NCBI GenBank assembly: GCA_020091685.1
Contig: CM034606.1
Coordinates: 34,987,874-35,051,873, forward strand
Direction: 5' to 3'
DNA length: 64,000 nt
Origin: Lutjanus erythropterus
Lineage: Eukaryota > Chordata > Actinopteri > Lutjaniformes > Lutjanidae
The position numbers were made by a program, and so were the translations under genes. The notes under the pieces are model-generated. The model worked only from the letters and a program-made list of their open reading frames with translations. It did not search any database and was not told where the DNA came from. Positions 1-64,000 of the stretch are shown piece by piece; within the stretch, counting starts at the first letter, position 1, and every line of letters begins with the position of its first letter.

Positions 1-230
1 GATAGTTCCACCTGTGGAAAGTAAACCTCGCTCTCTCTCTCTCCCTCATCCTTCATTTAACTTTCTGGTTAACAGCTGACATGACCTTTTGCATGTTTAT
101 GTCATCATAAGATAGCCTCCATAGGTCAAAAAGTAACTAATTTACCTGAAATATTAACTTAATATAATATTGGAAATTGTAATCCCTTACACTACTTTTC
201 ACTGTAAAAAGTAATAATATTACAGTAATA
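1..230. other. AT-rich flank, no gene seen
   Basis: Contains a short CT-rich run near 31-45 and otherwise unremarkable AT-rich DNA. No coding or repeat signature was recognised. It ends in a TA dinucleotide that serves as the insertion site of the adjoining Tc1 element. Confidence 0.5.
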
Positions 231-1471
231 CACTACCTGGCCAAAAAACACATCACCACCTGGATTTAACTAATCAAACAGGTAAGATCCTTCCATTGGA
301 TAATGACTGCAGTGATTAATATGTTTCAGCTGGTAACAAGTTATTGAACTCTAACTGATGCAGTGAGGAGCTTCTCATTTCTTAAACAACCATGACAGAA
401 GACATATCCTGTGGTTGAGGAAAAGATGTTACTCTGTTTCAGAAGAGTCAAATTATTGACCTGCATCAAGCAAAGAAAACAACTAAGGAGATTGATGAAA
501 CTACTAAAACTGGGTTAAGATACATACAAGATAAGTTAAGATACATTAAATAATAATACATATTAAATAATAATACATTATTAAAATCTGAAAGGATAAC
601 CATCATCTTCCAGGAAGAAATGTGGTCGGAAAAACTCTTAAATGGTCGTGATCGGAGATAACTTAAACCTTTGGTGAAATCAAATCGTAAAAAATCAACA
701 GTCAACTCACAGCTATGTTTAATAGTGAATGTAAGAGCATTTCCACACACACAGTGTATGTGGAAGCTGTGTAGCCTTAAAAAAAACACTTATCAGTGAG
801 GCTAATTGGAAAAAAAGGCTTCAGTTTGCTGTGGAGCATAAAGATTGGACTGTGGATAAATGGAAAAAGGTCATGTGGTCTGATGAGTTCAGATTTACCC
901 TGTTCCAGAGTGATGGGGGCATCAGGGTAAGAAGAGAGGCAGATGAAGTGATGCTCCCATCATGCCTAGTGCCTACTGTACAAGCCTGTGGAGGCAGTGT
1001 TATGATCTGGGGTTGCTTCAGTTGCTCAGGTTGAGGCTCATCAACGTTATGAGCCCAAAAAATGTCACTACCTGAATATACTGAATGAACAGGTTTTTAC
1101 ATCAATGGATTTTTTTCTTCCCTGATGACACGGACAGATTCCAAGATGACAATGTCAGGATTCATGGGGCTCAAATAGTGAAAGAGTGGTTCAGGGAGCA
1201 TGAGACATCATTTTCACACATGGATTGTCCACCACAGAGTCCAGACCTGAACCCCACTGAGAATCTTTGGGATGTGCTGGAGAAGACTTTACACAGCGGT
1301 CCAACTCTCCCATCATCAATACAAGATCTGCAACTCTGGACAGAAATAAATGTTGTGACATGGCATAAGCTTATCAAAATGATGCCATGGTGAATGTGTG
1401 CCATAATCAAAGCTGAAGTGAAATATTAGAGTGTATAAGTTTGTTTGGGGTTTTTTTTTGGCCGGGCAGTG
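231..1471 (+). mobile_element. Tc1-like DNA transposon fossil
   Basis: Imperfect terminal inverted repeats pair CACTACCTGGCCAAAAAA at the left end with the reverse complement of TTTTTTGGCCGGGCAGTG at the right end. A TA precedes the left end, as expected for Tc1/mariner insertion; the matching TA on the right appears mutated to TG. The interior encodes a broken Tc1 transposase. A second fragment of the same family lies inverted at about 54258-54545. The element is dead: stops and frameshifts interrupt the transposase. Confidence 0.85.
831..1393 (+). pseudogene. Tc1 transposase remnant (DDE domain pieces)
   Basis: Two open pieces in different frames carry the catalytic half of a Tc1 transposase. 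The first (831-1034) contains WSDEFRF and the GGSVMIWGCFS block. The second (1085-1393) contains FQDDNVRIH and [15 protein letters not shown], covering the second Asp and the final acidic residue of the DDE/DDD triad. The upstream DNA-binding part (about 400-640) is recognisable only in fragments with stops. The frame changes between 1034 and 1085. There is no intact transposase, so this is a fossil. Confidence 0.85.
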
Positions 1472-4418
1472 TGTATTGCTGAGTAGTATATTACTGCCCA
1501 ACACTGATCAAGACCTGCATCATTAACTTGTCTGTCACTGATGACTTATTCAGCTTCTTGTATTAATTTATACTTGTTTTATTTGTGCTCTTTTAGCATC
1601 TCTGCACTACAGTTGCATTTCTTATACCCTTCTATCTATGGGGCGTGGCTAATGTCTCTGTCTCTGTGTGTGTGTTTTCAGATGGGTCCAACCCATACAC
1701 CCTGAAACTGTGTTTCTCCACCTCATCTCATCTATAAGAAGTGGCAGAGCACAAGACAAAGCTGCTGAGCCTGACAACGGCTGACCTCTGACCTGACAGA
1801 CAGAGGGACGGGGACCATGAGAGACAAGTGGAGGAGATATGAAGTCAAAGAAACATGAAAAAAGAAGAGACTGAGAGGTAGACACCCTTTAAAGGTGATT
1901 AAGGAGCCAGAAAGTAAATTGTTACAAAGAGAGAAGACACTGAACATCAAACCCACACCCATCATCCCACCGTCCAATCACAACTCAACAAGCTGACACA
2001 TTCTGCAATACTCTAATATATGTCTTTATAGTGTCATGTGGGACAAGTGGAGGACACTGCTCATGAGTTTGTCCCAGAAGTCTTCACTGCATGGTGAACT
2101 TATTTTTGAGTGTGGACAGAGACTGGCAGACAGACAGACAGACAGGGACCCACTCTGAGGACTCTCCTGTACAAAGTCCACTTCAGTGTTGGTCAGATGT
2201 CTCTAAACTCCTCATCTGGTGACTCAGATATTATTTTAGTGTTTAAAACTAATAAATACAGTGTTGTTTTGAATTGTCATTGAACATATACAGTTAATGT
2301 GGATACAGTTTTAACACAAGTTCTCATTTAGAGTTCAGAAGTCTTAGATGAACTTTTTGCCCCCGGCAACAACAACGTGTAAGGACAGAGGTGTCCTTCT
2401 GTTCAGTCCAGCACTTTGCCCCAGTGTGACAAACTGTAACTCGACTACTGACCAATTGTTAAGTCTTTTGTGGACATTTTCAATCCCCAGGTTTGGTGAC
2501 AATCTGAGCTGAGTTTTCAGAATTTTTCAACACTTTGGTTTGTGACATGTTGTCTGGAAAACTAATGGCAAGACTTCTATTCATGTTTCCAAGAATGAAT
2601 TCTAATGTTTCAAAAGCTGTTATCTTCAGCTTTGCTGCCATCTCCAAATGTTCTAACCTAGACGCAAGAAATATCAAACAAATTTATTGAACATATTCAT
2701 TCTTCTCAGAGGATGACCTCTTTTACAATCTTCCCTTGAGCACCAACATCAGGCCAAAATATCAGCTTTGCATACAAGATACCTGATGATGGAACTAAAA
2801 GATCTGCCTGATCACATTCATGTTCCAAAAGAGATGAACCCCTCTGATTTTAATGCTTCTGTGACCTTTTCTCTAGTGCCACCCTCAGGACACAAGTGAC
2901 TTTATCAGCCTCTTCCGATGAGGCTCTAAGAATAGGAAAGTTATTGTATTGTTTTGTTTTGTCTTTCAAATTGTGGTGCGAATGATTTGGTAGAATTACA
3001 ACAGTGTAAAAAACAAATTGTTCATGTAAACAGTGTGGGCTTTCTTCCACACTGCCCTGCTCGTCATGTTTTACATGCTAGATGTTGTGTTTCACTAAAT
3101 ATAACAGATAGAAGATGTCAGGGTTTAGTTCTTAAGGACAATAAGTCCAACAAGAACGTTATTGTCACAGTAGAGCTGCTGGTACTTCAGTTGTTCAAGT
3201 TCAAGCAAACTTAATTATCCCAGAGAGGGAAATTCAAATGGTCAAGGTAAAGCAGATAGAAATGCACAATATGCAGCCCCCCCTCCATCCTCCTAACACA
3301 CCCCCACACACACCAATATGCAGTGGGCTATGATCGCTAAGAAAATCAACTTTACATCAACATTATAATCAACTATCAACTAATAAATATATTGCACTAT
3401 ACAAGTCAGTGAGACAAAGTTGGCAGAAGGTGGAGACATGCATGGCATGCAGTGTACACAATATGTTTAAGTGACAGAATGACTATTTGAAATATGAAAA
3501 TGTTCATAGAGATTTAAATTTAAAATTTAAGATGGAACAAAAATAATAATAAAACAAAGATTGTGACATATGACACCGTTAATTTTAGTACAGGAATCAA
3601 AATAGTTGCACATTGTGCAATCTCTCAGTGCACATTTCACTCTCCTGGCTCTGTACAAAACAAAGATGAGAGTGATGAAGGGAAAAAAAAACATCTCAAG
3701 CAACAAACAGAACAAAAGATGGGTCAAAAAATGCTGAACTTTGATAAAAAAAAAAATAATTACATAAAATAGAAGCATGATTTGGAGTCACTGGGTCACA
3801 AGCCATTAAAAAAACTATTCATTGACTCACTGCTCTGTTCAATCTATGACTATTCTATTATGATTCTATAAACAAAAAATACACATTATCAATCAAAATA
3901 GGTTTGCTACATGAGACCAATTTAGTACATTTTTTGAAATCATAATATTCATTAACATGAGAAAGTCCGCACGAAGGTACTGTAAAAATAGTGTTTTAAT
4001 TTTTGTTTTCAATGAATTCTCAACAAATGTGGCAGCTGATAATACAAAGGTGGCCCACCTTTGAAATAGATAGGCAGGGAAAACCCTGCAAGCACGCATG
4101 CACATTCATCGCAAACTGCCTCAACCAAAATAATTAACATCAAATCTTGTGGGGGTTTTTTTGCTGTCCATCTCATTCAACTGTCTAAATTGCTGGCAAA
4201 CCTGGCTCTTTTCCTTTGCAGAAACCTTCTTAACCCTTATCTTGATGGCTTAGTTGGATCCTGTTGTGTGGAGGATGAGTAGGCTCATTGAGGACACACC
4301 CAGCCTTATTATCAGTCATAACTGTTTAGATACTGCTGGTGGATGTGTGTATGATTGAAAGCGGTACAATAAACTCAGAATGCCTAATGCATCAACCTGT
4401 CAATATTCAAGTCCGATC
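1472..4418. other. Intergenic, no convincing gene
   Basis: Mostly AT-rich DNA without a recognisable gene. A pyrimidine tract and AG at about 1660-1680 is followed by a short open stretch (from 1681), which could be an acceptor and terminal exon of an upstream gene, but no partner exon is visible. Around 3205-3300 there is a repeat-like stretch (an AATTATCCCAGAGAGGGAAATTC motif followed by C-rich and CA-rich DNA), as often seen at the ends of fish retroposons. Confidence 0.4.
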
Positions 4419-4784
4419 TTTAAAGGTCCAGTGTGTCAGATTTGTTGGCAGAATATATCAGAAATGCAATATAGTCTTCAGTGTGTTTTCATTAGTGTAT
4501 AATCGCCTAAAATGTGAATCATTGTGTTTTCGGGACCTTAGAATGAGTCCTTTATATCTAGCTGGTCTTCCGTCTCCACTACATTGCACCACCATGTTTC
4601 TACAGTAGCCCAGAGCAGACAAACCAAACACTGGCTCCAAATACAGCCTTTCGCGCTTTATGTGATTTTTGTGGCAACAGTAGGTGCTCCCACTCACTAG
4701 GAAGGGGAGGGTGAGTGGTATTCAGTTGGTTGTAAGTAATCTCACTGCTAGATGTCATTAAATCCTACACACTGGTCCTTTAAA
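4419..4784. repeat. MITE with terminal inverted repeats
   Basis: About 366 bp bounded by TTTAAAGGTCCAGTGTGT on the left and an imperfect reverse complement (ACACACTGGTCCTTTAAA) on the right. There is no coding capacity. This arrangement is a non-autonomous DNA transposon of a kind common in teleost genomes. Confidence 0.8.
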
Positions 4785-4951
4785 GGATAGTCCCCCCTAT
4801 TTTTATGATTACTTTCTTAATGTGATGTATTTCCTCTTGAAACAGTCGAGGTGATGGATCAGTGTAAATCAATCAGATATATTTGATGAGATCAGCAGAA
4901 CGGCAGGTTAGTTGAAACATAATGACTGATGACTTTATTGATTGGACTCTG

Positions 4952-5835
4952 TATGCTCTTAGAAATAAGGGTTCCAAAAGGGTTTTTCCTGAAGGGCGGA
5001 GGTCTACCCAGAACCGGTTGCTACTGAAGAATCCCTTCCCTTTTACAATCCTTTTATAGAAAGGGTTTGTCAAGGGTTCTTGTAAGATTAAGAGTTTCAT
5101 TTAAAACCCTTTTCATTCGCAGAACCCTTTTTGGAGGAATGAGTTCAAGGATTGTTTAAATGATTGAGGAACACTTTCATCACGGGTTCTTTGTACCTTA
5201 ATATAAAGGGGTTCTTGGGTTTAGCCCCTAAGTGGATTCTAGATAAAAACCTTTTGAATGTAAAAAGTGTTCTCTGCAGAACCCCCTGAGCATGTTCTTC
5301 TTAAAATCCTTGGGGTATAAAAAGATTCTTGGTGTTGTACCACGGGTTGGTTCTAGATAAAACTCTTGGAACATAAAAAGGTTCTCGGTTGCACCCTTGG
5401 GTGGGTTCTAGGTCAAACTGTTGAAGTATAAAAAGGTTCTCGGTAAAACCCCCCGGGTGGGGTCTAGATTAAACCCTTAGAATATAAAAAAGTTCTAGAT
5501 GAAGAGTTATCGGTAGAACACCCAAGGTGTGTGCTTGTTAACATCCTTAGAAGGTGGAAAGGGTCTAGATAGAACCAGGAACAGAGAAGATTCTGGGTGG
5601 AACCATTACATTCTCTGTTTAACCTCTTATAGGGGATTCTGAGTGAAACCTTTCACAGATGGTTCTGGTGTAACCTTGTATATTTGGTGGAGTTCCACAT
5701 GAAACTCTGAAAGTGTTCAAAGTGGAACCTTTAGAAAAAAAAAAATTCTACCATGAACCTAAGAGGGTTCTCCTATGGGGACTAGCTGAAGAACCCTTTA
5801 TGGTTCAGAAAAGCATCTTTATTTCTAAGAGTGTA
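4952..5835. mobile_element. Non-autonomous DNA element built of short repeated units
   Basis: The ends are inverted: CTCTTAGAAATAAGGGTTCC on the left, and CTTTATTTCTAAGAG on the right. The interior is a chain of degenerate units of roughly 40-70 bp, each carrying GGTTCT, a TAGATAAAACC-like core and ATAAAAAGGTTCT. Units are clearest between about 5160 and 5620. There is no coding capacity. It probably moved by cut-and-paste using a transposase supplied elsewhere (inference). Confidence 0.7.
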
Positions 5836-6924
5836 CAAGACAAGTGGCAGTTTAAAGGACCATTTCATGAAATCTTTTTGTTTGAGCCGTAATTCTTGTC
5901 AGGAAAGGAGCCCATGGTGGAACCTAAGATAAGACAGGTTTACCTAAGTCCAGTTTTAATTTAAACACCAATCTTCACTAAAAATAGACAAATCTTACCT
6001 TCAAACTCAGTATATATCAATCTCATCTTCATTAAAATCAGTGTCACATCTGTGTGGAAAATGTTTATACTCATTTCAAAGATACAAATATTAATCTATT
6101 TGCACTGCGCATGGAAAACTACTGGAATTACATAGTATTAAAGGACATTTTTGTCATATTAAACAGAATTCTTTTTTTCTGGCAATATTTCCTTTTGATA
6201 ATCTAATGCTCATATAAGATTTTTTGTGGATTTTTGCATAAAATATGTGAATGAATATGCTACCTAAAATCTGGATGATGTGCAGGCTCCGTGTGTAGGT
6301 ACAGAGTGGATGATTCTTGGAGGCCAGCACATCAACAAAGAGCATCTTGTCTGTGTTCCACCCTGTATCTCATATAGGACATGCAGACTTCACTGCTCCC
6401 AGCCTTTGTTTTAGCACATGAGGATCCATCACACGGGAGAATTACGGCATGCATTTTGTACATAATATGTAAATAAGGAAAAGGTGTGAAAAGTTTCGAC
6501 AGATGAGTCAGCTTTGTCTGCACTTAAATTATTGCTCATTTAGATGTTGTTTGTACGTCTCTTACATCACTTGAATCTTACTGTATTTCTAAGGAGGTTT
6601 TATTTATTCTTTTTTAAGTTTTTTAAGCCTTTAAGAGGGTTTGATAAATGAGCGCTGTTGTTATTCTGAAGCTTTTCATCATGGGACTGACAGTATGAGA
6701 CAGATCCACAGATGTCGCTGTAAAGGTTTAATGTTGTTAATAGTCAATAATCACTAAGAAAACACTTAGAAAAATAACTATATTGTTCCATTCATTTTAG
6801 AATCTCTGTGGTTGTAACTTACAGTAAATGTACATGTTCAGATTGAATAAATTCAGGTTTGGAGCTGGAAGGTCAGCTCCACACAGTCAACTCAGCTGTC
6901 TCTCACTTGTCTTCATTTATAGCT
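5836..6924. other. Intergenic, nothing recognised
   Basis: AT-rich sequence with only short chance open frames on either strand. No splice-bounded coding segment or repeat end was recognised. Confidence 0.4.
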
Positions 6925-7642
6925 TAAAGGAACAGTTCACCCCAAAATCAAAAATACATATTTTTAGAATCTACCTACTTTCTTTCTACTAGAAGAAAGT
7001 AGTTCCTACATGAAACTGCTCACAACAAGGTCTGTAGATTCTCTTTAGTAACCGGGTCATGATTTCTGGGAAGAGACATTGGTTTTGAATTTTTCAAATG
7101 TATATTTTTTTAGTGTGTTGAGCACCACAGAACTAGTGCCATCTAGTTCCATTATATACACATCTCTGAATATGTTGACAAATTAGAAGAAGTTGTGGTT
7201 TAATTAAAAATCTCTGATATAAGTCCAAAAAATACATCTGGAAAATCTCAATAGCAATGTCTCTTTCCAGTAATCATGACCCCCTTCAAAATGATTCACA
7301 GACATTGTTGTGAGTAGTTTCGTGTTGTTCTACCAGAACTATTTTCTTTTTTTACAGCAAAGAAAGAAATTCCCACATCAAACTGTTCACAACAAGGCCT
7401 GTGAATTATCTTGAGTAACTGGGTCATGATTTCTGGAAAGAGACACTGGTTTTTAATTTTTCAATTTTTTTTTTTTTTTTTTTTTTGGGTAGTCCCTTTA
7501 TACTGGAGAGAAGGCAGACATCTCTACGGCTAATATCACCAGAACTCTGCGACTTACACCAGAAAAATCTAGATGGATAAATAGCAGTACAGGCCAGAAG
7601 AAAAATATGTACTTTTGATTTGGGGGTGAATTGTCCCTTTAA
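6925..7642. repeat. Foldback element, family A copy 1
   Basis: Starts with TTAAAGGAACAGTTCACCCC and ends with its near reverse complement (GGGGGTGAATTGTCCCTTTAA). The two arms are long inverted copies of each other: the right arm repeats the left-arm motifs AGACATCTCTAC, TCATGATTTCTGG and ACTACTTTCTTTCT in opposite order. A poly-T run of about 22 lies near 7466-7487. It is non-coding. Other copies are at 17078, 18327, 50035, 60072 and 60510. Confidence 0.8.
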
Positions 7643-8130
7643 GGACTTTTATGAATATGTTGATAAATTTGAAAAAAGCTGTTATAGATGATTTATTAAT
7701 TTTTCACTTTTTTCTCATTTTAAGTTTAAGTTTTCTTATTCAACAAATGGCTCTGTCAGGTAGAACAATGTCAAACTGCCATTTTTAGACTCTTAATTAA
7801 AATCTACTCATAGAAAAACCTAAAAAAAAAAAAAAAACTACTGCAGTAGTATTTGGAATCAGTTACCTCCACTCTTAAATGTGTGCAATCTATTTCCTTC
7901 TCTTGTGTTCTTTCACATATGTAAGTAGAAGTGTAATAAAAAGCTGTCTCAAATTATTCCTATGGACATATTGTACATGAGGTGGACCCTGATATGTTTT
8001 CAGAAATTGAGAACCTGTGAGTTAAAACACTTTCAGCATACTTTCAGTGTTTACTGTAGGTTACGGGGAGGAAGGTCATCCCTGTCCTGCAAGACAAAAC
8101 TCGGGAAAAGTGTTGCTTGAAAACGTCGGC
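7643..8130. other. Upstream flank of cdk1
   Basis: AT-rich DNA with an A-run near 7828-7842. No gene was seen. Base composition becomes GC-richer towards the cdk1 promoter after about 8090. Confidence 0.4.
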
Positions 8131-8240
8131 GCGTTCTCTCCCGCTCGGCCCACATGACAGCTTCCGGTCCTCTGATTGGTGGTTTTCAAATACATCGCCG
8201 GAGCTCATTGGTTTGTTTTGAACGGCTGCTGCACTGCGGT
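8131..8240 (+). promoter_or_regulatory. cdk1: cdk1 cell-cycle promoter: E2F-like site, two CCAAT boxes, CHR
   Basis: Two inverted CCAAT boxes (ATTGG at 8175-8179 and 8207-8211) are 32 bp apart, the helical spacing typical of NF-Y pairs in G2/M promoters. A CHR-type TTTGAA lies at 8217-8222, just downstream. An E2F-like TCTCCCGC stretch is near 8135-8143. No TATA box is seen. In G2/M genes, CCAAT plus CHR binds NF-Y together with the DREAM and MMB complexes, repressing in G0/G1 and activating in G2. Assignment to cdk1 follows from position. Confidence 0.75.
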
Positions 8241-8318
8241 CAATTCAAAAGAGTCTGTCAGCATTCCAGCGGCAGCCTGTGCACGGAGAGTTCATACAAC
8301 ACAACGAGGCACAGTCAG
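8241..8318 (+). other. cdk1: cdk1 non-coding exon 1 (5' UTR)
   Basis: The segment downstream of the CHR ends in CAGTCAG followed by GTGAATATT, a fair donor at 8319. It contains no ATG in frame with the coding exon, whose start codon lies in exon 2. The transcription start is not visible in sequence, so the left boundary is an estimate. Confidence 0.55.
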
Positions 8319-9073
8319 GTGAATATTATCCCACTTTTTGCAGGCTTAAATAACATTCTAATAATGTGTCTGGTCAGTTGAGAATTTGGACCATTCAGTG
8401 TAGACAGACAGTGGGCCAGCTGCCACTAGATAATCAATAGAGGGAGTCTTAACGATTAGCATTAGCTAACTTAAGCTAACGACCTTAACTTGCATGAAGA
8501 AAAGGGAAAATTTAACGGCTCAGTACCAACTTTAATGCTATATCATGCCATATATTAACGTTAGTATCGTAGGCAGAACCAAAACACTAGTTCATAGTTG
8601 ACAACTGATGCTAAATATTTAGTGTAAAGAAAGTTATAAGCCACTAAAAATCTATACCGTTAGCTTATATAAGATACTGCGTAACGCTAGTGTACTTTGC
8701 TGTTGACAGTTAGACTAGTTAGCTAAGCTTCAGTTTGAAATACCAACGTAACGTTAGCTAACAAGTTATAAAGCCTAACGCTATGGTACATGTATGTAAA
8801 AGACTGAATAATTAACAGTTAGTTATATGACGTGCCTAATTGAAGCTGTTTACTGTCTATGTAGGTTTATGCTCACAGCTTTGATGCTTTTTAGGCTACA
8901 TTTTACGTTGTAACTAAGCAAAACAGGCACTTTAACTAAAAGTAATTTGCATAAATGTCGCAGAAATCAAATCAAATGAAAGGTAAGCATTAGCTGAAGT
9001 TACTGTAAAGTAATGAAGGTTGTTGAAACAGAACTCTTTGTGTGACAGCATGTTTTTTTTCCTTGCAGGAAAT

Positions 9074-16782
<7,709 letters not shown>

Positions 16783-16907
16783 CACATATAACTGACATTC
16801 TATACAAACACATTCATACCCATTGTGAATTATCATCCTGTAAATACTTGTGTGTGAAAGTTGTTGTAGACCTTTAGTGAACTTTTGTCTTTCAACAATG
16901 TCTTTTC

Positions 16908-16913
16908 AATAAA
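16908..16913 (+). promoter_or_regulatory. cdk1: cdk1 polyadenylation signal
   Basis: AATAAA about 126 bases after the stop codon, followed by a TG-rich stretch (CTTTCTGTGACTCT). This gives a short 3' UTR. Confidence 0.8.
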
Positions 16914-17077
16914 ACTGCACTTTCTGTGACTCTAACCTGGATGTTTTAGGTCTCAACATTTTCCTGAAAATATAATGCTTGGCATAAGAGTCAGAATTTC
17001 TAGAATGGTAAAAGGCTCAGCTATCCTTTTTTTTTTTTCGCATCATTGCAGCTCAGGATAGAGAATAGACTGCTTAT

Positions 17078-17876
17078 AGGGACAGTTCCCTCAAAATCGG
17101 GAATGCATAGTTTTCCGCTGGCCTGTAGTGCTGTTTATCCATCCAGATGTTTCTACAGAATTCTGAAGATATCAGCTGTAGAGATGTCTGCCTTCTCTCT
17201 AATGTAATGGGACTAAATGTCAATCGGCTTGCCGTGCTCAAAGTGGTCTGTCTCACCTGATGCACACTGCTGGTACAAGTCTGCCATTGGTCTCTTGTTT
17301 CAAACGACCCCAAGAAATAAAAACATCCTCTGAGCAAATTGAGGCCTGGAACGCTAATGGTACGAACTTAAACAAGCTAACAGCTGTTATTTTTTCTTTT
17401 GCAGTGATGTGGTTGTTTTAATACCAGAGCTCACCTCCCAGTGAGCAAATGTTCCACCAAAACAAGTTCCCACAAGACACTAATTTGCAGCAGTACCATT
17501 GCTGCATCCTGGGCTTAGCTCCGCCCAAGATGAGCAGAATATGTATGTATAGAGCCAGACCTTTCTCCAGTGCTGAGTGATGTGGAGAGACATCTGTTTA
17601 GGAACTACTTTCTTTCTATTAGAAAGTAATTCCAGTAGATTCTACTACAGACAGAAAGTAGTTCCTATTGCTGTTTTTCAAGAGGTATATTTTGGGGGGG
17701 TGCTTTAAGCACCACAGAACTAGTGCTATCTAGTCCCATTATATTGGAGAGAAGCAGAAGTCTCTACAGTTAATATCTCCAAAACTCTTCAACTCACACC
17801 AAATGAGAATAAATGTATAAATAGCATTATAGGCCAGAGGAAAAATATAATTTGGGAGTGAGCTATCCCTTTTAAA
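17078..17876. repeat. Foldback element, family A copy 2
   Basis: Starts GGGACAGTTCCCTCAAAATC and ends TTTGGGAGTGAGCTATCCC, an imperfect inverted pair. The interior carries the family motifs AGAGATGTCTGCCTTCTCTC, ACTACTTTCTTTCTATTAG and GAGAGAAG in opposed orientations. About 250 bp of unrelated sequence (17330-17590) sits between the arms. Confidence 0.7.
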
Positions 17877-18326
17877 AATATCCAAATATTATATGTTCTT
17901 GAATTAATTATTTTTTTATTCTCTTATAATTAAGTTAGCAGGAGCTAGATAAACAGCAGATGATGGCTGAATGGATTAAAAATAATAACCTTTTAGAAGT
18001 GGCACATTATGAGAGGATGAGCCTCCAAACTACTGGCTGATGGTAGTGACAATGTCTCCAATGGTGCTGACTGAAACTGGATTGAACAGACTCACAATTT
18101 ATTTTCATAACAATCCCACTGGTGGTTTAAATGTATATCTTGATCTGTTTGGTTTAAATGCCTTCAATGGTTTTTTTGTTTTTGTTTTTAATGAAACCAT
18201 GTGAGGAGTTAAGAGGGTCTCTTTAGTGGGACAGCAAACATCTGAAACATGACAAGAAGCCGCAACTAGATACTGATCTTCTGTGAGGGATCACAAAACA
18301 AGGTTGGGAACCACTTCATTTTTATG

Positions 18327-18732
18327 TTAAAGGGACAGTTTGCCACAAAATCAGGAACTAGGTACTGAAGATAATCCACAGACCTTGTGAGCAGTTTCAT
18401 TTTTGTAACAACTTTCTCTCTATGGTAGAATCCACCGGAACTACTGTCTTTTCTATTAGAAAGAATTTCTTACATACACAACAAGGGCTGTGGATTAACC
18501 GGGTCATGATTTTTGGAAAGAGACCCTGGTTTTGAATCTTTCAAATGTATTTTTTGATACTTTGCACCACAAGCTGAGTGTCATCTGGTCCCATTATATT
18601 GGAGAGAAGGCAGACATCTCTACAGCTGATATCTCCAAAACTGCTCACACCAAAACTATCTAGATGGATAGAGAGCACTACAGGAAAGGGGAAAATCTAT
18701 ATTTTTAATTTTTAGGTTAACTGTCCCTTTAA
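18327..18732. repeat. Foldback element, family A copy 3
   Basis: TTAAAGGGACAGTTTGCC at the left end and AGGTTAACTGTCCCTTTAA at the right end. Compact copy with both arms. It is non-coding. Confidence 0.8.
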
Positions 18733-20985
18733 AAAAAAAAAAAACTGCATTGCATTTGATAAGTTGATTTTAAAAAGCAGAGCAAACTGCTCATTTTTTC
18801 AGGAGTTTGAGACTTAATGTCATATACTTGGTGTTTTCTTTTAATAATTCAGATTTTGCTGATTGGTTAATAAGACATGTTTTTGTGATGTGACAAACTC
18901 AGAACACACATATTATTGTTTTACATGAACTTTATCTCCACACAAATGGCAAAAGTATTCTACAAGCTACTGCAAAATTGACTTTAATTCCATGTAGTTC
19001 ACTGCTCCCCAACACTGCAAATGTAATGGGAAATGAGGAAGAGGCACAGCCATGTGCTGCTGTACCAGCAGACTTCAGAGCAGCTTCTTCCTCAGGCTGA
19101 GATCCACGATTCATCCACAGCACTGCACCATAAAAATAGTTCTTATTTTATGGTGTATCATTTATTCACGTGTGTATAGTTTTTGTTTTGTAAAGGGGAC
19201 TAAAACTAGCATCTTGTTACAGAAATCTGTGTTGTAAAATGAACTCTAAATGAACGCTGGTGACGTCTGACAGATCTCACGTTCTCAGTGATGTCATAGA
19301 TCACTGACACAGCTCTTCCGAGATTTGTCTTGTTGCAACATGTCGACCAGGATATGGAAAACTAATGGCAGAGATCAGAGCCAAAGTTATTAACCACCAA
19401 ACACTCATGTTCTTTACTGAAAACTACACCATATACTGTAAGTACAATACATTTTCCTTTTTAAACTGACACATTAAATAATTAATATTTAAAACATGAT
19501 TAATAAGCTGTAATATTAAAAATAACAGGTGTTTATTGGACCTTTTGACAAAAACCAATCTTTATCCTTTACATATATGATATTTTGTATGATATTTGTT
19601 TTTATATTTGATGTTAAACATGAAAATTCATTAATCGCAATAATTTAGATTTTTAGAAACAATGAGTTCTCAGACAGGAACCTTTTTATTTCACTTTTTG
19701 CTCGGTAAAAACAGCTTGGTCAGTGTAAACAGATTGGCCAATATAACACAATTATGACAGCTCAGGAATTTAGTCGAAATAAATAAAAAAGACAATTATT
19801 AGCAAGTGCTCATTTGTTCATAACTGTTTGCAACACACATGATTATAATGCAAGCAGGTTGCATACATAAAAAACATAAGCATATAAATATTTGAATTTC
19901 CACTCTAAATTTATCTGGGGTGATATTTCAATCTTCATTTACTTTGCTTTACAGTTTATTTGTGACTGGTGGGATAATGCAGATTGCATCATGAAATTTG
20001 TAGAATAATGACTGAGGAACTCACTAATAAATTATTATATATATCAGCTGTATCATATTTGATTTTGACATTTTCAACATGATTGTACTAAGTAATTATA
20101 GGCTAAAGTAAATATTCATATTGTAACAAGATGAAAGTTATACTTACTGTAACGTTTTCAAAATTAGCAAAGATTTCTCTCCCAAAAATGTGCGACTCAC
20201 TACATTAAGGGAGCCATGTTGGATTTTGTGCTCGCAGGCTGCCTGCTGCCTTCAGTACACTGATAATCCACCAGAGGGCAGAAGACATGTCTCAGATTGA
20301 TACAACAGGTTTTGTAGGAAAGCAAATGTTAAATTAAACATTTTACCAGCGCCAAAATCAACTAAATGTCTGGTTGTTGCACATTAGAATTGATATTCCA
20401 CTTGTTGACTTAAGTTGTACTGAATTCCAACAGGATCGCGACCATTTCAGAGCAGTCGGCGGCTATTGAGTGTGTTCACTGGACTGAGGACGCGATCAAA
20501 ACTGCTCATGTTTGCATCGCCCATTGACAAGCTGTTGTGGTCCATCCAACTTCCATTGCCAAACTGCTCACTCAGCGTGCTCATTGTTTACAAACCATAA
20601 AAGGGTCTATTAATCATATTTATGTTGTTTAGGTCTCTCTAACTCTAAAATAGGATCTACTTAAATCTACTGCAAAACTTTGGATGAACAGTATCTGACT
20701 TTACTGTTTCATTGCTTGCGTTTGAACAAAACTGTCTATTAAGTAGCCTGTTCACATCAGTCATAAATGAATCCTGTAAAACGTCAACACTCAGCTGGCC
20801 TTGTCGCTCAGTGTGGGTGATATTATCGTCTCCAACAAAGAAGTTATGGCCATCATTTTTAACCAACATGTTATGTATGTTATTATTAAGTCTGGTTTTA
20901 TTTATGCAGGTATTTATGATGTGTCCCTCCATACAGCTGAAATCCTCTGTGCACTGAAGGCAGCTGCAGTGTGTCCCCTTTTTTA
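18733..20985. other. Intergenic, no gene recognised
   Basis: AT-rich DNA. No splice-bounded coding segment or clear repeat end was identified between the foldback element and the LINE remnant. Short open frames around 20657-20957 overlap on both strands and have no recognisable domain. Confidence 0.4.
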
Positions 20986-22165
20986 GACTCTAAAGAGTTT
21001 TGTGCATCAGTCTTTATTGATTTAGCTAAGGCCTTCAAGATCAACAGTTCTATTCTTGTTTGTAGGTTGGCTAGCATTAAGGTCTCTCTTCAGATACAGT
21101 CACAAAAGGTGCCCTCTAGAGCTCGATCCTAGGTCCCTCATTATTTTCCATTTATATAAATGATATAGTTTGTTCTGTTGGAAACTCATTTATCCATCTT
21201 TATGCAGATGATACAGTTCTTAATACAGACAGGCTCCCCCTGATGCAGTACTTCTTCTTTCACAGGGTCCAGCAGGTCCTCTCTACCCGAAATCTGCTGA
21301 ACACTACCACAACTAAGGTCATGTGGTTCAGTAGGAAGGGTTCGGTGCCCCTTCCACCACAGAATATCACTCCTCTTGTTGGGACTGTTCTAGACCAAGT
21401 TACTGAGTTTAAATATTTGGATATCTAGTGAGAGCACAGTACTCAGTCCTTCTCACACCACATTACAATACGATACAGTCTAAGGTCACATCTAACTTAG
21501 TTACTGCAAACTTCATCTCCTGCCTTTAACACTTGTTCTGCTCACTGTGTTCTGTTGAAAGAACAAATAGTGCACTTGGACAGTTGTCATTCTGTGGTGC
21601 TGCAGCCAAGGACCAGAAGGACCTGCAAAAAAACACTGAAGTCACAAGTCAGTTTTCAAGAACTCTGTTTTGGACTTTCTCACTGATGCATGCAACAGTT
21701 TCTTGACCCAGTAACATTTTTAAAACTTCTATCTGTCTGTTGCTCTCTGTTTTCCTGGTGCATGCTTCTTCTTGTTCTTTTTTCTGCTACTGTCATTGCT
21801 CTGCCTGTCCGTCTTGCTATTTGTTGGTCATCTGTTTGTTTATTTGTTGCCATTTGTTGTCTGTTTCGTTCTTGCTGTCATTGTGTCACTTTGTTTTGTT
21901 GCTTGTCTGATTGCTTTTAGCTGTTTCCTGTCCGTTAACCACCTGCCCGTGGCTGTTTACACTATATGTCTTTTATGTAATGCTTTTTGTGTGTGTTGCT
22001 GTCTTTTAACTTTTGATACCCTTTTGGTCCCCCCCCCTCCCATTTTTCAAAAAGCTCTTGTCTTTTGCCAGGGTGCCATTGTAAAAAAAATATATATATA
22101 TCTTAATCTAAATCTTAATGACTTTCCTGGTTAAATGAAGGTAAAATAAAATAAAAATAAAGTCA
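20986..22165 (+). mobile_element. Degenerate non-LTR retrotransposon (L2/Rex-like), 3' part
   Basis: Reverse-transcriptase landmarks survive in broken frames: a FIDLAKAF block near 21010-21040, a GLDP(R)SL-like block near 21120-21145, and a YADDT-equivalent region near 21200-21215 where the frame is shifted. A further open piece at 21243-21428 carries TTTKVMWFSRKG and EFKYLDI, typical of the end of the polymerase domain. The 3' end reads CCTGGTTAAATGAAGGTAAAATAAAATAAA, the usual tail of CR1/L2/Rex-type fish LINEs. It is clearly inactive. Confidence 0.75.
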
Positions 22166-22789
22166 TCTATAATTCAGTAGCAGTTGCAGTCAAAATGGTG
22201 ACTTGTAAAATTATGGAAATGTTTTTAACTCCATGAAAACGTGTGGAAACCCTGACTACGTGAGGCAGTGCATGGACCTGTGTGCCCTGAGGATATGTCT
22301 ATATAACAAATACTTTGGTGTGTCTGTATTTGCACAGGTTTTTTAAAACAGACATGAGTAGGGCTTTATATTGTTTAAAAAAATGATGTTATCATATCAA
22401 TACCAGTACCAGTACCCTTAAAGTGATTAAAGGTTCTTCTTTATCAAGAATACTTGTGATGATTAGTTGCAAGCTAAACCACAGTAGTCATTTTAACCTG
22501 GATCTGGGTACCACAAGGATTGAATACAGGCATAGGTGGCATCTACTGGGGGGCAGGGGGTTTTATGCCCCCCAAAGCTGGGGGTACAGCAAGCCCCCAA
22601 CCTTGAGGCAAAGAGGGAGAAATGCATCTGTAAAATTGCCATAGACTTAAAAATTGAATTGCTTTTTAAAAGCACCACAAATAAAGTCATAACCCAATCA
22701 CAAAGTGCCAGGAATTCAAACACTTTTGACTGTTAATACAGTTAATACATCTAACAACAGGATGTCTGTCACCAGCTTTATGTGGAAAT

Positions 22790-23847
22790 TTAGTGCTGTC
22801 AGTGGATTCAAATATTTAATCAGGATTGAGCGCATGAGTGCCTGTAGTTAATTGCAAATTAATCACACTTTTTCGCAAATGCAATTTTTTAGTTGTTGAA
22901 AATGTACCTTAAAGGGAAGGGAAATGTTTAAAATGGATAAATATGCTTTATGCAAATGTAACGTTATTAAATAAAATACATTAACCAAAAACAACAAATA
23001 TTGTCCAGAAACCCTGACAGGCACTGTATTTGGCATAAAAAATATGTTCAAATAATAAGATGACAAACCCATCAGTCCATCAGGCACAGATGAGCACACT
23101 GACCTACTCAATTTAATTATAAGGCCAAAACGCACTAAAAGCTTCAATAGAAAAGTCAGTTGAAGCTTCTATGGAACTGCAGGCTTCAAATGTAAAATTC
23201 AAACACCACAGAACCAGCTGTAATTTAGGAAGAGGTCGCTATTTATATGCATTTATTTATTTAGTATTATTATTGTTAATAATAGTTTATTTTTTAATAA
23301 AATGTTGTCCTGTGAGGAGAAAAATCCTCACCTTTATTCAGCTCAGTCTATGGAATGATGAAACAATTTGATCCTGCTGCATTAATACAAAAACATGAAT
23401 ATCACATTTAGATCAGTGTCATTCTGACAGTTTACATCAGTGAGGATGTTTTAGACCACAGCAGACAGCAAACTGCACACCGACACACACTGAGGAGATG
23501 AAGAGGAGAGACAGAGTCTGGACTCTGTCAGTTAGGGCTTTACAGCAACAGATATTTTTATCTGTAGTTTTTAAACCACAGAACTGTACAGTAACATCAG
23601 GATTCATCATCAATAAAGTTTTTATATTGGTCGGTACTTCAAACACTCACTCTCCTCCCTCTCCTCCCCTATGATCAATCAGCATGAAGTAATTAAGTAT
23701 TGAAAAGTAAACAAATCAGATTTGGAGTAAAAAAAAGTAAAATTTGCAGCAAACTACGTGTAAGGCCAATATAACAGAATGTGCATTAATCGCATTAAAA
23801 GGATTTTGCATTAACACATTGTTAACACGTTATCTTTGACAGCCCTA
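22790..23847. mobile_element. hAT-type MITE, TAGTGCTGTCA family, divergent copy
   Basis: Begins TTAGTGCTGTCAG and ends TTTGACAGCCCTA. It is flanked by an 8-bp duplication GTGGAAAT (22782-22789 and 23848-23855). Its ends match the copies at 41614-42709 and 46078-47173, but the interior differs, so it is a separate subfamily. It has no coding capacity. Confidence 0.75.
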
Positions 23848-23855
23848 GTGGAAAT

Positions 23856-25090
23856 ACTTAAAAATATTTGTGCGCTGCACTGGAGGGATTAAATGCACTG
23901 GACTGATGTTTGCTGCCACATTGGAATCTCAGACAAAACTCCAGGTGAAAGCCCAAAGTTTCAAGAACACTGAACTTAAACTTTATCCAAAATTCTCCTT
24001 GGTGAGATACTGCAGCAGATGATAGATTTATCTTTAGCAGTTGACTGTGGCAAAAAGCACCCCTCACTGAAGAAAGATACAAAAATCTCCCAAAGAATCC
24101 ATCTGAAGCCTCACACCAAGTCAGTGAGAGCTTTTTTAGAGTTTTGCTTTTTAACTTTGAGTGATCATTAACTTTATTAAGCTTATTATATTGAACACTG
24201 CACGCTGTCTGCTGCGCTCAGCAGCGGCATCTGATCGCAAACAGAATACTGAACCTGTCTCTGCTCAACAGAATGACTTTGAAAACATCAAGTGACTTAT
24301 TTTAATGAATTGCATTAGTTTAAAACATTACAAATTGTAATATATCACTTCCCTGAGGCTGTTCAGTCAGACAGTGACAGATCACAGACTGAACTTAGCA
24401 TTTCATCCTCTCAACTGGAACAAAGGTGAAGCTGTATGTGCTGCACACAGTTTATCTGATGTTCATTATGTTGTTTAATGTTGACATGGCGTAAATCTGC
24501 CTTAGTAATTATTAATCATTACTAATTATTAATACCACTAGATAACAGACTGAAGTGGTCAGGTTTGGGACCCATATACACTGGGATACTGTGCTTCTGT
24601 TCCTGTGATAGAAGATATATAATTTTGATATGATGATATTATTCTCTACTCCTCAGCACATCTAACCAACTGATCAAAAGGGGGTCAAGTTGAATTTTAG
24701 TGAAATAAATGTTAACATGACAGCATCAGCAACCCTTGTTTCTTTATTTCATTGACATAAATCATATTCATTTTTCACTCTATATTTCTCCTGTTTTTAA
24801 TTACACACTCATTAATCATTAATTCTAGGATTCTTAAAGACGTAAATTAGGTGTGTCTGTGAATGATTCAGTGACCTGCATCAGAAGAGCTGGAATGATT
24901 GTAATGATTCAGCCGTTATTAGTCCAGCATGTGCTCACAGCTCACTTCACAAACGACGCTCTCCTCACCACACAGATACTATATACATGAACACATCCAG
25001 TGAGGACATCATGGCAACACAAACACAACATAGCGTCAGACAGGTGTTGGGTAAGCAGCATCCTTTGACCCCCCGCCTCTTCCTCCGTGC
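23856..25090. other. Upstream region of the cytokine-like gene
   Basis: No gene was recognised. A stretch at about 24061-24136 resembles the exon-like stretch at 29935-30010 (see findings). Direct runs of TTAATCATTACTAATTATTAAT lie near 24505-24535. Confidence 0.4.
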
Positions 25091-25096
25091 CCTACG

Positions 25097-25160
25097 TGAC
25101 GTCCAGCCCCTCAGAACCAGCTCATTATAAATAACATCCGTCATGACTGTGATGGAGAAA
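25097..25160 (+). promoter_or_regulatory. TATA promoter with CRE-like site for the cytokine-like gene
   Basis: A TATAAATA box at 25126-25133 predicts transcription starting about 25-32 bases downstream, near 25152-25165. A TGACGT half-site (CRE/ATF type) lies at 25097-25102, about 25 bases upstream of the TATA box. TATA-driven, inducible promoters are usual for cytokine genes. The start site itself is inferred. Confidence 0.65.
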
Positions 25161-25345
25161 CTCCAAGATCTTCATCCTCCTCATCTGCAACAAGTAAGTC
25201 ACTTCACCCCACTGTGTGCTCCACCTGCACATGGCTCCGTCTTCACAGACTGGATTAGCTTCACTTTTCAGAGGGCTGTTTTGTCTCCTTTAAGCACCGT
25301 CACGCCTGTCTTCACACCGTCCTTCTGTTCTCTGCACAGTGGTGA
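25143..25345 (+). other. Possible upstream reading frame overlapping the split start
   Basis: ATGs at 25143 and 25152 share one frame. After splicing of 25193 to 25340 that frame reads 18 or 15 codons to a TGA at 25343-25345, overlapping the main start codon. It matters only if transcription begins upstream of these ATGs, and the TATA position suggests it may begin at or after them. Confidence 0.4.
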
Positions 25346-27587
25346 ACTGGATCCTGTGTCTCACCTCCGTCTGCATCATGTCCTGCTGGCTGACCTCTGC
25401 AGCTCCACACTATCCTGTGGCACAAACAGCAACCTGTGATCATGATCGCACCAAGCTGGAGGAAGAGCTGGAAAGTACAGCAACTATCTTAAATTTAAAC
25501 GTAAGTCAAGGATATACTTATTGAAATTTTTCTGTGATGTGATTTCTGTCTCAGATGGGGATTCATCGTCAACAATCAAGTTTTGCAATGTGAAATTGTT
25601 CTCCACAAATATAACTTGTTGCTTCATCTACTAGAGCCTGACAGTTAAAGATATCTCTGCTTTAAATCTGTAAATATCTGCACATAGTTGTTGCAGATTT
25701 TTTGAGGGTTAGGAGGGTTATCTTAAAAATGGATTCTAATACAGTAACTAATTACCTGTTAAAAAAAATTTAGTCAGTAATATAATCACAATATTAAAGT
25801 ATCCATGAAATGACAGAAATGGGTAGAAAATGTTGATCAAAGCTCAAGACGACGTCCTCAAATGTCTTGTTTTGTCCACAACTCAGCTCAAATTAGATAA
25901 TTCTTTAAATCAAAAATGACTCAAAACAATGAATCAATTATAAAATAGATGAAGATTAATTTAATAGGTGATTAATGATTGATTAATCATTTCAGCTTTA
26001 AGTGTTTTATGTTTGTTGTTGGCTTGTAGTTTGTCCAGCTGTTCCTTCTTTTGATGTGTGCAATTTATTGATTTATCAGTTAATGTTGAAAATGTTGAAA
26101 TTTCCACCCAGTGAATCATTTTTTCACTAGAGGTCATGATAATGAATTAGCAGCTGTGTGTGCACTGTGCATGGAAGGATATTGTTCTTTATTTTAAAAT
26201 TGTCATCCTACTACTACTACTCATAATAATTACCATTATTCCTAAATGTATCTGTAATCTGATACATCTTTTAACTAATGAAATACAGTTAACTGTATCC
26301 AGATTACTGATAATCCCATGGTATAGATTGCCATGTAATCTTATCCTGGTTTTATTTTTTATATGCAAGTTTGCATGCAGTATATTTCTCATTTGTGATA
26401 TATTGATTCTAAAAAAAAAAAAAAAAAAAAAAGTAGGTGGAGTTTCACAGAAAAACAGTGTTGCAGAATCTCCCAGACAGTTCAAGAGCATGTTGACCAG
26501 AATGGAAAAACACAAATCTCTCCATACTGCTCTTCTGGTGTAATCCAAGTCTCCTAAAGCCCTCACATACCAAGCTGATTTGAAAGACATCATTTCCAGC
26601 ATGTTTTAACCTGAATCTTCACTGTAGGTCCTTAACACGTTCACATGCACACTGTCTGAACTGTGTGTGTGTGTGTGGTATGACAGTGTGTGCACTAGAA
26701 GGAAAGGGAGGAAACTTAGATTACACTAGACAAGCAGTATGGTGGCATTTTATGTTGTTTTTCAATTGTTTTTTTTTTTTTTTACATTTGAAAACTGTAC
26801 TCCATTCACTTCCATTGTTTGGGAGATTCTGCAACACTGTTTTTCTGTGAAACTCCAGCAGTGTTTTGTGAACTAAAAAAACTAAACCTGACCTTCAATT
26901 GATATAAGGGTGAGTAGAATTTTCATTTTTGAGTTAACTATCCCTTTAATTAAGATTGTCACACTGATTTAAACCATACTGTCCCGTCCTACTAGCAGCC
27001 TTATATTCAATAGCAACATTTTTTTTACTGTATAACATCTTACTGTGTTTACTCAGGTTAATGTCTAATGTCATGTTCTTCCATCTTCTCTCTGACAGGT
27101 TACAGACGTTCAAGGCACTGATGTAAGTTTGTCTGTATTAAATGTACACTGATGAGAGTGTGTGTGTGTGAGTGCATCATATTAAGGGTAAATAATAACT
27201 TGACAGAGTGTGTATATGAATAATGAGTGAGGCGGTGTGATTGCAGATGATGTGCATGCTGAGGAGAGCAAACGCTTGTGAGGCAGACCTGAGTGACTCT
27301 TTAAAAATGTTTGCACGAGACTTTGAAGAATGTTTGGTTTTATTGGTAAGTTGGACGAGTCTGTATGTTCGTGCAGTCATATATATGCTTTACATCCAGC
27401 CAGCCTGTTCTAAAGCACAATGTGAAATATGTTACAGGACCGTGCAGCTTCAAACTGCAGCTGCCTCGAGCCTCCCAGTGACGACTTCTCCAGACTGAGA
27501 CAGAAAGAGGCTCTGCTCCTCACCCTGAAAGAGCACATCAGACAGGCTGGAGGAGCACCACAGCCTCCTGCTGCTGCTGCTGCCTGA
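25193..27587 (+). CDS. Small secreted protein, probable short-chain helical cytokine
   Basis: Exons: A of the start codon at 25193, then 25340-25500, 27099-27122, 27247-27345, 27438-27587. The initiator ATG is made by splicing A onto TG. The protein is 144 residues. Residues 1-21 form a signal peptide (hydrophobic NWILCLTSVCIMSCWL, then TSA). The mature part has six cysteines (33, 65, 73, 91, 102, 104), N-glycosylation sequons at N54 (NVT, spanning an exon junction) and N101, predicted helices from KLEEELES, DLSDSLKMFARDF and KEALLLTLKEHIRQ, and an Ala-Pro-rich tail. All internal introns are phase 0, with small exons. Size, cysteines and gene structure resemble class I short-chain cytokines (IL-2/4/7/9 type). 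I could not assign a member, and another secreted helical peptide is possible. It lies between cdk1 and ctu2. Confidence 0.75.
26432..26947. repeat. Palindromic repeat family B, copy 2, in cytokine-like gene intron
   Basis: Opens with GGAGTTTCACAGAAAAACAG and later carries the inverted block CTGTTTTTCTGTGAAACTCC (26838-26857), so the arms can fold on each other. It ends GAGTTAACTATCCCTTTAAT. A poly-A run of about 22 (26411-26432) lies at the left edge, and a (TG)n stretch is in the loop near 26663-26677. Confidence 0.75.
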
Positions 27588-28332
27588 CAACATCTACACA
27601 ACTGATTACTGGTTCGGCTGCAGCAGCAATATATAGTTATAATATTTCAGGTCAGACTGTTCCTGTGATGTAAAGCATACAGGGTATCTCTTTGCATGTT
27701 CGTTCTATTTATTTGAAATACACTGCAGTGACTTATTTTCAGAGAAAGTCATGCATCCATTCAGCTTGAATTATACTTCTTCAGTGTCTTCATCCTCTTT
27801 TTGGCAAATTGTAAGTAAGTGCTGTGCCCTGCAAACAAACTCTTCAATCTGTCGTAAGTCTACTCATGTATTCTGCTGTATTATAGATACTTTGCTATTT
27901 TGTAATTCCCAAACATTTATTTTATACATCTATTTGTATATATTGTTTCACTGTATTACTTCACAGTAATTGTAGAATCTGTTTCTTACATACTGAAAAC
28001 TTCTGTAATATTAATAACTAACATCTCAAGTTAATGAATCCACAAGCTGAGCTGAATATATTTATTATTTTTTTAAATAGATTTTATTAAATTATTCATA
28101 TGCTGTTTGTTTGTTATTGGTGTTATCTGTAATGCAACAACAATAATGTTTAGAAAAACATTTTTCTTATTACAACCTGAATATTTAGTTAAGACTAGAA
28201 GTGAAAGAATTCCATAACTACTAGAATGATCATGTGCAGGGTTACCAGGTCTGCAGTTTTCAAGTGTTGCCGTGGGTAAAAATTTTTTGTCCATTTTGTA
28301 TGCAAATTACATGAATGATATCCATGAATAAA
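27588..28332 (+). promoter_or_regulatory. AU-rich 3' UTR and polyadenylation signal of the cytokine-like gene
   Basis: ATTTA pentamers lie at about 27707 (in TATTTATTTG), 27915, 28060 (in TATTTATTATTTTT) and 28182. AATAAA follows at 28327-28332. Such AU-rich elements mark unstable mRNAs, including most cytokine messages. The extent of the UTR is inferred from the first AATAAA. Confidence 0.55.
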
Positions 28333-30784
28333 GATTTATATTTTGAATCAAATGATGTGTTCATACCCAAATCCTATCAAACTGACTCCAGGCCATATCA
28401 ACACATACACACGTGCATGCACACACATATTTACTGTAAGTATATGATAATAATATGGCAAAGTAACATGAGAAGGTGTCTGAGTTGCAGTAAGGTATTG
28501 CATTAACTACTAATGAATTAAAAACAGTACAGTTATATTGTCCAGGCAGGCAGGGAGGAACAGGAGAATCTGACAAGACAAAGCAACAGGTTAGTTTGTG
28601 TTCTCAGCTAAATTATATTTATTATAATATACTGTATGTAATCACACAAGGCTGTTTAAGGACCGAGGGGAAAGAAGAGTTCTGGGGAAACTGCTTTTAA
28701 TGCTGGCACACTAAACATATATGGTGTTAATTTGTAGATATTATAATACATTTTTCAATGATAGCATTGCTGTTGGACATTAAAAACAGTGACATTTGGA
28801 CATTAAAAACAGTTTCTCTTGTGCCCCCTCATGAAAAATAATTGCCCACCCCTGGTTTAAACAATTAGAGAAGGGGTGGAGGTTGAAGCTGCAAGTGTTC
28901 TACGTGCTTAATTAGAGGTTGCAAATAGATTTTAATTTGGAAATTGTCCCATACAGGTTATGTTGAACTTTTTCCAGTTTCATGAAGAAAAGAACATCCA
29001 CTATCCATTCTGAGTGTGTAGCTGGAGAGGAACATCATGTAGATATATGTTTGATGGTTTTGTTTTAATGTTGTTGTATTCCACTGCTTTGCTTCCTTTC
29101 ACTTTGTCTAAAATTAAAAGTGAAAGCCAAAACATGCGAGAACTTTGGAAAAATACTTCATCTGAAACACTTCTGTAACTGTCTCAGAGACATGTTTTAT
29201 TGAAATTTCATTGAAATGTTTATTTTCATATTTTCTGTCACAATTTCATTAATGTTAGTTATCAAACACTGATTAAAATGTCATAAATACGTTTTAAAAA
29301 AGGTAACTGATTTGAAAATGATAAAATATAAAATACACCACCTTAAAAATACTGTTGGGTTAAAAAAATACATTGCTCTTTATGTAAAGTTTATTTTGAT
29401 GTAGTGCAACAGGTCACATGACCAGATTTTAGTCAGGGGCTCACCTGATGCATTATGGGGAAATGCAACACAGGTGCAGAGAGCCAACATGGCTGCAGAG
29501 GAAATACATATGGCACCAAAATAACCATATTCTGCACGGTCCAAGAGGTGCACATTATAATTTATCATTTTATACTTTCAGTTGTTTCATACCTCTGTAA
29601 TATTTGTTTAAGTGCTTTTAGATGTACAGTTCAATGCATTTTCTGATGTGCTAACTTGTTGGGATCTGTCTATCATCTGATGTTATTGTGAGAGAGTATT
29701 GTTGGGCCTGTCTAATACTTGACAGTTGTTTAAGGGACTTTAAAATGGTTAACAGATTTATATTTCAGGCCTTGTTTTTTATGTCTTTTATTTTTTGTAG
29801 TTTTCAGTGCTGATGAACAAAAGTGTGTTATTTCATTGGCCTGATGTAGTTAGTACTTCCAGGTTAAACAGCTGACTGGCAGGAGCAGCTGCATGTGATG
29901 GATTTAGCTTCAACATGAACAGTATGTCTCTCAGAGCAGTGAAGAAAGACGTCAGAATCTCCCCAAGAATCCCCACCAGAAAACTACCATCAAGTGAGTG
30001 AGAACTTTTTTTTTTCCAATTCTTTATTACTCATTTTAAGGTAAATAAAGCAGAATGAACATGAAGTCATATGAAAAACATACAGGAAGAACACTAACAA
30101 TCAAACAGACAGTGCCAGGGGTTACATTCAAATTGTGAAAGACAAATAAAAAAGATGTAATAAAATGATATCAAAAAATAAATTAAAATCATAATAAAAT
30201 CTTAAATTTGGAGCACAAATTTAAGGTTCCCACAGCTTTTCTGTTGCATAAAGTTCATCATGTTCTAATGTAGGATTATGTGTCCTTTTTAAAGGTACAG
30301 AAAAATGGTTTGATTTTTGGATATAAAACCTGGCCAGCAATGATGTGATGACACAAAAACAACTCATTTTCTAATTATCTGTTATAACTTGTAAACTCAA
30401 ACAGAGTACAAAAGCATCATAGATATTATAGTCCAGTATAAAGAGACAGATATCTTGCCATAGGAGACAGTCTCTAGGTGCAGTCTCTTTCATATGGGAC
30501 AGAGACACAGTCAGGAATATTGTGAGGATTTTTCTGTCATTTTTGCAGGATGCTGGTAGAAAACAGTTTTCCTATTGGTGTGTTAGCTGGGTCAAGCAAA
30601 GGTGTCATAGTAGAGGGTGGAAAGGCACAATCTTTATAGAGCATGATAACCCCAGATGGAACAGCATCAAAAACCACTACAAACTGTTTAGGAATTTTTC
30701 ACAGGAATCTTACAATGACTGATGACAACCAGAAAAAGTCATTGAAAAGTTGACTCAGCAGCATGATACCATTCCTGAACCAAC
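28333..30784. other. Intergenic with one exon-like segment
   Basis: No gene could be assembled. A short open segment (29918-29991) starts with ATGAACAGTATG and ends before GTGAGTGAG, a good donor, but no acceptable downstream partner was confirmed. The remaining sequence is AT-rich, with fragments of unrecognised repeats. Confidence 0.35.
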
Positions 30785-31205
30785 ACACTCACCGGCCACT
30801 TCATTAGGTACACCTGTGGAACTGCTCATTAATGCAAATATCTAATCAACCAATCACATGGCAGCAACTGAATACATTTAGGAATATAGATACATACAAG
30901 ACGAGCTGCTGAAGTTCAAACTTGTGGCATGGTTGTTGGTGCCAGACAGGCTGGTCTGAGTATTTCATAAACTGCTGATCTACTGGGATTTTCACACACA
31001 ACCATCTCTAGGGTTTACAGAGAGTGGTCTGAAAAAGAGAAAATATCCAGTGAGCAGCAGTTCTCTGGGTAAAAATGCCTTATTGATGTCAGAGGAGAAT
31101 GGACAGACTGGTTCAAGATGATAGAAAACCAACAGTAACTCAAATAATCACTCATTACAACCAAGTTATGAAGAAGACCATCTCTGAACACACAACATGT
31201 CAAAC
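30785..31205 (+). mobile_element. Tc1-like element fragment, N-terminal transposase region
   Basis: Starts with ACTCACCGGCCACTTCATTAGGTACACC, the left end of a widespread vertebrate Tc1-like family. The interior encodes degraded helix-turn-helix pieces such as GMVVGARQAGLSIS and LLGFSHTTISRVYREW in a broken frame. The element stops at about 31205, where another repeat begins. It is inactive. Confidence 0.75.
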
Positions 31206-31345
31206 CTTGAAGCAGTTCACCCAAAAATGAATATTCAGTCATTGTCCACTGACAGTTGGGTTTATTTTGTTCGTCCACACAACAATGTGTGGAGATTCAC
31301 AGGAAAACAGTGCTGCAGAATCTTCCAAACAATGGGCCTCATGCA
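31206..31345. repeat. Palindromic repeat family B, partial copy
   Basis: Begins CAGTTCACCCAAAAATGAATATTC and carries GGAGATTCACAGGAAAACAGTG and GCAGAATCTTCCAAACAATGG, matching the left arm of the family B copies. It truncates the preceding Tc1 fragment. Confidence 0.6.
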
Positions 31346-32389
31346 AGAACCACTTGCAAATTTCTTGCAAAGTGTTGTGTACAAGTGATTCAGGAGAATT
31401 CGTCACATTCACGTTTTCTCATATTTTGAATTATCTTTCAGATATGAACATAATTCCTGAGTGGTGCGGGGCGCCCCTATAAAAAAGCCCAAAAAATAAT
31501 CTTAAAAAAAAAAAATTCCTGAGTGGTCCAGACCTGTCAAAGAGTCATGTGCAGTCAGTCTGCTGGTATCCAAACCACACTTTTCCACTAATGACTGAAC
31601 ATTTCATTAGTTTGAAGACATTTTGAGTTAAAATAAATTACACTTCATAATTGTCAACATGATCCTGTTTGACTACATTTAAAATTATAATATTATTGTA
31701 AATTTACATATAAAGTCTCACATCATTAATTTAATGATCTATTATTACCTGCTGTATATCTGCACATACAGGTTGATGAAGTCTCTGTCCAGGAGAACAT
31801 CTTCATTTATTCCATCTCAGATGTCCGTGATGAAAACTTCCCCTGACCCTCTCCTCCTGATGCAGTCATCACTCACCCTTTACTTTGGCTGTGGTGAGTT
31901 GTTTTTTTTTTTCTATGAAGTCATTTTCATAAATACATTTAGTCTGTATTTCAGTGAAGATGTGACCCTCCTGTAACACAGAATTAACAGCACTCGCTTT
32001 TGCTGTTTCTTTACTTTAGCAGTTTTTTTTTTATTCCACTGGTGACGCTGTTAAAATGACAGATTTTACTTTGTGGATCTCTGAAAGCAGGACGTTCTTC
32101 TTTTCACTGTTTGATGCCATTTTCATGAATGAGCACTTCCTGACACACAGGACAGGAAGTGCACCATCATATGGCATCATTGAGGTGTTAATTATGCTAA
32201 TTTTACAAGTCTCTTGCACGTACACTCAGACTCGCACAGGTGGATCATTTACAGTTATCTGAAGTTATGAGTGTTTGAATCTGACATGACATGTTCATAC
32301 GAGCCCTTCATATGAAAAAAGTAAGAGAAATTTAAAATAAGAATGTGAAAATGTTCTTGCATGAGGTTTTTAAACTTAAAAAAAAAAAG
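31346..32389. other. Intergenic with an exon-like segment at 31772-31893
   Basis: 31772-31893 is bounded by a plausible acceptor (CACATACAG) and donor (GTGAGTTG). One frame runs open through it; another is open for 23 codons and then stops. No homology was recognised, so it is not called as a gene. Confidence 0.3.
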
Positions 32390-32792
32390 ACTGGAAAAAA
32401 AACATAAAATGCCTCCATACTGCAACATGCTGTTTGCACACTGTCACATCACACACAGTTCAGACAGTGTGCACATGAATGTGGCTCCAAGCTAAAGATC
32501 TACAGTGAAGATTCAGACTGAAAACATGGCCAACTTGGTATGTTGGGGCTTTAGGAGACTTGGATTACACCAGATGAGCAGCATGGAGGCATTTTATATT
32601 TTTATTGTTTTTTTTACATTTGAAAACTGGTCACCATTCACTTCCATTGTTTGGGAGATTCTGCAACACTTTTTTTCCTGTGAAACTCCAGCAGTGTTTT
32701 ATGGACTAAAAACCTAAACCTGACCTTCAATCAGCATGAGGGACAGTAGATAATGCCTGAATTTTTATTTTTAGGTTAACTATCCCTTTAAG
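32390..32792. repeat. Palindromic repeat family B, copy 3
   Basis: Contains AAAATGCCTCCATACTG and, inverted, CAGCATGGAGGCATTTTAT, then CCATTCACTTCCATTGTTTG, and ends AGGTTAACTATCCCTTTAAG. The arms face each other around a loop near 32450-32560. Confidence 0.75.
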
Positions 32793-34137
32793 GGTGGCAA
32801 TATTGGCTTTTTCTCATGATGAACCCTTTATAATCTTCCTATAGGTCAAATGTGTTTTTTTTAAAGCTGATTTTTGTGATAGAGCATTCTTGTTTTGACA
32901 ATCAACTGTTCAGGGCTGCTTCTGTTCTCTGAGTACACTCTCTGTGTGCAAGTTTAAGCCTGGCTGAAGTTAGTGTTGAGCACCAGGCTAAATTGTGTTA
33001 GCTTAAGCCTTGAGTGGAAGTTGAAGTAAATTCAAGCCAGGCTTTTTAGCCTTGATAGAACAACCCCAGAATCAGATAACTCGACTCATTGGATTGCCCC
33101 TTTTTAGTACTTAATATTTAGTAAGGTGTGCTCTAAAAAGTAAAAATATATAACCATGTTTTTTCTGTCTTCTTGTTGAGGCATGGAACATGGTGTGGTA
33201 TAAAAAGAGCACTGCAGGAAATAAGCTCAATGTTGTCATCAGGATTAAGGGGAATATTTAATGAGTCAACAGCACAGAAAAAGACATCGAAATGTCTTGA
33301 AAGCAGCTTTAAATAAAAACTTTAAAGTTTATTAAAACAGAAATAAATACAAATCCTCAGTGTCAAACCGATCTGTTAAATGCTTCATGAGACATGAAGT
33401 TTGTCTGGAAACAGCAGCACGGCCTGGTGCTCCCTTCAAACATCAGATTTTACCAGCCTCTGATTTCCAAAATGACTCTTATTACAGGTAGTGACTGAAT
33501 GAGGAAACGTTACATGGAGAGTAGTAAAAATGGCTATTTTGATATGTTCTGTTTCTGAAATGTGTTACTGACCGTGTTGACTGTAGACTGTCCACCAGCA
33601 TGTGTGTGGTATCTGGAATGTGCTTGGTCCATGTGTGTTTGAGTGGACATATTAATTAGGCCACGTTCAAGCTGATAAACTGTGTGTAAAAACAGTAAAA
33701 CAGTTTCTAAGGAACACTTTGTAACACTATACATTTACTGTTTACTTTGTCATGACGAAGGATGAAATAGTTGCTGCTGTGATCACTTTCCAACATGTAA
33801 AATCCTGTGAGTTTTTCAAACATCTGTGCAGTGTTTTGGTGTCTGACAAATCTTTAAGGCCTGGAGCAGTTATTTAAACAAACGCCCACACCAACGCTGA
33901 TCTGTGTTGTTTTAGCGCACAGTTTTTCAGGCTGAATGCCCACCTCGCCCTGTGGTGTATTGGTGATCTGTCCATGTTGTATGCAACCTCTTGCACCTCG
34001 CTTGCTTGGATTGGCCCACTCAGGATAACGGGAATCAAATAATGGATGGCTGGCTTTGTAAGATTTCTGAGAAGTACAAGTGTGATTTCTTCAGAGGTGA
34101 CAGCTGGAAAACATTCAGCATCACTTTGTCTGTTCCT
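32793..34137. other. Downstream flank of ctu2
   Basis: Probably includes the ctu2 3' UTR. The first AATAAA on the minus strand (TTTATT on +) seen after the stop is at 33328-33333, which would give a UTR of about 800 bases (inference). A fish retroposon fragment at about 33945-34060 carries GGCCCACTCAGGATAACGGG and AATAATGGATGGCTGG, resembling the common GGATAAGCGG...ATGGATGG repeat end. Confidence 0.45.
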
Positions 34138-37100
34138 CTAATCACCTTCATCGCCATCATCCAACAGGAACTCACTGATCTCCTCTCTCATCTGAGACCT
34201 ACACAACACAACACACAGGAATAAAATATGGCACTTCTGACTGTCTATGATGAGTTTCTGCTCTTAGTTTTGCAGCTATATAGTTAAATAAGAAATGAGC
34301 GTGTGCTACAGAAGGTAAAAAAAAATAAAATACAACAAAGTTTCATGTTTCACAATGTCCCATCTGTCTGTGGTATGAAGTATGACTGTAACTAATGATT
34401 ATTTATCATCAATAAACCTGTCAATCATTTTCTCTATTAATTGATTGGTTGTTTGGTCCAGAAAGTGTCAGAAATGCAAAAAATATTGATCACCATTTTC
34501 CAGAGCCTAAGATGATGTCTTGTATTGTTCACAACCCAGAGATATTAAGTTTACTGTCATGGAGGAGTAAAGAAAACATGGAACAATAATAGCTGGCCAT
34601 TGATTTAATAGTTGACAGCTAATTGATTAATCCACTTATTGTCGCAGCTCTACTAAAAAGCAAACTATTTAGCTATTTATTATGAAAGCAATGCAACTGC
34701 AATTTCAAGCAGTTTCCAGTGCTTTATCCAAAATCCAAGCACTTTTCAAACATTGAAAACATTGCATTAAAATGAAAGAGTTTTCAAGGATTTCCAGCAG
34801 CCTTCTTCTGAGTACATCTGCATAGTCTGATTGGTGTATTTTTTACTCAAAACGTTTAGCTCAAAACTGTGCTAGAGTCATGATATCGGCAATCAGTGAA
34901 TTTTTTACCCTCTAAAATCAATATTGGTATTTGTTTCAAAAATCAGTCAGGATGTACTTGAGATTTTGGCTTGTCCTTTGGTTTGCCTTGGGCACAAACT
35001 ACTAGTCTAAATAATGCTTTAAAAATTAGAACAGCACTATTTTATGCTCTATTTCTGATCAGAACTTATCTAAAGTAGATGTTGTACATGGACCCAGTAA
35101 TAAAAACTGATGTTTTAAATGAACCAAATATTCTCCTCACCTCCTCTGCCTCCTCTGAGACTCTGACAGGATGTACTGTGGGAGACGGTCCACTGATGAC
35201 TAGAAGAAAAACAGAAACATGAAGAGACAGGCCGAGAGGGCAGAACAGAGGAGAACATCAGCAGCAGCAGGAGTAAAACAGAACAACATACTGCACTAAA
35301 CAAAGTTAGGTTTTCTTTTCTTTATCCTTCTTATTTTCACAAAGTCCATCATATAGATTTTGGATGAAGGAGTACAGACATCCATTCAGAGGTTTCCACT
35401 CACCATGTCTTTGATGGTCAGCTGACAGCTGTAACACAACAGGCTCCTCAGATCAGTTGTCTGTGGTACCCTGGAACAAACCAGCGACACAGAGCAGTCA
35501 GTGATGGACAGTCAGAGAGGTACAAGGTGATGTCAGTGTACTGCTCTGACAGAAGACAGATGGTAGGAATCACTGACTCATTTACACAAGATCCGCTGGC
35601 TATCTGTTGCTACAACACTGTCTACACCCTGTTTACATGCAACCTAACGACAGTAGACAAGTAGAACAGGATTTTAAGTTTTGCAAAAAAAGGAATTTGC
35701 ACACGAAAACCATAAACTAAAATTGGACCCATTCCAAATATTGTGCTGATAAAACCTCAGTATGTTAGCATTGTCTCTTAGCATGCTGATGTTGGTAGAT
35801 AACTCAACTCATTGTTGGTCGAGTCACAGCAATGCAGCAGGTGCAGGTCCACCTAGCATTTAAAGGGATGGGGGGCAATGCAATGCCAGTCAATATAATC
35901 ACAATTCAGTATTTTTTCAAAATTGTTCAACCTTCCTCAAAATTAACTTTAGTTTCAATAGTCTAATCTAAATCAGTTGTGCTTGAGCTTCCTGAGGCGT
36001 CCTGCGTGTTAAGAAGAGAGTTCAGAAGTGACCAGAGGTCCAGAGCAGCACAGATGACACAGATGATGGAAATTTTCTTAAAAGAGCTTTATAGATAAAT
36101 AAGTACCACTGGTTCTGATAATCAGTGACCAACACATACAACATGCAGAGGTTAGGACTGTAACCGTCTCCACTAATAGACACAAGAGAGGACATTATGT
36201 AAAGACAGACAAAATCATGGCCATTTCTTGGCACATATTTAAGACTTGGTGACATATTTATGCTGATGTGCTTGTTGACATCACCGTGCAATAAGTGTCA
36301 GTGTGAGTCCCTGATTAGATGATAATATGAGCTCAGTCACTGCTCAGATGAAGAGAAATAAATCAGTGAACACTTACTTGGCAGAAGAACAGCAGCCTCC
36401 ATCACTTGCTGCTCTCCCACAATCCTCTCCTCCTCCAGAGGAGCAGCACTGTCCAGTGGGAGCAGCTGATTCTGGCTCTGCTGGAGCTGTAATGGAAACA
36501 CATTTTATTAGTGTTGAAGAACTGAGTGTAGAAACTCGATTGTGGACTTGTAGTGTGTCTGGTGTGCATTGTATTTTCACTCTGCATGACTAAACACAAA
36601 AACACACAGAGAAGAGAGAGACATTACAAGTTACAAGAACTACAGAGGGAAGAAGTGAAGGTGAAAATGGAGGTGGAGGTAAAATGTAGTCATTGAGAGT
36701 TTACTGTGCCTTGGTTTTGTCTCGGGGTCTCAGTAGTGGTGGTTCCTGGAGATTTAGGCTTGGACAGCTGCTCTGAGATCAGTGTGGCCTTGAAGGCTGA
36801 AGCATCCTCTGAAAAAAGAGGTAGAGAAGGAAAAAAAAAGTCAAGAATTCTTACATCTGTTCCAACTTACGGGAGGTGTTCACCTAAAAGAGCGTCCACT
36901 TCCAATTTTACTGAGAACCTGTTAAGTGAATAGTTTGAAGGAAGACATGTACAGTGTTTTGCAGAGGTAAAAACAGACACCAAATGTATTATTTATATTT
37001 GAAATAGTTCCCAACAGAAGAATTAATGATTAAAACTTCCATTAAGTCAATGTCCCCCACAGTGTTGCAAAAATTTTCCCTCAAATACCCTTTGATTTTG

Positions 37101-40100
37101 AATTTAACAACCCAGAAAAGCAAAACTCCGTGTCTACACTGCATCACATCAGCATCATGCTCGCCAAACTGAAGCATCTGTCTGTATAGGTTTCATCCAC
37201 ACATTTCAAAGCAGCGGCACTTTCCATATGGTGTGCAATTTTCCTTCAATACATATGAATATTCCTGATCTATTTTTCCATCAACATGATGCATAAGATT
37301 GTGGCATAAGAACTGCAATGTGAAAAAGAGATAGAATCCCGGTGGCTACACTCAAGGCGGAGACATTAACGTTTGACAGACCTTAGACCTTTAGGTATCA
37401 ACCACAAGAACTCAGCACAAGTAGTACCAAAACTTGTCCTGTCAAATAATAACTGCATTCAGTCCATTTCTAGAAAAAGACCGTACAGTTTTTCTTGCAG
37501 CCAATTATGGAAAATGTATCAATTTAATGCAACATGTGACTGACCCACCACTGCAGCAGCTACAACTCATACAGTCTGTGGTGAGGTGAAGTCTAACACA
37601 GTGTGTTTGACAGCGTTGGCAATTCAGTGTTCCAGATGCTACCAAAACAGTGTGAAGTATGGCTATACCACACACCTGTGGCATCTGATAAAAATAAATG
37701 CATGAAATGTGAAAGATTATTGCAGGAATTCTTCCATTCACATGATGGGTATTCAAATGAAGTAGTTTTCAACTATCAAATGAAATTCTCTGTTGTGATC
37801 AGTATCACTTTAAGGGTACTGGTATTGTAATTTTTTAAACAATACTCAGCCCTCGCTATGAAACTGTCCAGTGGCAGTAATGTACAGTGAAGGTTACAGC
37901 TTGCCCATAAACAAACACCACAGAAGAAGATCAGGAAGTTGCCCTGTCTCTCAGCTGCTGGGTGAAGTGTCAGGAGAGTCTGTGGGATTACAAAGTGGAG
38001 CAGAGTGAGTTGCTCTGCCTAATTTACAAAATGTAAATCAGTCATTCTTGAGAACTGGGACAAAACTGTATTTTGAGGGGATTTTGATTTTTACTCTTCA
38101 ATTATGCTGGAAAATAATAATACAATATTAAACGCTTGGCTATTAAACCTTGTAACAGACCAACCTCCAAGTGATTAAAATCTTAGAATTAAATGTAGAC
38201 ATCAGCTCCGCCAGATGGAAAATCTGACCCAGCTGACACACACAGAGCTGGTGCAAACAATATAATCTATTAAAATGAGTGTTTCTGTTGTGTGAGACAA
38301 GCGAGTGATAACGAAACATTGAGACAGGGGGTTGGGTCCTGCATGTGCATGTGCCTATTCTAAAAGATCTTGTACCCGTCTAAGAGCTACCTGTTCCATT
38401 CAACACTCACCAACAGTGGTATCCAGGGCACACATGCAGAGGAGACACCTGTCACTGTGGTCAGCTGTGGACGAGCTCTTACATGCTGTCTGCAGCTTCT
38501 CACTGGTCCTACAGGACACACAGCAGTTTTTTTTGTTTTGTGTGTGCAGAAAATGCTACATTGATTGAATGTTGCTAATAGTAAAAAAAAAGCAAGATGT
38601 AGTAAATATACTGTCCAGTTTCCATTATCCAGTACATCCAAACACTCACTTTGAGTATTTGTTGCAGAACACATGTATCTCTATGATGTCTGTAATCTCA
38701 TACTGACCTGTAGATGGTGCTGACAGTAGAGGGGAAGTCTGCCTGCAGTCTGGTGACAAAACTCTCTGTCAGACGCTGGATACTGGCCTTCTCTGTTGTC
38801 TGTGGGACAGACACAAACATTATTGACTTACTGACACAGTAAGACACAGCAGATCCCTCTGCAGCCTGCAGGCCTGATGTTACAGTCAGATCAGTTACTG
38901 CTGGTTGATGTTACCTTGGTGTCCAGGCTCGGGATGAAAACAGAGGGCACGTTGAACAGACGGTTGTAGTACGCGATTTCTTTGGCAGAGTAGTCCCTCA
39001 TTGGCCTCACTAATATTATGTCACCAAACCTGGAGTCTGAGAAACCCTGTTAACACAAACACACACACGCATGCACAAATAGATTAACATTATTTGCAAG
39101 GTTCAACAATAAGGAGTGGCTGCTTGCCTGACTTGGAAAGCGTTAAAAATAATTAAACTATTGCAATATTTTTTAATCAGTTAAACTGGCATTAACCACA
39201 AATCACTCTCATGCCTCTAACTGGTTCAGAGCACAGCAGTGAGGCTTCTTACTGGTTTCAGCAGATGACATTCATTGGCTCCCTGTGTGTTTTATAATTG
39301 ATATTAACATTTTACCAATCACTTTTAAAGCCTGTCTGGTCTCAAGTTACACAGTTGAAACACTGAGCCCTTATGAGCCAGTCTGCAGCCTTAAATCCTC
39401 GGGCGGGGCCTCCTGGCTGTTCCAAAGTCGAGGTTTAAATCTGAAGGTGCTTCTGCACTTTCTCCATCAGGACCCCTCGACTTCAGAACGACCTGCCCGA
39501 AGAGACCAGGCTGCAGAATCAGTTACATCTTTTAAATCACTTCTTAACACACATTTTTACAAACCTGCTTTTAATTGGTGTCATCCGTTCAATATATTTT
39601 AATCTTTATTCTTTTTATGTGTTCTCTTTTATATTGACATTATGTGATGTTGTCTTATTTTATTCCTTTTATTTATTCATATTTACTAGACAACATCATA
39701 TGATGTCTCTGCATTCTCTTCCTCTGTTTTCTTTTATTTCTTTTGTCATGTTATTCTTGTTTTGCTGTTCTTATCTCTCTTACTGTTTGTCCTTTGCTTG
39801 TGTCTTAGTTTTACTTCAGCTTTAGCTTATTTTTTTTCTTGCTCCAGTTTGACCTTATTGTGTTGCCCTTCTATTGTTACTTTGCCTCTGGGGTATCCTG
39901 CTCTAACTAATTATTCATGCAAAATGTCAGAAAAGGCTGGTTTCAGCCTCTCAAATATGGACATTTCCCACTTTCCTTCATTTATCATCACATTAAACTG
40001 ACAAAATTGAAACATTTCACGGCATTATCTTGGACTCTTGGGGTATTTTCTAACATTTTGTTGATATTGCAGCCCTGTATTAAACATGATGATTAACTTT

Positions 40101-43100
40101 AGTCTTTGTTGTTATTTGATAACTGCTAAAAATAAAACTATTTGTATGGGATCAAGTAAAAGTGGACTTAGGGCAAGTAGATTTCTGACCCACTTGCCCG
40201 ACCAGTCAAAGTGGAAAAAATGAACATTAACTTTGAACCCTGAGTTGTGTAAGTTAGATTTGTTCCACAGAGAAACAGTTCCATCACACATCTGATATCA
40301 TCTGGTCCACTACAAAGAAAAATGAGAAGGCATCCGTTCATTGTCTGTTCACACACTCACCGTGTCCTGAGCCAGCTGTGCTCCTCTGCCCAGTGATATA
40401 CTGGTGAGCAGTTTGACAGCCAGTCTGGTGCAGCTGTCTCCCAGCATCAGTTTGCTGTAGCCTTCAGTTCGAGCCATGTGCACCAGCAGATGCTGCCTGT
40501 GAGGAGAACGAGCAGATCTTAAAATACACACTGGACATGAATCTTAACCAACCTCATAACCCTCAATGGTGAAGTGAATGCAAAATTTATACTTTATCTT
40601 CTTTGCAGTCCTACTGCTGCTTGCTCCTGAGCTCTCCTTTGTATCCAGCACTTGGTATATTGACCGTCTGGTTTCATTTCACAAAGAAGTAAATAATATT
40701 CCCAAAGTGTGAAACACAGCGGAATAAAAACAGCTTTGTTCCAGCAGCCATCACTCAGATGTCACAGCAACACTGCACAGATTTCTCACCTGCATTTTAC
40801 CTTATTTATTTATTAATTTGTGTTTTTTATTGTTATTTCTCAATTTTTAGAACCTTTTGAGTACTTTCATCGTGTTTGTCTGTGATGTTTGTAAAATGTG
40901 TGCCTCGTCTTACTGCAAACCAAATCTACCTCCAGGTACAAATAAAGTAATCTGAACCTGGATGGGAAAAACAGACAGAGTTTGGAAAATTACCATTAGG
41001 GCCACCCCGGATAGAGTGAGTACAAAATGAATGAGAGTCAATGGGCCTCATGCCGCAACAGCCTCTTAAATTCTTTCTCATATTCTCTTGTAATTTTCTG
41101 TTGATGTGTGTAAATGTGTCGAGGGACGCAAATTAGTTGAATTAAAACAGAAGAATTAAACAAATAGTTTTATTTTTTATTTTTTATTTTTATCAAATAG
41201 TTGGTGGTAAATGAATGGAAATTAAAAGCTTTTTGTTAGTTTTTACATACTGAGTGGAGTGTAAAGGAAAAACTTCATATTTCTTTTATTACACTTTTAT
41301 TTTAAATATTTAACAAACACTATTATTTATTTAATTAAAAGTAAATTTTTGACTTGATTGATAACCTTTTATTACATGTCAGTTTATTGGCTCTGTAGAT
41401 CTCTTCAAATTACATGAAGACTATAAACTATTGAACATAAGATATAAAAATAGATAAAAGCAGCAAATTTGTGACGCAGGAGAAGGATGCAGGAAAACAT
41501 ACTGATAAACTGATATAACACTAAACAGATACAGGCGTCCTGCTAGGTGAATATTTTTAGATTATTATCTAAATATAGATATTTTAATTATAACAATTAA
41601 TTATACTATATATTAGTGCTGTCAGGCGATTAAAAAAATTAATCTAATTAATTACAGGATTTGTAATTAATAATTAATCGCATTTTAATCTCATATCTGC
41701 TAAAGGTCCCCAAATAAAGAATTTGAATTCTAGGACATTACAAAATTGTAGTGCATGACTAATCAATTGAATACAAAGTACAAATCCTGCGTTCTTGTTA
41801 ATAGTCCCGTCTTTGTTCTTTTTATAAATAAACTTGCCGTTCAAAGGTCCAAGTACATAAGCTCTTAGGGCTGCAACGGATCAAAACTCACGGTTCAGAT
41901 CGTATCACGGTTTGAGTCACGGATCGGATCATTTTTGGATCAGCAAAAAGAAAAAAGTGGTGGGATTAGAGTTAAATTATTTTAAAATGCCTTGTCTTTG
42001 ATCTTTGTCTGTCTGTAATTATCACCATAGTTATGTAATGTAATAATAATGATAATAGTAATGATAATGGTAATATATTAAAACTTCAAATGTATACAGT
42101 GCTGTACTATGTACATACTATACATATGTAGATCATTATACACTGTACAGTATAAGTATACTACGCTCTGTAGTCTGGCTCAATGTCCAGCAGCACATCT
42201 GATTGGTTAGAAGTCACGATCAATCAGCAGACACACTGTGTGACAGACGGGTGAGACAGAGCTGCAGCGGTGAGCAGAGAGGCTGTGTAGAAGTTAAGAC
42301 AGCTGATATCACCAAAGTTTCAATCAACATCACAGTTTGATGATCTGTTTCTTTGGTGATAGCAGAGTTATCAGTGAAAAAGTTACGGTCTGGATTTCAC
42401 TCAAGGCGATGTAGCGACTTTTAAATCAGTCGCTCTTCACAAGATCGCTGCACACAGCAGCATTTGTCCTCTTTTTCACTGCAACTCTGCATTGAGATTT
42501 CTGGTATTATAACTTATACAAAGTAACAGTGACAGTAAAACTATGATGCTCATGTAGTCCGCGGATCACCGCAGTCTGAACTCAATGGGCCAAATTTAAA
42601 ATGCTTGCGCATTGACTTGCCACCCATGATTAATTGCGTTAATTTTTATAGCACGTTAATTTGCAGCGTAATTAATTAATCTAATTATTGCGTTAAACTG
42701 ACAGCCCTACTATATATATACCATATATACTAATTATATACTATAAACATTAATTATAAATATTCTTTAAACTTGTGTTTACCTGCATTGGACAAACAAT
42801 TAGTGGACTGTGAAAACAAGATGTTTTCTCTTATTTTGTTGCTCTCAACCACCAGACCAGAAATAAGAAAACATAGGTGAGTCCCAGAAATCAGTGGCTA
42901 CTAAAAAGCACAGAATCATAAATACAAACAAACCACAAAAATTTGTTTGGAAAGGGTTTCTTCTTTCTTGAGTGGTGTATTATCCCAGAGGAATATCTCT
43001 GCTTGAGCTTGAAGCTAAATACAGACACACCATGAAGTCAGATGGGAGTGATCAGGGACTGTGGAGGCAGTGTGTCTCTATGTCTGACCTTAACGTGTTG

Positions 43101-46100
43101 AGCAGGTCCTCTGGCCGTCAGCGTCTTGGCAGAGCCGATCAGCTGCTGCAGTGCGTGTGTGTGGGACTCTGAACATCAGGCAGTGATGTTTCCTCCTGTC
43201 GCTGTGGTGTCACACAGCTGCTGCCCGCCGTCACTCTGGATGTAGTGATCCACGGCGCTTTGTATTCACTGGGTCGCTCTGAATGGACGGGCCGTCGTCA
43301 CAACTGAACTGGGAAGATCCAGAACCTGAGAGGAGGAGGACACATTCAATAATACAATTCAACTGTGACTTTATGTAAAAAAATATTCAGACATGAGAAG
43401 ACATGTGAAACTGTCTTATCTTGAACATTTAAAAATAAAATATTTGTAGAAAAAAAGAGAAACAAACAATAAAATGACCAGACTTCAATGAGAAACATAA
43501 ATTAAGATTTGAAAAAGAGCAGGAAGAAGCAACATGCTTGTCTAGACTTACCCTAATCTATACTAATCCATCAATAATCAATCTTTTACATAAACCCACT
43601 CCTCCTCCCCATTGATCAGCCACACAAGTACCTAATTACCCCCTCCCAAAAAAAGAAAAAGAGAAACCAATAGCAACAGTATCACCCACAGCATGCTTTA
43701 CATTCCTTTAATAATTTATGTACATCTCAAAAATAATTTCTCCGTACATCTTTTTAAACCGTCTGATATTTTTACAGTGTGGGCTGATTTTGTGGAATGC
43801 ACTTGGCAAAGAAATGAAACAAATTGATCTGCACATGCTTTTAAGAGTGGTGCAAAACAACCTGACAGCTTCTTTCAAATTTAATTTACCTTAAGTTATA
43901 GTCCTCTGTCTAAAGATATGTTTTGTATGCTGCCAGGAATGAAGTTATTTCTTGCTTTGTACATAACTTTAAAGCAGGTTTAAATTCCACCAGTTCTGTA
44001 AATTGCATGCAACTTTGACATGTTGAAGTTGGAAAGTGCATGTTTGAAAGGTATGGAAGCTCATTTACACTAATGAATGACTGAATGAATGAATGAATGT
44101 AAAACAATCGCTGTCTGGTGTTGATGTTAGACACATCACCATGTCTGGTTAACATTACAGCAGCATTCATTCTGCATGTTTCTGGCAGCAGGTAGCCTTC
44201 AGTTAGCAAGTAGCTTCCTAAAACACAGCTAAAATGCTGAAGTGAACAGTCTTTATTGGCTGCATTTCAAACAGCGTGCAGGGCCAACGAATGTTTAAAA
44301 ACATTGCGTGTAAAGGGGTAAGAATCTGGTGATGCACAGGACACGCCTGCAAGCAAAACACAAGATAAGACACATCATAAAGTCCTCACATTTATACTTA
44401 TGGTGACGAGACCATTAATGATGATGTTGATGACAGCAGCCTGTCTTCTTCAGGTTAGAAGATATGATCAGATTTCTGCAGAAGTATTGCTCAAGTATGG
44501 CGCTGATTGAAAACTTATTTTTCCGTTGCTGTGTTAAGTGTTCAGTTGTTGTAGCTGGGTCAAGTTTTATTTATTAATGTAAATTTGCTTTGCAGATTTT
44601 GTTAAGTGTATTGTATTTCATTATATTTATATCTAAGTAAACTTTAAACTGCTGGCAGTTAATATATTGTTCAGTTTCATGTTCAAATTTGCATTAGCAA
44701 TGAAAAATAAGCTGTTCTTTAATGTTGTTAACCATCATCTTATGATATTTTTCTTCTTAAAGTATCGGTTCAGACGTTTTTTTTTAAGTAATTTTGGCAT
44801 CAGTATCGGAAAAAATCCTCCTCAAATTTCAGGCTGCAACTGACGATTATTTTTTATCATCAATTAATCTGTCGATTATTTTCTCGATTTTCAGTTTGCT
44901 GTCAAAGAGGAGTGAAGAAACCAGAAAATACTCACATCTAAGGAATCAGAAAATTTAGAAGGAAATTTCTTCTTTAAAAATCTGCTCAAACTGATTGATT
45001 ATCAAGTTGACGATTAATTTAATAATCAATTAATAATCGATTATTTGATTAATCATTGCAGCTCTGTTCAAAATAATGAGAAAATAATAAGATAATATCT
45101 CAAAATAACGAAAAACATTTCCAAACTATCCTGCTGTGATGAGCTGTTTGTAATATTGTATTTTAGTGCCTCAAAATAATGAAAAATTTTCTCATTATTT
45201 TGTGATTAAGCCAGTAGTTTTTAAATACTGAGTCATTATTTTGTAGGGTGGAACAACACACTGAATATTGTGAGAAAAATGTCTCAATGCCGTATTGGAC
45301 TGTGACAATATCCATGGTGACATTACATGGTTAATGATTTGATTTGATTTGATTTTATAAGGGCTGTTACTTTCTGCTGCATTGGTTTTGTTTGCCGTTT
45401 ATGCGAACATCATTCAAACATGCAGTGGCAGTGAAGGTGACTGATGGTTGGCTGCTTCTATATTTGTTAGAAGAAGTACTTTAAGTTAGGAAAAACAAAC
45501 CTTAGATTTATTTTTTAATAAAAACATTTATTCAAGTCGATAATATATGATAAATATCTCATCATGTTATTGTGATATTATCAGTATCTTGATTTTTGTA
45601 TTGTTACATCTCATTCTCATGTTTCTCATTACAATCACTGACAGGATCTTTGTTTTCATCATTTGCAGAAATGGGTGTCTAACTCAACCTGCATGTCATT
45701 TTAAAGTGATTTAACAGACTGTGAGGACGAGTAGACCCTCCTGCGTCCACACTGACCTGTTCCAGAGGCACCATGTGAAAGGAAACCGGTGGCTTTGAAT
45801 GCAGCCTGCAGCTCAGCCACCGTCCTCCGATCTCTCACAGACAGACCCACAGCACCACCCTCTGGAAACAAAGACATGAAATGTTCTGTCACGTGGAATG
45901 TTTGGCCAGAATCTTTTCAGAAATGACAAAGTTCCTCAAGACAGACACAAAATGATGCAACACTCTTTTCATTTACCATCAATGAAGACAATTCCAGGTA
46001 AGAATCTCAACTTCTTGTGAGCGTTCTGACTCAAACCCTGAGAGGAAGAAAAGGTTTGCAGTTGCATTAATAATACTTAGTGCTGTCAGGCGATTAAAAA

Positions 46101-48144
46101 AATTAATCTGTTAATTACAGGATTTGTAATTAATTAATCTAGTGTCGCATTTTAATCTATATCTGCTAAAGGTCCCAAATAAAGAATTTGAATTCTAGGA
46201 CATTACAAAATTGTAGTGCATGACTAATCAATTGAATACACAAGTACAAATCACTGCGTTCTTGTTAATAGTCCGTCTTTGTTCTTTTATAATAAACCTG
46301 CCGTTCAAGGTCCAAGTAAGCCTTCGCTCTTAGGGCTGCAACGGATCAAAAAACTCCGCAGTTCAGATCTATCACAGGGTTTGAGTCATAGATCGGATCA
46401 TTTTCGGATCAGCAAAAAGAAAAAGTGGTGGATTAGAGAGTTAAATTATTTTAAAAAGCACTTGTCTTTGATCTTTGTCTGTCTGTAATTATCACCATAG
46501 TGATGTAATGTAATAATAATGATAATAGTAATGATAATGGTAATATATTAAAACTTCAAACTTATACAGTGCTGTACTATGTATACTATACATATATTAG
46601 ATCATTATACACTGTACAGTATAATACACAACTACACTCTGTAGTCTGGCTCAATGTCCCGCCTACAGCACATCTGATTGGTTAAGTCACGATCAATCAG
46701 CAGACACACTGTGTGACAGACGAGGTGAGACAGGCTGCGTGAGCAGAGGGAGCTGTGTAGAAGTTAGACAGCTGATATCACCAAAGTTTCAATGAACATC
46801 ACAGTTTGATGATCTGTTTCTATGGTGATAGCAGAGTTATCAGTGAAAAAGATTCGGTCTGGATTTCACTCAAGGCGATGTGATGCTTTTAAATCAGTCG
46901 CTCTTCACAGGATGTGCTGCATACAGCCGCATTTGTCCTCTTTTCACTGCAACTCTGCATTGAGATTTCAGGTATTATAACTTATACAAAGTAACAGTGA
47001 CAGTAAAACTATGATGCTCACGTGGTCAGCGGATCACACGCGTGAACTCAATGGGCCAAATTTAATATGTTGCGCATTGACTTGCCACTCATGATTAATT
47101 GCGTTAATTTTTATAGCGCGTTAATTTGCAGCGTAATTAATTAATCTAATTAAGCGTTAAACTGACAGCCCTAATAATATTAAAACAAGAAACAGGTTTA
47201 TATTGCATTTACAGATTTATACTGAATCTTCATAGATTAAGAACACATCATTTAATGTTTTTGTGGTTTGGTTTATGATACTCTCCAGCTGACACATGAC
47301 CCACTGATCTTTTAGACTTTACAGCTTGAGGATTTTCACCTCTCACACCTCATTGTGGCTGCACTGGAAGTACAGCAGCCTTAACAGAGCCTGGCCTACT
47401 GTTGAACACTTATCTGTTAACTAAACAAAAAACACACAAAACCAACAGCACACCATTCTTACAGCTTATACCTGAGTACAAATTTATCTTGTTAGATAAT
47501 TATGAGTAACCTAGGAGATGAATTATGATATAGTTTGTGTATAAAATTGTTATATTTGGCAACCTGAGGGAGGAATTGTTTGAGGCAACTAAGAACATCA
47601 GCGCTCATATTCTAGTGAGACAGGGGATATGAATTTAACATTTAATAGGAATCAAACATTTTGGAGATACCACAGACCAAAGAGTTGGCCACGGAGGAAG
47701 GAGCCTGGTGTAGTATGGAGCCTGTCAGTGGCCAAAAAAGTTAGTAGACAAACATTGACACTCGTTTCTCAGCTGCTGCCTACGGTGGTCTCCTGGGCCA
47801 ATTCTAAAACTCTGTGTGCCTACTGTAAATGTAAATGAGGCAATTTAGATAGCAGAATGTGTAAAACTAGGGCACAGGTTTTAAAATACCAGAATTACCC
47901 TTTAAAACCTAAAACAACTAGCACAACATATACTTAAGTATTTGCATGGACAGTGTGTTCATTCAACAGATATCTACCAGAGACTCATGGATTATTGTGG
48001 TTTCCATGTTGCTGCACTCTGTTACAAGAAGTGTTCATAGTGACTTTAGAGACAGATGGACTGAGGGACAGACCTCTTGGACTTGGCTGAGCATTGAGCA
48101 GGAAGAGGGACCTCCAGACACAGCCAGCAGCACCTGCAACCAGA

Positions 48145-48210
<66 letters not shown>

Positions 48211-51200
48211 GGAGCTGTTGCTAACATGCATCACATCTTTTAAGTTCATGTAAATTATTCTGTGTATTCAAAAAAAATCACAAAATGAATATCAGTAAAA
48301 TGAGTTTTGTGATGTTGTGTCACAAAAGGACAATTGTGTAATCATACGTACAAATAAAGTTGGCAGCTTACCTTCTCTCCAGGGAAGATGATCCTGTTTT
48401 TGCCCAGCATGGCTCTGAACTTATGAATGAAGTATTCTTTGAAACAGATCCTGACACAGACAGAGGAATCATTTGGACAAAGGCAATAAAAACCAGCTCT
48501 ATCAACGCAGATTGAGAAATTCTCACTTTACATTTGAACAAGACCTTTGAGTTCAGAATGATGCTCCCACACAGCTTTACACAGACCTTTTCTACCATGA
48601 ACTCTGCATTACAACATCAGATAAAAGACACATTCAATACATGCACTGGTCAACTACAGTAACAGGCTTATATTTGAGACAGGCTACTATTCCTTATTTT
48701 TTATAATTATGTCAGATGATATTTTTGTAAGACGCCTGTCTGTTTTATGATCTGCTCCTGGTTTAATCTGCTGTTGAGTTTTTACTCTCTTACAGAAATA
48801 CAGTTTTTATTAACTAGTTATTTCCTGTCACAGAATTTTTAGCAGAGCAGCAAAGATAAATCAACTATTAAATTAATTGGCAACTATTTTGAATCCATGT
48901 TCCATGTTTTTTTTAAAGAAAAAATGTCCAAATTCTCTGATTTTAGCTTCTTTTAGCTGTGATTTTTTTCTGGTTTCTTTACTCCTCTCTGACAGTAAAC
49001 TGAATATTTTTGGTTTGTGGACAAACAGGGCATTTGAGAACGTCATCTGGGACTTCGGGAAACACTGATTGACATTTTCTGACAATTTATGGACCAAACA
49101 ATTTATTGATTAGTGGAAAATATTGATGGAAAATGCTCAACAGATTGACTGGTAAAAAAAAAATAACCATTACATTTAAGACTTTTTTTAAAGACTCTTT
49201 TGTTCTTTTTTTCAGGAAAGACTAAGATTAATTAATCTTAGTCATTTGTCTCTATACAGATTGTTTTATTTATTAGTGGTTATCAAATTAAGGGTTCAAC
49301 GTTAGTTGTTTTTTTTGCTAGATTTACTAGCCCAGCATTTTACTTGCCCTGGACAATCAGAAAATTCTCATAGTTGTCCTTGCTTTGATATGAGATAACT
49401 TAAATTACCAGGCTTTCGAGAATCTACAGCTATGCAGTGTGCATTTCAAGCTGGATTACATACAAAATCACATTATTACATGCGTTCAAAAAACAAGATT
49501 AATTTAATGTGGACCATTTAGAACATTGTTGTTCTCTTAGACAGACATTGTGGTCAAATGAGTATAACCAAAGAGTGATCAACTGTTGCAACCATCCCAG
49601 TAGATATTTTCCCTATCCATCTTTTTATTTGTTTTCTTTTCTTTATGAATTCTTCCATCACACTGAAAATGGAGTTTCAGTAAAACTGCATCCAATGACA
49701 TTTTTCAATTTGAATGGTGATAATCACAAGAATCTACACAGAGCTTGATGCTCAGTGCTTTGGGTTGCCTCACAGCCTCCAAAGCTCATTGTGCTCAGTC
49801 ACCACTGGTTAATTTTCAGTCAGTGGTCTAACATTATCTAGCAGTTGCACAGTAGATGTTATAATAAAACAGTGCTAAATGTTGCATGTCTTACCTGCAG
49901 TATGTGTCTCCAGCTCTGATGACCACAGCTGCAGTCCCCTCTTTGCATTTGACACATTTCTTGGAAACACTAAGAAAGTAAGTTTTAGGACACTGTCATT
50001 TATACTGCAAAAATATTTAAATACACTATGAAGATTAAAATTACAGTTCGACCCAAAATCAAAAATCCACATTTTCCCCCTGACCTGTAGTGCTATTCAT
50101 CCATCTTGATCATTTTGCAGAGTTTAGGAGATATCAGTCAGAGATGTCTGCCTTCACTCCAATATAATGGAACTAAATTGCACTCAGTTTGTGGTGCTCG
50201 AAGCACCATATAAACAGTGTCTCGTTCCAAAAATCATGACCTGGTTACTAAAGATAATCCATAGACTCTGTTGTGAGCAGTTTCATGTAGGAACTACTTT
50301 CTTTCTGCAGTAGAATCTACTGGAACTACTTTAGAATCTATTGTAACATCTTTCTTTTCTACAAGCTTAATAGCACTACAGACCAAGGTTAAGATAAGTA
50401 TTTAGATTTTGGGGTGAACTGTACATGTAAATGTCTGCTAGCATATCACAATAGCTATACTATAACAATAATGAAGTTAATATTTCATCTCATGGTATGA
50501 AATACATGATTTTATGGACCTATTCGATCATACAGTATGCAAGTGGTGTGAACTTACTATCTAAATATTAGCAATTAATTAAATGACAACAACCAAGTGA
50601 CATGCCGTGAACTTTTGGGGCCCCTGGGGGTCTTTGTTGCTGGAGCAGCTGCCCATTTTGCCTCGCCTCGTAGACTCCAGATAGCGACCACACATCCATC
50701 AATAGCTCAATACCACAAATAATAACTTTGCCTAAAGACTTTTTCACAGCAGCCATTTTGACATGTAATAATAGAGTAAACACAGCTGTTACCAATGACA
50801 TTAATTAAAGATTATTTCCGTTCAGGTCAAACAGGGTCAAAGTGCTGTTATTGTACATGTTGCTCACTGGAAAGACTCTGCCACACTAAATGGAACGTGA
50901 CCTTAACTAGTCTCATTGGTAACACCTGTGTTTACTATTTCATTTCAATACGGCTGCTGTGAAAAAGTCTATAGCACAGAATACACTGTCATGGAGTTTT
51001 GGCAATGAAATGTGATTACATTTGATGATAACATATGACTGACAGGCCCACAGCTGTCAGTGGCTTTTGCTTTATTCGTCTCAAATATGAAGATGATAAT
51101 AAGAGATGCAAAAACTGGGACTGACTGAGCCTAAATATAATAAAGCAGGTCATTTCAAAGGTGCAGCCTGTCCGCACATTTTCAACAGAGCTAGCTTAAT

Positions 51201-51280
51201 AGACACACTGATGTAATAACCTACCTGGGCACGTCCGCGTGCTCCAGCTGGTCCTGGTAGTCTTCGTCCACCTGGCACAT
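34138..51280 (-). CDS. ctu2: Cytosolic tRNA thiouridylase subunit 2 (CTU2/Ncs2), frame-broken
   Basis: CTU2 pairs with CTU1 in the cytosol to thiolate wobble U34 of Lys, Glu and Gln tRNAs. Exons, 5' to 3' on the minus strand: 51225-51280, 49895-49969, 48372-48450, 48074-48133, 45977-46037, 45757-45861, 43089-43325, 40361-40496, 38915-39046, 38708-38799, 38411-38508, 36705-36808, 36378-36486, 35404-35470, 35141-35199, 34138-34198. They sum to 1531 nt, about 510 codons (human 515). Visible features: MCQVDEDY start, CVKCKEG zinc pair, PP-loop-like SGGPSSCSM, HMARTEGYSKLMLGDSCTRLA, VRPMRDYSAKE, CLLCMCAL and LLCYSCQ cysteine pairs, and an acidic end (LLDDGDEGD). Exons 6, 7 and 12 have lengths that break the frame; the other exons are clean. 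Thirteen intact exons with good splice sites argue for a real gene with local sequence errors. Decay or a damaged allele remains possible. Confidence 0.9.
34388..34655 (+). repeat. Interspersed repeat family C copy
   Basis: Carries CTAATGATTATTTATCATC, ATTGATTGGTTGTTTGGTCC, AGAAAGTGTCAGAAATGC and AAGATGATGTCTTGTATTGTTC in family order. It lies in the last ctu2 intron. Confidence 0.65.
39094..40245. repeat. TTGCC/ACTTGCC-family repeat interrupted by a LINE
   Basis: The left part (39094-39185, GGTTCAACAATAAGG start) and the right part (about 39905-40245, with GTTTCAGCCTCTCA, TTTGATAACTGCTAA, GGGCAAGTAGATTTC and CACTTGCCCGACCAGTC) match successive parts of the copy at 9562-9960. The intervening 0.7 kb is a retrotransposon end, so the LINE inserted into this repeat. 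It lies in a ctu2 intron. Confidence 0.7.
39185..39615 (+). mobile_element. L2-like LINE, 3' end of ORF2
   Basis: Decoded in broken frames, it carries the post-polymerase region of L2-type elements: a TGFSR(*)HSLAPCVFYN-like block, LSPYEPVCSLKSSG, a phase-shifted DPSTSERPARR-like segment and SVTSFKSLLNTHFYKPAFNW. Sequence to about 39900 is low-complexity and may be its 3' UTR. It is opposite in orientation to ctu2. Confidence 0.7.
41614..42709. mobile_element. hAT-type MITE, TAGTGCTGTCA family, copy in ctu2 intron 7
   Basis: Starts TAGTGCTGTCAGGCGATT and ends AACTGACAGCCCTA, flanked by a perfect 8-bp duplication CTATATAT (41606-41613 and 42710-42717). It is about 1.1 kb and non-coding. It shares almost its whole length with the copy at 46078-47173 in another intron of the same gene. 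Many of the differences between the two copies are short gains or losses. Confidence 0.85.
43089..43325 (-). other. ctu2: ctu2 exon 7 with several frame breaks
   Basis: Acceptor and donor are good (CTCCTCTCAG and GTCAGA), and the exon opens with VLDLPSSV as expected. Readable family segments follow in different frames: EYKA, then VDHYIQSDGG, an in-frame TGA, then LQQLIGSAKTLTA, then DLLNTL. The length is 237; the neighbouring phases need a length of 2 modulo 3. At least three indels or substitutions separate it from an open exon. Confidence 0.8.
44828..45066 (+). repeat. Interspersed repeat family C copy
   Basis: Starts CAGGCTGCAACTGACGATTATT and ends AATCATTGCAGCTCTG. Contains TCAATTAATCTGTCGATTATTTTC and GAGGAGTGAAGAAACCAG. 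It lies in the ctu2 intron between exons 6 and 7. Confidence 0.7.
46078..47173. mobile_element. hAT-type MITE, TAGTGCTGTCA family, copy in ctu2 intron 4
   Basis: Ends TAGTGCTGTCAGGCGATT and AACTGACAGCCCTA, flanked by an 8-bp duplication matching at 7 of 8 (ATAATACT at 46070-46077, ATAATATT at 47174-47181). It is nearly collinear with 41614-42709. The separate target duplications show two independent insertions rather than one tandem duplication. Confidence 0.85.
48147..48210. repeat. (CA)n microsatellite abutting a ctu2 splice acceptor
   Basis: About 28 CA units followed by a short (AT)4. On the ctu2 strand it reads (AT)n(TG)n and ends 13 bases before exon 4 of ctu2 (48074-48133), in the place of its polypyrimidine tract. 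Confidence 0.95.
48860..49165 (-). repeat. Interspersed repeat family C copy, inverted
   Basis: Carries TCTGATTTTAGCTTCTTTTAG, TTTCTTTACTCCTCTCTGACAG, CAAACAGGGCATTTGAGAACG and GGACCAAACAATTTATTG in the reverse of the family order. It lies in ctu2 intron 2. Confidence 0.65.
50035..50423. repeat. Foldback element, family A copy 4
   Basis: Left end ATTACAGTTCGACCCAAAATC, right end GATTTTGGGGTGAACTGTA. The interior carries AGAGATGTCTGCCTTCACTCC and AATCATGACCTGGTTACTAAAG. It lies in ctu2 intron 1. Confidence 0.75.
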
Positions 51281-52540
51281 CTGGACGACGGCTAACAAGC
51301 TAACACAGCGGTCTGCTACTGATTCTTATCTCCGGGAACAATTTACCGTTAAAAAGGCCTGAAAAACAGATACCAACAAGACTTCTTCCTAACTTTAAAC
51401 TTACAGAACACTGAAATCTTCAACACTGAGGCTGTTTTCACTGACAGCAGGACCTGATAATTGATTACAAGCAGCGTTGAGATACACTTACAGCCTCCCT
51501 GTAATGTCACCCACTAATATATGTTAACCTTATAGTATATAGTACCCTTAAATATTAACTTCAGTAACTTTAAGCTAGGCTGTCTCGTGTCCAAACAGGT
51601 CTTGTCTCTTTTTGATGACGTAAGAGAATCTTGTTGATATTTATGGCGGCTGAGAAACAACACAAGAGTCTTACCGCCACCTACAGGTGTGGAGGGAAGG
51701 GTCGGGATTTAAAATCAAAGCCTGTCATTAAAGTAAGAGATACTAAATAAAAAGATAAAATAATGACAATTACAAAGATAATTATGCAACAATAATGACA
51801 TAAGAGTGTTCGTATCCAGCAAATCAAATTATGTGAAACAGAAATCAATAGCACATATCCTGAACCCCTCCTTAAAATATATCTTAAAGATTTATGATCT
51901 ATGAACCTTTTATGTTCACTTTCACTTTATGTTATATTTATATGTATGCTTACAAATTATTATTATTTCCCCCCACTATATATTATATGAATAACAAACC
52001 AATATGAATTACATGACTTTATTGTAATTTTTTTGTGATACTTTTCTGTCTGACTTTGCCACCTACTGTCAATATGGCAATGAATGTCATCACAAGGACT
52101 TCTAAATAAATCGCCTATCTTTTTAAATTTATTGAATTGAATTGAATTGAACTGATAGATTTTGACAATAAAAAATGTAGCACATGAAAAATTCATGCAT
52201 TCAAACATGCCATGGTGACAACCGCAATAAGAAGGTGGTTCAAGAACTTCATTGTTATGTTGCGCGCACAAAAAATTGCAAAAATTAAAAGGCATATAAG
52301 AGGCAATAAAAATAATTAGACATTTTAATTGTTAAGATTTAATAGTTTTTGTATTGTTCAAAATCTTTGTAAACAACAGTAAAAGGGGGCATTTGACTTG
52401 TAAATTTACATTTATGTATATAGAATCTGGCCAGAAATAATCAATAGATTTATATGGCTTTTTTTCAATTTTTTGTTATACAACTAATTTTACAGCAGTT
52501 ATTGCCACCAGACCACACCTGAGAAAAAGACAAATGGACT
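51281..52540. other. ctu2 upstream region and intergenic DNA
   Basis: The first hundred bases probably hold the ctu2 5' UTR and promoter; no TATA box or strong named site was recognised. The rest is AT-rich, with an ATTGA run near 52128-52150, and no gene was seen. Confidence 0.4.
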
Positions 52541-53170
52541 GATATCACATTATAACCTGAAAAGTTTATTTTTTATACCAAAATGTTTGTCACTTTGTAA
52601 CAAGATATACTTACAAACTTATCGACATTTTAACAAAAACCTTTTCTTATTATAACATATACTACTCATTTTGTTCTGATGCAAAACATTCCACATATAA
52701 CACAAACTTCTCTTTATGATGTCGCGTAATAACAATTTAAGTGATCACATTATAAAGTGAAAGATTCTGTTACAACAATAAGATTCACGTTACACAAGAT
52801 AAATAATATACTGTTTAACAAGAAAGGTTTCTTCCAAAAGAAAGAAAAGGTAACAAAATTGAAGTCCTCAAGTCAAGCAGGACAAAATACTCACATGTCA
52901 CTTATTCATTTGGCTCAAATCATAATAGAAAAACACTTCTGCGTTTCAGCACAGAGCCTTAATTAGAGCCTTTCTTGTCATAATAATAAGTTATTGCACT
53001 ATGTGAAAAGTCTTATGGAATAACAATACGTTTCACACAAAAATGATTTATAATATATGTGAAAACAAGAAGAGTGTTACATTATAACAATATATGACCA
53101 CGTTATAATGTCAGTCATTTTATGTTACAACAATAAGTCATTACGTTATAACATATTGTAATAAAGTTTG
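52541..53170. repeat. Degenerate GTTATAAC-rich repeat region
   Basis: Variants of ACATTATAAC, ACGTTATAAC and TTACAACAATAAG recur roughly every 15-60 bases, most clearly at 52775-52805 and 53070-53165. Palindromic GTTATAAC cores alternate with CAATAAGTCATTA. It adjoins the gypsy fossil and could be a decayed LTR, but no LTR pair was found. Confidence 0.45.
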
Positions 53171-53179
53171 GTTGTTGCT

Positions 53180-54240
53180 GCTCTTCTAGGAGATTCTTGA
53201 CAGCGAACCCAGCCGGCACTCAAGTGGGTCTCTGAACCTGATATGAGCCTCCCTCTGATGGCACTATGTTGTACAACATCTCTGTTGCTCTTTGTACTAC
53301 TCTAAATAGCTCCTTAAACTTTCTCTGCAGTTTGGGCATACTCTCTTTTTCCTAGTTTAAAAACAAAGCCACACTAACTCACTCTCGGAGTAAAACTGAC
53401 AGTTGGCTCTGAAATCAAAACCTGGCTTCTAGTGTCCCGATGTCTTTTTGATGTCCTTTAACTGCCTCGACCACTGTGGAGAGAGAGGGTCAAGTAACCT
53501 GGTCACATACTTGTTAATGGAAGAGACTCTCCCCTCCTCCCCAGCTTAAACATACCATCTACAGGGAGCATTATCTCATGGCCAAATCTTGTAAGGGGTA
53601 AACCCTGTACTGTCATGTACACCACTGCAATATGCCATCATAACATAGGGTAACAAAATATCTCAATTAGACCGATTCTCTTCAACAAAAATGTGATAGC
53701 ATAGACAAACCAGTCCTGTTAAACTTCTCAATCATCCTGTTGGACTGAGGGTGATAGGATGAGGGCCAAGTTTTATGAATGTTCAAACGGTGACACAGCT
53801 CCCTGAAGAAAGTGGGTTCAAAGTTTCAACCCTGATCAGTAAGACTTTAGCAACGGTTTGAGAGGGGGAAGGACACTGTCCACTTGGAAAAATAATCCCT
53901 TACCACGGAGATGTACTTATTCAGGCAGGAGGTCTCAGACAGGGCCCCCAAAATATCAAGTGCCACTCGTTCATATGTTCTCGAAAATGCACACAACTGC
54001 TGATCTCAGTCTTCATGAGATCCACACTCCCTGCACCACCGTTGTACATCACTGAACCACCCTGGCCAGTAAACGGTCTTTTACATGAGCCTGCAACTTT
54101 TGCACCAACAAATGACCACCTGTAGGGGAATTATGCAACTGGGGCACCAAGGAGTTCGGGAGAACTACCTGTACTTGTGAGGCTGCATCTGACTGAGGTG
54201 GGGGTCCTCACTAATCTTGAACCCTGAACCTGCAGCTGAG
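53180..54240 (-). mobile_element. Ty3/gypsy-type retroelement fossil, integrase region
   Basis: On the minus strand, broken frames preserve an integrase. A zinc-finger end (WCREC) lies near 54030-54055, and a core beginning LDILGALSET and KYISVVRDYFSKW lies near 53880-53960. The DQG block near 53835-53845 and a YHPQSN block near 53740 follow. Stops interrupt it, so it is inactive. No LTRs were identified. Confidence 0.7.
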
Positions 54241-54257
54241 CCCACGTTGATGGAGTC

Positions 54258-54545
54258 CACACTAATTAGGAAACATGAGCATTTTTTCTGAACACATTTC
54301 TTCCTTGAAGATGATGGTTCACCACTATCCTTCCAGGTTTTAATAATGTGTTGGACAGTTTTTCACCCAGTTTTAGTAGTTTCATCAATCTCATTAGTTG
54401 TTTTCTTTGCTTGATGCAGGTCAATAATTTGACTCTTCATATTAATCACTGAAGTAATTATCCAATGGAAGGATCTGACCTGTTTGATTAGTTAAATCCA
54501 GGTGGTGACAGTTTTTTTTTTTTTTTTTTTTGGTCAGACAGTATA
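54258..54545 (-). mobile_element. Tc1 fragment, same family as 231-1471, inverted
   Basis: The reverse complement matches the left end and DNA-binding region of the first Tc1 fossil: ACCACCTGGATTTAACTAATC, GATCCTTCCATTGGATAA, and TTGACCTGCATCAAGCAAAG. A poly-T run (54511-54532) replaces the A-rich part of its terminal repeat. Confidence 0.8.
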
Positions 54546-54640
54546 AATTTCTTATCATAATCATAAGAAATGATAACGCGGCGGTCCTCTCTCTCAGGAC
54601 TTTTGGCCCGGTGTACTTACTGTACACGTCAGGAGTGGCC

Positions 54641-54720
54641 CCTGGGATTGTAGTTACAGACAAATATTTTGTACAGTCAGTAAGTGAAAGGCAGGACTTC
54701 AACTCCCAGAAAGCAGAGCG
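54641..54720 (+). promoter_or_regulatory. rnf166: rnf166 upstream promoter with two ZNF143-type (SBS) motifs
   Basis: 54695-54720 reads GACTTCAACTCCCAGAAAGC followed by AGAGCG, close to the ZNF143/THAP11 consensus ACTACAA(C/T)TCCCA.(A/C)ATGC. 54641-54656 carries a second, inverted match (CCTGGGATTGTAGTTA). The pair opens a GC- and CpG-richer stretch running to the first coding exon. Such motifs are typical of housekeeping promoters. Binding is inferred. Confidence 0.65.
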
Positions 54721-55140
54721 CGTGGAGGGCTTTTGTTGTAGCCGCTCTTGTTGTTCGCGAGCGTTCACTGGCGCGTGCGGAGCAGCGCAGATCTGACAGG
54801 CAGCTGGATGCACAGTTACCTGCTCTGTGTGAGTTTATAGATCCGCGCTTTTATCCAGGTCATCGTCACAGCACCGCGCTCACACCCGCCAACGAGCCTC
54901 AATCCCAATGTTTACTTCTCCGGCATGTCTCCTCCAGCAGCCCCGGAAAAGTAATGTTTGGCTTTATAGAGGCTAATTTAACGATAAGTAGACTGAAAAG
55001 CCACCATGTTTGCGCGGCGTGTCTTCAAACTGCTGTACGGATGATGCACTGTTAGCTAACCGCAGTTACAACACTTGGACAGCTTCCTCTCGGGCTGTTG
55101 TCGACAATTGCAGTCAGATCGTCTCCTGTTCGGCTCCATG
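54721..55140 (+). other. rnf166: CpG-rich promoter/5' UTR of rnf166
   Basis: Clearly richer in CpG than the rest of the window (many CGCG, GCGC and CGCC words), up to the start codon. Open frames crossing it show no known domain and are treated as a by-product of composition. Transcription start is not defined. Confidence 0.55.
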
Positions 55141-58100
55141 ATGGCGATGTTTCGGAGCTTTGTCTCGGCGAGCACACAGCTCCGCCAGCAGCAGCCCGGC
55201 AGCGGCTCCGGCTCGCTGGCAACCCCGGCGGAGGGAATCGAGAGCCAGTTCTCCTGTCCCATCTGCCTGGAGGTCTACCATAAACCCGTCAGCATCGCCA
55301 GCTGTGCTCACACGTAAAGTAGCTACTTCTTGTTCAGATGTGTGCTATTGTGTGTGGACAGACAGAAAGTTGCGGTGACATCAGGCTTTTAAATGTCCAG
55401 CTGCTTCGTTTAATATGTTAATAACAGCTGATCTGGCTGAGGTCTTTTGGTTTCTGCTCTGTTTTCACAAGTATTCAACATTTAAAACATCTGTCTCAGG
55501 AGGCAATGATTTTAATATGCTTTTTATTTCAAAATAAAGGTCCCACTGACAGACAATAAGCCTTCTGACATTGAGTCCTGGTGAGGATGGTCAGCAAAAA
55601 ATAACAAAAAGGTTTCACATGAAAGAACTGGCGACATGCAGATGCAAAGCATACATCACGAAAACAGATCAACACACAGCAAACAGATACATACAGGGAT
55701 CAGCAATGACACTTAATACAAGTAATAACATTGTTCTGATTTCAAAGTGTTTTGAACAAGAATAGGTTGAAATTCCAAGTGAAGTGTGCCTTGTTGGGCT
55801 GCAACCATTATTTTCATTGTCAATCGATCTGTCAATCATTTTCCCGATTATTTGTTTGTGGATCAAGTGCAATAAATTATCTGCCGATATTGTCTACATT
55901 GGTATCAGTTAGGGCTGCACACGTGTTTGCAAATGTGATAAATTTGCAGTCTAGTCAAGTGCAATATCCAAATCACAGAACCAAATTGCAGTTTTTTGAA
56001 AAAGTAAAAATGTATGATAAAACAGCAGTGCTGCAGAGATGACCTGACCTTAAAATCTTGTCCTCCAGATGAAAGAAAACATGTTTCGTGCAGACCTCAA
56101 TAAATATCACGTCATCACGATTGTATGGGTTTTTTGATCATGAAAATTGTAATGCAAAACTGATAATTTCCACTAATGACATTGCAAATGAAATTTCAGT
56201 CAAAGTAATCGCATAACCAAATCGTGCAGCCCTAGCGTTGGTGTATATTAATCAATAATTATCGGCTATGCTAATATCTGATTTGGAGGATTTTGTCAAA
56301 GGATTTAATTTAAATTGTTGGGCAAAATTCCCTGTAAAAGCCAAAGTAAAAATGTATATTTGTTTTTTTTTTGATGAACTTCACTAGAAAACATAAATGA
56401 GTCTTACCCTCAGCTCTGCGTTGCCTGCAGGTTATATGAACTTATTTTTGAAATACAAATTGTGAAATTATTGGTTATCTTATAAATATTGGCTGGGAGA
56501 AGCAGGTAATTATCAATGAGCATATTGGCTGAAAAATGTATTCTGAGTTGTTTGGAGTATAAAATGTCAGAAAATGGTGAAAAATGTTGGTTTCTCCTAA
56601 AGCTCAAGATGACGTCCTCACATGTTTAGTTTTGTCCACAGTCTAAAGATATTTAGTCACAGAGGAGTAAAGAAAGCAGAAAATATTCACATTTAAGAAG
56701 CTGGAATTTTAAGAGAATTTTTAGGGAATTTTAAGTCTTTCTTGAAAATTGCTCAAACAATCGGTTATCAGAGTAGTTCCTGATTAATTTAATAGGTGAC
56801 AACTAATCGATCAGTCATTTCAGCTCCAATTCCTTGTGTATTGTCACGTACCTTTGACTGATGTTCAGTCCATCACTGCAGTTTTGATACTCAGGCTATG
56901 AAAAGGGCTAGTAAAGTTTCAGAAATGCCAGGAGGCTCTTGTATAGGTTTGTATCCTGGATCCACTCAAGGATTCTGCCTCTTTTAATGAAGTTTTTCCT
57001 CGCCACAGTTGCCTCAGTGCTTGCTCTTGGTGGAAACAGTTGGGTTTGTAAAGAGCACGGTCTAGACTCTAGACTTGCAAGACTTGCTTTGAGATGACTT
57101 TGTTTTTTGATTTGGGACTATACAAATAAAATTGAATTAAATTGAGTTTATTTGTCAAAAATCCTCTAATAATCAATTAGAACCTTACAGTTGAAAAAAC
57201 ACACATCAGAGAGCACTGACATGTTGATTTGGACACTGTGAAATGTCTGAAATGTCATATTAATGGATTTAAATTTATGTATGTTTTATGTAAAAAAAAA
57301 ACCCAAACAAATATATTGGCTGATACCAATACACATTTTTAACACAATATTTTATTAAATTTGTAAGACAGACTGAAACATAAAATGTTTTGAATCTTTC
57401 AGTTATCAGTCCAACTCATCTCATACTGTGAGCCTCACAGTTCAACATTGTATGAAGTCAGTGATCCATGCTTGTCGCTGGCTAGCTGGCAATATGTCGG
57501 GATTATTGAAGTCTGGGTTTACTAAGTCTCAAACTGCTAAGGTGATTCTTTCAGAAGAACCAGAAACACAAAATGTGGACTTTCAAAAAACAAAATGGCA
57601 ACAAAAATGCTGTAGTGAATTGAAGCAGGAAGTTAAGAATCTAGAATCTGACACATCTAAGGATGTGATGTAAGATGTGTGTGTCAACAGTTTCCTTAAC
57701 CAGCTGAAAAGTCAAGCTCATGTTTCATCACAAACACAGTTCAGTGTTACAGTTAAAGAGCGCTGTGTTGAGTTCAGTTATATTGCCTTTTCTGTCACAT
57801 AAGTTTATATTTGGCATATTTTGTCCACCAAATTTAGGGACCTGTACTTAAAAATATTTGCTTGCTAGTTCACTGAGAAGGTCAGAAAGACACATCAGTC
57901 CGTTATATTGCTTGGATAGTTCAGAAAACACTATTTTCTATAGTAAGATTCAAAAATACACGGTCCACTTTTACATACGTTAATGTTTTGGTAATTTATT
58001 ACCAGTTATCAAATAACAAAAAAGACTAAATTAAGTTTTCATCTGTATTCAATGCAATGCAATGTTTATAAAAGTAAGAAAATAGAGAAAAATGTCCATC

Positions 58101-59245
58101 CTAGATTCTTAGACTCCAAGAAGATGTCTTTAAATGTCTTCTTTTGTCAGTTTATAGTCAAATATATTCAGTTTAATATGATAAGCAGAGAAAAGAGGAA
58201 ATTTTTATATTTGAGAGGCTGAAAGCAGCAGTTTTTGACATTTTTTCAGGAAACTTTAATGATTAATCACTGATCAAAATAGTTATTTTTTACCACATGC
58301 TCAGTCAGGCAGGTTGGTTGTTAAATTTACTAGCCTGACATGCCATTTTACTTGCCCCAGACATGTGGGTAATCCTTATTGTTGACCCCTGATATTGCTT
58401 TAATGAAACTCTTGTGTGCAGTGTTATTGATTTAGAGTTAGTTATTGTATGGCATTTATTATTTAATAAGTTATTTCATTCATAGAGAGAGAATACACTA
58501 CAACCAGTGTGATATTAAATTATTTTATTACAACCACCTTAAAAAAAAGACACTTCTCACAATGTAGTGTCATGTACAGGGTATGAGAGAGACACCTAAA
58601 GTGTAGGGCTGCAAGGAATGGTTATTGTCATTGTCGATTAATCTGCCAATTGTTCCTCAGATAATTGATTAATTGATCCTGTCACAATCTTGTCAGTTGA
58701 AAAATAAATCCAAACATGTGGACCACATGTACATCTATGGGCTGCACGTGTTTGGATCTTTTTTTTTTACAAGGAATTCCTGTAACAATTATTTTCATTA
58801 TTACCTTTTTTTCATTAATTGATTTATTATTTTGTCCAAAAAATGTCAGAATATTATTAAAAATGCTCATCAGTGTTTCCAAAAGTCCAAGATGACGTCC
58901 TCAAATGTCTTGTTTTGTCTGCAATCCAAAGATATTAAGTTTACTGTCAGAGAGGAATAAAGATATCAGAAGATATTCACATCTAAGATGCTGAAATTAG
59001 AGAATTTGTACATTTTTTATTAAAAAAGTTACTCGAAACAATTAATCAATCATTAAAATAGTTTGCAGTTAATTTTTAATATATTAATCATTGATTAATA
59101 GATGAATTATTGCAGTTCTACTGAAATGTATTTGTTTGCGTTTGCTTTTTGACAGACACAGATCTGTTGTGCAGGAGTTAAGTTGCCACCCACCTTCACA
59201 GACACTGACAGTGACAGTGACATCCTGTGACATGGAGGGAGCGCC

Positions 59246-59310
<65 letters not shown>

Positions 59311-61844
59311 GCAGCCCTCCACATGTCTCCCCAGTCGACTGCAGTGCTCAGGGAGAAAACAAGGCTGGCGTTCTGCAAAACTGAATACAATAAAATAAAA
59401 GCTGTCAGTCATCAGACAGATTAAAAGTGAATTCTCTCCCTCTGCATGTCAGCAGACTCAAGTGTAAGAAAACTAAGAAGAGTTCTGATGACAGGATCAG
59501 ACTACAATAGCAAAAACATCTTTAACAGAAAACTGGAAGCTTTGATTGGAGCTGAGTCTGAGAGCTCCACTTTGTGTATTTCTTATTTCTAACTCACTCA
59601 TGTAATGATTTCTACCTGACTGAGATTAGAGGTATCTGTGGGGAAACGGGCACCGGTGATCTGAGGCCATTTGCAGTCAATTAAGCGTTGACGTGTGACT
59701 GACGGGATAATGACATCATCAGCTCGCACCATCACATGAATCTGACTTGATATCAGATTACATTTGAGTGCAGTTAGCCAGAGGGGTGTGTTTGTGATCT
59801 GTCCCAGTCTGGAGCTGAAAAGAACAACAAAGAGCAGAGCAGACCTCAGGTAGCCTCAGTTCTATTTCCAGTTAAAGGGAAAATGCAGCTATTTTTAATC
59901 CTTTGCTGCTGATGGGGATGGATGAAACGTCAGGGAACACTAATATTCACTTTTCACTGGACTGTAGAATACACACACAACTGTACAGGGAAACAGCTGG
60001 CCATTAACTGACTCACCTCTCTACTGTGTGTTAAATATGTCACAGTTCAATCAGTCTCCCAGGGTCTCCAGTTAAAGGGACAGTTCACCCCAAAATACAT
60101 ATTTCCCCCTGGGCTGTAGTGCTTTTTATCCATTTAGATTTTTCTGGTGTGAGTTTTGAGCAGTTTCATGTAGAAACTATTTTCTTTCTAGTAGAAAGAA
60201 AATAGATCTGATAGATTCCATTGCAGAAAGAAAATAGTTCTTACATGAAACTGCATTTTGAAGCAAATTTGGATGAATTGTAGCCATTGTCTTGTTTCTG
60301 ATTTCTACAATGAAGAATCCTGAAAATGGAAGAATTTTAATTTCACCACTTAGACTCATGGGTACTGTGGTTTTTAATGGGCAACATGTAGGAAAGTGTT
60401 CATACCTTCATAGCTGTAGCATAACCCTTTATCATTTATGGCCAAAATGTTAATTTAATTAAACGAGTAGGCAACTGTAAGAAAGTCAGTGAGAATTTTG
60501 ATTCTGATTGTTGAAGGCACAGTTCAGCCCAAAATCAAAAATAGATATTTTCCTCTGCCCTGTAGTGCTGTGTATCCATCTAGAGCTTTTTCGTTGTGAG
60601 TTGCAGAGTTTTGGAGATATCAGCCGTAGAGATGTTTGCCTTCTCTCCAGTATAATGGGAATATAATGGCTTGTGGTGCTCAAAGTACCAAAAAATACAT
60701 TTTGAAAACCATGACCTGGTTATTCACGATAATCCACAGACCTTGTTGTGAGCAGTTTAATGTAGGAGTTACTTTCTTTCTAAATTAGAATCTACCAGAA
60801 CTACTTTTGTTCTGCTGCAAAGAAAGTAGTTCCCGCATGAAACTCACAGCAAGGTCTGTGGATTATCTTGAGTAACTAGGTAATCATTTTTGGATTTAGA
60901 AATTGCTGTTGAATTTTTCAAATTTGTTTTTTGGTGCTTTGAACTCCACAGGACTAGTGCCATTTAGTCCCATTATACTGGAGAGAAGGCAGACATCTCT
61001 ACAGCTGATATCTCCAACTCTGCAACTCACACCAAAAAAAAATCTAGATGGATAAACAGCACTACAGGTAAAAGGAGATATATGTATTTTTGATTTTGGG
61101 TCAATTGTCCCTTTTAAGTGCTTAAAAAAGGACAGCCCAAAAAAGATTTGCTAGTAACAGCTTTTCAAATGTTATATGAGCACATGGACGTACACTCACA
61201 TATTTTTACAACTGTCAATATTAATTAATTAAAGTTAATTAATTGATTTTTTTTAGATAAAAAATATCAAAATTCTCTGATTTCAGCTTCTTAAATATGA
61301 ATATTTTCTGGTTTCTTTCCTCCTCTCTGACAGTAAACTGAATGTCTTTGAGTTGTGGACAAAACAAGACATTTGAGGACGTCAACTGGGACTTTAATCA
61401 ACATTTTTCACCATTTTCTAACATTAATGGATCAAACAATTAATTGATTCAATGATTCATTAGTCACAGCCCTAAAACAATATATTCTGCTGAACAGTTG
61501 TGCTTTAGTAACACGTGAAATGTCACATTAAAAAGCCTATTCAGTTGACTCAGGTTGGAAGATAAATGTGTTCGAGGAAACAGAGCCGCAGTGCTTCCCT
61601 CTCCTTCATTACCATCACTGTGGTGGTTCCCTTGAGAACGATCTTAACCTTTCCCCCTCGGCTGATGCTCGTTCTCTGCTCCTCCAGGTTCTGTGGGGAG
61701 TGTCTGCAGCCATGTCTTCAGGTGACCTCGCCCCTCTGCCCCCTGTGTCGTGTTCCCTTTGACCCCAAGAAGGTGGAGCGTTCCTCCAGCGTGGAGAAGC
61801 AGCTGGCCTCGTATAAAGCTCCCTGCAGGGGCTGTAGCAAGAAG
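55141..61844 (+). CDS. rnf166: RING finger protein 166 (RNF166), first two coding exons; 3' part beyond window
   Basis: Exons 55141-55313 and 61688-61844 join in phase to give the N-terminal 110 residues. RNF166 is a RING E3 ubiquitin ligase, reported to act in antiviral signalling and bacterial autophagy. Visible: MAMFRS start; C3HC4 RING with CPIC (39-42), C55 and H57 (ASCAHTF), CGEC (60-63), C67 and CPLC (75-78); then FDPKKVE and YKAPCRGCSKK, the start of the C2HC finger. The exon border cuts the RING between H57 and C60. ATG 55141 is preferred since it gives MAMFRS like mammals, although an in-frame ATG lies just before it (55138). Later exons (second zinc finger, UIM) are outside the window. 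Intron 1 is 6.4 kb and intron 2 carries an L1 insertion. It is head-to-head with ctu2, as in mammals. Confidence 0.95.
55790..56840 (+). repeat. Repeat family C pieces around an inserted GGGCTGCA-type repeat
   Basis: The opening piece (55795-55856: GGGCTGCAACCATTATTTTC, GTCAATCGATCTGTCAATC) and the continuation (56555-56830: ATAAAATGTCAGAAAATGG, CAAGATGACGTCCTCACATG) are the two ends of one family C element. They are separated by about 0.7 kb that contains another repeat starting TTAGGGCTGCACACG (55911) and ending ATCGTGCAGCCCTAG (56221-56235). Nested insertion in rnf166 intron 1. Confidence 0.65.
57850..58390. repeat. Fragments of family C and ACTTGCC repeats
   Basis: Weak family C similarity at about 58090-58300 (AAGATGTCTTTAAATGTCTTC, GAAAGCAG blocks). 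An ACTTGCC-family fragment lies at 58310-58390 (TTAAATTTACTAGCCTGACATG, TTTTACTTGCCCCAG). No gene. Confidence 0.45.
58605..59116 (+). repeat. Repeat family C copy with internal duplication
   Basis: Starts AGGGCTGCAAGGAATGGTTATTG and ends GAATTATTGCAGTTC. The head-like segment recurs at 58775-58830, suggesting two overlapping or nested copies. Contains CAAGATGACGTCCTCAAATG and TTTACTGTCAGAGAGGAATAAAG. Confidence 0.65.
59245..59311. repeat. (CTGT)n microsatellite
   Basis: About 16-17 uninterrupted CTGT units in rnf166 intron 1. Long open frames across it on both strands are artefacts of the tetranucleotide. Confidence 0.97.
60072..60260. repeat. Foldback element, family A partial copy
   Basis: TTAAAGGGACAGTTCACCCC start, then TGGGCTGTAGTGC and a small palindrome around GAAACTATTTTCTTTCTAG. 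It breaks off near 60255 without the distal arm. Confidence 0.7.
60510..61117. repeat. Foldback element, family A copy, full length
   Basis: Left end TTGAAGGCACAGTTCAGCCC, right end TTTTGGGTCAATTGTCCCTTTT. Both arms are present, with AGAGATGTTTGCCTTCTCTCC against GGAGAGAAGGCAGACATCTC. It lies in rnf166 intron 1. Confidence 0.8.
61205..61480 (-). repeat. Interspersed repeat family C copy, inverted
   Basis: Carries TCTGATTTCAGCTTCTTAAA, CTCCTCTCTGACAGTAAACTG, ACAAAACAAGACATTTGAGGACG and GTCACAGCCCTA at its end (61475). It lies about 200 bases upstream of rnf166 exon 2. Confidence 0.7.
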
Positions 61845-62600
61845 GTACATACTGAACATTTATTAACCATGTCAGAAAATCAGAGCTGCAACTTTGATTA
61901 TAGGTGAATGTTTGGTACATAAGTGAATAATCATATTGTGACTGCATAGCAAACACTGATGTTTATGTATTTATTTATGTATTTAAAAGGATACCCATGG
62001 CACCAGCTAGTCTTCCTAGGGTCTGAAACCAGTTCATCATATTCATCATATATAGAAAATACCATATCTGTGTTAGTTCATCATGTGTGCACCTCTAATT
62101 GTGTTAAATTAAGAAAGTGATCCTTTAACTTTTCTTTGTTCATTCATACAGTGGAAGTACATGGAGTGAAAATACAGTGCACATAACATTTTACTTTGGT
62201 AGCATATGCAGTAAATAATTTATTTTACAGCTGCTGTGAGAAATTTATGGTGCCCTGAGGTGCAAAAGAAAAAAAATGAACAACAGAAGAAATAAACTTA
62301 TAATAACATAAGATAGCAAGAAACAAATCATTGACAAAACAAATCCACAAAATGCAAACACATATTGTTGATTGACATAAAGTCAACTGTTTCATTTCAT
62401 ATGGATAATTATTGATAAGAGAGACTTTGCCAATCCAGACCAATCAAAAGACAACACAACTTATGCATTTTCAAAGACCAGATGGAATAAGGAGCAGCTT
62501 AATAAACTGCCTGATTTCATGGCAGCTTTTATAAAAAGTTGCAGGAACAAGTGAAAATTGCAAAAGAAAATTTGGATTATTTTTTCATTTAATTCATTAA

Positions 62601-63819
62601 AAATTAAAGGCTGAATGTGTGACAAGGTGGAAAAGAATAGAAATAGGGACAATAGACACTGAAGTACGAAATCTAATAACACATAAAGGATTATTGAACA
62701 AATTAGGTAATCAATTGGATGTAATAACCAAAACTACAGTTGAAATATGGAATACAGTTGTTGAAAGGTATAAATTGGAGAAAGAGACCAAAATTCTGAG
62801 CTGGTTTGCATTTGATTCTAGGTTTGTACCTGGTAGGAACGATAACGGGTTCAAGGAATGGGTGAAAAAAGGCATCACTGCAATATGCACAGTGGTTGAA
62901 CGGGGTAAGCTGCAGAGTTTTGAAAAGTTAAGGGATAAATTTGGATTTGATGAACGCGAACGATATCAGTATTTACAAATGAGGGATTATTATGAGAAGG
63001 AGATAAAAACTGACAGAGACAATGAAATTATTGAGGTATTCCGGAAAGCTTATGAGGGGGGAAAATGCAGAGTAGTCTCAGCTCTATATAGAAGTTTGAT
63101 GTCATATAGAAAGACTTCCTCTCTTTACATAAAAGAAAAATGGGAAAAGGAGCTGAAGGAACAAATAACTGAGGAAGAATGGTTTAATATTTGTAAAATG
63201 CAGTGCACGTCCACTAGCTCTAGGATTTGGAGAGAATTCAATTGGAAAAATATGATCAGATTTTTTATAACTCCAAAGATTAGGAAGGAACTGGTGTTTA
63301 ACCAACAACCATGTTGGAGATCATGTGGTCACATGGATGTGCATCATACACACATATTTTGGTCTTGCCAAAAGATAAAAGGATACTGGGATAAGATATG
63401 GTGGGGTTTAAGAAAAATAATAGGATATGAGATACCCAAAACATGCAAGATACTCTACTTGGGAAATCTGACACAAAACACAATACAAAAAGAGGATGAG
63501 TACCTTGTAAAAGTACTGTTAATGGCAAGTAAAAAAGCAATTACAAGATTATGGTATAAAGTGGAACCACTGACAGAGGAGCAGTGGATGTGCATTGTGG
63601 AAGAGATATTTGTAATGGAGAAACTTACACATAAACTGAGATTACAAGAGGCACAATTTAATGAAAAATGGACTGATTATAGAACACAAGAAGAGGACAC
63701 CACCACCACCGCTGGTGACATTGACATAAGGATAACTGCTTGATGATGTATGTATGTTGCGCCCTGACAATGTAATTATAGAAGGACAATTTTCAATAAA
63801 ATATAAGTTAAAAAAAAAA
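62601..63819 (+). mobile_element. 5'-truncated L1-like LINE, C-terminal ORF2 (about 380 codons)
   Basis: An uninterrupted frame (from 62601 to the stop at 63741) encodes the C-terminal third of an L1-type ORF2 protein, downstream of the reverse transcriptase: ERYQYLQMRDYY, KCRVVSALYRSL, and the L1 zinc-knuckle region with QPCWRSCGHMDVHHTHIFWSC (Cys-Cys-His-Cys pattern), then TCKILYLGNL. A short 3' UTR with AATAAA (63795-63800) and an A-tail (63809-63819) follows. The polymerase and endonuclease are missing, as usual for 5'-truncated insertions. It sits in sense orientation in rnf166 intron 2. The intact frame suggests a fairly recent insertion. Confidence 0.85.
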
Positions 63820-63915
63820 TCAAAGGCATCTTGTTCCAGGGAGAATGAAATCACACTCCTTCTAAGTGAGTATTCTAACTAACCTTACCAAAAATGACAA
63901 AAATCTACTTTATTT

Positions 63916-63957
63916 GAAGAAGAAGAAGAAGAAGGAGAAGGAGAAGAAGAAGAAGAG
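63916..63957. repeat. Interrupted (GAA)n trinucleotide repeat
   Basis: GAA units with a few GGA interruptions, in rnf166 intron 2 near the window edge. Confidence 0.9.
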
Positions 63958-64000
63958 CCCCAAAGAAGCAGAACCTTTTGGAGCTCAAGCTCAGTCAAAA

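Follow-up and report, generated by a model that had tools for sequence, protein, structure and literature searches.

A putative short-chain class I cytokine gene between cdk1 and ctu2 in Lutjanus erythropterus

Results

Gene neighbourhood and repeats

The window (the whole 64-kb stretch of DNA that was analysed) carries a five-exon gene model on the + strand, with cdk1 upstream on the same strand and ctu2 downstream on the opposite strand, which is the position that the first-pass annotation had given it (Table 1). One cdk1 exon (9222-9377) encodes PSTAVRE at the site where human CDK1 has PSTAIRE, and this variant of cdk1 is found in other fish. Within the ctu2 region, the stretch at 38894-39049 gave no Pfam match and is taken by us to be ctu2 from its likeness. 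Further downstream, an open stretch is probably an rnf166 exon; positions 61689-61847 match human RNF166 at 83% over 53 residues, with RING models scoring below their cut-offs. No tandem copy of the candidate gene was found in the window by tblastn, where the best hit beyond its own exons had an E value of 0.85, and six short peptide patterns found no relatives in viral contigs. Among the matches listed from the open-licence literature, a cytokine between cdk1 and ctu2 was absent, though one may still be reported.

Intron 2 of the gene contains a repeat (26438-26949) whose inverted arms (26438-26492 and 26803-26857) are 89% complementary, and a related copy lies at 32378-32791. By its look this repeat may be a non-autonomous mobile element. 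Elsewhere, an open frame at 1085-1393 is presumably the end of a Tc1/mariner transposase, and those at 21120-21428 and 62601-63743 we take to resemble pieces of a LINE reverse transcriptase or its C-terminal part. By eye, 23858-24170 also resembles 29850-30010, both having GAAGAAAGA followed by an ATCTCCC-type stretch, and the two are probably copies of one repeat.

Table 1. Positions of the candidate gene, its presumed control elements and the neighbouring genes in the window.
Feature	Position	Strand	Description
cdk1	9074..16743	+	tblastn with human CDK1 gave seven pieces; one exon matches Pkinase at 4.1e-19
CRE-like TGACGTC	25097..25103	+	pattern position, upstream of the TATA box; five such words on the + strand
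TATA box TATAAATA	25126..25133	+	pattern position; one of six on the + strand
Exon 1	25156..25193	+	short 5' leader ending with the A of A/TG; donor CAACAA/GTAAGT; putative start boundary
Exon 2	25340..25500	+	signal peptide and presumed helix A, to residue 54; acceptor with 14/17 pyrimidines
Exon 3	27099..27122	+	8 codons, VTDVQGTD; presumed A-B loop
Exon 4	27247..27345	+	33 codons; presumed helices B and C; cysteines 65, 73, 91; weak acceptor
Exon 5	27438..27587	+	C-x-C (102, 104), presumed helix D, Pro/Ala-rich tail, stop; weak acceptor
3' UTR	27588..28332	+	ATTTA at 27707, 27915, 28060, 28183; ATTAAA at 28086; AATAAA at 28327; putative end
ctu2, two stretches	38701..39049	-	PF10288 CTU2 2.1e-09 for 38701-38910; gene extends further
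Probable rnf166, part of RING finger	61566..61907	+	open stretch

Gene structure and splice sites

Joining base 25193 to exons 2 to 5 yields 144 codons and a stop, so that the five-exon, 144-residue gene described earlier was recovered as such. The introns are 146, 1598, 124 and 92 nt long. The three in the coding part are all phase 0, and the additional 5' intron 1 splits the ATG, which is made by splicing from the A of exon 1 and the TG of exon 2. The resulting context (ACAATGG), with A at -3 and G at +4, is a strong one for a start. Each of the four donors reads GTAAGT; the + strand of the 64 kb has 14 copies of this word, four of them being the donors themselves. The acceptors are less even: those of exons 2 and 3 have 14 pyrimidines in 17 nt, as against 6 and 7 for exons 4 and 5. 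The splice sites, which had been called strong throughout, are therefore not uniformly so, and the description holds for the four donors and for the acceptors of exons 2 and 3.

The TATA/CRE promoter words proposed for this gene were also found. TGACGTC and TATAAATA lie 29 nt apart, and nowhere else on the + strand of the window do the two words come within 60 nt of each other. Transcription would start near 25156, judging from the distance to the TATA box, and the two ATGs upstream of the spliced start (25143 and 25152) would then fall just before a transcription start placed about 30 nt past that box. At the other end of the gene, four ATTTA words precede the AATAAA signal, and a fifth (28334) lies past it. 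The 3' UTR is AU-rich as stated, but at least four ATTTA were also counted in 130/633 equal-length stretches of the + strand of the window, so the density is ordinary here and no special sign.

We asked how often such a model arises by searching for chains of at least 110 residues in which the donors are GTAAGT, the acceptors YAG and the three coding introns all phase 0. Models were returned in one of the 62 overlapping 4-kb segments (31 per strand), namely the segment at 24001, and dinucleotide shuffles of that segment gave any chain model in 3/4000 cases. The 13 models in the real segment are related: exons 3 and 4 are common to all, and in 11 exon 2 also ends at 25500. This result is partly post hoc, since the acceptor rule was relaxed from 8/15 to 5/15 pyrimidines with the gene already known; the stricter search (8/15) gave no model in the window and missed the real gene too. 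Codon use of the joined exons was equalled in only 39/3000 random stretches of the window, drawn without excluding the gene or the training exons. However, the score of 0.026 in frame (training set of 376 codons) compares with 0.035 in the next frame of the same exons, and codon use therefore indicates an exon-like composition and not the reading frame.

Features of the encoded protein

The signal-like N terminus, six mature cysteines, two sequons and phase-0 coding introns that had been described can all be read from the spliced model. The hydrophobic core of the N terminus is ILCLTSVCIMS, and the call of a signal peptide rests on hydropathy and reading. Three cysteines (7, 12 and 16) lie in the signal region, while the mature protein has cysteines at 33, 65, 73, 91, 102 and 104 and sequons at N54 and N101. 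Beyond residue 30, the most hydrophobic 19-mer averages 0.66; with no further strongly hydrophobic segment, the protein would be secreted. It thus has two features of short-chain class I helical cytokines, being a secreted protein of about 110-150 residues with a signal peptide and no other membrane segment, and being encoded by four coding exons with three phase-0 introns (the extra intron lying within the ATG).

The evidence for helices is uneven. With the bounds of four presumed helices set by eye, the helical periodicity of presumed helix C was matched in 3/2000 shuffles, but the amphipathicity of presumed helices A, B and D was not above that of shuffles (1431, 609 and 1459 of 2000, respectively). 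Exon 4, with its 33 codons, leaves little room for two helices. The size, signal-like start and exon layout described in the first-pass annotation stand; significant helical periodicity is confined to presumed helix C.

Sequence searches and alignments

Sequence searches of Pfam and the PDB with the whole and the mature protein returned no cytokine match. As a control, the published gar IL-5famA was searched in Pfam and gave only DUF2028 (E 0.015) and no cytokine family; the profile search was thus equally silent for a published cytokine, and Pfam silence means little. Matches to STING in the PDB (E 0.63-2.2) were weak, and those to ATG17_like/NRBF2 in Pfam (E 0.03-0.14) were far below the cut-off. 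Alignment to 12 human cytokines, including IFN-gamma, gave none that was significant allowing for the number tried. The best local alignments were to human IL-9 (32/1000 shuffles) and IL-2 (39/1000) and the best global one to IL-21 (92/1000). A control alignment with elephant shark IL-26L was at chance (866/2000). The earlier statement that the protein matches no named family hence holds for the alignments and profiles run, against human and gar references, although such tests are weak for proteins that evolve this fast. Cysteine positions were the reason for discarding FLT3 ligand and type I interferons as candidates.

Discussion

A candidate short-chain class I cytokine

The evidence at this locus supports a small secreted protein whose gene is laid out like those of short-chain class I cytokines. 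Salmonid IL-4/13 is described as having 142-153 aa, a signal peptide of 17-24 aa, 4 or 6 cysteines and 0-3 sequons, and the genes of IL-4, IL-13 and fish IL-4/13, those of salmonids included, as having four coding exons with three phase-0 introns (PMC4905449); sea bass IL-4/13A1 has 144 aa with a signal peptide of 23 aa (PMC5440397). The candidate matches these descriptions in gene layout and size, in its hydrophobic start, and in its sequons and number of cysteines, which argues for the short-chain class I kind. We consider it probable (roughly 0.7) that this is a teleost protein-coding gene for a small secreted short-chain class I cytokine, its subfamily being left between IL-4/13, IL-2/15/21, IL-3/IL-5/GM-CSF and IL-7/9. 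If so, transcription would be TATA-driven and inducible, and the protein would be secreted after cleavage near residue 22. Its predicted fold would be a four-helix bundle of the up-up-down-down type, in which as many as three disulfides may form. Judging by the kind of gene, the ligand may pair two type I cytokine receptor chains and signal through JAK/STAT on leucocytes, and any expectation for its expression, its mRNA stability and its effect would have the same basis.

Counted in favour of a cytokine gene are the exact four-donor model, its rarity in shuffles (3/4000) and in segments (1/62), and the strong spliced start. Counted against it are the lack of a Pfam or PDB cytokine match, the non-amphipathic helices A, B and D, the weak acceptors of exons 4 and 5, the short exon 4, codon use that is blind to frame, the ordinary ATTTA density and the lack of a convincing alignment to a human cytokine. 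A real secreted gene that encodes no helical cytokine, or a decayed gene no longer expressed, would account for the missing family match, for the weak helix periodicity in three of the four segments and for the two weak acceptors. The reading frame is open, however, and both the spliced start and the four consensus donors are intact; we regard this explanation as unlikely.

Placing a short-chain class I cytokine in a subfamily is a matter of conflicting signs. A displaced or third copy of IL-4/13 is a tentative assignment, to which gene layout and size point. By eye, exon 3 (VTDVQGTD) is also like VTDIFAASK of human IL-4 and the start of exon 4 (MMC) like MYC of human IL-13, motifs which we take to occupy the corresponding exon positions, and exon 5 aligned to the last exon of IL-13 with a score reached in 164/3000 shuffles, one of nine comparisons. 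On the other hand, whole-protein alignments to human IL-4 and IL-13 were at chance, neither protein has a counterpart to the exon 5 C-x-C, and the published loci are POU4F3/RAD50 for IL-4/13A and KIF3A/ATRX for IL-4/13B, whereas the neighbours here are cdk1 and ctu2. The zebrafish IL-4/13B locus has KIF3A on one side only. Membership of the IL-2/15/15L/21 group, with cysteine pairs joining the B segment to the C-D loop, is doubtful. C65, C73 and C102, C104 resemble the C-x6-C and C-x2-C of IL-15 and are roughly so placed, but the spacing here is C-x7-C and C-x1-C. The extra cysteine pair resembles the third pair of IL-15L described in PMC3894449, which also gives an LXTP motif for many, not all, members of the IL-2/15/21 group; it is absent from the 144 residues. 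That criterion is not strict, human IL-15 having LYTE. Exon 5 aligned to the IL-21 D region at 84/3000 shuffles, one of nine comparisons, and the whole protein to IL-15 at low gap cost at 154/2000, but exon 5 was at chance with IL-15 and IL-2 (2374 and 2226 of 3000). IL-15L itself, whose published locus lies between PLEKHG2 and SUPT5H, is spoken against by the cdk1/ctu2 position.

A ligand of the IL-3/IL-5/GM-CSF type, missing so far from non-cyprinid teleosts, seems quite improbable. By eye, exon 5 and the D region of gar IL-5famA have C-x7-F-x2-LRQ in common, and the whole-protein alignment to gar IL-5famA was reached in 62, 71 and 50 of 2000 shuffles under three settings. That alignment is out of register, however, with the B-C part of the query laid onto the C-D part of the gar protein, and aligning exon 5 to the D region of the gar protein gave a chance score (643/3000), as did the alignments to GM-CSF and IL-5. 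Moreover, there is no cysteine past helix D, and the locus differs from the Th2 locus.

According to PMC4690019, teleosts have candidates for the common beta chain, and no gene candidate for IL-3/IL-5/GM-CSF had been found in non-cyprinid teleosts; TSLPR and IL-3R beta chains are listed for zebrafish in PMC1963337. Such receptor chains without a known ligand are reasonable, unproven targets of the candidate cytokine. We can therefore picture, speculatively, a separate short-chain cytokine lineage fixed at teleost cdk1-ctu2-rnf166, with no named tetrapod orthologue and perhaps acting as ligand for a fish receptor chain such as common beta or a TSLPR-like one. If true, this would provide a direct candidate to test, in the form of a new short-chain cytokine with a fixed locus. 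It would also be an example of a gene of this kind overlooked by profile searches, as was the gar cytokine, which matched no cytokine family in Pfam.

Comparison with known cytokine genes

Genes of IL-2, IL-15, IL-15L and IL-21 have a phase-0 layout, as here, and the candidate is like their products in that its B segment has two cysteines and another two stand close to each other ahead of presumed helix D; it differs in the lack of LXTP, in cysteine spacing and from IL-15L in locus. With gar IL-5famA and IL-3/IL-5/GM-CSF it shares its size, a cysteine near the beginning of the B segment and another where the last segment starts, but it has none after helix D, aligns out of register and lies at another locus. 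The teleost IL-4/13A and B genes, which we compared by description, differ from the candidate in locus, in the ATG-splitting 5' intron and in the C-x-C before the last segment seen here, and there is no significant similarity to human IL-4 or IL-13. What the candidate has in common with the teleost IL-4/13 genes, whose products have 4-7 cysteines, is a length of about 144 aa, a signal peptide, three phase-0 introns and ATTTA words.
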